Part shown: piece by piece, positions 1 to 55,125 of the stretch
How the letters are laid out: every line of letters starts with the position of its first letter
How positions within the stretch are numbered: position 1 is the first letter of the stretch
Assembly: GCA_016935565.1 (NCBI GenBank)
Contig: JAFGQS010000050.1
Location: forward strand, 1-55,125
Direction of reading: 5' to 3'
Source of the DNA: Deltaproteobacteria bacterium
Lineage (GTDB): Bacteria; Desulfobacterota; Syntrophia; Syntrophales; UBA6807
DNA: 55,125 bases
Notes under the pieces: model-generated
The model's database searches: none
What the model was told of the DNA's origin: nothing
Seen by the model: the letters and a program-made list of their open reading frames with translations, nothing else
Program-made: the position numbers and the translations under genes

Positions 1-9
1 AAATATAAA

Positions 10-32
10 GGGGTCAAGTCTGCTCTTGACCC
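10..32. repeat. left terminal REP-like hairpin of the RAYT element
   Basis: Bases 11-18 (GGGTCAAG) pair with 25-32 (CTTGACCC) around a six-base loop. Bases 10-30 are also the exact reverse complement of 1025-1045 at the other end. The same GGGGTCA-GTCT core recurs in the MITE at 43383-43539. Confidence 0.75.
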
Positions 33-60
33 ATGTTTACTGATAATGTAAAAACAAAAC

Positions 61-1041
61 ATGTCTAGACCATTGAGAATCCAATATCCCGATGCCTGGT
101 ACCATGTCATGAACCGGGGAAGACGCGGTGACCCTATCTTCATCGATGATACCGACTACCGATCGTTCATTGATATTCTGCAGACATCTGTTGAATTGTG
201 GAAGGTTAATATAGCCGCTTACTGTTTGATGTCAAATCATTACCATCTCCTCATTCAAACCCCGAAAGCAAATCTATCCCGGTGCATGAGACACATAAAT
301 GGTGTCTATACCCAGCGATTCAACAAAACACATGCCTGTGATGGACCGTTATTCAGGGGCAGGTACAGATCGATCCTGGTTGATTTTGACAGTTACCTAT
401 TAGAATTGGTTCGTTATATCCATAGGAATCCGGTACGGGCGGGAATCGCTGATACGATGGACAAGTATCCCTGGAGCAGTCATCAAGGCTATCTCTCTGA
501 TGCAAAGAAATGGGATTGGTTGTACAAGGATTTTGTGCTCTCACTCTTTTGCTCAAACAAACGAGAGCGAAAACGAGAATACCGGATTTTTGTTTCTTAT
601 ATAGATAGTGAGGAACTTGAGAAATTTTATTGCCGGAAAAAGATTTCTGCCATGTTCGGCAAAGAACCGTTCCGCCAATGGGTGAAAAATACATTTTCAG
701 GGGAAAAAAGAGATGTAGAAATTCCGGAGTCACGAATATTCATGCCGGATGTTGGTGTTATCAAGAAACAAGTATGTGCTCTGTATGGTATTGATGAAGC
801 CGAACTACTCAGAAGCAGGCGTGGCGTGAATAATGAACCCCGGAATGTTGCAATATATCTGACGAGATATTTGCGAGGGGATGGTCTTGAAGTTATCGGG
901 CAAGCGTTTGGTATGGATAAATACAGTTCAGTCAGCAGTGTAATCGAAAGGACAAAAGCCTTGATTGCAGATAATACTCGAATAAAAAAACGCGTTGATA
1001 TGATAAAAAGTAAAATTAACATGAGTCAAGAGCAGACTTGA
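61..1041 (+). CDS. REP-associated tyrosine transposase (RAYT, Y1_Tnp family) with DnaA-like C-terminal domain
   Basis: This is a single-strand DNA transposase of the IS200-like HUH superfamily, known to act on REP-type hairpins. The N-terminal domain (about residues 1-150) shows the His-x-His motif in SNHYHLLIQTP and the helix with the catalytic tyrosine near VRYIHRNPVRAG. The C-terminal third (about 230-320) resembles the DNA-binding domain IV of DnaA (NEPRNVAIYLTRYLRG followed by IGQAFG), an arrangement known in long RAYTs. No good ribosome site precedes the ATG at 61, so expression may be low. The frame is intact over 326 codons and the stop lies inside the right inverted end. Transposition activity is inferred only. 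Confidence 0.9.
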   Translation: MSRPLRIQYPDAWYHVMNRGRRGDPIFIDDTDYRSFIDILQTSVELWKVNIAAYCLMSNHYHLLIQTPKANLSRCMRHINGVYTQRFNKTHACDGPLFRGRYRSILVDFDSYLLELVRYIHRNPVRAGIADTMDKYPWSSHQGYLSDAKKWDWLYKDFVLSLFCSNKRERKREYRIFVSYIDSEELEKFYCRKKISAMFGKEPFRQWVKNTFSGEKRDVEIPESRIFMPDVGVIKKQVCALYGIDEAELLRSRRGVNNEPRNVAIYLTRYLRGDGLEVIGQAFGMDKYSSVSSVIERTKALIADNTRIKKRVDMIKSKINMSQEQT

Positions 1042-1045
1042 CCCC
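1025..1045. repeat. right terminal inverted repeat of the RAYT element
   Basis: Exact reverse complement of bases 10-30. It covers the last five codons and stop of the transposase gene. GTCAAG and CTTGAC inside it can form a short hairpin. Confidence 0.75.
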
Positions 1046-1162
1046 ATTACGACCCTGGAAACAGGGCTGAATGATCGTGAGATTTCTCAATATTTTATCG
1101 AGAGAGAGGGAGATCTGTATTTGAGGAGGAATGTTTTCTTGATCATGGGTAAAAAGGAGTAG
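1046..1162 (+). pseudogene. possible 3' fragment of a gene cut by the RAYT element
   Basis: Immediately after the right inverted end an open frame of 38 codons reads ITTLETGLNDREIS, then YFIEREGDLYLRRNVF, and ends LIMGKKE at a TAG (1160-1162). It has no start codon or ribosome site and the composition looks protein-coding. This suggests the tail of a gene whose front would lie left of the window if the element inserted into it. I do not recognise the family. The rest of the gap (1163-1360) shows nothing else that I can support. Confidence 0.35.
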
Positions 1163-1360
1163 TACGCTAATTTCTTGATGAAAATTCACCAAACACAGGT
1201 GACTAGAAACTGGGAGATGTATTGAGATTTCTTAAATTGAACGATTTTAAAACCGTTTATCCGGATTTCCGAACTAGCAGAATAATATACTATATTCTTT
1301 TTTACTCCACTGGCTGATTGTTTTTACACTGATACTTATATTGAATGCGGTATTGTAACG

Positions 1361-2809
1361 CTATTTTTTCCAGAATTCGGGAATCAGGAGAATCATGACC
1401 GTGTAGATTTCGAGTCTTCCCGCAAGCATGCAGAATGAGAGGACCCACTTCCCGAGAATGGGAATTTCACTGTATGTTGAAGCAGCTCCCACGCCGCTAA
1501 ATCCCGGTCCCACGTTTCCGATCGTTGCCGCAACCGATGAGAACGCCGTCATCATGTCGAGACCAAGGGCTGTCATGATGATGGAAGCGGCCACCGTCAT
1601 TGCGAGGTATAAGATAAAAAATCCCCAGATGCTTGCCATTGTTTCCGGATACACAATTTTTTTTCCGAGTTTGACAGCCGTTACGGCATGGGGATGAACC
1701 AGCCGGTATAGTTCCATGTAACTGTGCTTCAGAATCAGCAGGATTCTCAGGCATTTTATGCTTCCACCGGTGGACCCGGCAGATCCTCCGATAAACATAA
1801 GGAGGAGCAGGACGGTCTTAGAGAGAGATGGCCACCGATCGAAATTATCCGTTGTGAAACCGGTTGTCGTCAACATGGAAACCACCTGAAAAGATGCATA
1901 ACGAATACAAGAGCCGACATCCTCAAAGATATGTGATCTCAGGTTAAACGTTACGACGATTATCGCGATCAGGATAATTCCGAGATAAAATCTCAATTCA
2001 CTGTTTTCAAAGAAGCTTTTAAAGTTGCCCACGAGGACACTGTAATGAAGGGTGAAATTGATACCTGCAATCATCATGAAAAGCGTGATAACGGCATCGA
2101 TATACGTACTATGAAAATGAGCGATACTGGCATCACTGGTTGAGAATCCACCCGTTGCCATGGTGGTGAATGTATGGCACAGTGCGTTGAACACGTCCAT
2201 TCCTCCGAAGAGGAGCATAATAAACTCCACCGTTGATATAATAAAGTAGACGATCCATAATGTTCGTGCCGTTTCTGTTACCCGCGGTGTCAGTTTATCC
2301 TTCACGGGACTCGGTAATTCTGCCTTGTAAAGCTGCATGCCGCCAACACCGAGCAGGGGGAGTATGGCGATTGATAATATGATGATTCCCATTCCTCCGA
2401 GCCATTGAGTCAGGGACCGCCAGAATAGTATCCCATGGGGAATACCTTCTATGTGTTTTATCACGGTAGCCCCGGTTGTGGTGAACCCGGAGATGGATTC
2501 AAAAAAAGCATCCGTAAAACAGGGTAGAACGCCGTGGATAAAATAGGGTAAAGCACCGAAAAAACCGGCGAAAAACCATCCCGTTGCTACAATTAAAAAT
2601 CCTTCCCTGTGACTCAGGGTGATATCTTCGTCGGGTTTGAAAGAAAAATAAAGAATGCCCCCGCATGCCATGGTGATTAACATTGATAGAGCGAGAGCCT
2701 TGAGATCGCCTTCGCCGTAGTAGAGAGCCCAGGCTAAGGGAAAGATCATTGCGAGCCCTAAGAAAAAGAGAAAGGCGCCAAGTATATAGAGTATACTTTT
2801 TACTTTCAT
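1361..2809 (-). CDS. trkH: Trk potassium uptake system membrane subunit TrkH
   Basis: Potassium-translocating membrane subunit of the Trk system, 482 residues, the usual length. It is highly hydrophobic with four pore-loop segments carrying the selectivity-filter glycines: SGFTTTGATVI, MATGGFSTSD, LTTTGFTTDN and ATIGNVGPGFSG. The ATG overlaps the last bases of trkA by four bases, so the two are translationally coupled. TrkH forms the channel and TrkA gates it from the cytoplasm. It is the last gene of the long minus-strand run. K+ rather than Na+ selectivity is inferred from family and context. Confidence 0.95.
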   Translation of the reverse strand: MKVKSILYILGAFLFFLGLAMIFPLAWALYYGEGDLKALALSMLITMACGGILYFSFKPDEDITLSHREGFLIVATGWFFAGFFGALPYFIHGVLPCFTDAFFESISGFTTTGATVIKHIEGIPHGILFWRSLTQWLGGMGIIILSIAILPLLGVGGMQLYKAELPSPVKDKLTPRVTETARTLWIVYFIISTVEFIMLLFGGMDVFNALCHTFTTMATGGFSTSDASIAHFHSTYIDAVITLFMMIAGINFTLHYSVLVGNFKSFFENSELRFYLGIILIAIIVVTFNLRSHIFEDVGSCIRYASFQVVSMLTTTGFTTDNFDRWPSLSKTVLLLLMFIGGSAGSTGGSIKCLRILLILKHSYMELYRLVHPHAVTAVKLGKKIVYPETMASIWGFFILYLAMTVAASIIMTALGLDMMTAFSSVAATIGNVGPGFSGVGAASTYSEIPILGKWVLSFCMLAGRLEIYTVMILLIPEFWKK

Positions 2810-4173
2810 TCAAAATAATCCAGTTTAACAGTAAGGATTTTTTCGACCTTTGGAATGGCTGAACGGAGGGTAACGAGTATAACGAGATCACCCGGCTTGA
2901 TGATGGAATTGCCTCCCGGAATAGTGATGTTATCTTCCCTGATAATAGCTCCGATGATCGTTCCTCTCGGGAGTTTGATGTTTTTAAGGGGTTTGTTCGT
3001 TATCTCGGAAGTTTCCAGTGCAATAAACTCGACTGCTTCCGCCGTTTCATCGTGAAAGGGGGTGGCTGAAATCACTTTTCCTTTTCGTATGAAATGCAAG
3101 ATCTTACCGATTGTGGCATGCCGGGGGTTCATCACTCCATCAATACCAATGGTGGAAACGAGGTGAGAATAGTCAACTCTGTTGATCAATGATATTGTTT
3201 TTTTAGCGCCCAATTGCTTTGCCAGGAGTGCTGCAAGTATATTTGCTTCTTCGTCGTTTGTGACGGCAATAAGATAATCGGCATCCTGTATGTTTTCTTC
3301 TTTCAACAGGTCTTTGCTTGTTCCGTCTCCATGAAGGATGACGGCTTTATTCAAATGAGTTGCCAGTTTCTCACATCTGTCCTGTCTTTTTTCTATGATT
3401 TTAATGAAAATGCCTTTCTTCTCAAGTTCTTCGGACAGCAACAGTGCAGTATTTCCTCCCCCGACAATAAAAACTCTTTGAACCGGGGTTACATCTTTCC
3501 CGAAGAATTTAAGAATATCCAGGACATTTTCCGATTCCGCCAAGACGAAAAGATAATCATTTTCTTCGATTGTTGTTTTCCCTGACGGTACGATCGGTTC
3601 ATTTTTTCGAATGATGGAAGCAACTAAGAAGTCGTGTTCCTTACACATTTCCTTAATGTCCTGCAGTTTTTTCCCCACGGCCATGCAGGCTGAGTTTATA
3701 TGAAACCCCGCGAGTTTGATCCGTCCTCCGGCAAAATCGATAATTTCAGATGCACCGGGATATTCGATCAGATTCATGACATTGGTCACTGATTCCCGTT
3801 CCGGATTGATACACAGATCGATGCTCAGATGGTTTTTGTCAAAAATCGTCGAATCTTTGTTGAGATCCCGGTTTCTGATCCGCGCAATCTTCAGCGCCCC
3901 CTTCGACTGGACGGAGGCAAGGAGACAGGCCACAATATTTGTCTCATCGCTATCCGTTACTGCAACAACCATGTCCGACTGATCCAGTTTGGCCGTTCTC
4001 AAAATCTCAGGACTGCTTCCACTTCCCTGTATCGTCTGCACATCGAGGTTTTCAGCGACGTCTTTCAAACGTTCTTCGCTTTTATCGATGATGATGACAT
4101 CATTTCCTTCTTTGGAAAGTATGTCGGCGATATTAAATCCGACTTCGCCGGCACCGATCACAATGACACGCAT
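2806..4173 (-). CDS. trkA: Trk system NAD-binding gating protein TrkA
   Basis: Cytoplasmic regulatory ring protein of the Trk K+ transporter, 455 residues. It has two tandem RCK units, each a Rossmann NAD(H)-binding domain followed by a TrkA_C domain. The nucleotide-binding glycine motifs are IGAGEVG near the start and VGGGNTA near residue 240. Acidic residues at the ends of the second strands (IIIDKS, KIIEKR) fit NAD rather than NADP. The gene precedes trkH with a four-base overlap and follows the M17 N-domain gene by about 60 bases. Confidence 0.95.
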   Translation of the reverse strand: MRVIVIGAGEVGFNIADILSKEGNDVIIIDKSEERLKDVAENLDVQTIQGSGSSPEILRTAKLDQSDMVVAVTDSDETNIVACLLASVQSKGALKIARIRNRDLNKDSTIFDKNHLSIDLCINPERESVTNVMNLIEYPGASEIIDFAGGRIKLAGFHINSACMAVGKKLQDIKEMCKEHDFLVASIIRKNEPIVPSGKTTIEENDYLFVLAESENVLDILKFFGKDVTPVQRVFIVGGGNTALLLSEELEKKGIFIKIIEKRQDRCEKLATHLNKAVILHGDGTSKDLLKEENIQDADYLIAVTNDEEANILAALLAKQLGAKKTISLINRVDYSHLVSTIGIDGVMNPRHATIGKILHFIRKGKVISATPFHDETAEAVEFIALETSEITNKPLKNIKLPRGTIIGAIIREDNITIPGGNSIIKPGDLVILVTLRSAIPKVEKILTVKLDYFE

Positions 4174-4234
4174 TTTTTATTTGCCCCCCGCATGAAAAAC
4201 TCCGTGAGATTCATAAAAGGTACGCAGTGATTTT

Positions 4235-4828
4235 CTATGCTTCGATAATAGTTACTTTTAGTTTATTTTTCACGTTTACTTTGAATTGATTTGCTCCTAA
4301 CGTGATTTCATCACGATAAGTGTCATCACCCAGAACACAGGCACTAATATCTTCCTGATCTTGACCTTCCATTCCCGCATCGGTGAACCCCGAAATCATC
4401 GCCGTCGTCATCTTCGGTATTTCCAAACAGCAGCGACTCGGACCGGGGATATCGAATGCAGTGTCATAACTCTTGATTTTCATAACAGTTTGCCCAATAA
4501 GGAACCCTGCAGTATAGAGTTGGTCGTATGTTAAATGTGTTGATTCTCCTAAACCAAAGAGTAGAATTTTAGAGGAAGGGATTCGGTAATGAGGGGTAAT
4601 GAGGACCTTTTCCTTGAAATGTCCGGTAATCTTACCCCGAGCGATGTGTTTGGATATTATTCCATTGAGCCGCCAGTCAACAAAACCACAATACCCTTTT
4701 GGCGGTCTTTCATCAGAAAAAAATCCCAGAACCAGACTTTCATATTTCAGGATATCAACTGGTTCCGACGATATTCTTATCCGGGTCTTCCTGAAGTAAT
4801 TTTGTGTATAAGGCATCGAGTATACCAT
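4235..4828 (-). CDS. stand-alone N-terminal domain of M17 leucyl aminopeptidase family
   Basis: The 197-residue product matches only the N-terminal macro-like domain of leucyl aminopeptidases (Peptidase_M17_N), including LVLGFFSDERPPKG and a GLGE turn. The metal-binding catalytic domain is absent, and the gene ends cleanly with a TAA before trkA, so this is a short protein and not a visible truncation. Family members of this size are annotated without known function; a binding or regulatory role is only a guess. The homologous region starts near IRISSEPVD, and upstream codons overlap nusB by about 74 bases. The true start is uncertain (ATG at 4828 or 4816). Confidence 0.75.
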   Translation of the reverse strand: MVYSMPYTQNYFRKTRIRISSEPVDILKYESLVLGFFSDERPPKGYCGFVDWRLNGIISKHIARGKITGHFKEKVLITPHYRIPSSKILLFGLGESTHLTYDQLYTAGFLIGQTVMKIKSYDTAFDIPGPSRCCLEIPKMTTAMISGFTDAGMEGQDQEDISACVLGDDTYRDEITLGANQFKVNVKNKLKVTIIEA

Positions 4829-5195
4829 TTATAAAAGAGCCCGAGTTTTCCGACCCATAATATTTTCCAAGGTCAATTGCCTCATTGAGGGTTACCTTGG
4901 GTGGGATATCATCACAGTAAACAAGCTCGAAAACAGCCAGCCTCAGGATGTTCTTGTCTACTTTTGACATACGGTCAAGAGACCAGTTTTCAGAACAACT
5001 CTTGATGAGCTCATCTATTTCCATTAATTGGCTGTGGGTGCCTCTGATTAAGTGTGTCGAAAATTCTCTCACATTTTCCGGAGCTTCGAAGTTGTTCCAG
5101 AAAAGCTCGACAGCTTCGTCCACATCAACCTGTGAGACGTCAATCTGGAAAAGAACCTGTAAGGCGACTTCTCTTGCCTTTCTTCTCGTACCCAT
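4755..5195 (-). CDS. nusB: transcription antitermination protein NusB
   Basis: All-helical RNA-binding protein that, with NusE/S10, binds boxA RNA and supports antitermination on rRNA operons. The 146-residue length and start (MGTRRKAREVALQVLFQID) are typical, as is the C-terminal block TLNEAIDLGKYYG followed by SGSFINGILD. It sits 12 bases after ribH, the classic ribH-nusB pairing, and its 3' end overlaps the start of the M17 N-domain gene. Confidence 0.96.
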   Translation of the reverse strand: MGTRRKAREVALQVLFQIDVSQVDVDEAVELFWNNFEAPENVREFSTHLIRGTHSQLMEIDELIKSCSENWSLDRMSKVDKNILRLAVFELVYCDDIPPKVTLNEAIDLGKYYGSENSGSFINGILDALYTKLLQEDPDKNIVGTS

Positions 5196-5207
5196 TCAAT
5201 CCTCAGG

Positions 5208-5678
5208 CTACAGTGATTTAAAAAGATTGGCCATTTCAATTGCCGATAGAGCGGCATCCCATCCCTTATTGCCGGACTTTGTGCCGGCCCTCTCTATCGC
5301 CTGTTCAATCGTGTCAGTTGTTATAACACCGAAAGCAATCGGGACTTCTGTTTCCAGTGAAACGCTTGCAACTCCTTTTGACACTTCAGCACTGACATAC
5401 TCAAAATGCGGAGTAGCACCTCTGATGACGGCACCGAGACAGATAACGGCATCAAATTTTCCGCTCTTTGCCAGTTTTTTTGCAGCCAGCGGTATCTCGA
5501 ATGCCCCGGGGACCTTGACAACGGTGATATTCTTATCATCAGCCCCGGCTCTGATTAAGGCATCGATTGCACCTTCTGTCAGTCTGGCACAGATAAAATC
5601 ATTAAAACGGCTCACCACTATGCCAAATGTCAACCCTTTGGCAACAATTTTTCCTTCTGTCATCTTCGGCATAACCAT
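5208..5678 (-). CDS. ribH: 6,7-dimethyl-8-ribityllumazine synthase
   Basis: Penultimate enzyme of riboflavin synthesis. It condenses 5-amino-6-ribitylaminouracil with 3,4-dihydroxy-2-butanone 4-phosphate and usually forms a 60-mer capsid or pentamer. Length 156 is standard. Family motifs seen are [30 protein letters not shown] and [16 protein letters not shown], followed by [13 protein letters not shown]. It lies between ribBA and nusB on the same strand, so the substrate-forming and substrate-using enzymes are co-transcribed. Confidence 0.97.
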
Positions 5679-5767
5679 ATCTCCATTTTCAGGTTAGTTT
5701 GGTTACTGCGGATTGTTTCGCTGTTGATATCCACAATTGAAACACCATGAACAAAAGTGAATGCCGG

Positions 5768-6970
5768 CTATATATTTAATAAATGTCCCATTTTTCTCTT
5801 TTTTGTTGTCAGATAGTGGATACTGCTTTCGGTGGGCTTGATTTCAATGGGAACCCTCTCGACAACCTCGACACCGTATCCTTGAAGCCCTACAATTTTT
5901 TTCGGATTATTTGTCATCAAACGCATTTTCCTGATTCCAAGATCGACGAGAATCTGGGCTCCGATTCCGTAATCCCGGAGATCCGGCTTGAATCCAAGTT
6001 CGATATTTGCCTCGACAGTGTCTCTCCCGTGTTCCTGTAAGTCATACGCCTTGATCTTATTCTTGAGACCGATGCCCCTACCTTCCTGACGCATGTATAT
6101 AATAGCTCCCTTCCCCTCCTGCTGCACCATATGCATGGCGGTATGGAGTTGATCGCCGCAGTCACATCGCTCGGACGCAAAAACATCTCCGGTGAGGCAT
6201 TCAGAGTGTACCCTGACCAGAACTTCATCATCGGGTTGAATATCCCCTTTGACCAGAGCAAGGTGCTCTGAGTCGTTGACGACATTTTCATAAACGATAA
6301 GTGTGAAGGTACCTCCATAATAGGTTGGAACCGTTGCAGATGCAGCTCTCTTTACAAGGCTTTCGTTCTGCATCCTGAAATTAATCAGGTCGGCAATGGT
6401 AACGATCTTCAATCCGTGCTCTTCTGCAAAGATTTCCAGGTCGGGCATCCTCGCCATTGTTCCGTCATCTTTCATGACTTCGCAGATAACGCCGGCATGT
6501 TTCAAGCCCGCCAACCGAGCAAGATCAACCGATCCCTCTGTCTGTCCGGTTCTCACGAGCACGCCGCCCTTCCGGGCACGAATGGGGAAGACATGTCCCG
6601 GACTGACGATGTCGTCGGGTTCAGCATCGTCGGCAACGGCCGCCAATATGGTCGTCGCCCTGTCAGCAGCGGAAATTCCTGTGGTGACGCCCTTTCGGGC
6701 TTCGATTGATACAGTAAAGGCGGTACCGAATCGGGATTGATTATCTCTTACCATGAGCGGAAGATATAATTTATCGGCAAGATCGTCGGAAAGGGAAAGA
6801 CAGATCAGACCTCTGCCATATTTTGCCATGAAATTAATGGCTTCCGGCGTTGCATGTTCTGCCGCCATGCAGAGATCACCCTCGTTTTCTCGATCCTCAT
6901 CATCGACGAGAATTATAATTTTACCATTTTTGATATCTTCAATTGCTTCTTGTATTGTACTGATTGGCAT
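5768..6970 (-). CDS. ribBA: bifunctional DHBP synthase / GTP cyclohydrolase II
   Basis: A fusion of two entry enzymes of riboflavin synthesis, 400 residues. The N-terminal half (about 1-200) makes 3,4-dihydroxy-2-butanone 4-phosphate from ribulose 5-phosphate, with the acidic metal motif [11 protein letters not shown]. The C-terminal half (about 205-400) is GTP cyclohydrolase II: the zinc cysteines are in [10 protein letters not shown] and [11 protein letters not shown], and the GTP-binding stretch is [10 protein letters not shown]. No flavin riboswitch sequence was recognised in the 123-base gap to ribE, so FMN control is not evident here. Confidence 0.97.
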
Positions 6971-7093
6971 TGTATTGCTACCTCGTATTCCTGACGTTCA
7001 GCATGCAGCCGTCAGCTTATAGAAAAATTTTTACTATTTTATCAAGTAAAAAAATTATTAGCTTCGTCCGGAAAGCATTTTTTCGCTGAACGA

Positions 7094-7735
7094 TCACGTA
7101 TTATTTAAAAATCCATGTTCCGACAAAAAATTCATATTGATTTCTTTATCAGGGTGGATTAGTTTGTCGACATATTTGCCCAGTATATCCGTTTCAATGT
7201 TTACCGGGTCTCTGACTTTCCTCGCATCCAGCGTTGTCTCCTTCGCCGTGTGAGGAATGATATTAACATAAAATCTGTTTTTTTCACACCTGTTAACGGT
7301 GAGACTGACACCGTCGATTGCTATCGATCCCTTCGGTACGACATATTTGCTTAATTCTTTATCAATTTCCACACCAAAGATGATGGAATTCGATTTTTCG
7401 AGCCGTTCGTAGATGTTTCCAACACCGTCAACATGTCCCAGGACAAGATGTCCTCCTAAAAATGAATTGAGCCGCAGGGCTTTTTCCAGGTTGACCCTGT
7501 CACCCCGTTTTAATGTATTCAGGGTTGTTTTTGCCAGCGTTTCTGCCGAAACATCTGCGACGAATCCCCTGTCGTTCAAACTTGTTACGGTGAGACAGGC
7601 ACCGCTGACGGCAACACTGTCTCCGATTTTGACATCATCAAGGCTCATGGATGTATCAATTTCCAGAAGGATATCGTCTCCTTTTCTGGTTATCATTTTA
7701 ACCACACCCATGCTCTCTATGATACCGGTGAACAT
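7094..7735 (-). CDS. ribE: riboflavin synthase, alpha chain
   Basis: Final enzyme of riboflavin synthesis, dismutating two 6,7-dimethyl-8-ribityllumazine molecules. The 213-residue protein starts with the invariant MFTGIIESMG and has two lumazine-binding repeats; each carries an SVAVSGACLTV or SIAIDGVSLTV block. It starts only six bases after nrdR. ribD, which often sits between nrdR and ribE in related genomes, is not here and must be encoded elsewhere if the pathway is complete. Confidence 0.96.
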   Translation of the reverse strand: MFTGIIESMGVVKMITRKGDDILLEIDTSMSLDDVKIGDSVAVSGACLTVTSLNDRGFVADVSAETLAKTTLNTLKRGDRVNLEKALRLNSFLGGHLVLGHVDGVGNIYERLEKSNSIIFGVEIDKELSKYVVPKGSIAIDGVSLTVNRCEKNRFYVNIIPHTAKETTLDARKVRDPVNIETDILGKYVDKLIHPDKEINMNFLSEHGFLNNT

Positions 7736-7741
7736 TACTGA

Positions 7742-8239
7742 TTAATCATCCTTCTCCGTTAATCGATCTGTTTTTCTTTTCTTTTGCTTGACACCCATAA
7801 AATCCTTCAACTGATCTAAAAACTCATTGGGATCTTTAAAATCCTTGTAAACGGATGCAAATCTCACATAGGCAACGCCATCGAGATCATTCAGCACTTC
7901 CATGACCTGTTCACCGATGACCGATGTGGGAATTTCTTTTAATTGTAGATCCTGACATGCGTGCTCTATCCTGTTGACAATGTCGTCTATGACATCAACA
8001 CTGATCGGCCTCTTTTCGCACGCCTTTTTTATTCCTGCGAGAATCTTCCCTCTTTCAAACGCTTCTCTCCTCCCGTCCTTCTTAACAACCATGGGAAGGA
8101 CATCTTCCACAAATTCGTATGTCGTAAATCGTTTGCCGCAGGCAATGCATTCTCTTCTCCTTCGAATAGCATTACCTTCTTTGCTTATACGGGAGTCGAT
8201 AACTTTGTTTTCTCCGTTTGTGCAGAATGGGCACTTCAA
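7742..8239 (-). CDS. nrdR: transcriptional repressor NrdR
   Basis: Nucleotide-sensing repressor of ribonucleotide reductase genes. It has an N-terminal zinc ribbon (CPFC at residues 3-6 and CIACGKRF) and an ATP-cone domain beginning at [17 protein letters not shown]. At 165 residues it carries a slightly longer basic/acidic tail than the usual 150-155. Its start overlaps the comEB stop by four bases. Pairing with a dCMP deaminase puts control of the dNTP pool and pyrimidine supply in one transcript. Confidence 0.96.
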
Positions 8240-8721
8240 AACTTGCTTACCTCAATATGAGCTTCTTTAAGCATTTCATGGGCCAGCATATCGCTGTACC
8301 CATCCTTGTATATTATCCTTTTGATTCCAGAGTTTATGATCATTTTGGAACATATGATACAGGGGTGATTCGTACAATACATTGTTGCGCCTTTGATACT
8401 GACGCCATGGAGCGCCGCCTGAATAATAGCATTTTGTTCTGCGTGAAGTCCACGGCATAATTCATGACGTTCACCTGAAGGGACTTTCATCTGTTTTCTG
8501 AGACATCCGATGTCAAGACAGTGACGAAGTCCCGAGGGAGCGCCGTTGTAACCGGTCGACAGAATTCTCTTGTCCCGCACTAAAACGGCACCGACTTTAC
8601 GTCGTACGCACGTGGAGCGTTTAGAGACGAGCCCCACAATATCCATAAAATACTGGTCCCAGCTCGGTCTTTGCCTTTGTGTTTCCTGTCCCGAGTTGTT
8701 TGTCTCCGGTTTTGCCGTCAT
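8236..8721 (-). CDS. comEB: deoxycytidylate (dCMP) deaminase, ComEB type
   Basis: Zinc enzyme that converts dCMP to dUMP for thymidylate synthesis. The catalytic zinc motif is intact: LHAEQNAI supplies the His and the proton-shuttling Glu, and [11 protein letters not shown] supplies the two Cys. At 161 residues it fits ComEB/dCMP deaminase and is too short for RibD. The CxxC-rich insert [13 protein letters not shown] and the [11 protein letters not shown] stretch match the allosteric dCTP-binding family. It lies directly downstream of the glyA relic. Confidence 0.93.
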
Positions 8722-8787
8722 TACATGTATGCCTTCATGTGTTGTCTGTCGGGCTGTGATTTTATCTAAAATCCTTTGTAATCCTGA

Positions 8788-8962
8788 TTAGACAGACTTC
8801 GCGATTCGATCTCCGTAAAGGGGTAATCGTTCACAGCGCGAGCTTATCTCGCTTTTTACCTCTTCGATCCCTTTTCATTGTGGACATCGTCCCGGCCTGC
8901 CGTTTCGTTTCCAGTGTGATAGCTTGAACAACTTCAGGGTTACTGTGTGATAAAAGCGGCAT
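8788..8962 (-). pseudogene. glyA: glyA (serine hydroxymethyltransferase) remnant with a large internal deletion
   Basis: A ribosome site (GAGAGGAAATGCAGGA) and ATG at 8962 open a frame reading MPLLSHSNPEVVQAITLETK, the start of a GlyA protein (family pattern DPEI-x-AI-x-ET-x-RQ). After about 25 codons the match stops; this frame ends at 8831. In another frame the DNA then reads EEVKSEISSRCERLPLYGDR and stops at 8788, which is the typical GlyA C-terminus (CERFPLY). About 350 of some 415 codons are missing, plus a frameshift. The relic is exactly where glyA normally lies in this gene order, between rpiB and comEB. It cannot make an active enzyme. Confidence 0.8.
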
Positions 8963-9024
8963 TCCTGCATTTCCTCTCGGTTGACATATGGCGATTCCGG
9001 CTGCACTTCAGTCTTATCTCTCGA

Positions 9025-9483
9025 TTACCAAGTTTTGTCTCTATAGTTGTTTTCTATATTTCTGATTTTGTCAAGTCGTCTTTTATGCCGTCCGCCATCA
9101 AATTCCGTTTCAAGCCATGTTGTAACAATCGTTTGGGCAGTTTCAACATCCGTTCTTCTTCCTGCAAGGGCAAGAACGTTCGTATCGTTATGCATCCTGC
9201 TCATTTGTGCCGTATCAGTATCGAGACATAGAACAGCCCTTACACCAGGGACCTTATTGGCCACGATGGTCATACCGACACCGGATCCGCAGACGAGGAT
9301 TCCTCGTTCAAACTCGCCGGATGAGACCTTTTCGGCCACCGTGAAAGCAAAGTCGGGATAGTCGACTGATTTGTTACTCCCGGTTCCCACGTCTATCACG
9401 TCTCCATACGTATTATTGAGGAAATACTTGATATGTTCTTTCAGGGCGAACCCGGCATGATCTGACCCTATGATTATATTCAC
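9025..9483 (-). CDS. rpiB: ribose-5-phosphate isomerase B
   Basis: Interconverts ribose 5-phosphate and ribulose 5-phosphate; the latter is the substrate of RibBA further down the same transcript. The 152-residue length is standard. Motifs are GSDHAGFALKEHIK at the N-terminus, the catalytic cysteine in LVCGSGVGM, and HNDTNVLALAGR. It sits 12 bases after fabF and about 60 bases before the glyA relic. Confidence 0.95.
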   Translation of the reverse strand: MNIIIGSDHAGFALKEHIKYFLNNTYGDVIDVGTGSNKSVDYPDFAFTVAEKVSSGEFERGILVCGSGVGMTIVANKVPGVRAVLCLDTDTAQMSRMHNDTNVLALAGRRTDVETAQTIVTTWLETEFDGGRHKRRLDKIRNIENNYRDKTW

Positions 9484-9495
9484 AATATGAATTCC

Positions 9496-10737
9496 TTATT
9501 CTTCGAATTTCTTAAATATGAGGACGGCGTTTGCACCTCCGAAGCCGAAGGTGTTGGACATGGCTGTATGGATATCTTTTTTCCTCATTGTGTGTGGAAT
9601 GAGATCAAGGTCACATTCGGGGTCTGGATTATCCAGATTGATGGTGGGGGGAATAATTCCGTCATCAATTGATTTTATCGAGATAATTGTCTCTAACCCC
9701 CCGGCGGCTCCGAGGAGATGACCTGTCATGGATTTTGTCGAACTGACTGCCAACTTCCGGCAGTGATCACCGAAGACCTTCTTGATTGCTTCGATTTCAT
9801 ATCTGTCATTCAGCGGAGTCGACGTGCCGTGGGCATTAATATAGTCAATATCAGATGGTTCCATGCCGGCTTCCTGCAATGCAAGCTGCATAGATCTCAC
9901 CGCACCCGGATGACCCGGCGGCGGTGCCGCTATGTGATAGGCGTCGCAGGTCGATCCGAATCCCGATACTTCCGCATATATCGTAGCACCTCTGTCTAAT
10001 GCAAAGGACAATTCTTCCAGGATGACGATACCGCAGCCATCACTCATGATGAAACCGTCACGATCTCTGTCAAAGGGTCTGCTTGCTGCTTCGGGGTTGT
10101 CGTTTCGCGTGGAAATTGCTCTCATGGCATTGAACGCGGCAACGGCAAGGGGGGAGACGGCCGCTTCGGCCCCTCCTGAGATCATTGCGTCCGCGAAGCC
10201 ATAGGCGATTGTTCTGAAGGCGTCGCCAATGGCGTTGTTGCCCGCTGAACAGGCAGTTACCGCACAGGATATGGGCCCCCTGGTGCCGAACTTTATTGCC
10301 ACCGTGCCGGCGGCAAGGTTTGCCAGAGCCCCCGGGATCGTGAATGGGGATATTTTTTTAGGGCCGGTCTTCAGGAGAACTTCTTTTTCTCTTTCTATGG
10401 TTGTAATTCCGCCGATGCCGGAACCGATAATAATGCCGATACGGTCGGCATTTGTCTCATCAATGATGAGTCCTGCATCGTCCAGTGCCATTTCAGCAGA
10501 TGCGAGGGCATAGATGATAAAATCATCAAACCGTCGGACCTCCTTTGGCGTGATAAATGACAGGGGATCGAAATTCTTCACCTCGCCGGCTATTTTTGTT
10601 CTCAAACCGCTCGTATCGAATTTTGTAATGGGAGCGATTCCCGATTTTCCGGCACAAATCCCTTCCCAGGTATCACTTACACAGTTACCGATGGGATTAA
10701 CGGTTCCCAATCCTGTGACGACGACTCTTTTTTTCAA
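9496..10737 (-). CDS. fabF: beta-ketoacyl-ACP synthase II
   Basis: Condensing enzyme of fatty-acid elongation using malonyl-ACP. It is a 413-residue thiolase-fold protein with the full Cys-His-His triad: the nucleophile in TACSAGNN, His in NAHGTSTPLND, and His in STKSMTGHLLGAAGG. It follows acpP, its substrate carrier, by 30 bases. With no fabH in this cluster, the initiating condensing enzyme must be supplied from elsewhere. Confidence 0.97.
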   Translation of the reverse strand: MKKRVVVTGLGTVNPIGNCVSDTWEGICAGKSGIAPITKFDTSGLRTKIAGEVKNFDPLSFITPKEVRRFDDFIIYALASAEMALDDAGLIIDETNADRIGIIIGSGIGGITTIEREKEVLLKTGPKKISPFTIPGALANLAAGTVAIKFGTRGPISCAVTACSAGNNAIGDAFRTIAYGFADAMISGGAEAAVSPLAVAAFNAMRAISTRNDNPEAASRPFDRDRDGFIMSDGCGIVILEELSFALDRGATIYAEVSGFGSTCDAYHIAAPPPGHPGAVRSMQLALQEAGMEPSDIDYINAHGTSTPLNDRYEIEAIKKVFGDHCRKLAVSSTKSMTGHLLGAAGGLETIISIKSIDDGIIPPTINLDNPDPECDLDLIPHTMRKKDIHTAMSNTFGFGGANAVLIFKKFEE

Positions 10738-10767
10738 TTGCCCTCTCTCCAGGTCTTTACATTAAGC

Positions 10768-10998
10768 CTATTGTCTCGATGCGATATAATCAATAACATC
10801 CTGTATAGTGCTTATCTGAGCCAGTTCATCGTCGGATATTTCAAGGCCGAAGTGATCTTCCATAGCCATGATCAACTCTACCAGGTCGAGTGAATCAGCT
10901 CCGAGATCATCAATAAATTTAGCCTCGGGAACGCATTCTTCTTCGGTTACATTCAATTGCTCCATGATGATTTGCTTTACCTGTTCTTCAACTGTCAT
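10768..10998 (-). CDS. acpP: acyl carrier protein
   Basis: Small acidic 4-helix carrier of 76 residues. The phosphopantetheine attachment serine is in GADSLDLVELIM, about residue 36, the canonical position. A strong ribosome site (AAGGAGGG) precedes the ATG. It is placed between fabG and fabF as in most bacteria. Confidence 0.98.
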   Translation of the reverse strand: MTVEEQVKQIIMEQLNVTEEECVPEAKFIDDLGADSLDLVELIMAMEDHFGLEISDDELAQISTIQDVIDYIASRQ

Positions 10999-11064
10999 GT
11001 ATGACCCTCCTTAATTTTTTGTCTGAGTGTGTTCTTTCACCGTACAATTACTGATACCATGAAT

Positions 11065-11808
11065 CTATGTGTAAATACCGCCGCAGACACGGATGACTTG
11101 TCCCGTTATATAATCGGCATCCATGGAAACAAGGAATGCAACGGCTCCCGCTACGTCTTCAGGTGTGCCCGGTCGTGATAACGGAATCTGACTGATTATT
11201 TTTGCTCGGTTTTCTTCCGAAAGTGAATCGGTCATGTCAGTTTCAATAAATCCGGGAGCCACGGCGTTGACGCGGATATTTCTTGGACCCAGTTCTCTGG
11301 CAAGGGATTTTGTCAGACCCAGGATCCCCGCTTTGGATGCGGAATATAATGTCTGCCCGGCATTGCCACCTTCGGCGACCACAGAGGATATGTTCACGAT
11401 ACGTCCCGATCGTTGTTTCATCATGTGTCTGGTTACAGCGCGACAGCAGTTAAATGTCCCTTTAAGGTTAGTGTCGATAGTGTCATTCCAGTCTTGTTCC
11501 GTTGCCCGGACAAAAAGTCCGTCAACGGACACTGCCGCATTATTGACCAGAATATCGATGGTACCCTTCTTCTCGATAATATTTCGTATTGCCTCCTGAG
11601 TTGCGGTAAAGTCGGAAACGTCAAACCGGCATATCTCACCGTCACCGCCTTTGTCTCGGATAATCCGAAGTGTTTCAGCGGCAGCCTTTTCATTGTGATG
11701 ATAATTAATAAAAACAAAGGCGCCACTGTCGGAAAGTCGAACTGAGATTGCCCGCCCGATTCCCCGTGAACCGCCTGTAACCAGTGCTATTGTTTTTTTC
11801 GAACTCAT
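11065..11808 (-). CDS. fabG: 3-oxoacyl-ACP reductase
   Basis: NADPH-dependent short-chain dehydrogenase that reduces 3-ketoacyl-ACP. The 247 residues show the cofactor motif TGGSRGIGRAI, NNAAV, the catalytic serine region NISSV and the YSASK tetrad with Tyr and Lys. It lies ten bases after fabD and 66 bases before acpP, within the fatty-acid cluster, which supports FabG over other SDR functions. Confidence 0.96.
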   Translation of the reverse strand: MSSKKTIALVTGGSRGIGRAISVRLSDSGAFVFINYHHNEKAAAETLRIIRDKGGDGEICRFDVSDFTATQEAIRNIIEKKGTIDILVNNAAVSVDGLFVRATEQDWNDTIDTNLKGTFNCCRAVTRHMMKQRSGRIVNISSVVAEGGNAGQTLYSASKAGILGLTKSLARELGPRNIRVNAVAPGFIETDMTDSLSEENRAKIISQIPLSRPGTPEDVAGAVAFLVSMDADYITGQVIRVCGGIYT

Positions 11809-11818
11809 TGAACCACTG

Positions 11819-12760
11819 TCAACCTTTTATAATCTTTATCGTCTTTTCCAGAGAAGCCGTATCTTCTATATTGAGCGTTTTTATCGTGCTGTTTATTCTT
11901 TTAATGAGACCGGAGAGCGTTCGCTTCGGCCCTATCTCAACAATGGTATTAATTCCCAGTCCGATCATTTTTTCAACTGTCTGCTGCCACCTGACGGGAG
12001 AGTTGAGCTGCTTTGCAAGAAGACTTCTTACATTATCTTTTGAGTAGCTAATCTCCGGGTTATAATTCGGAATGACATCCACTGTGAAGTCATTGATGGT
12101 GATACTTTTGAGATTATCCTCAAATTTTTTTGCCGCTTCGTCCAGAAGTCCGCAATGACAGGGAACGCTGATTGGAAGCATAATTGCCCGTGCGCCTTTT
12201 TCATTCGCCTTGATGACAGCTTGTGTGACGGCTTCCGTATGGCCGGAGATAACCTGTTGACTCGGAGCATTGAAGTTAACGATGTCAATTATTTTCCCGG
12301 TTGTTTTGCCTATGCTGCTGCATATACGTGCGAGCGTGTCTTCATCAAGACCCATGATAGCTGCCATACTGCCGGTTCCTACAGGGACTGCCTCTTGCTG
12401 GTATGCAGCCCGAGCGTACACAAGGGGCAGGGCATCGGCGAAGCTGATCACTCCTGCCGCGATGAGAGCTCCGTATTCTCCGAGACTGTGACCGGCCATG
12501 ACCGCCGGTTGAATCCCAATCTCTTTTTCGAATACTCCGTATGCAGCAATGTCGACTGTCAGGACGGCGATTTGCGTATTGACGGTTTGATCGAGAACTT
12601 CCTGCGGCCCTCGAAAACAAAGTTGCGCAATATCACAGTTCAGGATTTCCCGGGCTTCGGCAAAGGTTATTCGTACCTCTTCAAATTCCCTGTAGAAATC
12701 TTCTCCCATTCCGACGTATTGTGCACCCTGTCCGGGAAAGACTATGCCAAGTTTACACAT
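11819..12760 (-). CDS. fabD: malonyl-CoA:ACP transacylase
   Basis: Loads malonyl groups onto ACP. The 313-residue protein has the N-terminal FPGQGAQYVGMG, the nucleophile serine in GHSLGEYGAL, and the catalytic His in ISVPCHCGLL. It begins 36 bases after rpmF, where plsX and fabH usually stand. No clear Shine-Dalgarno precedes the ATG, which fits a junction that has been rearranged, but this is only suggestive. Confidence 0.96.
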   Translation of the reverse strand: MCKLGIVFPGQGAQYVGMGEDFYREFEEVRITFAEAREILNCDIAQLCFRGPQEVLDQTVNTQIAVLTVDIAAYGVFEKEIGIQPAVMAGHSLGEYGALIAAGVISFADALPLVYARAAYQQEAVPVGTGSMAAIMGLDEDTLARICSSIGKTTGKIIDIVNFNAPSQQVISGHTEAVTQAVIKANEKGARAIMLPISVPCHCGLLDEAAKKFEDNLKSITINDFTVDVIPNYNPEISYSKDNVRSLLAKQLNSPVRWQQTVEKMIGLGINTIVEIGPKRTLSGLIKRINSTIKTLNIEDTASLEKTIKIIKG

Positions 12761-12796
12761 TATCTTGCTGCTTTCACACAGGAGGAATATGCTTCA

Positions 12797-12982
12797 TCAG
12801 GAAATTTTTTCAGCTGCAATAACTTCCCGCCCTTTATAAAATCCGCACTGAGGACATGCCCGATGCGGCACTTTGGGTTCATCACACTGGGGGCATATAG
12901 AAACCGCAGGGGGAGTCAGTGCGTCATGGGATCTTCGCTTATTTTTTCTTGATTTTGAATGTCTCTTTACTGGATTTGCCAT
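12797..12982 (-). CDS. rpmF: 50S ribosomal protein L32
   Basis: Ribosomal protein of 61 residues in the standard form: basic N-terminus (ANPVKRHSKSRKNKRR) and a zinc knuckle of four cysteines in CPQCDEPKVPHRACPQCG. It follows the yceD/DUF177 gene, the nearly universal arrangement, and leads into the fatty-acid genes. Confidence 0.97.
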   Translation of the reverse strand: MANPVKRHSKSRKNKRRSHDALTPPAVSICPQCDEPKVPHRACPQCGFYKGREVIAAEKIS

Positions 12983-12997
12983 ACAGTAGTCCTCTTT

Positions 12998-13540
12998 TCA
13001 GTTTTTTCCATTATTAATCTTTAATTGTCTTAAAACGGCGAATGGGTTTTCAAACGACGTTGTTTCGTGGTCACACTGTTCCACGTTACGATCGATTCCA
13101 CAACGGGGACAGAGACCCTTGCAGGCCACATCACACAGAGGTTTCATAGGTATCTGAAGGATGATTTGTTCAAGGATAATCAAATCAAGTTCAATCAGGT
13201 CATCCTTATAGTACCCGAAACCGAGATCTTCGCCGGTTAATTCCAATTCTTCTTTGTTAGACATCTTTTCAACAGGGACAAAAGTATATTTAAATTCCGC
13301 CCTTATGGGAAGAACAAATTCTTTCAGGCATCGGCAGCACCCGAGGGTTACTTCAGTTTCGATACTACCGCGAACCGATACGGTTCTTCCGATTTTTGCC
13401 GCAGTATACTGTCCTGAAATCCTTTCAATGGCAATATCGGTTCCATCTCTCTCCGGCAGCAGAGAATGAAACCAATCTCCATCTTTGAGAAATTCACGGG
13501 TTAAACCCTCTTCCGGTATATGCGTAACGGTAACCTTCAC
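12998..13540 (-). CDS. yceD: DUF177 / YceD family protein
   Basis: A 180-residue protein of the YceD family, which almost always precedes rpmF and has been linked to 23S rRNA or ribosome maturation. Seen here: a CCRCLKEF motif near the middle and a cysteine cluster CDVACKGLCPRCG followed by EQCDHE near the C-terminus, probably zinc-binding. It is the first gene of the long minus-strand run. Its promoter region is shared with divergent gltX. Confidence 0.9.
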   Translation of the reverse strand: MKVTVTHIPEEGLTREFLKDGDWFHSLLPERDGTDIAIERISGQYTAAKIGRTVSVRGSIETEVTLGCCRCLKEFVLPIRAEFKYTFVPVEKMSNKEELELTGEDLGFGYYKDDLIELDLIILEQIILQIPMKPLCDVACKGLCPRCGIDRNVEQCDHETTSFENPFAVLRQLKINNGKN

Positions 13541-13996
13541 GATTCCCCTTGTATCCGATTAATTACATTTTGGAATAAAAGTGCAAAGTTAATTATAAAT
13601 TACCGGTATTGTCAAGATAATTTTATGAGTACCGCCTGTATCAATGAGAAAGAACTATAATACATTCTTGACAAAAATGTCCGTTCATGTAAAGACTCTG
13701 CCAGTGGCATAGCAATTTATGTACCAGAAGTGAGTATTCACAAGAGGTACCGAAATCACTGCAAAGAGTACTAATTATGATCGGGCTTTTCCGGAATGGA
13801 ATGGATAATTGTTGCAAAAACGACACACTCCGGCAGAAAAGCCCTTTTCTTATGCTGCACTGTTGGTGATTTGATCCGGTATCACCGGTTATCATTATTA
13901 GTGTGATTTGATGGGAATACAGGATCAATCAATCGTTCGCTGTGGCTGGTATTCATCAGCTGCATAGTAAAAATTATGATTGAAGGTATATGACGT
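13541..13996. other. divergent intergenic region between yceD and gltX
   Basis: AT-rich 456-base stretch with no credible gene. Candidate -35 hexamers TTGACA occur on the plus strand at 13668-13673 (with TAAAGA 16 bases on) and on the minus strand at 13610-13615 (a TATAAT follows only 12 bases later, too close for a standard promoter). Both operons must start in or near here, but neither promoter is convincing. Confidence 0.4.
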
Positions 13997-15403
13997 ATGT
14001 CTGAAACACAAACGGTAAGAACGCGATTTGCTCCATCCCCCACCGGTTATTTACACATCGGCGGTGCGAGGACGGCACTGTTTAACTGGCTTTTTTCAAG
14101 GCACAATAAGGGAGAGTTTGTTCTCAGAGTCGAAGATACGGACCAGCTGCGATCCACGGAAGAATCAACAAATGCGATACTGGATGCCATGAAATGGCTG
14201 GGGCTCGACTGGGATGATGGGCCGTATTTTCAGGCCGAACGAGTCAGCACCCACAGGGAAATGGTTCAGAAACTTATTGATGAAGGAAAAGCATATTACT
14301 GTGTATGCACTCCTGCAGAATTGGAAGACAAAAGAAAAAAGGCCCTTGCAGAAGGAAGAAAACCAAAATATGACGGGACGTGCCGGGATAAGAATCTCGG
14401 AAAAAAGGAAAATTCTGTCGTACGATTCAAAACATCCTCGTTGGGGATGACAATTGTTGACGACCTCATTAAGGGCACGGTTACATTCAACAATGATGAA
14501 CTGGACGATCTTATCATAGAGCGAAGCGACGGCTATCCGACCTATAATTTTGCCGTCGTTGTCGATGATGCCGATATGGGGATTACCCATGTTATCCGGG
14601 GAGACGATCATCTCAATAATACGCCGAGGCAGATTCTTCTCTATGATGCCCTGGGATACGAAATACCTTACTTTGCACATGTTCCCATGATACTCGGTGC
14701 CGATAAGGCACGGTTAAGCAAGCGGCACGGGGCAACATCGGTCATGGCTTATAAGGAAATGGGTTACCTGCCGGAGGCCCTGGTGAATTATCTGGTGAGA
14801 CTTGGTTGGTCTCATGGCGATCAGGAAATATTCACCAGCGAGGAACTTATCGATTATTTTACCCTTGAGGCGGTTGGCAAATCTGCTGCCGTTTTCAATC
14901 CGGAAAAACTCCTCTGGCTGAACCAGCATTACATAAAAGAGAGTACTGGAGAAAAACTTGCACAAAAGGCACGCGCTTTTTTTGAGAATCTTGATGTTGA
15001 TGCATCGGATATGCAGTATTTACAAAAGGTTGTTTCAGATCTCCGGACACGGTCAAAAACCCTCGTTGACATGGCTGCTTCCGGTGCCTTTTACTTCAAA
15101 GATGAGATAGATTATGATGAAAAAGCGGCGGACACGTTCCTCAAGATCGAATATGCCGGCCATCTCGAAGCCGTTGCAGAAACACTGCCCTCCGTGGGAG
15201 AATTTACAAAAGAGGGGATTGAAACGTTCCTCAGAAATATCGCGGAAACAAGAGAAACAAAGCTCAAGTTTATTGCCCAGCCTTTGCGGGTTGCACTGAC
15301 AGGGAAGACGGTCAGTCCCGGAATTGATGAGGTGATGATAACGCTGGGAAAAGATAAGATTGTGCGGCGGATACGAAGAGCACTCGATTATATGAAGGGT
15401 TAA
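13997..15403 (+). CDS. gltX: glutamyl-tRNA synthetase
   Basis: Class I aminoacyl-tRNA synthetase of 468 residues. The ATP-binding signatures are HIGGAR (HIGH type) near residue 20 and RLSKRHG (KMSKS type) near residue 240. It is followed 56 bases later by tRNA-Gln and tRNA-Glu genes on the same strand. In bacteria lacking GlnRS this enzyme charges both tRNAs with glutamate, and GatCAB then amidates the tRNA-Gln. Whether it is non-discriminating here cannot be read from the sequence with certainty. Confidence 0.97.
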
Positions 15404-15459
15404 ATTAACACTTGACTTTTATCACTGAATTTTCTAAGCGGTTTTCTCCAATAAAATAT

Positions 15460-15533
15460 TGGGGGATCGTCTAGAGGTAGGACTCAGGGTTCTGGACCCT
15501 GCTACCGAGGTTCGAATCCTTGTCCCCCAGCCA
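15460..15533 (+). tRNA. tRNA-Gln (anticodon CUG)
   Basis: Complete cloverleaf with encoded CCA. The acceptor stem TGGGGGA pairs with TCCCCCA, the anticodon stem CAGGG/CCCTG encloses TTCTGGA with anticodon CTG, and the T arm holds TTCGAAT. It reads CAG codons. The tRNA-Glu gene starts one base after the CCA. Confidence 0.95.
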
Positions 15534-15534
15534 T

Positions 15535-15609
15535 GGTCCCATCGTCTAGCGGTTAGGACGCTGGCCTCTCACGCCAGAAACGGGGGTTCGATTCCCCCTG
15601 GGACTACCA
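15535..15609 (+). tRNA. tRNA-Glu (anticodon CUC)
   Basis: Complete cloverleaf with encoded CCA. The acceptor GGTCCCA pairs with TGGGACT through a terminal G-U, the anticodon stem CTGGC/GCCAG encloses CTCTCAC with anticodon CTC, and the T stem is GGGGG/CCCCC. It reads GAG. A UUC isoacceptor for GAA is presumably elsewhere. Confidence 0.94.
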
Positions 15610-15620
15610 TGAATAATATG

Positions 15621-15652
15621 AAGGGTTTACGGAATATCCGTAAGCCCTTTAT
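15621..15652 (+). terminator. intrinsic terminator after the tRNA pair
   Basis: A 12-bp stem, 15621-15632 with 15638-15649, has one G-T pair and a five-base loop and is followed by TTATT. It sits 11 bases after tRNA-Glu and probably ends the gltX-tRNA transcript. Confidence 0.65.
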
Positions 15653-16315
15653 TGTCGCCCAAATAAGTAAATTCAAACCCTATTTCCAACCACAACCATA
15701 AAAAAACACCTAATATGATCCAGAACTTATTTCTCATTCTGCCGAATTGGAATTCGGATATTGGCAAGTTGCTTTTAATCGCCGATTTGATAATTTTATT
15801 GCGGACAGTAAACGCATATCTTAAAATTTTCCGCGCTTCATCTTTTCATTCTGCGCAAAATGAAACTTTTTTCATCTAAAGTATCTTTACAACCACAGGT
15901 AAATCTTCAAAAAGATCGGAAATTGTAAAATCAGTGTAAATCTGTCGGGAATCTTTACAAAATCGCTCCTTCTCTGAAATTCAGTCATACTGGGCGTTTC
16001 AGTTGGTAAGGCTGATTCCTATATTGAAAGTGTCGGATATCTTTACGATTATGTTCCTTCCTTAAACGGGTTAATTCTTATAATATCAATATAATCAATG
16101 CGATAGACGTATGGTACGGTAATTGCTAATTATTTTATCGTAAAAGTTTTTTTGCCAGAGGTAACATTGTGAATCCAATTGATATTATTGTTTATTTCTT
16201 TTTAAGGCTTTGATTGCAATGACATAATAGAGCACCGTTCCTTTTTATTTCTTTCAATGAAGGGAGGGGGGGATCAATGAGGGAAACGTGGCTCTTGAAG
16301 GCGAGGTGAAAAAAA
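15653..16315. other. AT-rich gene-free stretch with repeated ATCTTTACAA-type words
   Basis: No supported gene. The word ATCTTTACAA occurs at 15883-15892 and 15951-15960, and ATCTTTACGA at 16039-16048. A short hairpin (CCGAATTGGAATTCGG) lies near 15742. These could be protein-binding sites ahead of the cold-shock-like gene or chance in AT-rich DNA. Confidence 0.35.
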
Positions 16316-16519
16316 GTGTCAAAGGGAACAATACGATGGTTCAATTATCAAAAGGGATACGGATTCATCGAGAATGATGAAGGGGGCGTTGTTTATTTTC
16401 ACTACAGCGCTATGAAAGAAAATGACTACTATCGATTATGGGAAGGTCAGCGTGTAAACTTCGATGTGGAAGAAAGTGAACGGAGCATGTGCGCCACAAA
16501 TGTGACGAGTATCCGGTAA
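16316..16519 (+). CDS. cold-shock-domain (CspA-like) protein
   Basis: Single cold-shock domain of 67 residues, predicted to bind single-stranded RNA or DNA. RNP1 is KGYGFIE; RNP2 is VYFHYSA, where most Csp proteins have VFVHFSA, so one aromatic contact is shifted. The start is GTG at 16316 behind GAGGTG. The C-terminal half (YRLWEGQRVNFDVEESERSM) is more diverged than in housekeeping CspA. It stands alone, with no gene within 600 bases on either side. Confidence 0.85.
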   Translation: MSKGTIRWFNYQKGYGFIENDEGGVVYFHYSAMKENDYYRLWEGQRVNFDVEESERSMCATNVTSIR

Positions 16520-17149
16520 TGTGTCAACGGCAACCACAGGTATGTCCCACCTATGTGTAAAGCTCCACTCTCAATGTATCAATTCCATATCATCATTGTC
16601 CACTGAATCCATTAACTTGATGGTATCTGCTATCTGTTTTTTATTGTGATAGATTTCTAATAATATTTAAGATACGAGCCCGGTCCCTCCCTTTAACCCC
16701 CAATCACGAGCTTAGTGAATCAGCAGTTCTTTACGGGGCAATTTTACCCCTGAAAAAGATTTTTTAAGACTTCAAAACGTTTATTATTGGGATGATATTG
16801 TATAGATACCAATAAGATAGCATGGTCTGATCCCGATAGCTGGGACTGCAAAACCCACTTGACATACAAATTTTCTCTTCATATACTCCAACATATTAAA
16901 GAGAATGTTCTTATCAAAAGGTAAAACGCAGGGTGTACACTCATCTCATTAGTATCGTGATTACCTCTCTTTGTATAATTCCAGGTTTCAGATTTGCTCC
17001 CGTTCATATTCATAGTCAATACACTAGTCCGGTAAATCATTCTCGAATCTTATCACCCTAGACACATGCAGACAGATTGTTGACAAGTATGACATGCAAC
17101 GGATGCGGTGTGTAGGCCTGCGAACATCCAATAGGCTGTAAGGAGTTAA
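16520..17149. other. gene-free leader region before the repeat-containing membrane protein
   Basis: No coding sequence is supported in these 630 bases. It contains one good sigma-70-type promoter (16859-16887) that would give the next gene a 5' leader of about 255 bases. I see no known riboswitch or RNA family in the leader. Confidence 0.45.
16859..16887 (+). promoter_or_regulatory. sigma-70-type promoter
   Basis: TTGACA at 16859-16864, a 17-base spacer, and TATACT at 16882-16887: a perfect -35 and five of six -10 bases. It faces the gene at 17150; transcription would start near 16894. Confidence 0.6.
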
Positions 17150-18406
17150 ATGATGAAAAAAAGTTCAGTATTTTACGTGAATTGTACGTTGTTTGTCGCA
17201 CTTGTGACGGTACTGTTAATTTCAATGCCGGTGTTCTGCTATGGAGACCTGCACTCCAACAGCGACTCGGTCCCGATCGTCGCGGATGAAGACGATACCA
17301 TACCGGTCAGCGACTTAGGCAGGCAAATAGACATACTGGCATACAAACTTGAGAATCTTGAAAATTCGCTCAAGGGGGTATTGCAATCCGTTACAAAGAC
17401 AAACGAATACATAAAAACCGAGTTAGTCGACGCGGAGAGCGAAGATCCGGGTATCGTCAAAAATGTCGTATGGATGATCGCTTCCGAAAGGCAGGAGGTT
17501 GAAAACGCACTTAAAGAGCAGCGTGAACTCAAAGCATTGTTGAAATACTATGGTTCTGTTCTCAAGGAAAAGACTGCCCTACTCGAAAAAAATGCGGGCA
17601 GTCCCGCCACGACAGCAGGGGCGGGGACTACTGAAATAAAGACCGAAGCTGCACTCAGTAAAAACGGACCCGCGCCTCAAAAGGCAGAAACGGCGATCGT
17701 AACCACGGGAAACACTCCCCTGCTCGAAAAAAATGCGGACATTTCCGCCAAGCCGGCGGCGGCAATTACTGAAATAAAGACCGAAGCTGCACTCAGTGAA
17801 AACGGACCCGCGCCTCAAAAGGCGGAAACGACGGTCGTAACTGCGGAAAATACTCTCCTCCGGAGGGATAACAAGGAAGGACCCATAACGATCACCCACG
17901 TGGCAATCGGCCTTATCCTCATCTTCGTTGTCGTTTTACTCATCGTGACGCTGACGATATTTCAGAAGATCAGCGGCCACATGAACGATTCCGAAGAATT
18001 GCGGGTGGGTACTGCGGTTCCATTGCCAACAGCCCGGGACTCGAAATCAGGGACTAACGGGAATGTGGATCACTCCCTGCCCATCGTTGTCGGCGAGGCC
18101 ATTTTCAGAATACGGATGACGATGAACGGTGTGGACAAATCCAATGAACAGTTTGCGGCCTTCGGGTACCAGATGAGCCGCGTGGAAGATGCCATAATGC
18201 GGCACGGTTATTCCATTGTCGATCTGACGGGGAAACCTTATGAAAATGAGCAGTCGATGAAAGTCGTCAATATTGTTGAACGTGATGATATCGACCCAGG
18301 GGCAACGATCATCAACAGAATGTTAAAGCCGCGGATTATGTACGACACCATCATCGTCAGCCATGGTACGGTCGAGCTTGCCACATCATCGAAAGCAAAA
18401 AATTGA
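17150..18406 (+). CDS. uncharacterised single-pass membrane protein with tandem 47-residue repeat
   Basis: I do not recognise this 418-residue protein. Visible parts in order are a signal-like hydrophobic N-terminus (about 1-30), a charged probably coiled region (about 50-140), and two tandem repeats of 47 and 46 residues (144-236) starting LLEKNA. A transmembrane helix follows (about 248-270, VAIGLILIFVVVLLIVTLTIF), then a C-terminal domain of about 145 residues. The Ala/Thr/Pro/Lys-rich repeat resembles a flexible linker. A ribosome site (AAGGAG) precedes paired ATGs. The C-terminal domain ends with a segment (DTIIVSHGTVELA) that I cannot assign. It is monocistronic behind its own promoter. 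Confidence 0.7.
   Translation: MMKKSSVFYVNCTLFVALVTVLLISMPVFCYGDLHSNSDSVPIVADEDDTIPVSDLGRQIDILAYKLENLENSLKGVLQSVTKTNEYIKTELVDAESEDPGIVKNVVWMIASERQEVENALKEQRELKALLKYYGSVLKEKTALLEKNAGSPATTAGAGTTEIKTEAALSKNGPAPQKAETAIVTTGNTPLLEKNADISAKPAAAITEIKTEAALSENGPAPQKAETTVVTAENTLLRRDNKEGPITITHVAIGLILIFVVVLLIVTLTIFQKISGHMNDSEELRVGTAVPLPTARDSKSGTNGNVDHSLPIVVGEAIFRIRMTMNGVDKSNEQFAAFGYQMSRVEDAIMRHGYSIVDLTGKPYENEQSMKVVNIVERDDIDPGATIINRMLKPRIMYDTIIVSHGTVELATSSKAKN
17579..17857 (+). repeat. tandem in-frame duplication (141 and 138 bp)
   Basis: Unit 1 is 17579-17719 and unit 2 is 17720-17857. They share long identical blocks, including one of about 30 bases around ACTGAAATAAAGACCGAAGC, and diverge in the Ala/Gly-rich part. 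High nucleotide identity indicates a recent duplication within the linker. Confidence 0.85.
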
Positions 18407-18587
18407 GGCGGAAACGTCTCTTGCCTCTTATATGCTCCGGTTTATATTTAATAGAAGCATCAACGCCCACATAACGTAGCATCGGTTCGGAATCTTCATA
18501 CATATAAAACCGCGTTGTATAGCTGTTACAATTATTTGAAGTATTCAAAGACTAGCAATGAATTGAGAACATATTATTTTTTTATTG

Positions 18588-18625
18588 TCATAAGAAAAAA
18601 TAAAGCAGGGCCGTGATGACCCTGC
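18588..18625 (-). terminator. intrinsic terminator of the secreted protein gene
   Basis: On the minus strand GCAGGG (18625-18620) pairs with CCCTGC (18610-18605) around a nine-base loop, followed by TTTATTTTTTC. It lies about 55 bases beyond the stop codon at 18680. Confidence 0.65.
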
Positions 18626-18679
18626 CTATTTATTCGGCAATGTTAGGTCAATCATTCCTTAATCCGAATCTCTATATGA

Positions 18680-19195
18680 TCACTGGGAAGGTAAGGTATA
18701 GGTTCCAGTAAACTCATAGTACGTGAAGCCCTTGTCTTTGAAATCCTCATCCCGGTTCGGAGCCTTGGCGTTGAAGGTTCCACTCCCTTTGATTCCTTTG
18801 AACCGACCAGACCCTATAGCATATTCAAACGCAGCACTATATCCTCCGAACTTACCGCCTGGAGGGACTCTACTTGTAGGTCCTTTCCACGACAAAACGA
18901 TCGTGGATCCGTCCTCAAAGGTTAGTGAAGAATACCCCTGAAATCCTTTTTTGGTGTCAAAGGTTCCTCTGCATGCTGTAGTAGCAATATCGCCGTTTTC
19001 AAAAACACTCAGACCTTTTCTGTCCATCACGCCAATAACAACTCCTTCCATATCGCTCACTTTAACCCTTTCCACCTTTTCGACCATGCTAATAAGCTTG
19101 AAATCCATGGTCTCCGCCACGGCCTGTGTGGCGATCGGTCCAAAAGCGAATAAAAGAACGAAGGAAAATATCAATGCAACGATTACTCTCTTCAT
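18680..19195 (-). CDS. secreted beta-barrel-like protein of unknown function
   Basis: Predicted exported protein of 171 residues. It has a clear signal peptide (MKRVIVALIFSFVLLFAFG, cleavage near AVA-ET). The mature part is rich in short beta strands and Gly-turns, with GSGRFKGIKGSGTF and a C-terminal FTGTYTLPSQ. This pattern resembles allene-oxide-cyclase-barrel or DUF3224-like proteins, but the match is by eye only. The start at 19195 is chosen because AAAGGAGG lies seven bases upstream; a longer frame reaches 19309 but would bury the signal peptide. It has its own terminator and stands alone. Confidence 0.75.
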   Translation of the reverse strand: MKRVIVALIFSFVLLFAFGPIATQAVAETMDFKLISMVEKVERVKVSDMEGVVIGVMDRKGLSVFENGDIATTACRGTFDTKKGFQGYSSLTFEDGSTIVLSWKGPTSRVPPGGKFGGYSAAFEYAIGSGRFKGIKGSGTFNAKAPNRDEDFKDKGFTYYEFTGTYTLPSQ

Positions 19196-20160
19196 GGCAA
19201 CCTCCTTTCTTGAGATCCCGGTGAAGTTTGACTGACTGGTTATCTTTTCAACATAGAATTCATCTCTAAAAATTATCACCAACTTACAATTATCACCTCC
19301 TTTCTTCAAAAGACCTCCCAGAATTGGACTACAAATGTTTCAATGGAGCATGGAATAAAAGATTGAGAAATTAAAGGGAATGCTATTTAGGATGAACAGA
19401 GATTTTCTAGAGACTGATAGAGCCCCCAATTAAATCTGTACTTTCTCTATGTCCAATGTCATGGGCTGACCCTACCTCTTCTCTACTCTTCTCGAATTGA
19501 AAAGCGCTAGGAACAATACCACTTCTCGGGATGGGAGTCTGGAGGGCAGCCAATACATTCGGTTTGAATTCGACTATCGATTGTCTCGGCAAAAGTCCCA
19601 AATTCTATTAGATCAGCCGATTTACATGGATACTCTTGCAACTCCTTTCGTTTCCGTGCTATCTGAACACAACACTTATTAGTTTGGGTCATATCTGGGG
19701 TCAGGTCGCAACATTCAACATTTTTCTGATTAATTCTGTCAAAGGTTGAGACACGACCGTTGCTCCTTGCTAGATATCGACTTTCCATTGCCGGGAAATA
19801 TTCGCTATCAGCTCCTCTCAAATCATCGCAAAAAGAAAAAATCACCCATTTCCGTTTCACTTTTAGGCCGACTTGTGGTATCTCATCGCCGGATGAATCG
19901 TTTTAGATATATTACAAACGTTCGTGGAGTAACACGACATGTATTCGGTAATGAACATGGCTGTTGGTTACTTGTTTGTAATCATGAATTATGTTTGAAT
20001 GTGAGAGCGGACATTATTCATGCAGAGGAATAGTGGAATAAACTTTTTATTTCACAATTTATTCGAAAAAGGTGTTGGTAATCAAAGCTGTTGTCATTAG
20101 TTGTTACACTTTTTAAGAATATCTTTTCAAATATTGAAAGTATGAGGAAGGAGAAGTTTC
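19196..20160. other. gene-poor stretch with a REP-like word
   Basis: No gene is convincingly supported. A minus-strand frame of 117 codons (19507-19860) is rich in cysteine but has no recognisable domain or good ribosome site. A plus-strand frame of 95 codons (19746-20033) is equally unconvincing. The stretch may hold decayed mobile DNA, because it includes the REP-like sequence at 19697. Confidence 0.35.
19697..19725. repeat. solitary REP-like sequence
   Basis: GGGGTCAGGTCGCAACATTC matches the first 11 bases of the MITE end at 43384 (GGGGTCAGGTC) and resembles the RAYT element end. No inverted partner was found nearby, so this is at most a remnant. Confidence 0.35.
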
Positions 20161-21360
20161 ATGAATGAAGTAGTTATTGTTTCCGCGTGCCGCACCGCAA
20201 TCGGACGGTTTCTCGGAAGTTTGAAGGACGTACCTGCACGGGACCTCGCAGTCACTGCAGCATCGGCTGCAATCGAAAGAGCAGGGATTCCTGCGGACAT
20301 CATCGATGAGTGCTGCATGGGGCAGGTGTATCCTCATATGGGTGGTTCGTTGCCTGCGAGGCAGGTTGCCATGAGGGTCGGGCTGCCACCCAGAAGCGGT
20401 GCGATCAGTATCAATCAGAACTGTACATCGGGAATGCGGGCCCTGGAAATCGCAGCGCATAATATCATGCTCGGAAAGACTGAAAGTGCGCTGGTAATTG
20501 GCGTCGAGAGCATGACGAATGCTCCTTACATGCTGCCCAAGGGGAGAAGCGGGTACCGAATGGGCCCGGGAACCTTGGAAGATGCCATGCTCTGCGATGG
20601 GTTGATCGACGAACTTGTTCCCGGTCATATGGGAATCACGGCAGAAAACGTAGCCGAAAAATACGGCATCACCCGCGAAGAGTGTGATGAGCTCGCGCTC
20701 GTCAGTCATCAACGGGCGACGAATGCGGTGCGTGAGGGAATCTTCAAACGCGAAGTTGTGCCGGTAGAGATCAAGATGAAGAAGGGAGTCACCCTGTATG
20801 ATACGGATGAGCATATGATTCCCGATGCGAGTCTCGACACAATGGGGAAACTGCGTCCCGTTTTTAAGAAAGACGGTGTTGTCACCGCGGCAAATGCCTC
20901 GGGCATCAACGATGCGGCGGCTGCGGTGGTGATGATGTCAAAGAAAAAAGCTCTTGAGCTGGGCGCGAAACCCCTCATGAAACTGATCAATGTTTGCGGC
21001 GAGGGAGTTGATCCCAAGGTTATGGGTTTGGGACCGGCCGTGGCAATTCCCAAATGCCTTGAACAGGCGGGCATGAAATTCGATGACATCGAATATTGGG
21101 AGATCAATGAAGCATTTGCCGCCCAGTGGCTGGGAGTCGGGAGGATGCTCAAGGAAGATTTCGGGATGGAATTAACGCTCGACAAAGTAAACCACAATGG
21201 CTCCGGGATTGCCCTGGGACATCCCGTCGGATGCACGGGGCTGCGAATCATCGTATCGCTCTACTATGAACTGGAGCGAATTGATTTGACCGTCGGCGGT
21301 GCATCGCTGTGTGTCGGTGGCGGTCCCGCGATGGCCTCACTGTGGACGAGGGATGTTTAA
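20161..21360 (+). CDS. thiolase family acetyl-CoA C-acyltransferase
   Basis: Degradative or biosynthetic thiolase of 399 residues that cleaves or forms 3-ketoacyl-CoA. The nucleophile is Cys88 in NQNCTSGMRALE. The His motif is NHNGSGIALGHPVGCTG, and the second active cysteine is in SLCVGGGPAMA, where most thiolases have CIGGGQG. These variants place it in a divergent clade, so substrate length is uncertain. A ribosome site (GAGGAAGGAGAAG) precedes the ATG. No other beta-oxidation gene is adjacent. Confidence 0.92.
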   Translation: MNEVVIVSACRTAIGRFLGSLKDVPARDLAVTAASAAIERAGIPADIIDECCMGQVYPHMGGSLPARQVAMRVGLPPRSGAISINQNCTSGMRALEIAAHNIMLGKTESALVIGVESMTNAPYMLPKGRSGYRMGPGTLEDAMLCDGLIDELVPGHMGITAENVAEKYGITREECDELALVSHQRATNAVREGIFKREVVPVEIKMKKGVTLYDTDEHMIPDASLDTMGKLRPVFKKDGVVTAANASGINDAAAAVVMMSKKKALELGAKPLMKLINVCGEGVDPKVMGLGPAVAIPKCLEQAGMKFDDIEYWEINEAFAAQWLGVGRMLKEDFGMELTLDKVNHNGSGIALGHPVGCTGLRIIVSLYYELERIDLTVGGASLCVGGGPAMASLWTRDV

Positions 21361-21502
21361 TTGATTCAGACGGTCACACTCGAGTTGACAACCCTCTGCG
21401 GCGACGGTGTTTCCAAGGCGGTTGTCCTGGAGATGTTGTAAAAGATGATCGTAAACATGGCCAAGTGAGAAATTGTATGATGTAAGTACATAGCGATCAG
21501 GA

Positions 21503-21536
21503 GAAGGGGGTTTTTTATAAGCCCCTTTCTTTTTTA
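21503..21536 (+). terminator. intrinsic terminator after the thiolase gene
   Basis: GAAGGGG (21503-21509) pairs with CCCCTTTC (21522-21529), followed by TTTTTT. It separates the thiolase transcript from the MoxR-CoxE pair. Confidence 0.65.
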
Positions 21537-21565
21537 TATTTAAAAAACGGGAGGACACGGTAACC

Positions 21566-22429
21566 GTGACTGATACAATGAACCAAAACGGTGAATTTTA
21601 CAGATTTCAAGGGGCATCCAGGTATGTCCTGGATAATGAACTGGCGAAGATTGTGAATGTTTCAATAGCTCTTGAAATGCCGCTCCTTCTCAAAGGAGAA
21701 CCGGGAACGGGAAAAACCATGCTGGCTTATGCAATTGCGGAAAATCTCGACATGCCGTTGATTGTGCTGAATGTGAAATCAAGTATGAAACTCGTTGATG
21801 CACTCTATCAATATGATACACTGACACGTTTAAATGACAGTCGTTTCGGAGATTCCAACCGGGATGTGAGTAATATTGAAGAGTACATAAAGATGGGTAA
21901 AATAGGCCAGGCATTTGTTGCGGATGTACGGACGGTACTTCTGATCGATGAAATTGACAAGGCCGACACGGACTTTCAGGATGACATGCTTGATGTTCTG
22001 GATCAGATGCAATTTGACATTATAGAGGTTGACAAGACGGTTGGGGCCAAAAAGAGACCGGTCGTTATTATCACGTCTAATGCCAAGAAAGATCTTTCCG
22101 ATCCGTTCCTCGGACGCTGCAATTTCCATCACATCGCATTTCCCGATCCCGGCATGATGCGGAGCATTATCGGCGTACACTTCCCGAATCTCCAGAGGGA
22201 AATGATCGATGCATGCATTGCCACGTTCTATCAGTTGAGAGAGTTTGACGGCATTGAAAAGAAACCGGCGACACGAGAGCTGATCAACTGGATCCGAGCC
22301 CTGAAAGCAGATCCTGATTTTAAAATCTCCACACTCCGTAAGGGGGCGGTCCCCTATCTGGGGGTTCTGTACAAGAAAAGCTCGGACCTGAAAGCGGCCG
22401 CCATTCGGGTTGCCCAATCTCTTATGTGA
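21566..22429 (+). CDS. MoxR-family AAA+ ATPase
   Basis: AAA+ ATPase of 287 residues, of the type that works with a von Willebrand A-domain partner as a chaperone-like or metal-inserting machine. Walker A is GEPGTGKT at 44-51 and Walker B is VLLIDEIDKAD near 128. ITSNAKKDLSDPFLGRC holds sensor 1 and an arginine-finger region. Its stop overlaps the start of the CoxE-like gene, so the two are co-translated. The pairing resembles RavA-ViaA and CoxD-CoxE; the client is unknown here. Confidence 0.92.
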   Translation: MTDTMNQNGEFYRFQGASRYVLDNELAKIVNVSIALEMPLLLKGEPGTGKTMLAYAIAENLDMPLIVLNVKSSMKLVDALYQYDTLTRLNDSRFGDSNRDVSNIEEYIKMGKIGQAFVADVRTVLLIDEIDKADTDFQDDMLDVLDQMQFDIIEVDKTVGAKKRPVVIITSNAKKDLSDPFLGRCNFHHIAFPDPGMMRSIIGVHFPNLQREMIDACIATFYQLREFDGIEKKPATRELINWIRALKADPDFKISTLRKGAVPYLGVLYKKSSDLKAAAIRVAQSLM

Positions 22430-23631
22430 GAGGGGCGATCGTGTTTATCGATTTTTTCTATATTCTGAGAGAAAAGGGCGTTCCCATTACTCCCACGTCC
22501 TTCCTCCGGCTCCATCAGGCACTCCGGATGGGTCTGATACTTTCACTGGAGGATCTGTATACCGTTGCCCGGTCGATACTCGTCAAAAGCGAGCGGTACT
22601 TCGATCTCTACGATCAGGTTTTTGCCCATCATTTCAAGGGAGTTGACCTCAAGGATCCCGATGACGAGGAAATTACGGAACTGGCCAGGGCACTTCTGGA
22701 GGAATGGTTAAAGCATCCCGAAGAGATCGCCGCCGCCCTCGATATTGATGAAGACAAACTTCAGAAAATGACACCGGAGGAACTGCTCAAATATTTCTTT
22801 GACCGTCTTAAGGAGCAGACAGAGGCTCATCAAGGCGGAAACAGGTGGATCGGAACGGGAGGTACATCGCCGGTCGGTCATTCCGGTTATCACCCCGGGG
22901 GGATGCGAGTCGGTGGCGTGTCCCGAAATAAATCGGCAATTAAGGTGGCTCTGGATCGCCGATATAAGGATTACTCCCAGGAAGGTCCCCTGACACAATC
23001 GCATATGGGGGAAGCCTTAAAAAGGCTTCGCCGGCTGGTACCGGTGGGGCCGAAAGATGTTGTCAATGTGGATAAGACCATTTATGAAACCATACGCAGC
23101 GGGGGTGAAATTGAAATAGTCTTTGACCGTCGATTGAAAGATCGAATCAATGTCATTCTCATGATTGACAACGGTGGATGGTCAATGGATCCCTATATCC
23201 CCCTGGTTCAAACTCTGTTCGATTATGTGAGGGCGCAATTTAAGGATCTTACCACGTATTTCTTCCATAATACAATTTACGACGAGGTCTGGCTGGACCC
23301 CCGCAGACGGGCGAAACCGGAAAAAACAGTTGATTTTGTCAGCAAAGATCCGGAGACGAGACTCATCATTATCGGTGATGCGAGCATGGCTCCCTACGAA
23401 CTGATGCATACGAAAGGATTTATTCATCTTGAAAAAAGAAGAAGCAGACCGAGTATCGAACATCTGCAATTTTTAGCCAGCACCTTTCGCCATTGTGTCT
23501 GGATCAATCCCGAGCAGGAAAAGTGGTGGGGTGCCTGGACAGTCGATATTATCAGACAGATCTTTCCCATGTATGAACTGACCTTGGACGGTCTCGATAA
23601 GGCCGTTCATCATCTCATGTCGAGGAATTAG
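22426..23631 (+). CDS. CoxE-like von Willebrand factor A domain protein
   Basis: Partner of the preceding MoxR ATPase, 401 residues. The helical N-terminal part (about 1-130) is followed by a Gly-rich linker (135-165) and a VWA-like domain from about 235 on. The usual MIDAS motif DxSxS is replaced by D248-N-G-G-W-S, so metal binding may be altered. Two starts are possible: GTG at 22426, overlapping the moxR stop, or GTG at 22441, which has GAGAGGGG in front. I give the longer. No CO-dehydrogenase or other obvious client gene is nearby. Confidence 0.85.
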   Translation: MRGAIVFIDFFYILREKGVPITPTSFLRLHQALRMGLILSLEDLYTVARSILVKSERYFDLYDQVFAHHFKGVDLKDPDDEEITELARALLEEWLKHPEEIAAALDIDEDKLQKMTPEELLKYFFDRLKEQTEAHQGGNRWIGTGGTSPVGHSGYHPGGMRVGGVSRNKSAIKVALDRRYKDYSQEGPLTQSHMGEALKRLRRLVPVGPKDVVNVDKTIYETIRSGGEIEIVFDRRLKDRINVILMIDNGGWSMDPYIPLVQTLFDYVRAQFKDLTTYFFHNTIYDEVWLDPRRRAKPEKTVDFVSKDPETRLIIIGDASMAPYELMHTKGFIHLEKRRSRPSIEHLQFLASTFRHCVWINPEQEKWWGAWTVDIIRQIFPMYELTLDGLDKAVHHLMSRN

Positions 23632-23747
23632 GAAAAGCAGTCAGCAGAGTAAAAAAGCAACAATAAAGGTAGCAATGTCTATCTCATTGAAAATGTTAAA
23701 CTGGTTGTACGGTTCATGCCGTGTTAGAGCCTTTTGTTCGTGTTGTT

Positions 23748-25352
23748 TTACAATTCTTCCAGATCTTCTATGTATTCAGCTATATTCTCACAATGATCCG
23801 AGATTCTCTCCAGATGGATCAACATATCAATAAAAATCGGACCCGCTTCGGCCTGACAGAGGCCCTTATAAAATCTCTCAAGATGCCGTTCCCTCAGGTC
23901 TTTCTCTACTACATCTACATGATCTTCCCGTTCAAAAATTCTATCAGTGATTTTTTTGCTGCCGTGAGCAACAACGGATGCGGCATCATCGAGATTATTT
24001 TTTACGAGCATTTCCAATTCTTTGAGATCCGCATGTGCCATGTCTGTGAAAGTGACTTTCCGTTGGAATTTTCGCTCCGACAGTCTTGCAAGCGTCAGTG
24101 CGTGATCGCCGATCCTTTCAATGACATCAGTCAGTTGCGAATATGCAAATAACGTTTTGGAGAGCTCATGTGACAAGTGCTGCCTTGAGATATCACAGAG
24201 ATAGTTGCCGATTTCCCTCCGCAACGTATCCACGACAAACTCGATATAATGGACGTTATTCCGTTCCGTCTCCCGGTAGTTGGTTATGAGATCGATGCTC
24301 TTGGAAAACATTTTTTGTACGATTGAAAGTTGCCTCTCTATTTCTTTTCGGGCACAGCCAAGAGCGACATCCGGCTGTGATATTTTTTTCTCATCGAGAT
24401 ACTCGGGCCACAGTGAAAAGACTTCAGCCTTTCCCGGCATTAACTTTTCGATCATCTCCGAAAACGGTCTCAAAAAAGGTGTAAACAAGATTACAATGAT
24501 CAGGTTAAACAGGAAATGACCCAGAGCAATCTGCTGGGGCACGTTTGTCGTCGCACTTTTCAGGACCGATAAAAAGGGACTCAGGATAAACAGGCAGATG
24601 ACGACTCCGAAGAGTTTGAAGAGAAAATGGGATACGGCAGTCCTTTTTCCGTTGATGTTTGCGGCAAGACCTGCGAGGAGCCCCGTAACGGCCGTGCCCA
24701 GGTTTGCACCAAAGATTATGGGAAGGGAGCTGTCGATGGCGACCAGATTGTGGTGGGCAAGGATTGCAAGGACGGATATGGGTATGGCAGACGTTTGGAT
24801 CAATGCAGTAATGCCAAGCCCGATCAAGACACCGATAAAAGGATTTTTTACCTCTTGAAAGAAATGAATAAAGGCTGCGTTGTCTTTGAGGGGTGCCGTT
24901 GCCAGAGATACCAGACTCAGACCGAAGAATATCAATCCGAAGTAAAAAACAGACATACCGATGTATTTCCATGTTCCTTTGCCGGTTATCCAGACAAGAC
25001 TGCCGATGATGATGACAATGGGAGATATGGCGGTAAATTTCCAGACAACGAGCTGGACGGTTAAGGTCGTTCCTATACTGGCCCCCAGTATAATCCCGAG
25101 AGAGTTAAAGAAGCTGATCAACCCGGCGCTGACGAGACCGATGGTCAACACGGACGTTGCCGAACTGCTCTGAAACAGTATTGTCGAAATAAGGCCCGTT
25201 ATAACACCGTATACCGGTGTCTTAAATGACAGTCTGAAATATTCTCGGATGCGGACGTTTGTAAATCGTTGCTGAACGGTTTCACTCAGCCTGATCATTG
25301 CGAACAGGAATAAAATGACGCCCGTTGAAAAGAGTAAAATATGCTTAATCAT
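23748..25352 (-). CDS. Na+/phosphate cotransporter family protein with PhoU-like tail
   Basis: Membrane protein of 534 residues. The first 310 or so contain two inverted Na/Pi-cotransporter repeats with the QSSSAT motif (FQSSSATSVLTIGLV) and the QTSAIPISVLAI counterpart. The last 200 are a helical PhoU-like domain rich in Arg/Glu (IERIGDHALTLARLS, LERISDHCENIAEYIEDL). The combination is typical of bacterial NptA-like proteins thought to import or balance phosphate. It is convergent with the CoxE gene and monocistronic. Confidence 0.9.
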   Translation of the reverse strand: MIKHILLFSTGVILFLFAMIRLSETVQQRFTNVRIREYFRLSFKTPVYGVITGLISTILFQSSSATSVLTIGLVSAGLISFFNSLGIILGASIGTTLTVQLVVWKFTAISPIVIIIGSLVWITGKGTWKYIGMSVFYFGLIFFGLSLVSLATAPLKDNAAFIHFFQEVKNPFIGVLIGLGITALIQTSAIPISVLAILAHHNLVAIDSSLPIIFGANLGTAVTGLLAGLAANINGKRTAVSHFLFKLFGVVICLFILSPFLSVLKSATTNVPQQIALGHFLFNLIIVILFTPFLRPFSEMIEKLMPGKAEVFSLWPEYLDEKKISQPDVALGCARKEIERQLSIVQKMFSKSIDLITNYRETERNNVHYIEFVVDTLRREIGNYLCDISRQHLSHELSKTLFAYSQLTDVIERIGDHALTLARLSERKFQRKVTFTDMAHADLKELEMLVKNNLDDAASVVAHGSKKITDRIFEREDHVDVVEKDLRERHLERFYKGLCQAEAGPIFIDMLIHLERISDHCENIAEYIEDLEEL

Positions 25353-25605
25353 ATGGGGAACGTACCTCTCATGATATTCTCTTCCTGTAACATAACAGTG
25401 TATCGGTTGGGAAGGAAGAAAACTGGAATATTCTTTCTGTCGATGAGTCTTCGATGATCTGAAGGTCTTATATGGTGAAATAAGAGAGCATTATGTTTGA
25501 TTGGTGAACCCGTTCCGCGCCGTGCTCACGGTAATTTTACATATGTGTCTTTTTTATGTACCAATAAATGACTGAATGCTGAAAGCTGACTGCTGATAGC
25601 TGTTA

Positions 25606-26352
25606 TCACAGAATCTGATTCAGAAAGAGTTTCGTCCTGTCTTTGGTGGGGTTTTGAAAGAAATGTTCCGGCGTTCCCTCTTCGATAATGGCACCATAGT
25701 CCATAAATATGATGCGGTCGGCAACCTCGCGGGCGAAGCCCATCTCGTGAGAAACAACAATCATGGTCATTCCCTCACGTGCCAGGTTTCGCATGACGTC
25801 AAGAACTTCTCCGATCATTTCGGGGTCGAGTGCCGATGTTGGTTCATCGAAGAGCATAATCTTCGGTTTCATTGCCAGGGCCCGTGCGATGGCAACCCGC
25901 TGCTGCTGACCGCCGGAGAGTTTGCCCGGGTATTGATCGATTTTATCGGTGATGCCGACCTTCTTGAGGAGTTCCATGGAGATTTCAGTTGCTTCTTTTT
26001 TAGATCGCTTGCGAACGACAATCTGGGCAAGGTTGAGATTATCCAGAACCGTTTTGTGCGGAAAGACATTAAACGACTGAAACACCATACCGACTTCTTC
26101 CCGTACTTTATTGATATCCGTATTATCGTCGTGGACTTTGTAGCCATCGACGACAATACTTCCGTAATCTATTTTTTCGAGCTGATTGATGGATCGAAGA
26201 AGCGTGCTTTTCCCTGAGCCGCTCGGTCCGATAATGACGACTTTTTCTCCGTCGTGTACGTCCATGGAGACATTGTCCAGTGCCTTTAATGTGCCGAAGT
26301 ATTTGTATACGTTCCTTATTTGAACAATCGGGTTTCCGGCGTTAGTCGACAC
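25606..26352 (-). CDS. polar amino-acid ABC transporter, ATP-binding subunit
   Basis: Cytoplasmic ATPase, 248 residues with the start used here. Motifs in order are Walker [10 protein letters not shown], the Q-loop, signature LSGGQQQR, Walker [13 protein letters not shown] and the switch His in VVSHEMGFA. The start is GTG at 26352, preceded by GAGGAACG and overlapping the permease stop by 11 bases. An ATG further upstream at 26499 would add an out-of-family extension coded inside the permease gene. It is the third gene of a binding protein-permease-ATPase operon of the GlnHPQ/HisJMP class. Confidence 0.95.
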
Positions 26353-27139
26353 TGATTCGTTCCTCCATGATGCTGACAAGTTTTGATAAAACAAGGGTAA
26401 TGACGAGGTATACCAGGGCGACCATGGTGTATGTTTCAAAATAGGTAAATGTCTCCGATGCAAATTCCCTTCCCCTGCGGAGAAGGTCCGATACGGCAAG
26501 AATGGAAACGAGTGATGAGTCTTTCAGGAGTGCAACGAACTCGTTGCCCACGGGAGGCAGAATCGTTTTAAACGCTTGGGGCAGTATGACATGTCGCATG
26601 GCCTGTCCCGTGCTCATACCGAGCGAACGGGCTGCTTCCATCTGTCCATGGGGGATTGATTCGATCCCTGCCCGGAATATTTCCCCCATGTACGCCCCGT
26701 AACAGACAGCCATCGCGATAACGGCACTTGCTATGGCCGGCAGGTTTACAACCCGCCCGAGGGCAAAATAGATGTAGAACAATTGAACCAGAAGGGGAAT
26801 ACCTCGAATAACTTCCACATACAGTGAGGCAATGCCATTGATAACCCTGTTTTTCGATATCCTGCCCAGACCGGTGAAGAGGCCGATGATCAGTGCGAGG
26901 ATAATCGCCTCAACGGTTACCTGAAACGTAACCAGGATCCCATCGGGAAGAAACTGTAAAATTTCCCAATAGGGATCCCGGTTGAAGATTGCTAAATATG
27001 CAATAATTGCGATGGCACCGATAAACGAAACTCTCCACGCCGTAAAGAGTCCCACATCCTTTTTGTGTGGTATCGCGGGACCATCTGTTACTGCTATAAC
27101 CGCCGGTTTCGGATTGAGTGTTTCCTTTATCTCAGCCAC
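26342..27139 (-). CDS. polar amino-acid ABC transporter, permease subunit
   Basis: Inner-membrane permease of 265 residues of the HisMQ type, with about five membrane helices after a hydrophilic N-terminal arm. The coupling-loop motif [23 protein letters not shown] (positions about 175-197) carries the conserved EAA-Gly signature. It overlaps the binding-protein gene by 13 bases and the ATPase gene by 11, so the three are translated together. Only one permease gene is present, so it probably forms a homodimer. Confidence 0.95.
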
Positions 27140-27891
27140 TTTTTCTCTAACTGCTTGTCAATCCCTTTTGCCTGAACTGCCTTGATTCCCTTGTTTATCA
27201 GCTTCAGTAATTTCTTGTTTCCCTTTTTGACAACGACACCATAGTATTCATCGGTAAACGGTTCACCGACGATCATGAATTTTTCTTTATACTCAGCTTG
27301 CTGGAGGGCATAATTCGCTGCCACCGGGGTGTCGCAGACGACACCGGCGATGCGACCGGCTGCCATGTCTTCGAAGGCAAGACCGATTTCATCGTATGTC
27401 TTGAGTTCGACACCTTCCGTCTTCTTGATTTCAAACGATCCGGTCGTACCGATCTGAGCGCCGACCTTCGTTCCTTTCAAATCTGCCAGCTTTGTCACTC
27501 CTTTCGCATCTTTCGGGACGATGAGAATCTGACCTGCATTAATATACGGGATTGAAAAATCCATACTCTTCTGTCGTTCTTCGGTAATAGTAACCGAAGA
27601 GATAATGGCGTCATACTTTCCGGCGGCGATACCGGCAAAGATCCCGTCCCATGCAGTATTCTTGAATATAACTTTGAATCCTGCTTCTTCGGCGACGGCA
27701 CTGAGGAAATCGATATCGAAACCAACAATGTTTTTGTTCTCATCCACCATTTCCATGGGCGGCCATGTAGCATCGGTAGCAACGGTGATAGTGCGAATTT
27801 TTTCAGCCGCTGACGCGGAGCCCGGCATCATGGGTACCGCGAGGAAACTGACCAATACAAGCATGCATACCACGAAGCGAAATACTCTCAT
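27127..27891 (-). CDS. amino-acid ABC transporter, periplasmic binding protein
   Basis: Exported solute-binding protein of 254 residues (SBP_bac_3). A signal peptide covers about 1-28 (ending GSASAAEK). The mature part starts with the family pattern TVATDATWPPMEMVDENKNIVGFDIDF, here spanning residues 35-61. A ligand-binding Arg/Asp pair is expected from family. A strong ribosome site (AAGGAGGAA) precedes the ATG. A TTGACA hexamer lies at 27958-27953 on this strand but no convincing -10 follows. The exact amino acid cannot be told from sequence. Confidence 0.94.
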   Translation of the reverse strand: MRVFRFVVCMLVLVSFLAVPMMPGSASAAEKIRTITVATDATWPPMEMVDENKNIVGFDIDFLSAVAEEAGFKVIFKNTAWDGIFAGIAAGKYDAIISSVTITEERQKSMDFSIPYINAGQILIVPKDAKGVTKLADLKGTKVGAQIGTTGSFEIKKTEGVELKTYDEIGLAFEDMAAGRIAGVVCDTPVAANYALQQAEYKEKFMIVGEPFTDEYYGVVVKKGNKKLLKLINKGIKAVQAKGIDKQLEKKWLR

Positions 27892-28143
27892 ACGTTCCTC
27901 CTTCTTTTAAAATTGTATAACCATGATTGTAATTACTATCGAGGGTATGTAATGTCAAGGTAGAAATACTTTTAAAATCATTTGGTGTTCTGATTTTCAT
28001 TGCTTTTGATCAGAGGAGGGGATATAGAAACAGCACTTCATACCTCAAACCAAGATAACAATGGCAGGAATCAAAATTAAGATTAATGATCAATGTCATG
28101 GGTCATGTTTCTAAAACAGTCGTAGATTTATGAAGTAAGGCCG

Positions 28144-29073
28144 ATGGGAGTAAAAAGGAGAGAAGTGCGACGACTCGGGGCAGATTTTCTATTGCTCTGT
28201 GTAACATTTTTCTGGGGTGTTACCTTTGTTGTCGTTAAAGATGCGATAGCAAAGGTTGGTGTGTTCGTCTTTCTTTCACAGCGGTTTAGCCTTGCCTCCG
28301 TAATCCTGTTATGTATTTGTCTTGTCCTTCGTCGTCCCCTCACGATGCGATTGTTGAAGCAGGGTATAACACTGGGCATTTTTCTCTTCGGCGGTTATGC
28401 ATTCCAGACGGTGGCCCTGTTATACACATCTGCATCAAATACGGCGTTTTTGACGGGATTGAATGTGGTATTCGTACCCATCATCGGAGCCATGATCTTC
28501 AGACAGGTCATTACACGAACCATGAAAGCAGGTGTGATCCTTGCGACGGCAGGGCTGTTTTTTCTCTGCACGAACGGAACATGGTCGTTCAACGGCGGTG
28601 ACATTCTGGCCGGACTATGTGCTGCCTGTATAGCCCTCCACGTCATTTTTACCGGAGAATATGCACGAAAGAGTGACATATACTGGCTGACTGTTGTTCA
28701 GCTCGGAACGGTAGCGCTTTTCAGTATTGTCGTTGCCCTTTTTCTCGGTGATGGTGGCTTAATTTTGGTGTGGTACCCGGACATAGTAGGGGCTCTCGTC
28801 ATCTGTGTTCTCCTGGCGACCGTATTTGCCTTTCTGATTCAGACGTCGATGCAGCGATTTACCAGTCCGACCCATACGGCCCTGATCTTCTGCATGGAAC
28901 CGGTTTTTGCGGCGGCATTCGCCTATGTGATGATTCATGAAAGATGGGGTATCTGGGGTCTTATCGGTGCCGTGCTCATTCTGGCCGGCATGGTTGTATC
29001 GGAGATATCATCGATTAATTTCTTTTTCATGAAGAAAGCTGAGGATAGGTATACTTCAATTGTAAAAACGTAA
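28144..29073 (+). CDS. DMT-superfamily (EamA) transporter
   Basis: Inner-membrane protein of 309 residues with about ten helices in two EamA repeats. The first repeat opens with LLLCVTFFWGVTFVVVKDA, and the second contains PTHTALIFCMEPVFAAAFAY, both hallmark patterns. Such proteins export metabolites or amino acids; the substrate is unknown. It is divergent from the amino-acid ABC operon. Confidence 0.9.
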   Translation: MGVKRREVRRLGADFLLLCVTFFWGVTFVVVKDAIAKVGVFVFLSQRFSLASVILLCICLVLRRPLTMRLLKQGITLGIFLFGGYAFQTVALLYTSASNTAFLTGLNVVFVPIIGAMIFRQVITRTMKAGVILATAGLFFLCTNGTWSFNGGDILAGLCAACIALHVIFTGEYARKSDIYWLTVVQLGTVALFSIVVALFLGDGGLILVWYPDIVGALVICVLLATVFAFLIQTSMQRFTSPTHTALIFCMEPVFAAAFAYVMIHERWGIWGLIGAVLILAGMVVSEISSINFFFMKKAEDRYTSIVKT

Positions 29074-29568
29074 CCGAAAGTATTTTTAATGCTGTTTCCT
29101 CTAAGCGGACTTGCTCGCCTGATATCTTGCAGCGTAAGTATATTTCATCAATAATACTTTTATTGACAAAATCATAGAGTCTTTCTACAATAACTCAAGT
29201 TAACATTAACCCGGTACACTCTCATTAAAAACCACGGTGAATCAAACTGTTGGAGGCGGCCGGGGCAGGAGAAACGTTCTTCCCCGTGGCATGTGTATTT
29301 CGTATTTAACGCTTATCACTTCATTGTGCATTCATCTGAATTCTCATCTTCATATCATTTTGATAGACTATTCCGTGAACAATATTTCAATATCCGGGGA
29401 CAATTGAACAAGAGGAACAATTTCCATTGCGAATTATACATTTCTCATTTATCAATGTGCCGTCATGATTGATTTGAAGACGGATAAGCTGATGAACATG
29501 CATGAAAGCAAGACAGTTTCTGACACTATTCACGCTTGTTCAAAGTAACACAAAAAAGGAGATATGCC
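29074..29568. other. intergenic region with promoter and structured leader
   Basis: No coding sequence is supported. A strong promoter (29163-29191) points at the RsbRD-like gene and would make a 5' leader of about 370 bases. The leader contains nested complementary segments: CCACGG near 29231 with CCGTGG near 29284, and GGGG...AGAA with TTCT...CCCC between them. It could be a regulatory leader or a small RNA; no known family was recognised. Confidence 0.4.
29163..29191 (+). promoter_or_regulatory. sigma-70-type promoter
   Basis: TTGACA at 29163-29168, a 17-base spacer, and TACAAT at 29186-29191. Transcription would start near 29198, about 370 bases before the next gene. Confidence 0.6.
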
Positions 29569-30024
29569 ATGAAAGCGTTTGTCGATAAGTTGATTGATTT
29601 AACACGGTATCATTCAGAACAGATATCGAAAGACTGGGCTAAAGTAATACGGACAAATTCGCGAACTCCTTCATACCATTCAATACCGGAAGATATCTGT
29701 GCACTGCAGGCCAGGGGTTTCTATAAAAATTTAAGACAGATATTCTTTAGTGACAAGCCCTATAAAGAAATACATGAGTATTTCAGCAGATATGCCAAAG
29801 CCAGGTACGATGAAAACATTCCCCTGCATGAAGCGGTCTATGCTCTCATTATGATGCGAAGACAACTGTGGCTTTTTGCCGATTTTCAGGGGCCCTTTCT
29901 TACGGGTCTCAACAAAGATCAAGTCGTGGATACGATTAACCGCACGATTCGCATTTTTGATCATGGAATATATATTATTATTCAGAAATACGGGGAATTG
30001 AGTCAGGAACGACAAGGTATATAA
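29569..30024 (+). CDS. RsbRD N-terminal-domain-like protein
   Basis: All-helical protein of 151 residues resembling the RsbRD_N/globin-like N-terminal sensor domain of stressosome proteins, with no STAS or kinase domain attached. Features are an N-terminal LIDLTRYHSEQISKDWAKVIR helix (residues about 7-27) and NIPLHEAVYALIMMRRQLW near the middle. The start at 29569 follows AAAGGAGAT; an in-frame upstream ATG at 29536 lacks a ribosome site. The role is unknown; stand-alone domains of this kind may sense redox or small ligands. Assignment is by eye. Confidence 0.65.
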   Translation: MKAFVDKLIDLTRYHSEQISKDWAKVIRTNSRTPSYHSIPEDICALQARGFYKNLRQIFFSDKPYKEIHEYFSRYAKARYDENIPLHEAVYALIMMRRQLWLFADFQGPFLTGLNKDQVVDTINRTIRIFDHGIYIIIQKYGELSQERQGI

Positions 30025-30053
30025 ACCGTATTGTGTCATAACCGTATATAGAA

Positions 30054-33000
30054 TCATGCACCGGTCATGAGCTTTGCAAGTTCATCGTGGAGCGTTTGTC
30101 TGTTGCGGCGAATCTGTTCACGTGATGGAGGAGGTGTCTTCAGCCAGTCAACGACAGATATCTCGCGGGGGATTCGTCGATCTTCGATTAAATTTTTTAT
30201 CCTCATCCTTCGCTGGCCGGTTTTGACAATCAGATATCCAGTCACCGTTTCACGGTGCACTTTTTTAATCTCACCGGAGGGAATGAAGAGTTTCTCCATC
30301 GGAGATGTTACGGTGAGTCCTTCCGGTGTCAAGTCGATATAGTATTCTTCACAACTCCTGAGACACATGAAATAGAGGAGGCCGAACCAGGTCGGAATCA
30401 TAATAACCAGGAAAAGACCCCCGCATTGAAGTGTAAAATTCAGAAAAAAGACAATTGCTTCAACAACCTGTTTAAAAAAGGTCGGTGCCTGGATAACCGT
30501 CGATTGGTATTTTTGAATAAACCACTGTGCCAGATCGGTATTCATAAAAACTACTATTATGAATATGGCCTGTACAAACAGGATGATTATCAGCCTGGTT
30601 CGGGCCCACCGGCGGCGCGTCTGAAAGAAGCTCCGACCCTTCGGCATTTCTTTCCATCGAGGTCCCCTGAAGGCCGACACCATATTATAATGAAATGCCT
30701 CGAACAGGGTGTACATGACGGGAACCACAATCAGTGTCAGAATCGTTGCGAAGGCGATGCCGAAGATAATGACGATGCCCAATCCTTCCCACAGTTCATC
30801 CGTTATGGTTAATGTTATGAGACCGCCCATGGTGGTGAGCGTTGTTGAGAGAATGGGTTTAAGGCGATCCCGTCCGGCGTTTACGATAGACACGTACATG
30901 TCATGACCGGATTGCCGTATCCGATTGATGCGGTCAACAAGAACGATAGAGTCATTGACAACAATTCCCGCCAATCCAACGAGACCGATAAAGCTCATGA
31001 TGGAAAAGTTGTTGCCCGTAACTAACAGACCCACCATGGCACCCAGGATGGACAGCGGGAGGGCGGCCATAATGGCGAAGGGTTGAAAGAATGAATTGAA
31101 CTGAGCAACGAGTAACGTCAGAATGAGAATGAATGCAACGAGATATGCCAGTTTAAGGCTGGCGAAGGATTCCTCCGTCTCCCTGATATCACCGGCAAAC
31201 GAAACGAAGTACCCCGGGGGCATTGTATAATGTTCCAACTTTTCCTTGAAATCTTTGGTGATTTCGACTGCCGACCGTCCCCGGTTTTGTGCCTTAATGC
31301 GGACGACACGACGGCGATCGACGTGGCGCAGGCTGTTTATGCCGGGTGCCTGTGTAATGGTGGTGAAATTACTGAGAGGAACAAGTTTTCCCGTCGTCGA
31401 TCGGACCCTTACCTTGTCGAGTAATTCCACACTTGTTCTTGCTTCCGGAGAGAAACGGACCGTCAGATCATATTTTTTAGAAACATCCGTTTCGTCTCGA
31501 AAATCTTTGATTTCGAGCCCGGCAGTTGCTCCACGCAAGGTTTGTGATACATCGAGTAATGGGACAGCCAGGGCCGCAGCGCGAGCCCGGTCGATCTTTA
31601 CCCGTAACTCCGGTGCGGCGTTTGTAAAATCATCTTTGATTTCAATCGCTCCCGGTATGCGGGCAAGTATATCTTTCATGTCACTGCTGATCCTGTTCAA
31701 GGTGTTCAGGTCGCGACCGAATAATTTTACGTCAATGGGGCTTCCCCGGGGTGGTCCCCACTCGAGGGGTCGGTAATTGATGATGGCACCTGGTATGGCG
31801 TCCAGCATGGGACGGATGCGATTCTGGACTTCTTTGTGTGAAGCACGGTTGAATTCCTTACCGTCTAAAAGTTCAATCGTAATCTCGGCAAAATTTGATT
31901 CACCGCCTCCATGACTCAGTTCATACGCACTTGGCGCTTTGTACCCGACGGTTGAAACGACCTGCGTGGCCTCAGGAACATTTCCTTTAATGATTTTTTC
32001 CACTTCAAAAGCTATGTCGTTTGTGACAGCAACATCAGTACCGGGAGGTGTTTCCACCGTGATGTAAATATAATCAAAATCTGCATCAGGGAACATCTCA
32101 ATCTTGACAATTTTAAAGTAAAAGAGTCCTCCCACGCCGAGCAAGCTGATGATTATCAGAAGCACAATGACGAGGCGGTGATTCAACGCCCAGACGACGG
32201 AACGTGCATAGAGGTTTTTTAAGCGTTTCAAATCCTCATCCGGTGTGACCACTTTCCCTTTTTTGACCGTTTGCTGCATGAATCGTGATAGTAAAAGAGG
32301 ATTGGCTATCAGGGCGATAATAAGGGATGAAAAGAGGGCGATGGACACGGTTTTCGGCATGAATCCCATGAATTTACCTGTTACGCCGGTCATAAGGAGC
32401 ATCGGTAAAAAAGCGGCCATGGTTGTGAGCGTAGCCGAAATGACCGGCAGGGCAACTTCGGAAACGCCGTCGATAATTGCCGTAAGACGTTCCTTGCCGA
32501 GTTGATAGTGGTGATAGGCACTTTCTACAACGATAATGGCATTATCCACCAGGAGCCCGATACACAGGACAAGAGAGAAACGGACCATATCGTTATTGGT
32601 GAGACCGAACACCTTGAGCAGGACAAATGTCATTAAGAGAGACAGGGGGATCGAAAAGGATGTAATAATCGAGTTGCGCAGGCCCATGGCAAAGCACAGG
32701 ACGATAACGACGATGATCAGACCGGTCACCGCGGAATTATTCATGATCTCGAAACCCTGTTTGATATATTTCGACTGATCCGCGGTAACGACCGTATGGA
32801 CACCGTTCGGGAAAGATTTCTCCAGTTCCTTGAGCTTGTCGCGAACCTTTAACGATGTTTCGATAATGTTTGCGCCTGCCCTTTTTTTAATGGCTAACGT
32901 GACAGAGGATTGACCCTGAACCCGGGAGTACGACACGTCTTCGTCATGTCCGTCGATGATATCAGCCACATCACGAAGAAAGACGACCCGGTTGTCCCGT

Positions 33001-33737
33001 TCGATAAGGGGTATCAAGCCATAATCAGAAACCTTTTTGACCTCGGCAAATGTTCGGAGAACGAATTTACGCTGAGAGATTGTTACCTCTCCTCCGGGAA
33101 TACTCACATCGGATTTTCTGATCGCATTCGCCACGTCGAGGATGGTCAACCCATATTGGTTGAGATGATCCGGATTGAGGTAGATATTGATCTCCCGTGA
33201 GAGGCCGCCTGATACATCCGTATCGAGAACTTCAGGCATCAGTTTTAATTCGTCGGCCACATCTTCAGCGAGACGTTTGAGCCTGGTAGGTTCCATGTCA
33301 CCGACGATCGAGACGATGAGAATGGGAATGTCACTGAAGCTGATCTCTCTGATTTCCGGCTCTTCAATATCACTTGGCAGGTCTTTCCGGGCGTCGCTTA
33401 CCTTGTCACGGATCTTCTGAAGCATCTGCTCCATATCCGCATCAATATCGAACTCGGTTACGATAATAGAGATGCCTGAACCTGAGTACGATCTCATTTC
33501 TTTCATGTCGGAAAGATCACTGAGATAATCTTCCAGTGGATTGGTTACCAGGCTTTCCACCTCGATGGGGGAAGCGCCGATATAGGGGGTGACGATAACG
33601 GCAACGGGGACGACGACCTCGGGGTTCCCTTCCTTGGGCAGGCTGCGGTATGCCGCGACTCCGGCAACGACGGGAAGAAGTATCACCAGAAGAGTGAAAA
33701 TTCGGGCATAACGGATGATAAAACGAAAGAAGTTCAT
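30054..33737 (-). CDS. RND efflux permease with C-terminal membrane/PH-like extension
   Basis: Inner-membrane proton-driven pump of the AcrB/MdtB superfamily. The first 1030 or so residues are a complete RND protein: two halves with large periplasmic loops, the proton-relay Asp in GLLVDNAIIVVE, and the second-half helix GIVVNDSIVLVD. It is 1227 long, so about 185 residues are extra. The extension (bases about 30054-30690) holds two or three more hydrophobic segments and then a hydrophilic tail. The tail segment YYIDLTPEGLTVTSPMEKLF (about residues 1140-1160) looks like a bacterial PH-type domain. The adaptor gene is 11 bases upstream. No TolC-like gene is nearby. Confidence 0.93.
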   Translation of the reverse strand: MNFFRFIIRYARIFTLLVILLPVVAGVAAYRSLPKEGNPEVVVPVAVIVTPYIGASPIEVESLVTNPLEDYLSDLSDMKEMRSYSGSGISIIVTEFDIDADMEQMLQKIRDKVSDARKDLPSDIEEPEIREISFSDIPILIVSIVGDMEPTRLKRLAEDVADELKLMPEVLDTDVSGGLSREINIYLNPDHLNQYGLTILDVANAIRKSDVSIPGGEVTISQRKFVLRTFAEVKKVSDYGLIPLIERDNRVVFLRDVADIIDGHDEDVSYSRVQGQSSVTLAIKKRAGANIIETSLKVRDKLKELEKSFPNGVHTVVTADQSKYIKQGFEIMNNSAVTGLIIVVIVLCFAMGLRNSIITSFSIPLSLLMTFVLLKVFGLTNNDMVRFSLVLCIGLLVDNAIIVVESAYHHYQLGKERLTAIIDGVSEVALPVISATLTTMAAFLPMLLMTGVTGKFMGFMPKTVSIALFSSLIIALIANPLLLSRFMQQTVKKGKVVTPDEDLKRLKNLYARSVVWALNHRLVIVLLIIISLLGVGGLFYFKIVKIEMFPDADFDYIYITVETPPGTDVAVTNDIAFEVEKIIKGNVPEATQVVSTVGYKAPSAYELSHGGGESNFAEITIELLDGKEFNRASHKEVQNRIRPMLDAIPGAIINYRPLEWGPPRGSPIDVKLFGRDLNTLNRISSDMKDILARIPGAIEIKDDFTNAAPELRVKIDRARAAALAVPLLDVSQTLRGATAGLEIKDFRDETDVSKKYDLTVRFSPEARTSVELLDKVRVRSTTGKLVPLSNFTTITQAPGINSLRHVDRRRVVRIKAQNRGRSAVEITKDFKEKLEHYTMPPGYFVSFAGDIRETEESFASLKLAYLVAFILILTLLVAQFNSFFQPFAIMAALPLSILGAMVGLLVTGNNFSIMSFIGLVGLAGIVVNDSIVLVDRINRIRQSGHDMYVSIVNAGRDRLKPILSTTLTTMGGLITLTITDELWEGLGIVIIFGIAFATILTLIVVPVMYTLFEAFHYNMVSAFRGPRWKEMPKGRSFFQTRRRWARTRLIIILFVQAIFIIVVFMNTDLAQWFIQKYQSTVIQAPTFFKQVVEAIVFFLNFTLQCGGLFLVIMIPTWFGLLYFMCLRSCEEYYIDLTPEGLTVTSPMEKLFIPSGEIKKVHRETVTGYLIVKTGQRRMRIKNLIEDRRIPREISVVDWLKTPPPSREQIRRNRQTLHDELAKLMTGA

Positions 33738-33748
33738 CAGTTTTCCGG

Positions 33749-34858
33749 TTACTGCACGTTGTTAAACGTTACTCTGATTCCGGGCTTTACATAATTCTGG
33801 CCCCTGACAATGAGTCGGTCTCCCTTTTTGAGTCCCTTCAGAACCTGAATGATATCACTCTGTGTCTGACCGAGTTGCACGACCCTGGGTTGGGCTGTCT
33901 GATCCGCTTCAACAACAAAAACTTCTGCTCTGTCTTCTCGAAATAATACGGCACTTTGGGGAATTAAAATCACATTGGAAAGAACTTGTGTCGTCAGGTA
34001 AACGTGGGCGGACAATCCTGCTTTCAGAACCAGGTCTTTATTATCAATAAGAATCTCGATACCAAAGGTGTTCGTTGCCGGGTCTGCATTGACATCAATT
34101 CGGTCAATCCGCCCGTTAAACAGGCGGTCCGGATATGCCTCCACCTTGATTCTGACAGGATCCTGCCGGTCTAGATACACAAAATCTTTTTCAGCCAGAA
34201 AAACCTTGACCCGGACACGACCGAGATCCAGCAGGGTCATTACGGGATCGTTCGTTCCGATCATCTGCCCGACCTCAACATGACGAGCAGCTACCAGGCT
34301 TGAAAAGGGTGCTTTGATCCGGGTCTTTTCCAATCGTTCTCCGGCAATTTTAACACCGACCTTCGCCTGTGCCGCCTGTGCCCGGGCTGTCTTGTATTCG
34401 GATTCGACCTTATCGAAGTTGTCACGTGATATAACCTTTCTCGGCAAAAGACTCTTGAATCTCTTATACGCCTTGTCGGCCGCCGAAAATTGCGCCTCAG
34501 CAGCAAGAAGATTGCTTTCGGCTTGTTCAAGAGCCAGTTCATAATCAACGGGTTTGATCTGTACCAGGAGCTGACCTTCTTTCACACTATCTCCCACGTC
34601 AGCTTTATAGTATTTCACCTCGCCCGGAATTTGTGCGCTGAGGGTCACTGACCTGTCGGGATATAGTCGACCCACTGATTCCACTACGACAGGTAAATCC
34701 CGGGTCTGAATTGTTATCGTTTTGACAGGCACCGGTTTTTCATTTTGATTCCGATCAATCTGTTTCCTCTTGTCTTTGGCGTATACCGCTACGAAACCTG
34801 CTATGAATATGGCCAGCAATAGACTGAAAAATACAATGATTACTGATCGTCTGTACAT
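33749..34858 (-). CDS. RND efflux periplasmic adaptor (MFP) subunit
   Basis: Membrane-fusion protein of the AcrA/HlyD family that links the RND pump to an outer-membrane channel. With the ATG at 34858 (behind GGTGAG) it has 369 residues. Parts in order are an N-terminal membrane anchor (about 1-28), a biotinyl-lipoyl half (GEVKYYKADVGDSVKEGQLL), a helical hairpin (ALEQAESNLLAAEAQFSAADKAYKRF, residues about 107-132), the second lipoyl half, and a beta-barrel domain. A GTG at 34867 is a weaker alternative start. It is the first gene of the pump operon. Confidence 0.93.
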   Translation of the reverse strand: MYRRSVIIVFFSLLLAIFIAGFVAVYAKDKRKQIDRNQNEKPVPVKTITIQTRDLPVVVESVGRLYPDRSVTLSAQIPGEVKYYKADVGDSVKEGQLLVQIKPVDYELALEQAESNLLAAEAQFSAADKAYKRFKSLLPRKVISRDNFDKVESEYKTARAQAAQAKVGVKIAGERLEKTRIKAPFSSLVAARHVEVGQMIGTNDPVMTLLDLGRVRVKVFLAEKDFVYLDRQDPVRIKVEAYPDRLFNGRIDRIDVNADPATNTFGIEILIDNKDLVLKAGLSAHVYLTTQVLSNVILIPQSAVLFREDRAEVFVVEADQTAQPRVVQLGQTQSDIIQVLKGLKKGDRLIVRGQNYVKPGIRVTFNNVQ

Positions 34859-34950
34859 TTTTCTCACCGTCTGATCTTGATGCTGTACGTTGTAATGGTT
34901 ACTATTACAAAAAGCATGTCCGTTACCAAACGTGAAACAAAGAAATCGGC

Positions 34951-35739
34951 TTATTTTCCTGCAATTTCATGCAGGATGATCGCCGCGGCGATTGCCATAT
35001 TGAGAGATTCCACACTACCATGGCCGGGTATCGAGATACGTTGATCTGCCTTTTCTATAATTTCCCCCGACAGGCCATCCGTTTCGTGACCCAGCATAAT
35101 AATATTCTTACGTTTCTTCCGCCAGAGGTTGATCGGCGTTCCACCTTCGGGTATCGCCGCAATCATCGTGTACCGCTTCTTCTGTGCGAATTGAAACAAC
35201 CTTTCCGGATTGACGGAACAATATATTTCCATGCTGAAAATCGCACCAGCCGTTGACCTTACCACTTTTGTGTTAAAAGGGTCAACACATAAAGGTCCGA
35301 GAATAATCTGTTTAATACCGAACCATGCTGCTGTACGCATGATGGTTCCCAGGTTACCCGGGTCTGATATCTTTTCCATGTACACTAACGTTGTATCGGA
35401 TTTTTCCTCCAGTTTTTCGAAGGATAATTCTGTCCGGTCACAGATAAGCAAAACTCCCTGTGGAGTTTCTTCTGTAGAGATGCTTTCCATTTCCTTTTTT
35501 GAGCAGGTATAAATCGATTCATTGTATGAAATGCGATGATGAGAGAAATATTTTTCTATAAAACCCTCGTGGTTTTTATCAATGACGATCTCTTTCACGG
35601 AATGAAGGTTCATACGGGTGGCAGCCTCCAGGGCATTTCGACCTTCGGCGATGAAGGCCTTCTCCTCCTGTCGGTACTTTTTTTGATGGAGCCTTCTGAT
35701 CCATTTCTGATGGTTTTTTGAAAGTGGCATAAAATTCAT
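34951..35739 (-). CDS. TrmH/SpoU family RNA 2'-O-methyltransferase
   Basis: Knot-fold methyltransferase of 262 residues that methylates a ribose in rRNA or tRNA. The N-terminal substrate-binding domain (about 1-100, with YRQEEKAFIAEGRNALEAA) precedes the catalytic domain. The three SpoU motifs are visible: EKISDPGNLGTIMRTAAWFG, IMLGHETDGLS and VESLNMAIAAAIILHE. The Arg and Asn of motif 1 and the knot residues are kept. Target nucleotide unknown. Divergent from the first NUDIX gene. Confidence 0.93.
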   Translation of the reverse strand: MNFMPLSKNHQKWIRRLHQKKYRQEEKAFIAEGRNALEAATRMNLHSVKEIVIDKNHEGFIEKYFSHHRISYNESIYTCSKKEMESISTEETPQGVLLICDRTELSFEKLEEKSDTTLVYMEKISDPGNLGTIMRTAAWFGIKQIILGPLCVDPFNTKVVRSTAGAIFSMEIYCSVNPERLFQFAQKKRYTMIAAIPEGGTPINLWRKKRKNIIMLGHETDGLSGEIIEKADQRISIPGHGSVESLNMAIAAAIILHEIAGK

Positions 35740-35873
35740 TGTTCCGGTTCCCGGTTCCTTGTTATTCGTGGTTCGTGTTAATAGTCGGTGTTAAACAACC
35801 AGTAACGAGTATATCCTGCCCACAGACACGTTTCAATCCTTTTATATCCTTCCGTTACCATTGAGCTTTTCTC

Positions 35874-35902
35874 TTGACCGCCCGGTGTATTTACACTATA
35901 GT
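35874..35902 (+). promoter_or_regulatory. sigma-70-type promoter of the NUDIX genes
   Basis: TTGACC at 35874-35879, a 17-base spacer and TATAGT at 35897-35902. Transcription would start near 35909, about 40 bases before the first NUDIX gene. Confidence 0.6.
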
Positions 35903-35950
35903 GTGTCTGGGCGTTTTATATGTCTAATATAACTATAATTACAGGGACTT

Positions 35951-36508
35951 ATGCCTCCAAAGCACTGGAAAATACAATCAAGTAAGCGGGATAGCTCCTA
36001 CCGCGTTTTTAATCTTCGTACAGATAGGGCGCAATCACCGAGAACCGGTGGGGAACATAATTTTTTTGTCCTTGAGTCACCGCAATGGGTTAATGTCATT
36101 CCTCTGACACCGGATAACAAGGTTGTTATGATCAATCAGTATCGTCACGGTATTCAGCAGGTAACCCTTGAAATTCCCGGGGGACTCATCGAGACAGGTG
36201 ATACGCCGGAGAATGCAGCCAAAAGAGAACTTCGAGAGGAAACCGGTTACGAGTGTGCAAATATGGTTTTCCTCGGGAGCGTGCATCCCAATCCGGCTAT
36301 TCAGAACAATGACTGCTATACCTATCTTGCCCGAAATGCATTTCATGCGGGGAGTCAGGAACAGGACGATAAAGAGGACATTGAGGTTGTTCTGTATCCG
36401 CTGTCGGAAATTCCCCGTCTTATACAAGAGGGTTTTATAACTCATTCTCTTGTAATCGTGGCATTTTATCGATTCTTTATGGAATATCTTCCCAATGCAT
36501 CGAAGTAA
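35951..36508 (+). CDS. NUDIX hydrolase, ADP-ribose pyrophosphatase type
   Basis: NUDIX hydrolase of 185 residues, predicted to split ADP-ribose or a related nucleoside diphosphate sugar. The box is complete at 78-100 (GLIETGDTPENAAKRELREE then TGYE). The upstream QYRHGIQQVTLEIPGG is typical of the ADP-ribose clade. Its 3' end overlaps the next NUDIX gene by 14 bases. First of three NUDIX genes on this strand. Confidence 0.9.
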   Translation: MPPKHWKIQSSKRDSSYRVFNLRTDRAQSPRTGGEHNFFVLESPQWVNVIPLTPDNKVVMINQYRHGIQQVTLEIPGGLIETGDTPENAAKRELREETGYECANMVFLGSVHPNPAIQNNDCYTYLARNAFHAGSQEQDDKEDIEVVLYPLSEIPRLIQEGFITHSLVIVAFYRFFMEYLPNASK

Positions 36509-37019
36509 AGATTACCGTTATTGTCCCGTCTGTGGGGGCACATTGGAAAACAGACTTTTGAAACCGGAAGAACCTGAACGTATGATTTGTTCCGGGTGTC
36601 GGTTTGTGTTTTATCTGGATCCCAAGGTTGTTGCCTGCGTCATCACCGAAATTAACGGGCAAATAGTGATGTTGAGACGAGGGATTCCTCCCGGTATCGG
36701 ATTATGGGCGATTCCCGGGGGGTTTGTCGATGCCGGTGAGTCGGTGACGGATGCGGCTGCCCGTGAGGCCTGGGAAGAAGTACGACTGAATGTTGCAATC
36801 AATTCACTGGTCGGTGTATACTCCTATACGGGCATTTCATCGGTAATTATTGTTTACGAGGCCACGGTTTTGGAAGGTGTACCCCAGGCAGCGGATGAGG
36901 TTTTAGAGGTTCAATTATTCGCACCGAGCGAGATTCCATGGGGAGAAATTGCATTTTCGAGCACCAGGGATGCGTTGAGGGACTATCTGGGTAAGAAACA
37001 CCCGGATGTTTTTATTTAG
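36495..37019 (+). CDS. NUDIX hydrolase with N-terminal zinc ribbon
   Basis: A 174-residue protein with a four-Cys zinc ribbon (C10, C13, C32, C35) ahead of the NUDIX domain, an arrangement like NudC-type and related hydrolases. The NUDIX box starts at 76 (GFVDAGESVTDAAAREAWEE), but the conserved glycine near its end is Arg97 (EEVRL). The metal-binding Glu residues are kept, so activity is possible but not certain. It starts inside the preceding gene, so the two are co-translated. Confidence 0.88.
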   Translation: MHRSKDYRYCPVCGGTLENRLLKPEEPERMICSGCRFVFYLDPKVVACVITEINGQIVMLRRGIPPGIGLWAIPGGFVDAGESVTDAAAREAWEEVRLNVAINSLVGVYSYTGISSVIIVYEATVLEGVPQAADEVLEVQLFAPSEIPWGEIAFSSTRDALRDYLGKKHPDVFI

Positions 37020-37191
37020 AAAATAGGCGAAACAAAGTCAAAGACCAAAGTCAGAATGGCAAAAGGGCTTATGATCTCGAAGAGAGGACAGCGACATTTG
37101 GTGAGAATATAATTGATTTTCTCATTTGGAATTATGCTCCGGTATACATGAAATACGAGGTTCGGAATTTATATGCATTGGATGACTTATT

Positions 37192-37668
37192 ATGTCGAAT
37201 TGTAATTTTATCGGTGTCGGCGGTCTTGTTGTGAGGAATGGTGCCTATCTCATGGTAAGGCATTGTTACGGTGAATATTGTGATTGCTGGATTTTGCCGG
37301 GGGGGCAGGTAAAACCGGGCGAACCGCTACACGAAGCTATTGAAAGAGAAATATGGGAAGAAGCCGGTATCAGGACAGAAGCTCAGGGTATTGTTGCCGT
37401 CCGAAGTCGTAGCAGAAGTCCTTGCACAACCGATTGTTATGTCGTATTCTTAATGAGCTATATCGAGGGTGAACCGGAAGCTGACGGCTGTGAGGTAAAC
37501 GACGCCCGTTTCTTCAGCCGTGAAGAGCTACATGGCATGGATAACGTGATCGTTCTTTCAAAGATCATTATACAGGGACATGCGAACAACAATTTACAAT
37601 GTCTCCCACGGAATACGATTCATGCTCCTTATCTGACGGACCGCACAGATATACAACTGTTTATCTAG
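37192..37668 (+). CDS. NUDIX hydrolase
   Basis: Third NUDIX protein in a row, 158 residues, with a complete box at 38-60 (GQVKPGEPLHEAIEREIWEE then AGI). It starts directly in the NUDIX fold (GVGGLVVRNGAYLMVRH), as small MutT-like enzymes do. It lies 172 bases after the second gene, so may be transcribed with it or separately. Its low similarity to the other two argues against recent tandem duplication. Substrate unknown. Confidence 0.88.
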   Translation: MSNCNFIGVGGLVVRNGAYLMVRHCYGEYCDCWILPGGQVKPGEPLHEAIEREIWEEAGIRTEAQGIVAVRSRSRSPCTTDCYVVFLMSYIEGEPEADGCEVNDARFFSREELHGMDNVIVLSKIIIQGHANNNLQCLPRNTIHAPYLTDRTDIQLFI

Positions 37669-37781
37669 GAGTGTCCCAATACCCGCTGATTTCTGGGGAC
37701 CTCTATATCAACAATTTAATGGTGAAATAAAGACATCATGTCGACCATTACATGCAGATGAACTGCAGAGGGAGGGTATTC

Positions 37782-39506
37782 ATGTCAACTTCTTCAATCC
37801 AAAAAAGGGATGATATTTCAATTGTCCTGTGCGGCGAAGCAGGGCAGGGAATACAGACAGTAGAGCAGATACTGACCCGGGTGTTGAAGCTTTCCGGTTT
37901 CAATATTATCGGAACGAAGGAATATATGTCCCGGGTCAGAGGGGGCAGCAATTCGACCCAAATTCGTGTTTCATCACGAAACGTGTCTTCTGCCGTGGAT
38001 AGAATCGACATACTGATTCCTCTTGATAAAAAAGCCTTACAGCATGTGGGAAAAAGAATATCCCCCGACACGGTTATACTGGGAGAAAAAGATGAGATTG
38101 TCGGTGAAAACGACAATGGAGACCTCACTGTTATCGATGTTCCGTTTTCTCAAATAGCTTCCGATATCGGTGGAAGAGTTTATTCCAACACAGTAGCGAC
38201 AGGCGTTATTGCCGGTCTTTTCAAAGTGGATCGAGCCGATTTCCTGAACTATGTCACAACATTTTTTTCGGGTGAGAAAGAAACCATCATTGAAAAAAAT
38301 CGGGAGGCTGCAAAAAAAGGATACGAAATCGCTCAGGAACTGATCGATTCGGGCGCGGTCGATATTGACGTCAAGAAAGATCCCGGATCTGCACGAGATA
38401 TTCTGATCAATGGTGCCGAGGCGGTTGGAATCGGTGCCATCGCAGGAGGGTGTAATTTTATTTCCTCCTATCCCATGTCCCCTTCCACGGCGGTGCTTGT
38501 CTTCCTTTCCAGGCATGCAGAAGAATTTGACATTGTGGCTGAACAGGCGGAGGACGAAATCAGCGCAATCAATATGGCATTGGGGGCCTGGTATGCCGGT
38601 GCACGGGCAATGGTTACGACGTCCGGGGGCGGCTTTGCCCTGATGGAAGAAGCGGTTGGTCTTGCCGGCATGCTGGAATCACCGGTCGTTATACATCTGG
38701 CTCAAAGACCCGGTCCCGCGACGGGGTTACCCACAAGAACCGAGCAGGGGGATCTTCAGCTTGCATTGTATTCCGGACACGGTGAATTTCCCCGGATTAT
38801 CTTCGCTCCCGGTAAGCTGGAGGATGCCGTATTTCTTTCTTCTATGGCGTTCAATCTTGCAGACAAATGCCAGATCCCCGTTTTTATTTTGACAGACCAG
38901 TATTTTATGGATTCGTATTATAATATGCCGTCGCTGCCTCTGTCGGATACGGGAATCGTCAAATATGTTGTGAAAACCGATAAACGTTACAAGAGATATG
39001 CCCTGACAAAAAACGGAATATCTCCCCGCGGTGTGCCCGGATTCGGAAGCGGTCTTGTATCGGTGGACAGTGATGAGCATGATGAGGAAGGCCACATTAC
39101 GGAGGACCTCGACCTGCGTGTGAAAATGGTAGATAAGAGATTGGCAAAATTGAAGGAAATTGAAAAAGATGCATTACCGCCTGAACTGGTTGGGCGCGGT
39201 GATTACACGACACTGATAGTGGGATGGGGTTCGACCTATCATACGATAAAAGAGGCCCTCGGTTGTCTGAAAAGAGACGATGTTTCCTTTCTTCACTTTA
39301 AGCAAGTATTTCCGCTTCATCGGACAACACTGAGCTATCTGAAAAAGGCAAAAAAGGTCGTTGCGATTGAAGGTAATGCCACCGCTCAGTTCAGTCATTT
39401 GATCAACCGACAAACGGGATTTAACATTCAGGATAAAATCTTGAAATACAGCGGGCTCCAGTTTTCTGTTGAAGAAGTTGTCGCGCAGTTAGAAAAGTTA
39501 TTATAA
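37782..39506 (+). CDS. 2-oxoacid:ferredoxin oxidoreductase, fused gamma-alpha subunit
   Basis: Large subunit of a 2-oxoacid:acceptor oxidoreductase, which splits a 2-oxoacid with CoA to acyl-CoA, CO2 and reduced ferredoxin or runs in reverse. The 574-residue product has the gamma domain first (about 1-190, [19 protein letters not shown]) and the alpha domain after (about 200-574, [13 protein letters not shown] and [17 protein letters not shown]). The start at 37782 follows AGAGGGAGGG; an ATG at 37752 is weaker. The beta subunit follows. This KorA-like two-subunit layout has no built-in ferredoxin domain. 2-oxoglutarate, pyruvate or branched-chain substrates cannot be distinguished. Confidence 0.93.
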
Positions 39507-39568
39507 GGACTTACAGTAAACCGACAACTCACCTTGAATACATAAAAAACAACCGGGAGGTTTGAGCC

Positions 39569-40435
39569 ATGAAACGAGTGCCATTTGACATGGGCGACAT
39601 AGACATTGCCTGGTGTCCCGGATGCGGCAATTTTAAAATATTAGATGCCCTGAAACAGGCGTTAACGGAACTTGACCTGGACCCGGAAAAACTTGTCATT
39701 GTTTCAGGGATCGGGCAGGCAGCCAAAATGCCCCACTATGTAAGAACAAACGTATTTAACGGTCTTCACGGCAGGGCGATTCCGGCGGCAACGGGCATCA
39801 AAACGGCCAATCCCGAACTGACCGTTATTGCCGAAGGAGGAGATGGGGACATGTACGGAGAAGGGGGGAATCACTTCCTCCATGCCATTCGAAGAAATTC
39901 CGACATAACGAACATTGTTCATAATAATATGGTTTATGCCCTGACCAAGGGTCAGGCATCGCCGACAAGCACTATCGGTTTTACCACGCCAGTGCAGGTG
40001 GGAGGAGTAACGGAAGAGCCTTTTAATGCCATAGCCGTTGCGATAGCCCAGGATGCTTCCTTTGTGGCGAGGGCTTTTTCCGGTGATGAAGATCAGACAA
40101 AGGATATCATAAAAGAGGCTATTGCCCACAGGGGATACGCCCTGGTTGACATTTTACAGAACTGCGTATCGTTTAACAAAGTCAATACATATCAGTGGTT
40201 CAAAGAAAACACCTATTATCTTGAAGACTCGCATGATCCGTTGAATCGTATTGAAGCCTTCAAGCGTGCGACGGAAGAAGGCAAACTACCATTAGGCATT
40301 TTTTATCGCAATCCGGACAAGCCCTGTTTTGAGGATACAGTGCCAGCATATCATACAAGTCGAACACCTCTTTTCAAGAGAAAGGTCGATGTACGGAAAT
40401 TACAGGTTCTGATTGATTCCAAAAGAAGCGGATAA
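39569..40435 (+). CDS. 2-oxoacid:ferredoxin oxidoreductase, beta subunit
   Basis: Thiamine-diphosphate-binding subunit, 288 residues. [19 protein letters not shown] holds the first conserved cysteine pair and the TPP region is [20 protein letters not shown], followed by [16 protein letters not shown]. An iron-sulfur cluster is expected from family. A good ribosome site (GGGAGG) precedes the ATG, 62 bases after the alpha subunit. It completes the enzyme with the upstream gene. Confidence 0.94.
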
Positions 40436-40497
40436 ATTATCGACCTTTTTCCCGTTCATGGTTTTTATTCATTTTATTTCAATGGCTTGTTTTGCTC

Positions 40498-40526
40498 TTG
40501 ACAGGTTGTTCTTCGTCTTCTAAACT
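40498..40526 (+). promoter_or_regulatory. possible sigma-70-type promoter
   Basis: TTGACA at 40498-40503, a 17-base spacer and TAAACT at 40521-40526 (four of six). A start near 40533 would leave a leader of about 38 bases before the ATG at 40571. Confidence 0.45.
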
Positions 40527-40570
40527 ACAGCATTTCAAATATTATGATAGTGAGGAATACGTGGTGCTCT

Positions 40571-42244
40571 ATGGAAAATTATTTTAAAAAGGCTGCTGTG
40601 AAAATTTATTGCGATGCGAAGAATGATGGAAGGCTGATAGAGGGAAAGTCTCTTGATGCATTGAAGGAAATCGCCCTGCAACAGGAAGGCGTTATACAGA
40701 CTCATATTGGGTCCGTTGCTGCCGATTCGGAACCCATGTCACGTTCGGCTCCCCATACGAAAAATAATATCGATGATCCATTCGGAGAGGAAGAAGAAGC
40801 CCTTGCCGCACAGGCCGTTAAATGTCTCGGCCGGGAAAGGATAATTTCGCTCGATAGTATTGTCGGGGACGGAAGAGACGGCGTGACCGCGCGATTCATA
40901 ATGCCTGAAGCCTATGCTCATCTTGCCTATGGGCTGAAACTTCTCTTTGAAGATACGCCGGCAGCCCGGGTTGTAGAGGATCCCACATACACCCTTATCT
41001 TTTTCACTGATGAATCATTCGAACCGAATAAGTTTAAAAAATTGCTCGATAAGGATGTTGCCGTTCGTCTCTGGATGGGTGAAAAGAGAGGGGAACAGGT
41101 AAAGATTTGCCGTAATACGACCTATCTGGGCGAAGGGAAAAAAGGTATCTTCCAATTTGAAAACTGGCGCGTTAAGGCAATTGATAAACTCGGAATCTTT
41201 TTACATTGCGGAGCACGGAAGGATCATCTCTGGATATATGACCTGGAATCGGAAAGACCGGAACTGCAGGAAAGAGTGACGGGCGTCTCAGGTCTCACAG
41301 CAACCGGCAAGACAACAACCCTCTGTCGAAAGCTGGCTAAACTTCCGAGAGAAACGTCCGAAATGCTCGGTGATGACGGTGGCACTCTTGGTTGTGACGG
41401 AAGCTATACTGCATTTGAATTGGGGGGGGTGTATATTAAAACGGAAGGCCTCGATGAAAGTCAGCCGGAAATTTTACGTGCTGCCCTCGCCCCCGATACA
41501 TTTCTTGAGAATGTGGCCATTTCACGGTATCCTTACATGCCTGATTTCAAAGATACCGGTAAGACGGGTAACGGTCGAGCGGTTATCCGTCGGGATAACC
41601 TCGGACTGGCCAGTAAGGGGTTGAGGGCCGATAAAGTCGATTACATTATTATATTGACGAGAAATCCTCTTGCCAATGTTATATCCCGGCTGACCTCCGA
41701 ACAGGCAACCATGCAGTTCATATATGGTGAGTCGATCGAAAGTACCGGCGGTAATCCCGACGAAGCGGGTAATTTTAAACGGGTCTTCTTCCTTGATCCG
41801 TTTGTTGCAGGAAATCGACTGGAACATGCAATGCTGTTTTACACGATTGTCAAGAAGAATCGCATCAGATGCTACCTTGCGAACACCGGCACTATCGGTG
41901 AAAACGATGAGAAGGTAACCCTGCGACAGTCTCTCGCATCGTATAGCGATATCCTGAGAGTTCAACTCCGGTTCGGTTCCGAACCGGATCATCTCGGTTA
42001 TCACTTTCCCATAAAGAGCGACAGGGCAAATATGGATTATATGGTTTCATATCCCAAGTTCTATGACAAAGAAAAACTGAAATCAAAGGTTAAGGACTTT
42101 TTTAGAGGAAGACAGGATTTTTTGGAGAAGTTTGAAGAGGAGTGGGGACCTATACCTGAAAAAATAAGGGAATCATTGCCATACCGGCACGATCAGATTG
42201 ATTTTACCTTTCTGGAAAAAGAATCCCTCGGGCACATTGAATAA
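40571..42244 (+). CDS. divergent ATP-type phosphoenolpyruvate carboxykinase family protein
   Basis: A 557-residue member of the ATP-PEPCK family, far from the classic PckA. Shared features are YLGEGKKG (185-192; metal and PEP lysine), a His in LHCGA near 212, a P-loop GLTATGKTTT at 241-250, an acidic metal motif LGDDGG, and SRLTSEQATMQF. The usual N-terminal GRSPKDK loop is not evident and the P-loop differs from GLSGTGKTTL. It may be an active PEPCK or a kinase-like paralogue. ATG 40571 is preferred over 40544 because of the predicted promoter. pfk follows 24 bases later. Confidence 0.75.
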   Translation: MENYFKKAAVKIYCDAKNDGRLIEGKSLDALKEIALQQEGVIQTHIGSVAADSEPMSRSAPHTKNNIDDPFGEEEEALAAQAVKCLGRERIISLDSIVGDGRDGVTARFIMPEAYAHLAYGLKLLFEDTPAARVVEDPTYTLIFFTDESFEPNKFKKLLDKDVAVRLWMGEKRGEQVKICRNTTYLGEGKKGIFQFENWRVKAIDKLGIFLHCGARKDHLWIYDLESERPELQERVTGVSGLTATGKTTTLCRKLAKLPRETSEMLGDDGGTLGCDGSYTAFELGGVYIKTEGLDESQPEILRAALAPDTFLENVAISRYPYMPDFKDTGKTGNGRAVIRRDNLGLASKGLRADKVDYIIILTRNPLANVISRLTSEQATMQFIYGESIESTGGNPDEAGNFKRVFFLDPFVAGNRLEHAMLFYTIVKKNRIRCYLANTGTIGENDEKVTLRQSLASYSDILRVQLRFGSEPDHLGYHFPIKSDRANMDYMVSYPKFYDKEKLKSKVKDFFRGRQDFLEKFEEEWGPIPEKIRESLPYRHDQIDFTFLEKESLGHIE

Positions 42245-42268
42245 TTGTCACGATGAAAGGGGTGTTTC

Positions 42269-43375
42269 ATGGCGATGAAAATTGCTGTCTTAACAGGAGG
42301 AGGGGATTGCCCCGGATTAAACGGTGCAATTAAATGGGTAACAAAAACAGCTCTTGATCCGAAACTTGTTAAAAAACGGTCTGTCACGTTCGAGGTAGTC
42401 GGGGTGATGAACGGATGGAAGGGATTGGTAGATGTCGATCCCGATGATGCGGAAAGTTGTACCCGGCATCTCTTGCATCTGGATGAAGAAGTTGTCCGGA
42501 CGTGGGACCGCTATGGGGGAACAAACCTTGGAACATCGCGAACAAATCCTTTCAACCCGAGGAATGATCGTTCTGATAAACTGTTTGAAAACATAAAAAA
42601 ACTCGGGATCGATGTCATTGTTGCCATAGGAGGCGAGGATACCCTCGGTGTGGCACATAAGTTATACACCTTAGGTCTCAAAACGGTTGGCATACCGAAG
42701 ACTATCGACAACGACCTTGCGGGTACGGAGTATTCCCTTGGTTTTGATACGGCTGTTAATGTCATTATGGAAGAAATTGACCGTTTGAGGACAACGGCGG
42801 GTTCTCACAGCCGCATATTTGTTGTCGAGACGATGGGAAGACATGCCGGGTGGCTTGCACTCCACGGAGGTGAATGCAGTGGTGCCTATATAATCCTGAT
42901 ACCGGAATATCCCTTTGACATAGATCACGTGTGTGAGCTACTGCAGGAGCGGGAGGGAAAAGAAATTCGCTACAGTATCATTGTTGTGTCTGAAGGGGCA
43001 AAACCGAAGGGTATGACGGAATTTGTAAAGGATACAAAGATTGACGATTTCGGGCATCAATCACTCGGCGGTATCGCCCGTTTCGTGGCTGATGAGATTG
43101 AAAAGAAGACGGGCCTGGAGTCCCGGTATGTTATCTTAAGCCATCTTCAAAGAGGCGGGTCGCCTTCTGCACATGATCGCCTTATGGCCCGGTGGTTTGG
43201 TGTTGCGGCAATCGATATGATCATTGATGAAGATTTCGGCAGGATGGCAAGTCTGGTGAGGGGTGAAATTACAAGTATTCCCCTCAAAGAAGTGGTAACC
43301 AAAGGTCTGAAAATTGTCGATATAGACAAACACTATGATACCGAGCGATATAACGGACGGCGATCGATCCTCTAA
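42269..43375 (+). CDS. pfp: 6-phosphofructokinase, probably pyrophosphate-dependent
   Basis: Phosphofructokinase of 368 residues. Substrate-determining positions are visible: GGEDT with Asp124 where ATP enzymes have Gly, and PKTIDND with Lys144 where E. coli PfkA has Gly. Asp plus Lys is the combination of PPi-dependent enzymes such as the actinobacterial group III type. The reaction would be reversible and could serve gluconeogenesis next to the two PEPCK-family genes. A ribosome site (AAAGGGG) precedes the ATG. The dependence on PPi is predicted from residues, not shown. Confidence 0.88.
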   Translation: MAMKIAVLTGGGDCPGLNGAIKWVTKTALDPKLVKKRSVTFEVVGVMNGWKGLVDVDPDDAESCTRHLLHLDEEVVRTWDRYGGTNLGTSRTNPFNPRNDRSDKLFENIKKLGIDVIVAIGGEDTLGVAHKLYTLGLKTVGIPKTIDNDLAGTEYSLGFDTAVNVIMEEIDRLRTTAGSHSRIFVVETMGRHAGWLALHGGECSGAYIILIPEYPFDIDHVCELLQEREGKEIRYSIIVVSEGAKPKGMTEFVKDTKIDDFGHQSLGGIARFVADEIEKKTGLESRYVILSHLQRGGSPSAHDRLMARWFGVAAIDMIIDEDFGRMASLVRGEITSIPLKEVVTKGLKIVDIDKHYDTERYNGRRSIL

Positions 43376-43382
43376 AAATACG

Positions 43383-43539
43383 GGGGGTCAGGTCTTGCTT
43401 TTTGCCGTACAGAGAGCTTTTCTCAAAAATATTGCCATTATGTTAGTTATTCTGTATTCTCCGACTCCTTCGAAAGTTTACGATTTAGAATTTATCAGAA
43501 TTTGTTATGCAAGGTGGCAAAAAGCAAGACCTGACCCCC
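43383..43539. mobile_element. 157-bp MITE-like element with perfect 24-bp inverted ends
   Basis: Ends 43383-43406 and 43516-43539 are exact reverse complements over 24 bases, starting GGGGGTCAGGTCTTGC. The 109 bases between carry no gene. The outer GGGGTCA-GTCT matches the ends of the RAYT element at 10-1045, so it is probably a non-autonomous element moved by a RAYT. It fills the whole gap between the ends of convergent pfk and pckG and could fold into a long hairpin acting as a bidirectional terminator. Confidence 0.75.
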
Positions 43540-43547
43540 GCTGTCCT

Positions 43548-45458
43548 TTAGTAATCCAGAGGTGATATCATGTCACCGTATTTATCACGGGCTTCCAGCA
43601 ACCGCTGCCTCTGTGCTTCGAGAACTTCGAAGAGGATATCCGGAGTACCGGACGTTTCCAGGTAAATTCTCTCGATCCGATCAATCTTGGCAAGGTTTTC
43701 AGGGACTCGACAGGTGAACTGCCTTACGTATGCTTCCAGCGTATATTCCTTGTCAAGTACCTCCCTGAAAAGCTTTTTCAAGTCCTCATAGAAGGGGATT
43801 AAACCTGTGGGGGTTTTTATGGCGTCGGCCTCATTGTGAACACGCAGTTCCATCCACTTGATCCAGACGTGTTTATCCCGTATGCCGGTCAGAAATTCTC
43901 CACCTTCTCTCTGGAAATAATTTACAGCGAAGATATGCGGCACTTCGTTAAGACCTCCGGCAAAATCGAGATGCATTCTCACGTATTGTCCTACGGGCAT
44001 GGACAGAAAGTCGAGGTTGGACATGGGATTGAAGGTGAGCACCCCTTCCTTGTCAAGCGTTGCGGCAGTTGTTTCGGACTCAATGCTTGCGCCTTTTGTG
44101 ATAACGCCGTGAACCCAGTCAAAGGCCTGTTCACAGGGTACGGAAATATCGGAATCGCGACCCCCATAAATGATACCTGAAATGAGAGCCCCATCCGGAT
44201 TTTCGAGATTCGGATCGCAATTATCCAGTTCAGACTGCATAATCGTATAGCGAGCGTTTTTATGAGCAAGGGGGATACCATTACCTTCTGCATCTTTTTT
44301 CCCTTCAAACCATTCACCGGAATGATTCATACCTTTCTGTGGTGTTTCGCGGCCGTCGCCAAGCCAGTAAGGAGTTCCTTCATTGATAAGTACGTTGGAA
44401 AAGATGATCTCGCGGGGTGTTGTCAGGGCTTTGAAAATAACCGGGTCGCCTGTTTCACTGATATCCTGAATGATGCCGAAGATACCGCTTTCCGCGTTAG
44501 CTCCGTACACGCTGCCATTTCGCTTCCGCAGATATGCAAGGTCATCGCCGAGAATATATTCACCGGGCAGCATTGCTGTCGATGTTTTGCCGCACATGCT
44601 GGGGTAGGCGCCGGTCAGATAGGTTACCCGTCCGTTTGAACCTTTGACGCCGAGGATAAACATGTGTTCGGCGAGCCAGCATTCTCGTGCCGCTTTCTGT
44701 ATCGCCAGTCGCAGGGAGAGTTTTTTCAGTCCGACGGTATTTCCTGCATACTGGGTATTAACGCTGTAAACAAGTTCTTCTTCGAGGTCAATGTAAATAC
44801 GTCGCCTGTCAATATTTTTACTGACATTATATTGATCGAGTTCTCCGGCGGAGTGGAGAATGCTGAAAAAATCGGTCGAATCTCCGATAGTTTTGAATTG
44901 TTCATACCCGGGGCGATAGAGCAGACTTTCGCTGTGTGCGACATAGGCGGAATCGGTAATCTGACAGCAGGATATGGAAAAATCGGAGTTTGTCGGACCG
45001 AGACTGAGAAATCTGATGAGCATCTGTTTCCCCGCCATGATACCGTTCAGTATTTCACGTATTTCAGCTTCTCCTGATGCCTTGTCGATGGAGTTGATAT
45101 TGGCTCCGAGGTCCATTTCGTTCGTTACCAGATATTTTGTATGTTCCTTGTCACGAGCCTGATCATAGTAGCCGTCATAATGAACGGTATGGCCATCAAT
45201 GATAAGTGGAGTTTCTTCACCCTGATCGATAGCGACCTGTCGAATGTATTCAATATCCTCCGGCGAATCCGTGCATACGAAAACCGAGTCCGGACGACAC
45301 AGATCAATAGCATCGGCTATGAAACGATGGAGCTTTTCGTTTTCGAGCGCCATAAGCTTTCTGTAGCTTACTTCGTCAAGGACTGTTTCGAGTACCATGA
45401 GCTTTTCAGAGTTACATTCGACATTGAATGTTTCGAGCGCTGTTGTAGTATTTTTCAT
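43548..45458 (-). CDS. pckG: phosphoenolpyruvate carboxykinase, GTP-type family
   Basis: Converts oxaloacetate and GTP to PEP and CO2, or the reverse. The 636 residues include the P-loop-like AYPSMCGKTSTAM, the metal motif ILGDDLAYL, NAESGIFGIIQ, SGIIYGGRDSD and a C-terminal region with VNYFQREGGEFLTG. The sequence is clearly PckG-like but divergent from the classic form, so nucleotide preference is uncertain. The start at 45458 (MKNTTTALE, behind GGGAGAAG) is preferred to an upstream ATG at 45512. Convergent with pfk. Confidence 0.9.
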   Translation of the reverse strand: MKNTTTALETFNVECNSEKLMVLETVLDEVSYRKLMALENEKLHRFIADAIDLCRPDSVFVCTDSPEDIEYIRQVAIDQGEETPLIIDGHTVHYDGYYDQARDKEHTKYLVTNEMDLGANINSIDKASGEAEIREILNGIMAGKQMLIRFLSLGPTNSDFSISCCQITDSAYVAHSESLLYRPGYEQFKTIGDSTDFFSILHSAGELDQYNVSKNIDRRRIYIDLEEELVYSVNTQYAGNTVGLKKLSLRLAIQKAARECWLAEHMFILGVKGSNGRVTYLTGAYPSMCGKTSTAMLPGEYILGDDLAYLRKRNGSVYGANAESGIFGIIQDISETGDPVIFKALTTPREIIFSNVLINEGTPYWLGDGRETPQKGMNHSGEWFEGKKDAEGNGIPLAHKNARYTIMQSELDNCDPNLENPDGALISGIIYGGRDSDISVPCEQAFDWVHGVITKGASIESETTAATLDKEGVLTFNPMSNLDFLSMPVGQYVRMHLDFAGGLNEVPHIFAVNYFQREGGEFLTGIRDKHVWIKWMELRVHNEADAIKTPTGLIPFYEDLKKLFREVLDKEYTLEAYVRQFTCRVPENLAKIDRIERIYLETSGTPDILFEVLEAQRQRLLEARDKYGDMISPLDY

Positions 45459-45787
45459 AGTCTTCTCCCACTCATTTTCACAGAAGGATGCGGTGAACCG
45501 AAGAGTTAACACTCACATTGTGATATTTTAGTTTGACGGCTTGCCTAGATCGCCCCGTGATTGATACGACTGGGCGTTATAAGATAGAAAATCTAAGAAT
45601 GTTATCCTGACTTGCGGCAGGTTTTTCATCATGCCCGTGTACCTTACCGGTGATTCTTTAGTGCTTATAGCTTGGGGACCATAACGAAAAACGGCTTTTT
45701 TTGCAAGAAAAATATTGTACCCTTTATGAAATTGCATATCAGCCACTGTGATAATACGGCTGCAACAAATGAACAGAATCCCCCTGT

Positions 45788-45900
45788 ACTCCCCCTTTAG
45801 AAAAGGGGGAGTAAAAGGAATGTCATTCGTTGTAGTTCCCCTATGTTTCCCTTTAGAAAAGGGGGAGAGAAAGAGGTACTCCCCTTTTTTAAAGGGGAGT
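45788..45900. repeat. three related hairpin repeats (CCCCTTT...AAAGGGG)
   Basis: Copy 1 (45788-45812) has an 11-bp perfect stem around AGA. Copy 2 (about 45849-45865) keeps the CCCTTTAGAAAAGGG core. Copy 3 (45878-45900) has a 10-bp stem around TTT. The first two share CCCTTTAGAAAAGGGGGAG. They look like REP/BIME-type units. Confidence 0.7.
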
Positions 45901-45902
45901 TA

Positions 45903-46022
45903 GGGCCTGCCCTGGTGCGAGTGAAACGACTATGAAAAAGCCACCTTGAAATAACTCCCGGAATGTTGACCCAGGCTTATTGTTATGGTGAACGGTCTGG
46001 GCCAGGGCCCGCCCTGGTGCGA
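45903..46022. repeat. pair of direct repeats GGGCCYGCCCTGGTGCGA
   Basis: An 18-base word occurs at 45903-45920 and 46005-46022 with one difference. The second copy lies within a CCAGGGC/GCCCTGG palindrome. Origin unknown. Confidence 0.6.
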
Positions 46023-46151
46023 CATGGATAGTGCATATTGTAACCCAACAAAGGATTTCTATTTGATCGGGCAGCCTCGCAACTTATCAAGCCAGTTCTG
46101 GGCCAGGGGGGATTTATACATAGGTGTCAGATCAAGGAGACATGGCAAAGG

Positions 46152-46279
46152 ATAACGGCGAAAGGCTAAGGGCCAAGGGTTCAAGTTATACGGCTCAATG
46201 CGATATCGAATATTGGAATTGGGAAATTGGGTATCTGGTACCTGATTCCTTTTGCCTTGTGCCCTCAGCCTTTGCGGCA
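46152..46279. repeat. dispersed inverted-repeat element, copy A
   Basis: Imperfect inverted arms of about 30 bases (GCGAAAGGCTAAGGGCCAAG ... CCTTGTGCCCTCAGCCTTTG) flank a core containing CGAATATTGG and GGGAAATTGG. Copy B at 52967-53076 has the same arms and a matching core, so this is one repeat family. Confidence 0.65.
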
Positions 46280-46420
46280 TTGCCGCATTAGTATTCACCG
46301 TATGTGAAAACGTAACCGGAGAATGCCTATGTTAATTTAAGATTCTTTGAAACAAAAATTGAAAAGGAATGAAAATTTAGTAATAATCGAAAAACAATTT
46401 TAAAAGAAGGAGGACCTTCA

Positions 46421-46840
46421 ATGAAAAGTTATCGCAAGGAACTATGGTTTAATGTGCCTGCAAGGAGGGCTTTTGTTAATATAACTTCGCAGGTTAATGC
46501 TTGTTTGGGGGAAAGCGGAATCAAGGAGGGCCTCCTGCTCTGTAACGCAATGCATATCACCGCATCTGTGTTCATTAACGATGATGAGTCCGGTCTTCAT
46601 CAGGACTATGAACGATGGCTTGAAGAACTTGCGCCCCATGAACCCACTTCACGGTACCTCCACAACCGAACAGGCGAAGATAATGGAGATGCTCATTTAA
46701 AAAGACAGGTGATGGGAAGAGAAGTAGTGGTGGCCATTACCAACGGAAGGCTTGACTTCGGTCCATGGGAACAAATCTTTTATGGTGAATTTGACGGCAG
46801 GAGAAGAAAGCGAGTTCTCGTAAAGATTATTGGAGAGTGA
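46421..46840 (+). CDS. yjbQ: YjbQ/UPF0047 family protein
   Basis: Compact protein of 139 residues of the UPF0047 family. Some members have thiamine-phosphate synthase side activity; the true role is unsettled. Family blocks seen are [38 protein letters not shown], and [24 protein letters not shown] (residues about 95-118). The conserved His in MHITAS and the Asp pair suit a metal site. Strong ribosome site (AAGGAGGA). It stands alone. Confidence 0.93.
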
Positions 46841-46903
46841 AATATTAATAATTGGTATAATTGAGACAACAACTATAACTTCTCGATTCTCCGTAAAAAA
46901 TTT

Positions 46904-47212
46904 CTAAACAATGACAACTGAGTTATCACAATCACCGTAAGGGCTTCGTACGAGTTTGTCAGCCTCTCTATCAAGTTCCCAAAAACTTTTATCTATCAGA
47001 TAGAGGAACTGGTATTCACGTCCTTTATCAAGATCGACGGTCACGGTAAATTCACCCTTTTTTGACTTTTTCATCGGAGTTGCATAGGTATTCCAATTGT
47101 TGAATTCACCAACGATATGCACCGTTCTGGCGAATCCGACTGAGCCCTCAGGTAAACTAAATGTGACTTTGCAAACAGGTTGTTCTTTTAAATATTGTTT
47201 TTTTATAATCAA
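46904..47212 (-). CDS. small glycogen-binding-domain (CBM48/isoamylase early-set) protein
   Basis: A stand-alone carbohydrate-binding module of 102 residues with the TTG start at 47212, preceded by AAAGGAGG. This start makes it the same length as its paralogue at 47910-48218 and gives the same opening (IIKKQ-x-LK). The CBM48 core is VHIVGEFNNWNTYATPMKK, followed by GREYQFLYLIDKSFWELD. No catalytic domain is attached. It probably binds glycogen or another glucan; partner enzymes are not nearby. An upstream ATG at 47314 is not used in this reading. Confidence 0.82.
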   Translation of the reverse strand: MIIKKQYLKEQPVCKVTFSLPEGSVGFARTVHIVGEFNNWNTYATPMKKSKKGEFTVTVDLDKGREYQFLYLIDKSFWELDREADKLVRSPYGDCDNSVVIV

Positions 47213-47348
47213 AAGGAATCCTCCTTTATTTCTTACCGTTAAAATCTTACACTCCTTCCGCTTTGAAACAGGCTTGATCGAAGTTCGTTGAACAGGATAT
47301 TCGAAAAAAAACATACAGAGGATTCGATGCCTTGAGTAGAAATGTCAG

Positions 47349-47579
47349 CTATTCAATGATTTCTAAAAAAGATTTCCTTCGCACCTTAGATGATACTGCA
47401 CTCAAAATAGTCCTTATTGCTTTTGCGGTTTGCCCTTGCTTGCCGATAACCTTCCCAATATCCTCCTTTGAGACTTTTAATTCATATATAGATGTCTGAC
47501 CACCGTTTACTTCAAATACTTCTACCTTTTCGGGATGATCGACTAAAGCCTTGACCATATAGGTGATCAACTCTTTCAT
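47349..47579 (-). CDS. khpA: KH-domain RNA-binding protein KhpA (YlqC family)
   Basis: Small KH protein of 76 residues. The RNA-binding GxxG loop is IGKQGQTAKAIR, the usual place in the fold. KhpA forms dimers or pairs with KhpB and affects RNA stability and cell envelope growth in several bacteria. It normally lies between rpsP and rimM; here it sits alone between two glycogen-binding-domain genes on the same strand. Confidence 0.92.
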   Translation of the reverse strand: MKELITYMVKALVDHPEKVEVFEVNGGQTSIYELKVSKEDIGKVIGKQGQTAKAIRTILSAVSSKVRRKSFLEIIE

Positions 47580-47909
47580 ATAAATATTCTCCCCGTGTTC
47601 AAAAAAGCCACACTATTTGAGAAATGTGCCCCGGCTGCTGATTACGTGTTTAGCGGAGCCTTGCATTGGTTGTCATCGTTTCTTTTTCATCTTTTGACAT
47701 CCATATATTTCTGGTAGTAAATCATTACAAATCACCTTGGTCCAACATGGGATTATAAAAGCCGTTATTACTGTTTTCATATTTTCATGCGGCTCTTTGC
47801 AATTTCGGATCGCCGACGCATTGAGATAAATTTTAGATGATGGTACTTTTGAAAAATTCCAGATCCTGGCACGTCATGTATTCCTTCGTTTAATTGGTAG
47901 TTATTCTTA
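47580..47909. other. intergenic region with nothing recognised
   Basis: 330 AT-rich bases between the second CBM48 gene and khpA. I see no gene, clear terminator or promoter that I can support. Confidence 0.4.
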
Positions 47910-48218
47910 TTAAACGACAACTATGGAATTTTCAGCATCTCCAAAGGGAGTCGGGACATACTTGTCCGCATTCCAGGCATTCTCCCATTGTGTCTGATCG
48001 ATCAGATACCTGAACTGATATTCTTTCCCCTTTTCAAGATCAATCGTCACCGTAAACGATCCATCTTTCAGCTTTTTCATTGGTGTTGCGGTAGGAACCC
48101 AGTTGTTAAACTCACCAACAAGATGGGCTGACACGGCGTCGTTTGTCATTTCCCCGGGTAATCCAAATGTGACCTTGCATACAGGCCTGCTTTTTAGAAA
48201 TTGTTTTTTGATAATCAT
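47910..48218 (-). CDS. small glycogen-binding-domain (CBM48/isoamylase early-set) protein
   Basis: Paralogue of the gene at 46904-47212, 102 residues, ATG start behind GAGGAGATAA. The core is AHLVGEFNNWVPTATPMKK and GKEYQFRYLIDQTQWENAW. The tryptophans that bind glucan in CBM48 are kept in FNNW. The two copies share roughly half their residues, so they diverged long ago. They flank khpA and all three genes point the same way, which hints at one regulon but not proven co-transcription. Confidence 0.87.
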   Translation of the reverse strand: MIIKKQFLKSRPVCKVTFGLPGEMTNDAVSAHLVGEFNNWVPTATPMKKLKDGSFTVTIDLEKGKEYQFRYLIDQTQWENAWNADKYVPTPFGDAENSIVVV

Positions 48219-48436
48219 GATTATCTCCTCTCAATGTATATTTTTATCTAAAACTCCATCTCGGGATGATTCTATGTGGAGTTCCGTATTCTCTTGAACA
48301 GTATCAGGGTGTGTAAATGATGAAAATTTTTCTGTGCGAAACAATCAGTTACAAAAAATACCCCTAATTCTATACAGGAAATATTTAAAGTACAATACCA
48401 ATTGAATCCCAAATTAATACCGGGTAACTACTGGCA

Positions 48437-51115
48437 TTACAATAGTGATGACAGGTGGGATTGAAGATTGGTTTTTCTATTTGTCAGACCGAGCTTCTTT
48501 CTGATATTCTCTCGGTGAAAATTAATCGTTCTCAAGGAAAGATACAATAAGTCTGCTATCTCTTTGGTTGTTTTTCCCTCTTTGATCAGATTCGCTATCT
48601 GAATCTCCTTCGGGGTCAGGTTGCAGTGGTCCAGTCTAAGATTGCGCAGGAAGGGAGAGATGATATTATTTAAATTTGTTTTAAGAATATCTAAGTAATT
48701 TTCTTGATCCGATTTATGACTGCACGTTTTTACTTTTTCTATATACGGTATGATCAGTTCCCTGACATTAGACAAAACGTTTTCCTGAAGCTCTTCCTTA
48801 TCCGTTTCCCTGTGTTTCAAGAGAACCTTCAAGGCGGTGTTAGTCTCCTCGAGATGGCGAGACTTGAGTTCCAATTCCTTTTCAGTCTGTTTACGCTGCG
48901 TAATGTCGCGGGTGACACCCAGTATCTCTTCAAGCCGGCCGTCTGAATCCCGGAGGAATGTTATTTTGACCTCAGTTCGGATAGTTGAACCATCTTTACG
49001 AATCATTTCAAGTTCAAGTGCGATTGGTCCTTCCAGGTCTCCTTGCTTCGTCTGCTCTATCGCCATTCCCTGCCTGAAGGCACTCATAGCGGCTTCATAG
49101 GAATCAGGGGTTAATATTTCCCGTATCGTCTGCTTCATGGCCTCATCACTACTGTAACCCCTCAATTTTCCGACAGACGGGCTGATGTAGGTGAATGTTA
49201 GATTCATGTCCGTGGTCCAGATGACATCCGATATGTTTTCAGCAAGGAGACGGTACTTGACTTCGCTCTTTCGGATTTCTTTATAAAGACGCTTAAGGTC
49301 GGTTATATCTAAAAACGAGGCCACGCTTTTTTTTGTTCCCGGGATCATGGATACGGTGGAGAGAATTTCCTTTTTATCGCCGTAACTGTCAAGGAAGGTG
49401 AATTCATAGTTTCTCGGAGAAGCATTCGGGTCAATCCTCCGTAGCTTATGGTATTCCTTCATTCTTTCCAGATCGTATTTTTCGACGAATTCCGTCCACC
49501 TCTTCTTGCCGTCCACTTCCTGTTTCGTATATCCTGACAACTTTTCAAATTCTCCGTTTGTCATGAGAATCGTCATATCTTCGTCAATGATGACTGTCGC
49601 CGCCCCCGTCGTTTCGAAAATTGTCCGGTACAATTTTTCTGATATGGACAGTCTTTCCTGAATCTCAAGGTCTTCTGTTATATCGTCCACCATCTCAATG
49701 GCTGCTGTGACAGTACCGGCTTTGTCTTTAATGGGGGATGAAATTATCCTGTAATTTCTTATTTCACCGCTTACAGGAGTTTCGGTAATGGATTCATAAA
49801 CCTTACCATCTCGCAGTGTCATGAACGTCGGACAGTAAGAACAGATATCTTCACGCGGGGGATCATTAAACGTCCTGTAGCATATCGGCTGTGTTGAAAC
49901 ATCCACATGGGGGTACCACTTTCTCATCTGATTGTTTAATGAGAGAATCTTCATGTCAGGACTGATAAGGGAAACGCCGATCGCAATGTTGTCAATAACA
50001 CTCCTATATCTTTCTTCGGATGCCCTGAGTGCTTCCACGGCCTGCTTGTGCTCCGTAATATCTTCAAAAGTCATGACAATACTCTTTCCATCTAAGCTGT
50101 CTCCTAATCCGGCAGCTGTCACCCGGCAGAAGATTTCCTTCCCGTCCTTTCGCCTGTTCGGAAACAGAGGTTCCCTGATATCGACGGATCTATTTTCCAG
50201 CTCGGTGTTGATTGTCTTATCAATTTCCTCGAATTCTTTATCATTACGGTATAAAATTCTTATGCTTTTTCCAATAAGCTCATCAGGTTTCCACCCAAAA
50301 ACCGATTCTACAGCAGCATTGACAAAGATGATCCGGCTATCGCTTAAACCAAATAACGCATGGGGTACGGATGTCAGGATTGTAGATTCGAGCCTCTTTA
50401 ACTGTTCCAGCTTTTCCCTTGTCTCCTTTACTTCTGTAATGTCCATAGTATTGCCGAGAATCGCTTTTTCCCTCTCATAGTAAATGGGCGAAACGGTTTC
50501 CATCAGCCATTTGATGTTTCCATTCCTGTCTATAATTCTGTATTCGTAAGGTGTGGGACTTTCCCCTTTTATCATTCTGATGGATTTCTCCCTTACCATC
50601 TCTCGATCTTCAGGATGAACATAACTCAATATGTCAGAACCCAGCAGCTCTTCCATTGAATAACCTGAATATCGTGGTATATGTGGATTGGCAAAGACGA
50701 TCATGCGATTCTGGACAACATAAACGCCGATCTGTAAGCTGTTTGCCATGGTACGATAAAGTTCTTCTGTTTGTTTGCGTTCAGTAATGTCAACAAGAGA
50801 TGCAATACTCTTCGCTGTTTCAGGTATCATATTGAAGGTGATCAAAACGTCAATAATCTTCCCTTCTTTGTCTATGAAACATGATTCGTAGTTTCCTGGA
50901 GCAGTATCAGGGTTAATCCTTCGTAGCTGACGATAGTTTTTTATCTTATACAGGTCATCTTTGCCGAAGAATTCTGTCCACGATTTCTTCCCTTCGATAT
51001 CTTTCCTTGTAAAACCCGATAATTTTGAAAATTCGTCATTAATCAAAGATATGGACATATCTTCTTCAATGATCACCATCGCAGTTCCTGTGTTCTCAAA
51101 AATTGCCTTGTACAT
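48437..51115 (-). CDS. multi-PAS regulator with C-terminal LuxR-type HTH
   Basis: Cytoplasmic one-component regulator of 892 residues. About six PAS modules run in tandem (roughly 1-112, 114-235, 236-360, 366-485, 491-610 and 616-750), several followed by PAC segments such as MTFEDITEHKQAVEALR. A short coiled coil precedes a LuxR-type helix-turn-helix at about 830-890 (LTPKEIQIANLIKEGKTTKE). No histidine kinase or receiver domain is present, so sensing and DNA binding seem direct. PAS1 and PAS5 are strikingly alike (TGTAMVIIEEDM versus TGAATVIIDEDM). Ligand unknown. RBS GTAGGAAG precedes the ATG. Confidence 0.9.
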   Translation of the reverse strand: MYKAIFENTGTAMVIIEEDMSISLINDEFSKLSGFTRKDIEGKKSWTEFFGKDDLYKIKNYRQLRRINPDTAPGNYESCFIDKEGKIIDVLITFNMIPETAKSIASLVDITERKQTEELYRTMANSLQIGVYVVQNRMIVFANPHIPRYSGYSMEELLGSDILSYVHPEDREMVREKSIRMIKGESPTPYEYRIIDRNGNIKWLMETVSPIYYEREKAILGNTMDITEVKETREKLEQLKRLESTILTSVPHALFGLSDSRIIFVNAAVESVFGWKPDELIGKSIRILYRNDKEFEEIDKTINTELENRSVDIREPLFPNRRKDGKEIFCRVTAAGLGDSLDGKSIVMTFEDITEHKQAVEALRASEERYRSVIDNIAIGVSLISPDMKILSLNNQMRKWYPHVDVSTQPICYRTFNDPPREDICSYCPTFMTLRDGKVYESITETPVSGEIRNYRIISSPIKDKAGTVTAAIEMVDDITEDLEIQERLSISEKLYRTIFETTGAATVIIDEDMTILMTNGEFEKLSGYTKQEVDGKKRWTEFVEKYDLERMKEYHKLRRIDPNASPRNYEFTFLDSYGDKKEILSTVSMIPGTKKSVASFLDITDLKRLYKEIRKSEVKYRLLAENISDVIWTTDMNLTFTYISPSVGKLRGYSSDEAMKQTIREILTPDSYEAAMSAFRQGMAIEQTKQGDLEGPIALELEMIRKDGSTIRTEVKITFLRDSDGRLEEILGVTRDITQRKQTEKELELKSRHLEETNTALKVLLKHRETDKEELQENVLSNVRELIIPYIEKVKTCSHKSDQENYLDILKTNLNNIISPFLRNLRLDHCNLTPKEIQIANLIKEGKTTKEIADLLYLSLRTINFHRENIRKKLGLTNRKTNLQSHLSSLL

Positions 51116-51921
51116 TTACTTCCTACTCCATGTGTCATATTTGGTTTCGGCCCGTTCAATGACAGTTTTCAATGGGTTGCCATTCAGTTTATGCAAAACT
51201 CATCGATTCACGTACGATTTGCCATATTCTGGTTTTATTTACTTCGTTCGATATAACGATGATCAATTATGTGTGTCATTGATGAACTGATGCGTCTGGA
51301 TGGCCGGGCTTGAAGCACATCGATATAAATAAATAATTTGGTTACTCACAATAGTCGTAATTTATGTTCCGGCAATGTTGTGTGTAGCTTTCATTGTATC
51401 TTCAGGGAACCATTATCAACAAGAATACAACAGGGTGGCGCACGCAAACAAAGCGCTTTGTAATTTGAATGCGACGTATGAATGAAGTTAATGAATATGA
51501 AAACAGAGAAGGATCCTTACCGTTCCCTTTTTTACGATAAGCACAATATAATGTAGCAATATAAAAATCAAGAAAAACTGATAAACTTCTGCTATCGACA
51601 AAAACAGAGAGGAGAAGCATAAGATCGTGTATGCATAGGACAATCATCTGCTCTCGCCGTTTTTCGATGACAGAGATTCCATATGTACGTATGCATGATA
51701 AACCATGATTCTTTTGGCGGCTTTTTATGAAACCTCCTTTTCCATAAACACGAATTACACGCTTTTTCTTTCAGACAAGACATATGGTCAGACTGTATTA
51801 AAATCAAAATCCTCAGTATGAATATGGAAGGCTGCATTCTAAATGACTTGATCAACACCTCGCCGTCGTGTAAAAAACAAGTATTATAGTGTCAACAAGA
51901 TATATATAAGTGGAGGAATAT
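51116..51921. other. gene-free region between the PAS regulator and the methyltransferase
   Basis: About 800 AT-rich bases. Two minus-strand frames (51402-51647 and 51592-51858) have no recognisable content or ribosome site and are not called. The region must hold the regulator's promoter and that of the methyltransferase, but none is clear. Confidence 0.4.
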
Positions 51922-53028
51922 ATGGATATTTCCAAAGCCGGGGAGGCTCGCGTGTTGTCACCGGAAGATATAGGGCGAACGGCAACGGCCTTTAAGAAAA
52001 GCCGTATTCTGTTGAGCGCATTCGAACTGGATCTTTTTACGGTTCTGGGTCGCCAAAAACGGACATCTCATGACGTGGCGGTGGAACTCGGAACAAATCC
52101 GCGTGCGACCGACCGCCTCCTGAATGCGCTGTGTGCTCTGGGTTTGATACGAAAAGATGACGGGTACTTCTCAAACACAGAGTCGGCGACCCGTTTTCTG
52201 GTGAAGGGCGAAAAGGAATATATGTCAGGTATGATGCATACGGCTCATCTCTGGCGCACGTGGAATACGATGACGGGTGCAATCAAAAAGGGCGGCAGGG
52301 CCATGGATACGTCAATAAAAGAAGAAGATCCCGCATGGACGCCGGCCTTTATAGAAGCAATGAATTACCGGGCCGTCATGGTTGCAGAAAAACTTGTCTC
52401 GCGTCTGGATCTTGCGGGAGTGAAACAGGTACTTGATGTCGGAGGCGGTTCAGGGGCATACGCCATAGCCTTTGTAAAAAGCCACCCCGATATTGTTGCC
52501 ACTGTTTTTGACCTGCCCGGAGTCATTCGTTTAACAAAACAATATATAGCGGAATCGGGTATGACCGATCGAATCAGTACTGTATCCGGCGATTATCATG
52601 AAGATGATCTGGGCACCGGTTTTGATCTTGTATTCCTGTCGGCTATTATACACAGTAACTCACCTGACCGGAACCGGGCGCTTATTGAAAAAGGAGCAAA
52701 AGCTCTCAACCCGGGCGGTCGAATTATTATTCAAGACTTCATTGTCAATGAAGACAGAACAGGTCCCCTTTTCGGTGTGCTCTTTGCTCTGAATATGATA
52801 GTCGGAACCGAAGCGGGAGATACCTATACGGAGTCTGAGGTAAAAACCTGGCTTATGCAGGCGGGGGTTACCGATATTACATCCATGACCGGTTTCGGGC
52901 CGACAACCTTGATAATGGGACGAAAAAAAAGTGACGAGCATTTCTCCACTCATCATTGCCGAGCAGGCGAAAGGCTGAGGGCTAAAGGCTCAAGGCGTTA
53001 TCAGAATATCGGATTTGGGAAATCGTGA
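51922..53028 (+). CDS. SAM-dependent O-methyltransferase, AcMT/hydroxyneurosporene type
   Basis: Class I methyltransferase of 368 residues. A winged-helix dimerisation domain (about 20-105) precedes the Rossmann domain with the SAM motif VLDVGGGSGAYAI. The active-site region reads SAIIHSNSPDRNRALI, where family members usually have a His-Asp/Glu pair. The core ends near TTLIMGRKK. The last 40 or so codons run into a dispersed repeat that starts at 52967, so the tail AGERLRAKGSRR and following are repeat-derived. ATG 51922 follows TGGAGGA; a GTG at 51910 overlaps that site. Substrate unknown. Confidence 0.88.
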   Translation: MDISKAGEARVLSPEDIGRTATAFKKSRILLSAFELDLFTVLGRQKRTSHDVAVELGTNPRATDRLLNALCALGLIRKDDGYFSNTESATRFLVKGEKEYMSGMMHTAHLWRTWNTMTGAIKKGGRAMDTSIKEEDPAWTPAFIEAMNYRAVMVAEKLVSRLDLAGVKQVLDVGGGSGAYAIAFVKSHPDIVATVFDLPGVIRLTKQYIAESGMTDRISTVSGDYHEDDLGTGFDLVFLSAIIHSNSPDRNRALIEKGAKALNPGGRIIIQDFIVNEDRTGPLFGVLFALNMIVGTEAGDTYTESEVKTWLMQAGVTDITSMTGFGPTTLIMGRKKSDEHFSTHHCRAGERLRAKGSRRYQNIGFGKS

Positions 53029-53076
53029 ACCTGGAACCTGTTACCTTTTGCCCTTGGCCCTGAGCCTTTTGCCGTT
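52967..53076. repeat. dispersed inverted-repeat element, copy B, overlapping a gene end
   Basis: Left arm GGCGAAAGGCTGAGGGCTAA (52967-52996) and right arm CCTTTTGCCCTTGGCCCTGA (53044-53076) are imperfect inverted repeats. The core (AGAATATCGG, TTGGGAAAT) matches copy A at 46152-46279. The left arm and core provide the last codons and stop of the methyltransferase gene. Confidence 0.65.
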
Positions 53077-53163
53077 ATCATTTATTAGACACCAACATCT
53101 GTACAAAAAACGCAGTTGTTGTGAATATTGCCTCTAATGAACATTGTTCAATAAAAATATACC

Positions 53164-53192
53164 TTGACAAGCAGGATTATTCTCATTAGAAA
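53164..53192 (+). promoter_or_regulatory. possible sigma-70-type promoter
   Basis: TTGACA at 53164-53169, a 17-base spacer and TAGAAA at 53187-53192. It faces the DUF3800 gene at 53288. Confidence 0.35.
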
Positions 53193-53287
53193 TAAACAAG
53201 CGGGTAAATCCTGGAAGAACCGTGATGCAACACTGAGTATCATAAGTGTGATGGAAGCACACCGGATCCAGGGGCCGCTTTTTTATT

Positions 53288-53935
53288 ATGAACGTATATC
53301 TTGATGAGAGCGGAGACCTCGGGTGGTCTCTCGATAAGCCTTACCGGAGCGGTGGTTCAAGCCGTTATTTAACGATAGCTGCACTCATTATCCCCAAGAC
53401 GCTCGCCCATTTACCCAAACGAATCATCAGAAAAACATACAAAGCCAGGCAGTTGTCATCGAGTGAAGAGCTCAAGGGACAATATATGTCCAAAGAAGAG
53501 ACAAATAAGTTTATTCAAAAGGTCATCCACCTGAAGAAACGTGAACCGTCAATCACGCTCAGCATTATCACCGTTAAAAAAGAAAATGTGCAGCCCCATA
53601 TTCGCTCCGATGCAAACAAGTTATACAACTACATGGTAAACTTCGCTATACTGCAGGAGATCAAGGAATGTCCTGTTGTTGATTTCATCCCCGATCCTCG
53701 GACTATCAAGGTGGCCAGCGGCAACAGCCTCGTGGATTATCTGAAAACTAAGCTCTGGTTTGAGCTTAATTCCGCTACCGTCATCAAACACATACCGGTT
53801 GAGAGTAAGAAAAATCTTACCCTTCAATTCATCGATTTCATAGCTCATGTTGTATGGAGCAGATACGAAAACAATGAATATGATTCCTACCGTCTTTTAC
53901 GGCCGTATATTACGGAACGGCATCTTTTCTTTTAA
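53288..53935 (+). CDS. DUF3800 domain protein
   Basis: A 215-residue protein that opens with the DUF3800 signature (NVYLDESGDLGWS) and keeps a second acidic block late in the sequence (LQFIDFIAHVVW). The family is widespread on mobile and defence-associated DNA and has an RNase H-like acidic core by prediction, but has no assigned reaction. No ribosome site of note. It lies beside a nucleotidyltransferase pair and a restriction-modification gene. Confidence 0.85.
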   Translation: MNVYLDESGDLGWSLDKPYRSGGSSRYLTIAALIIPKTLAHLPKRIIRKTYKARQLSSSEELKGQYMSKEETNKFIQKVIHLKKREPSITLSIITVKKENVQPHIRSDANKLYNYMVNFAILQEIKECPVVDFIPDPRTIKVASGNSLVDYLKTKLWFELNSATVIKHIPVESKKNLTLQFIDFIAHVVWSRYENNEYDSYRLLRPYITERHLFF

Positions 53936-54018
53936 CGGATACATTACCTGCAGAGATAACGGTGATGAAGGTATGAACGCCTGCACGGAAGAGATGATAT
54001 CAGACGGTAATATTCAAT

Positions 54019-54591
54019 TCAGTTCAAATTCGGCAGAGCTTTATCGTCAAATAAAGCTTTTATTTCGGTTTCAATATCAAGCTTTCCTGCCCATTTTTTA
54101 ATATAGGAAAGATCAAGCCTGAAAGTCTGGACAGCAATAATACCGCGGGAATCTCTTATCTGGCGTTCGGAAGGAGTGAGCGTGCTCCAGTAAACCTTAT
54201 GCAAAACAATATCTTCCGGACTTGCCAGCACGGCAGAGAAACCTTCTGACAGTTCTACTTTTTTCGATCGTTCAAAACAGGATTGTCCGAAGAGATCATC
54301 CTTGTGAATCCAGAAATCGGCTTTCATGCCTGTTTTGTGATGTATGAAATTGAACATGCCCGTACTGTCGCATGCTTCCAGGATGCTTTCTTTGCTTATA
54401 TAACCGTCATCGATAAAGAGACGAACAATATCGTCGGGTCTTTCCTTTCTTATTGTTATCACAATATCGATGACGTGGGTGAACCGGGGAATTCCATAAT
54501 AGGTACTGGCGATGGACCCTGTAATAAAATACTTTATTTCGGCCTCCTCCAGTTTCCCGACCAGCCACTTAATGACTTCCAACTGCTCCAC
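54019..54591 (-). CDS. minimal nucleotidyltransferase-like protein
   Basis: A 190-residue protein of the nucleotidyltransferase-fold group found in two-gene cassettes. The GS motif is visible (YFITGSIASTYYG), but the usual D-x-D is THVIDIV, so the first acidic residue is replaced and only one Asp remains. It may be catalytically weak or use other residues. It overlaps the upstream small gene by 23 bases. Related pairs are sometimes toxin-antitoxin modules (MNT-like); this is inference. Confidence 0.75.
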   Translation of the reverse strand: MEQLEVIKWLVGKLEEAEIKYFITGSIASTYYGIPRFTHVIDIVITIRKERPDDIVRLFIDDGYISKESILEACDSTGMFNFIHHKTGMKADFWIHKDDLFGQSCFERSKKVELSEGFSAVLASPEDIVLHKVYWSTLTPSERQIRDSRGIIAVQTFRLDLSYIKKWAGKLDIETEIKALFDDKALPNLN

Positions 54592-54778
54592 CAGTCATCC
54601 TCTTTCTTGACCGTCTTTCGATTTCTGCATCGCTCAATTCAGGGTGTAAGGCTCGTTCCGATGCTCGTACCTGTGCGAGGGCGATTTCCCACATTTCAAA
54701 GGCAATTCTGAGTCTATCCTTTCCCGTCATGTGCCGGTAGATTTCGATCTGTTTTTTTGCACCTTCGTCAGCTTTCAT
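54569..54778 (-). CDS. small partner of the nucleotidyltransferase
   Basis: A 69-residue protein of the type often encoded just before such nucleotidyltransferases, with the pattern IYRHMTGKDRLRIAFEMWEIA, then HPELSDAEIERRSRKRM. The start at 54778 is chosen because AAGGA lies seven bases upstream; an ATG at 54826 has none. Mostly helical and basic at the end. Function unknown; an antitoxin-like or stabilising partner is plausible. Confidence 0.7.
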   Translation of the reverse strand: MKADEGAKKQIEIYRHMTGKDRLRIAFEMWEIALAQVRASERALHPELSDAEIERRSRKRMTGGAVGSH

Positions 54779-54882
54779 GCAAATCCTTATATGCAGGTTT
54801 TGATGTTTATGCAAATGAAACCGCATAGTTTATAAAAAAGTGAATAATTCACGCATTATTTCAACATCTCAAGGGAGCCGTA

Positions 54883-55125
54883 TTAGTCGATTCCCTCTTC
54901 AACAATTCTGATCTCTTCTTCCGTCAGGCCGTAGAGTTCATAAACGAGCTGATCGATCTGCCGGTCCGTGGTCTCAATCCGGCGCTGGATGACGGTCTTC
55001 TCCTGCGGCATCGTGGCGGCGGCCAATCTCTTGTTGAGATCGAGCATCTGCTCGACGAGTTCGACCATACGGTCGTGGCGGGCTGTGTCTGCGGGGTTGG
55101 AGAAATCTATGGTGCGGATGGGGAG
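54883..55125 (-). CDS. type IIG restriction-modification enzyme, C-terminal part (cut by window edge)
   Basis: The frame is open from the window end (LPIRTIDFSNPADTARHDRM) to the stop at 54883 and gives 80 residues. It matches the extreme C-terminus of Eco57I/TaqI-like combined restriction-methylation proteins: a coiled-coil segment with LVEQMLDLNKRLAAA, then IDQLVYELYGLTEEEI near the end. In family members this lies after the target-recognition domain. The catalytic and recognition domains are outside the window, so specificity cannot be read. Confidence 0.75.
   Translation of the reverse strand, partial: LPIRTIDFSNPADTARHDRMVELVEQMLDLNKRLAAATMPQEKTVIQRRIETTDRQIDQLVYELYGLTEEEIRIVEEGID

Follow-up and report, generated by a model that had tools for sequence, protein, structure and literature searches.

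A relic of glyA in a conserved operon

The window, i.e. the whole stretch of 55,125 nucleotides analysed here, is contig C27 of a 3.06-Mb MAG (G000; 196 contigs, 99.15% complete, 3.39% estimated contamination). Its minus strand carries a housekeeping operon in the order fabF-rpiB-(glyA)-comEB-nrdR-ribE-ribBA-ribH-nusB. The fabF gene (9496-10737) lies upstream of rpiB in synteny with G001, G003, G004, G006, G007 and G026, and is followed by intact copies of rpiB (9025-9483), comEB (dCMP deaminase; 8236-8721) and nrdR (7742-8239), the latter continuing the operon into the conserved ribE, ribBA, ribH and nusB genes (4755-7735; also syntenic with relatives). The original prediction, that the operon is intact apart from glyA and that glyA usually sits at this place in related genomes, agrees with what we found: the remaining gene order is that of the relatives, nearly all of which, among those examined, have the arrangement rpiB-glyA-comEB, marking the site as the ancestral position of the gene. 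We also considered a second deletion, given that ribD is absent between nrdR and ribE (7735-7742), and rejected it because the gene order is the same in the relatives examined. Elsewhere in the window, an ORF at 61-1041 resembles a REP-associated (Y1-type) transposase, judged from sequence only, and an ORF at 17150-18406 contains an internal near-duplicate, with TEIKTEAALS.NGPAPQKAET present twice.

Positions 8722-9024, flanked by the stop of rpiB (9025) and the start of comEB (8721), hold the first ~26 and the last ~28 codons of GlyA. A GlyA start (ATG at 8962) and a GlyA end (stop at 8790-8788) lie on the minus strand in different frames, exactly where the original prediction had placed them. 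The N-terminal arm (MPLLSHSNPEVVQAITLETKRQAGTM) spans 8885-8962; the C-terminal arm (DDVHNEK, a frameshift, GIEEVKSEISSRCERLPLYGDRIAKSV and the stop) spans 8788-8891. When compared by tblastn with the loci of ~50 relatives, both pieces matched GlyA termini (58-62% identity at best, E ~1e-6 to 1e-7), and these matches come from same-family genomes, at the equivalent rpiB-glyA-comEB position. Profile HMMs of the GlyA ends, built from 27 relatives and run against a six-frame translation of 351 kb of genome sequence, gave one significant match each, both in the relic interval (E=2.3e-8 for the N end, E=1.2e-7 for the C end), with next-best matches at E values of 2.9 and 0.17, respectively. Since the sole significant matches fall in this interval, chance resemblance to glyA is excluded. 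With ~1.08 kb gone and the two frames in disagreement, the coding capacity of the gene has been destroyed. The relic is real with near certainty, and by homology and position the interval is the decayed remnant of a canonical glyA within an otherwise intact operon.

Alignment of the scar at the nucleotide level with G002, G003 and G004 placed the deletion junction at GACGATG (8885-8891). The N arm ends at codon ~26; the C arm opens with GACGATGTCCACAATGAAAAG, the counterpart of D-D-I-H-N-D-K in G004. Given that GACGATG (8891-8885) is compatible with both arms, a short repeat may have mediated the break, and a short microhomology at the junction is possible. Relative to the 418-codon glyA of G004, the loss amounts to ~1082 nt (~360 codons); intact glyA genes of relatives occupy ~1.26 kb at the equivalent site. 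An additional 1-nt deletion near 8872 (AAAG-GGATC), separate from the large one, adds a frameshift in the C arm. The proposed loss of about 350 codons in a single internal deletion that left both gene ends is thus close in kind and size, but at least one extra 1-nt indel has to be added to it.

A divergent SHMT homologue on a second contig

A PF00464 profile search of the 3.06-Mb, 99.15% complete genome revealed no other canonical glyA, nor a fragment of one. The only match genome-wide lies at C146:35-1498 and scores 120 bits, where complete glyA genes of relatives mostly reach 480-587 bits. In a survey of 155 genomes of the same order, no other genome clearly displayed such a switch; a few genomes, mostly incomplete, gave partial or no SHMT matches. 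One genome of this order (G430, 95% complete) has no SHMT match whatsoever. G005, a member of the same family without an SHMT match, was considered as a further case of glyA loss and rejected, as its contig ends inside comEB and glyA may be unassembled.

The C146 gene encodes a protein of 488 aa (P0001) that shares ~30% identity with canonical GlyA. It belongs to the same family as canonical GlyA and has its PLP lysine and catalytic set, but differs in sequence and genomic location, whereas the relic retains the ends and position of canonical GlyA without ~360 of its codons. P0001 passes the Pfam SHMT model (PF00464; 124.5 bits vs a gathering score of 27) and fails the cut-offs of the NCBIfam models PRK00011 (bacterial SHMT; 262.5 vs 335 bits) and TIGR04506 (fluorothreonine transaldolase; 143 vs 650 bits). 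Residues K266, D237, H240, H157, R405, E33, Y52 and N388 (P0001 numbering) are invariant in its clade and common to canonical GlyA; we take K266 to be the PLP lysine, D237 and the histidines to surround PLP, and R405 to be the substrate arginine, following general knowledge of SHMTs. An AF2 model (pLDDT 86.6, pTM 0.87) predicts the SHMT fold, and a fold search returned Methanocaldococcus jannaschii SHMT (4bhd/4uqv) as the best match, then an L-threonine transaldolase (7k34), then other SHMTs. Likewise, a profile of the clade scores 280 bits for M. jannaschii SHMT vs 139 for the best bacterial SHMT.

The methanogen enzyme can use tetrahydromethanopterin (H4MPT) (PMC3697235). It shares with the P0001 clade the STHKTFFGPQ loop at the PLP lysine and is its best match in both sequence and fold, but is only ~30% identical to P0001, which carries insertions and resides in a bacterial host with a THF-type glycine cleavage system. 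The GcvT fusions of its relatives, described below, suggest a folate of the THF type for P0001. L-threonine transaldolase (7k34), taken together with fluorothreonine transaldolase (TIGR04506), ranks second in both sequence profile and fold, and the similarity to L-threonine transaldolase makes another aldol-type activity of P0001 possible; however, P0001 is far under the fluorothreonine transaldolase cut-off, and both its distribution and its linkage to gcv genes point to housekeeping C1 metabolism.

The P0001 gene begins 35 bases from the end of its contig, and we considered contamination as the source of C146. This was rejected on tetranucleotide composition and the znu operon of the contig. 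The tetranucleotide profile of C146 lies within the range of 56 chunks of the genome, a range that excludes most contigs from other genomes, including two of three family members tested (the third, G004, is at the edge), and ZnuA and ZnuB, encoded on C146 as part of znuABC, are nearest to those of same-family genomes (61-63% and 79%). At the level of the contig, this evidence assigns C146 to the genome. With P0001 as a plausible replacement for the lost glyA, this bacterium probably does not lack SHMT.

A complete glycine cleavage operon with separate genes (gcvT-H-PA-PB) is present on C149, as are lipA and lpd, these two named from sequence, and fhs was not found in this genome. SHMT, glycine cleavage or both are thus the probable entry points of C1 units. 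The original prediction, by which serine, glycine and C1 metabolism would have to be rewired if no other glyA existed, finds no support where a homologue that keeps the catalytic residues of SHMT is encoded by the same genome; it is further countered by the distribution of the divergent gene, which elsewhere usually occurs where glyA is absent.

Divergent SHMTs and glyA loss in other bacteria

A scan of ~85,000 species genomes recovered relatives that are 47-77% identical to P0001 and occur chiefly in Aminicenantes/Acidobacteriota, WOR-3, Dehalococcoidia and Desulfobacterota. Canonical glyA is absent from 40 of 50 genomes with the divergent gene (MAGs of varying completeness); the other ten have both genes, so that replacement of glyA by the divergent enzyme is not universal. 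Among holders of the fusion type described below, 7/14 have no canonical glyA. In a survey of the phylum (296 genomes, each at least 90% complete), all sampled members of one family (f25) and genomes of another (f37) contain an SHMT of the divergent class only; one further f37 genome gave no match. Five other families in this survey (f22, f29, f51, f85 and f102) have best SHMT matches of intermediate strength (E values of 1e-56 to 1e-68), falling between canonical and divergent SHMTs; these may represent another SHMT type or fragments.

In five glyA-less Desulfobacterota that carry the divergent gene, rpiB and comEB are adjacent, which indicates loss of glyA at this site in other lineages, too. 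Inspection by eye of the rpiB-comEB gaps of G097 and G100-G103 in three frames recognised no glyA relics. A palindromic repeat of the CACAGATGAACACAGAT type is found in the gap of two glyA-less genomes (L175:1300-1540 and L178:1900-2140).

At ~20 loci, the divergent SHMT forms the C-terminal half of a single protein whose N-terminal half is GcvT. These fusions comprise ~880-970 aa (L117 and L119-L138, e.g. L119:3696-6377) and their hosts include many Desulfobacterota as well as Dehalococcoidales, Phycisphaerae and Kiritimatiellae; at several other loci, gcvH lies close to the divergent SHMT gene. The fusion suggests that two THF-dependent steps are coupled. No prior account of a GcvT-SHMT fusion or of the divergent SHMT clade was found in the open-access literature searched.

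In a tree of 75 rows (quick search, SH-aLRT support only, root not inferred), P0001 is nested within Aminicenantes/Acidobacteriota sequences, far from the fusions of Desulfobacterota, and has a protein from a deltaproteobacterial MAG as its partner. This nesting in a foreign clade supports horizontal acquisition.

Discussion

Almost all organisms possess SHMT, and in bacteria glyA is regarded as its invariable gene. We propose, with a probability of roughly 0.8, that in the genome studied here glyA has undergone xenologous displacement by a divergent SHMT working beside glycine cleavage: a replacement that nests in a foreign clade lies, by contig-level evidence, in the same genome as the remnant of the native gene. 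The lineage would have acquired the distant SHMT (488 aa, C146) from a source of the Aminicenantes/Acidobacteriota type, the donor being our best guess from the tree. In the order of events that we envisage, glyA would then have become dispensable, a deletion of ~1.08 kb would have taken out its core, and the remaining ends would have drifted. The acquired enzyme would most likely interconvert serine and glycine with 5,10-methylene-THF and would operate alongside the complete glycine cleavage system encoded on C149. Pseudogene relics left after displacement show the same pattern, a foreign homologue plus a native scar at the ancestral place; what sets the present case apart is a replacement from within a distant clade that is fused to GcvT in other bacteria.

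The main rival to displacement is threonine-derived glycine. In this scenario, glyA was lost because glycine is obtained from threonine via threonine aldolase (LtaE) and C1 units from glycine via glycine cleavage, and the divergent PLP enzyme has another function. In E. coli, LtaE provides an alternative path to glycine (PMC9769978), and the genome studied here has, in addition to its complete gcvT-H-PA-PB operon, a full LtaE-type gene on C190 (C190:21789-22643; L252), which scores 334 bits for PRK10534 (cut-off 312) and 511 bits for its best model, a GntG-family aldolase. The family members G001-G004 have no strong match to this aldolase. LtaE-type genes are moreover found in ~29/39 distinct genomes with only the divergent SHMT vs 1/14 canonical relatives checked, counts that are not corrected for phylogeny. 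However, ~9 divergent-only genomes have no full LtaE-type match, and two of these, the Dehalococcoidia G086 and G091, have the divergent gene and neither canonical glyA nor a GcvT or LtaE-type match; many genomes also have the divergent protein fused to GcvT, and it keeps the catalytic residues of SHMT. We therefore consider it unlikely that the threonine route accounts for the loss on its own, and the LtaE route and the divergent SHMT may coexist here. As a separate observation, the threonine aldolase/GntG-type gene on C190 may have been acquired around the time of glyA loss.

An artefact, in which an intact glyA collapsed during assembly or the divergent gene stems from a contaminating contig, might be suspected for a MAG of 196 contigs with 3.39% estimated contamination. 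Yet a mis-join is not expected to produce the extra 1-nt deletion of the relic, no fragment of a canonical glyA is found anywhere else in the genome, and C146 agrees with that genome in composition and in its znu operon, which together leave this explanation very improbable. Reuse of the 306-bp interval is hardly credible. Under such a reading, the ORF of 43 codons that opens with the ATG at 8962, or the RNA of that ORF, would be functional. Both the ATG and the open frame do persist, but the latter is no more than the GlyA start read on into the C arm in the wrong frame.

Displacement of glyA by the divergent SHMT, our preferred reading, could be one instance of a broader process. Tentatively, and with more doubt than confidence, we suggest that an unrecognised second clade of bacterial SHMTs, related to the methanogen enzyme, has repeatedly replaced glyA; that it is coupled to glycine cleavage, as in the GcvT-SHMT fusion; that it perhaps acts mainly from glycine to serine, using glycine from threonine aldolase; and that the scar between rpiB and comEB catches one such replacement midway.

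Because this genome combines a scar at the ancestral site of glyA with a distant replacement, the proposed displacement of a central enzyme can be read from it directly. Our data also indicate a widespread SHMT clade that scores below the cut-off in curated GlyA models and, for this reason, genome annotation and metabolic models may report gaps in glycine, serine and C1 metabolism that do not exist.
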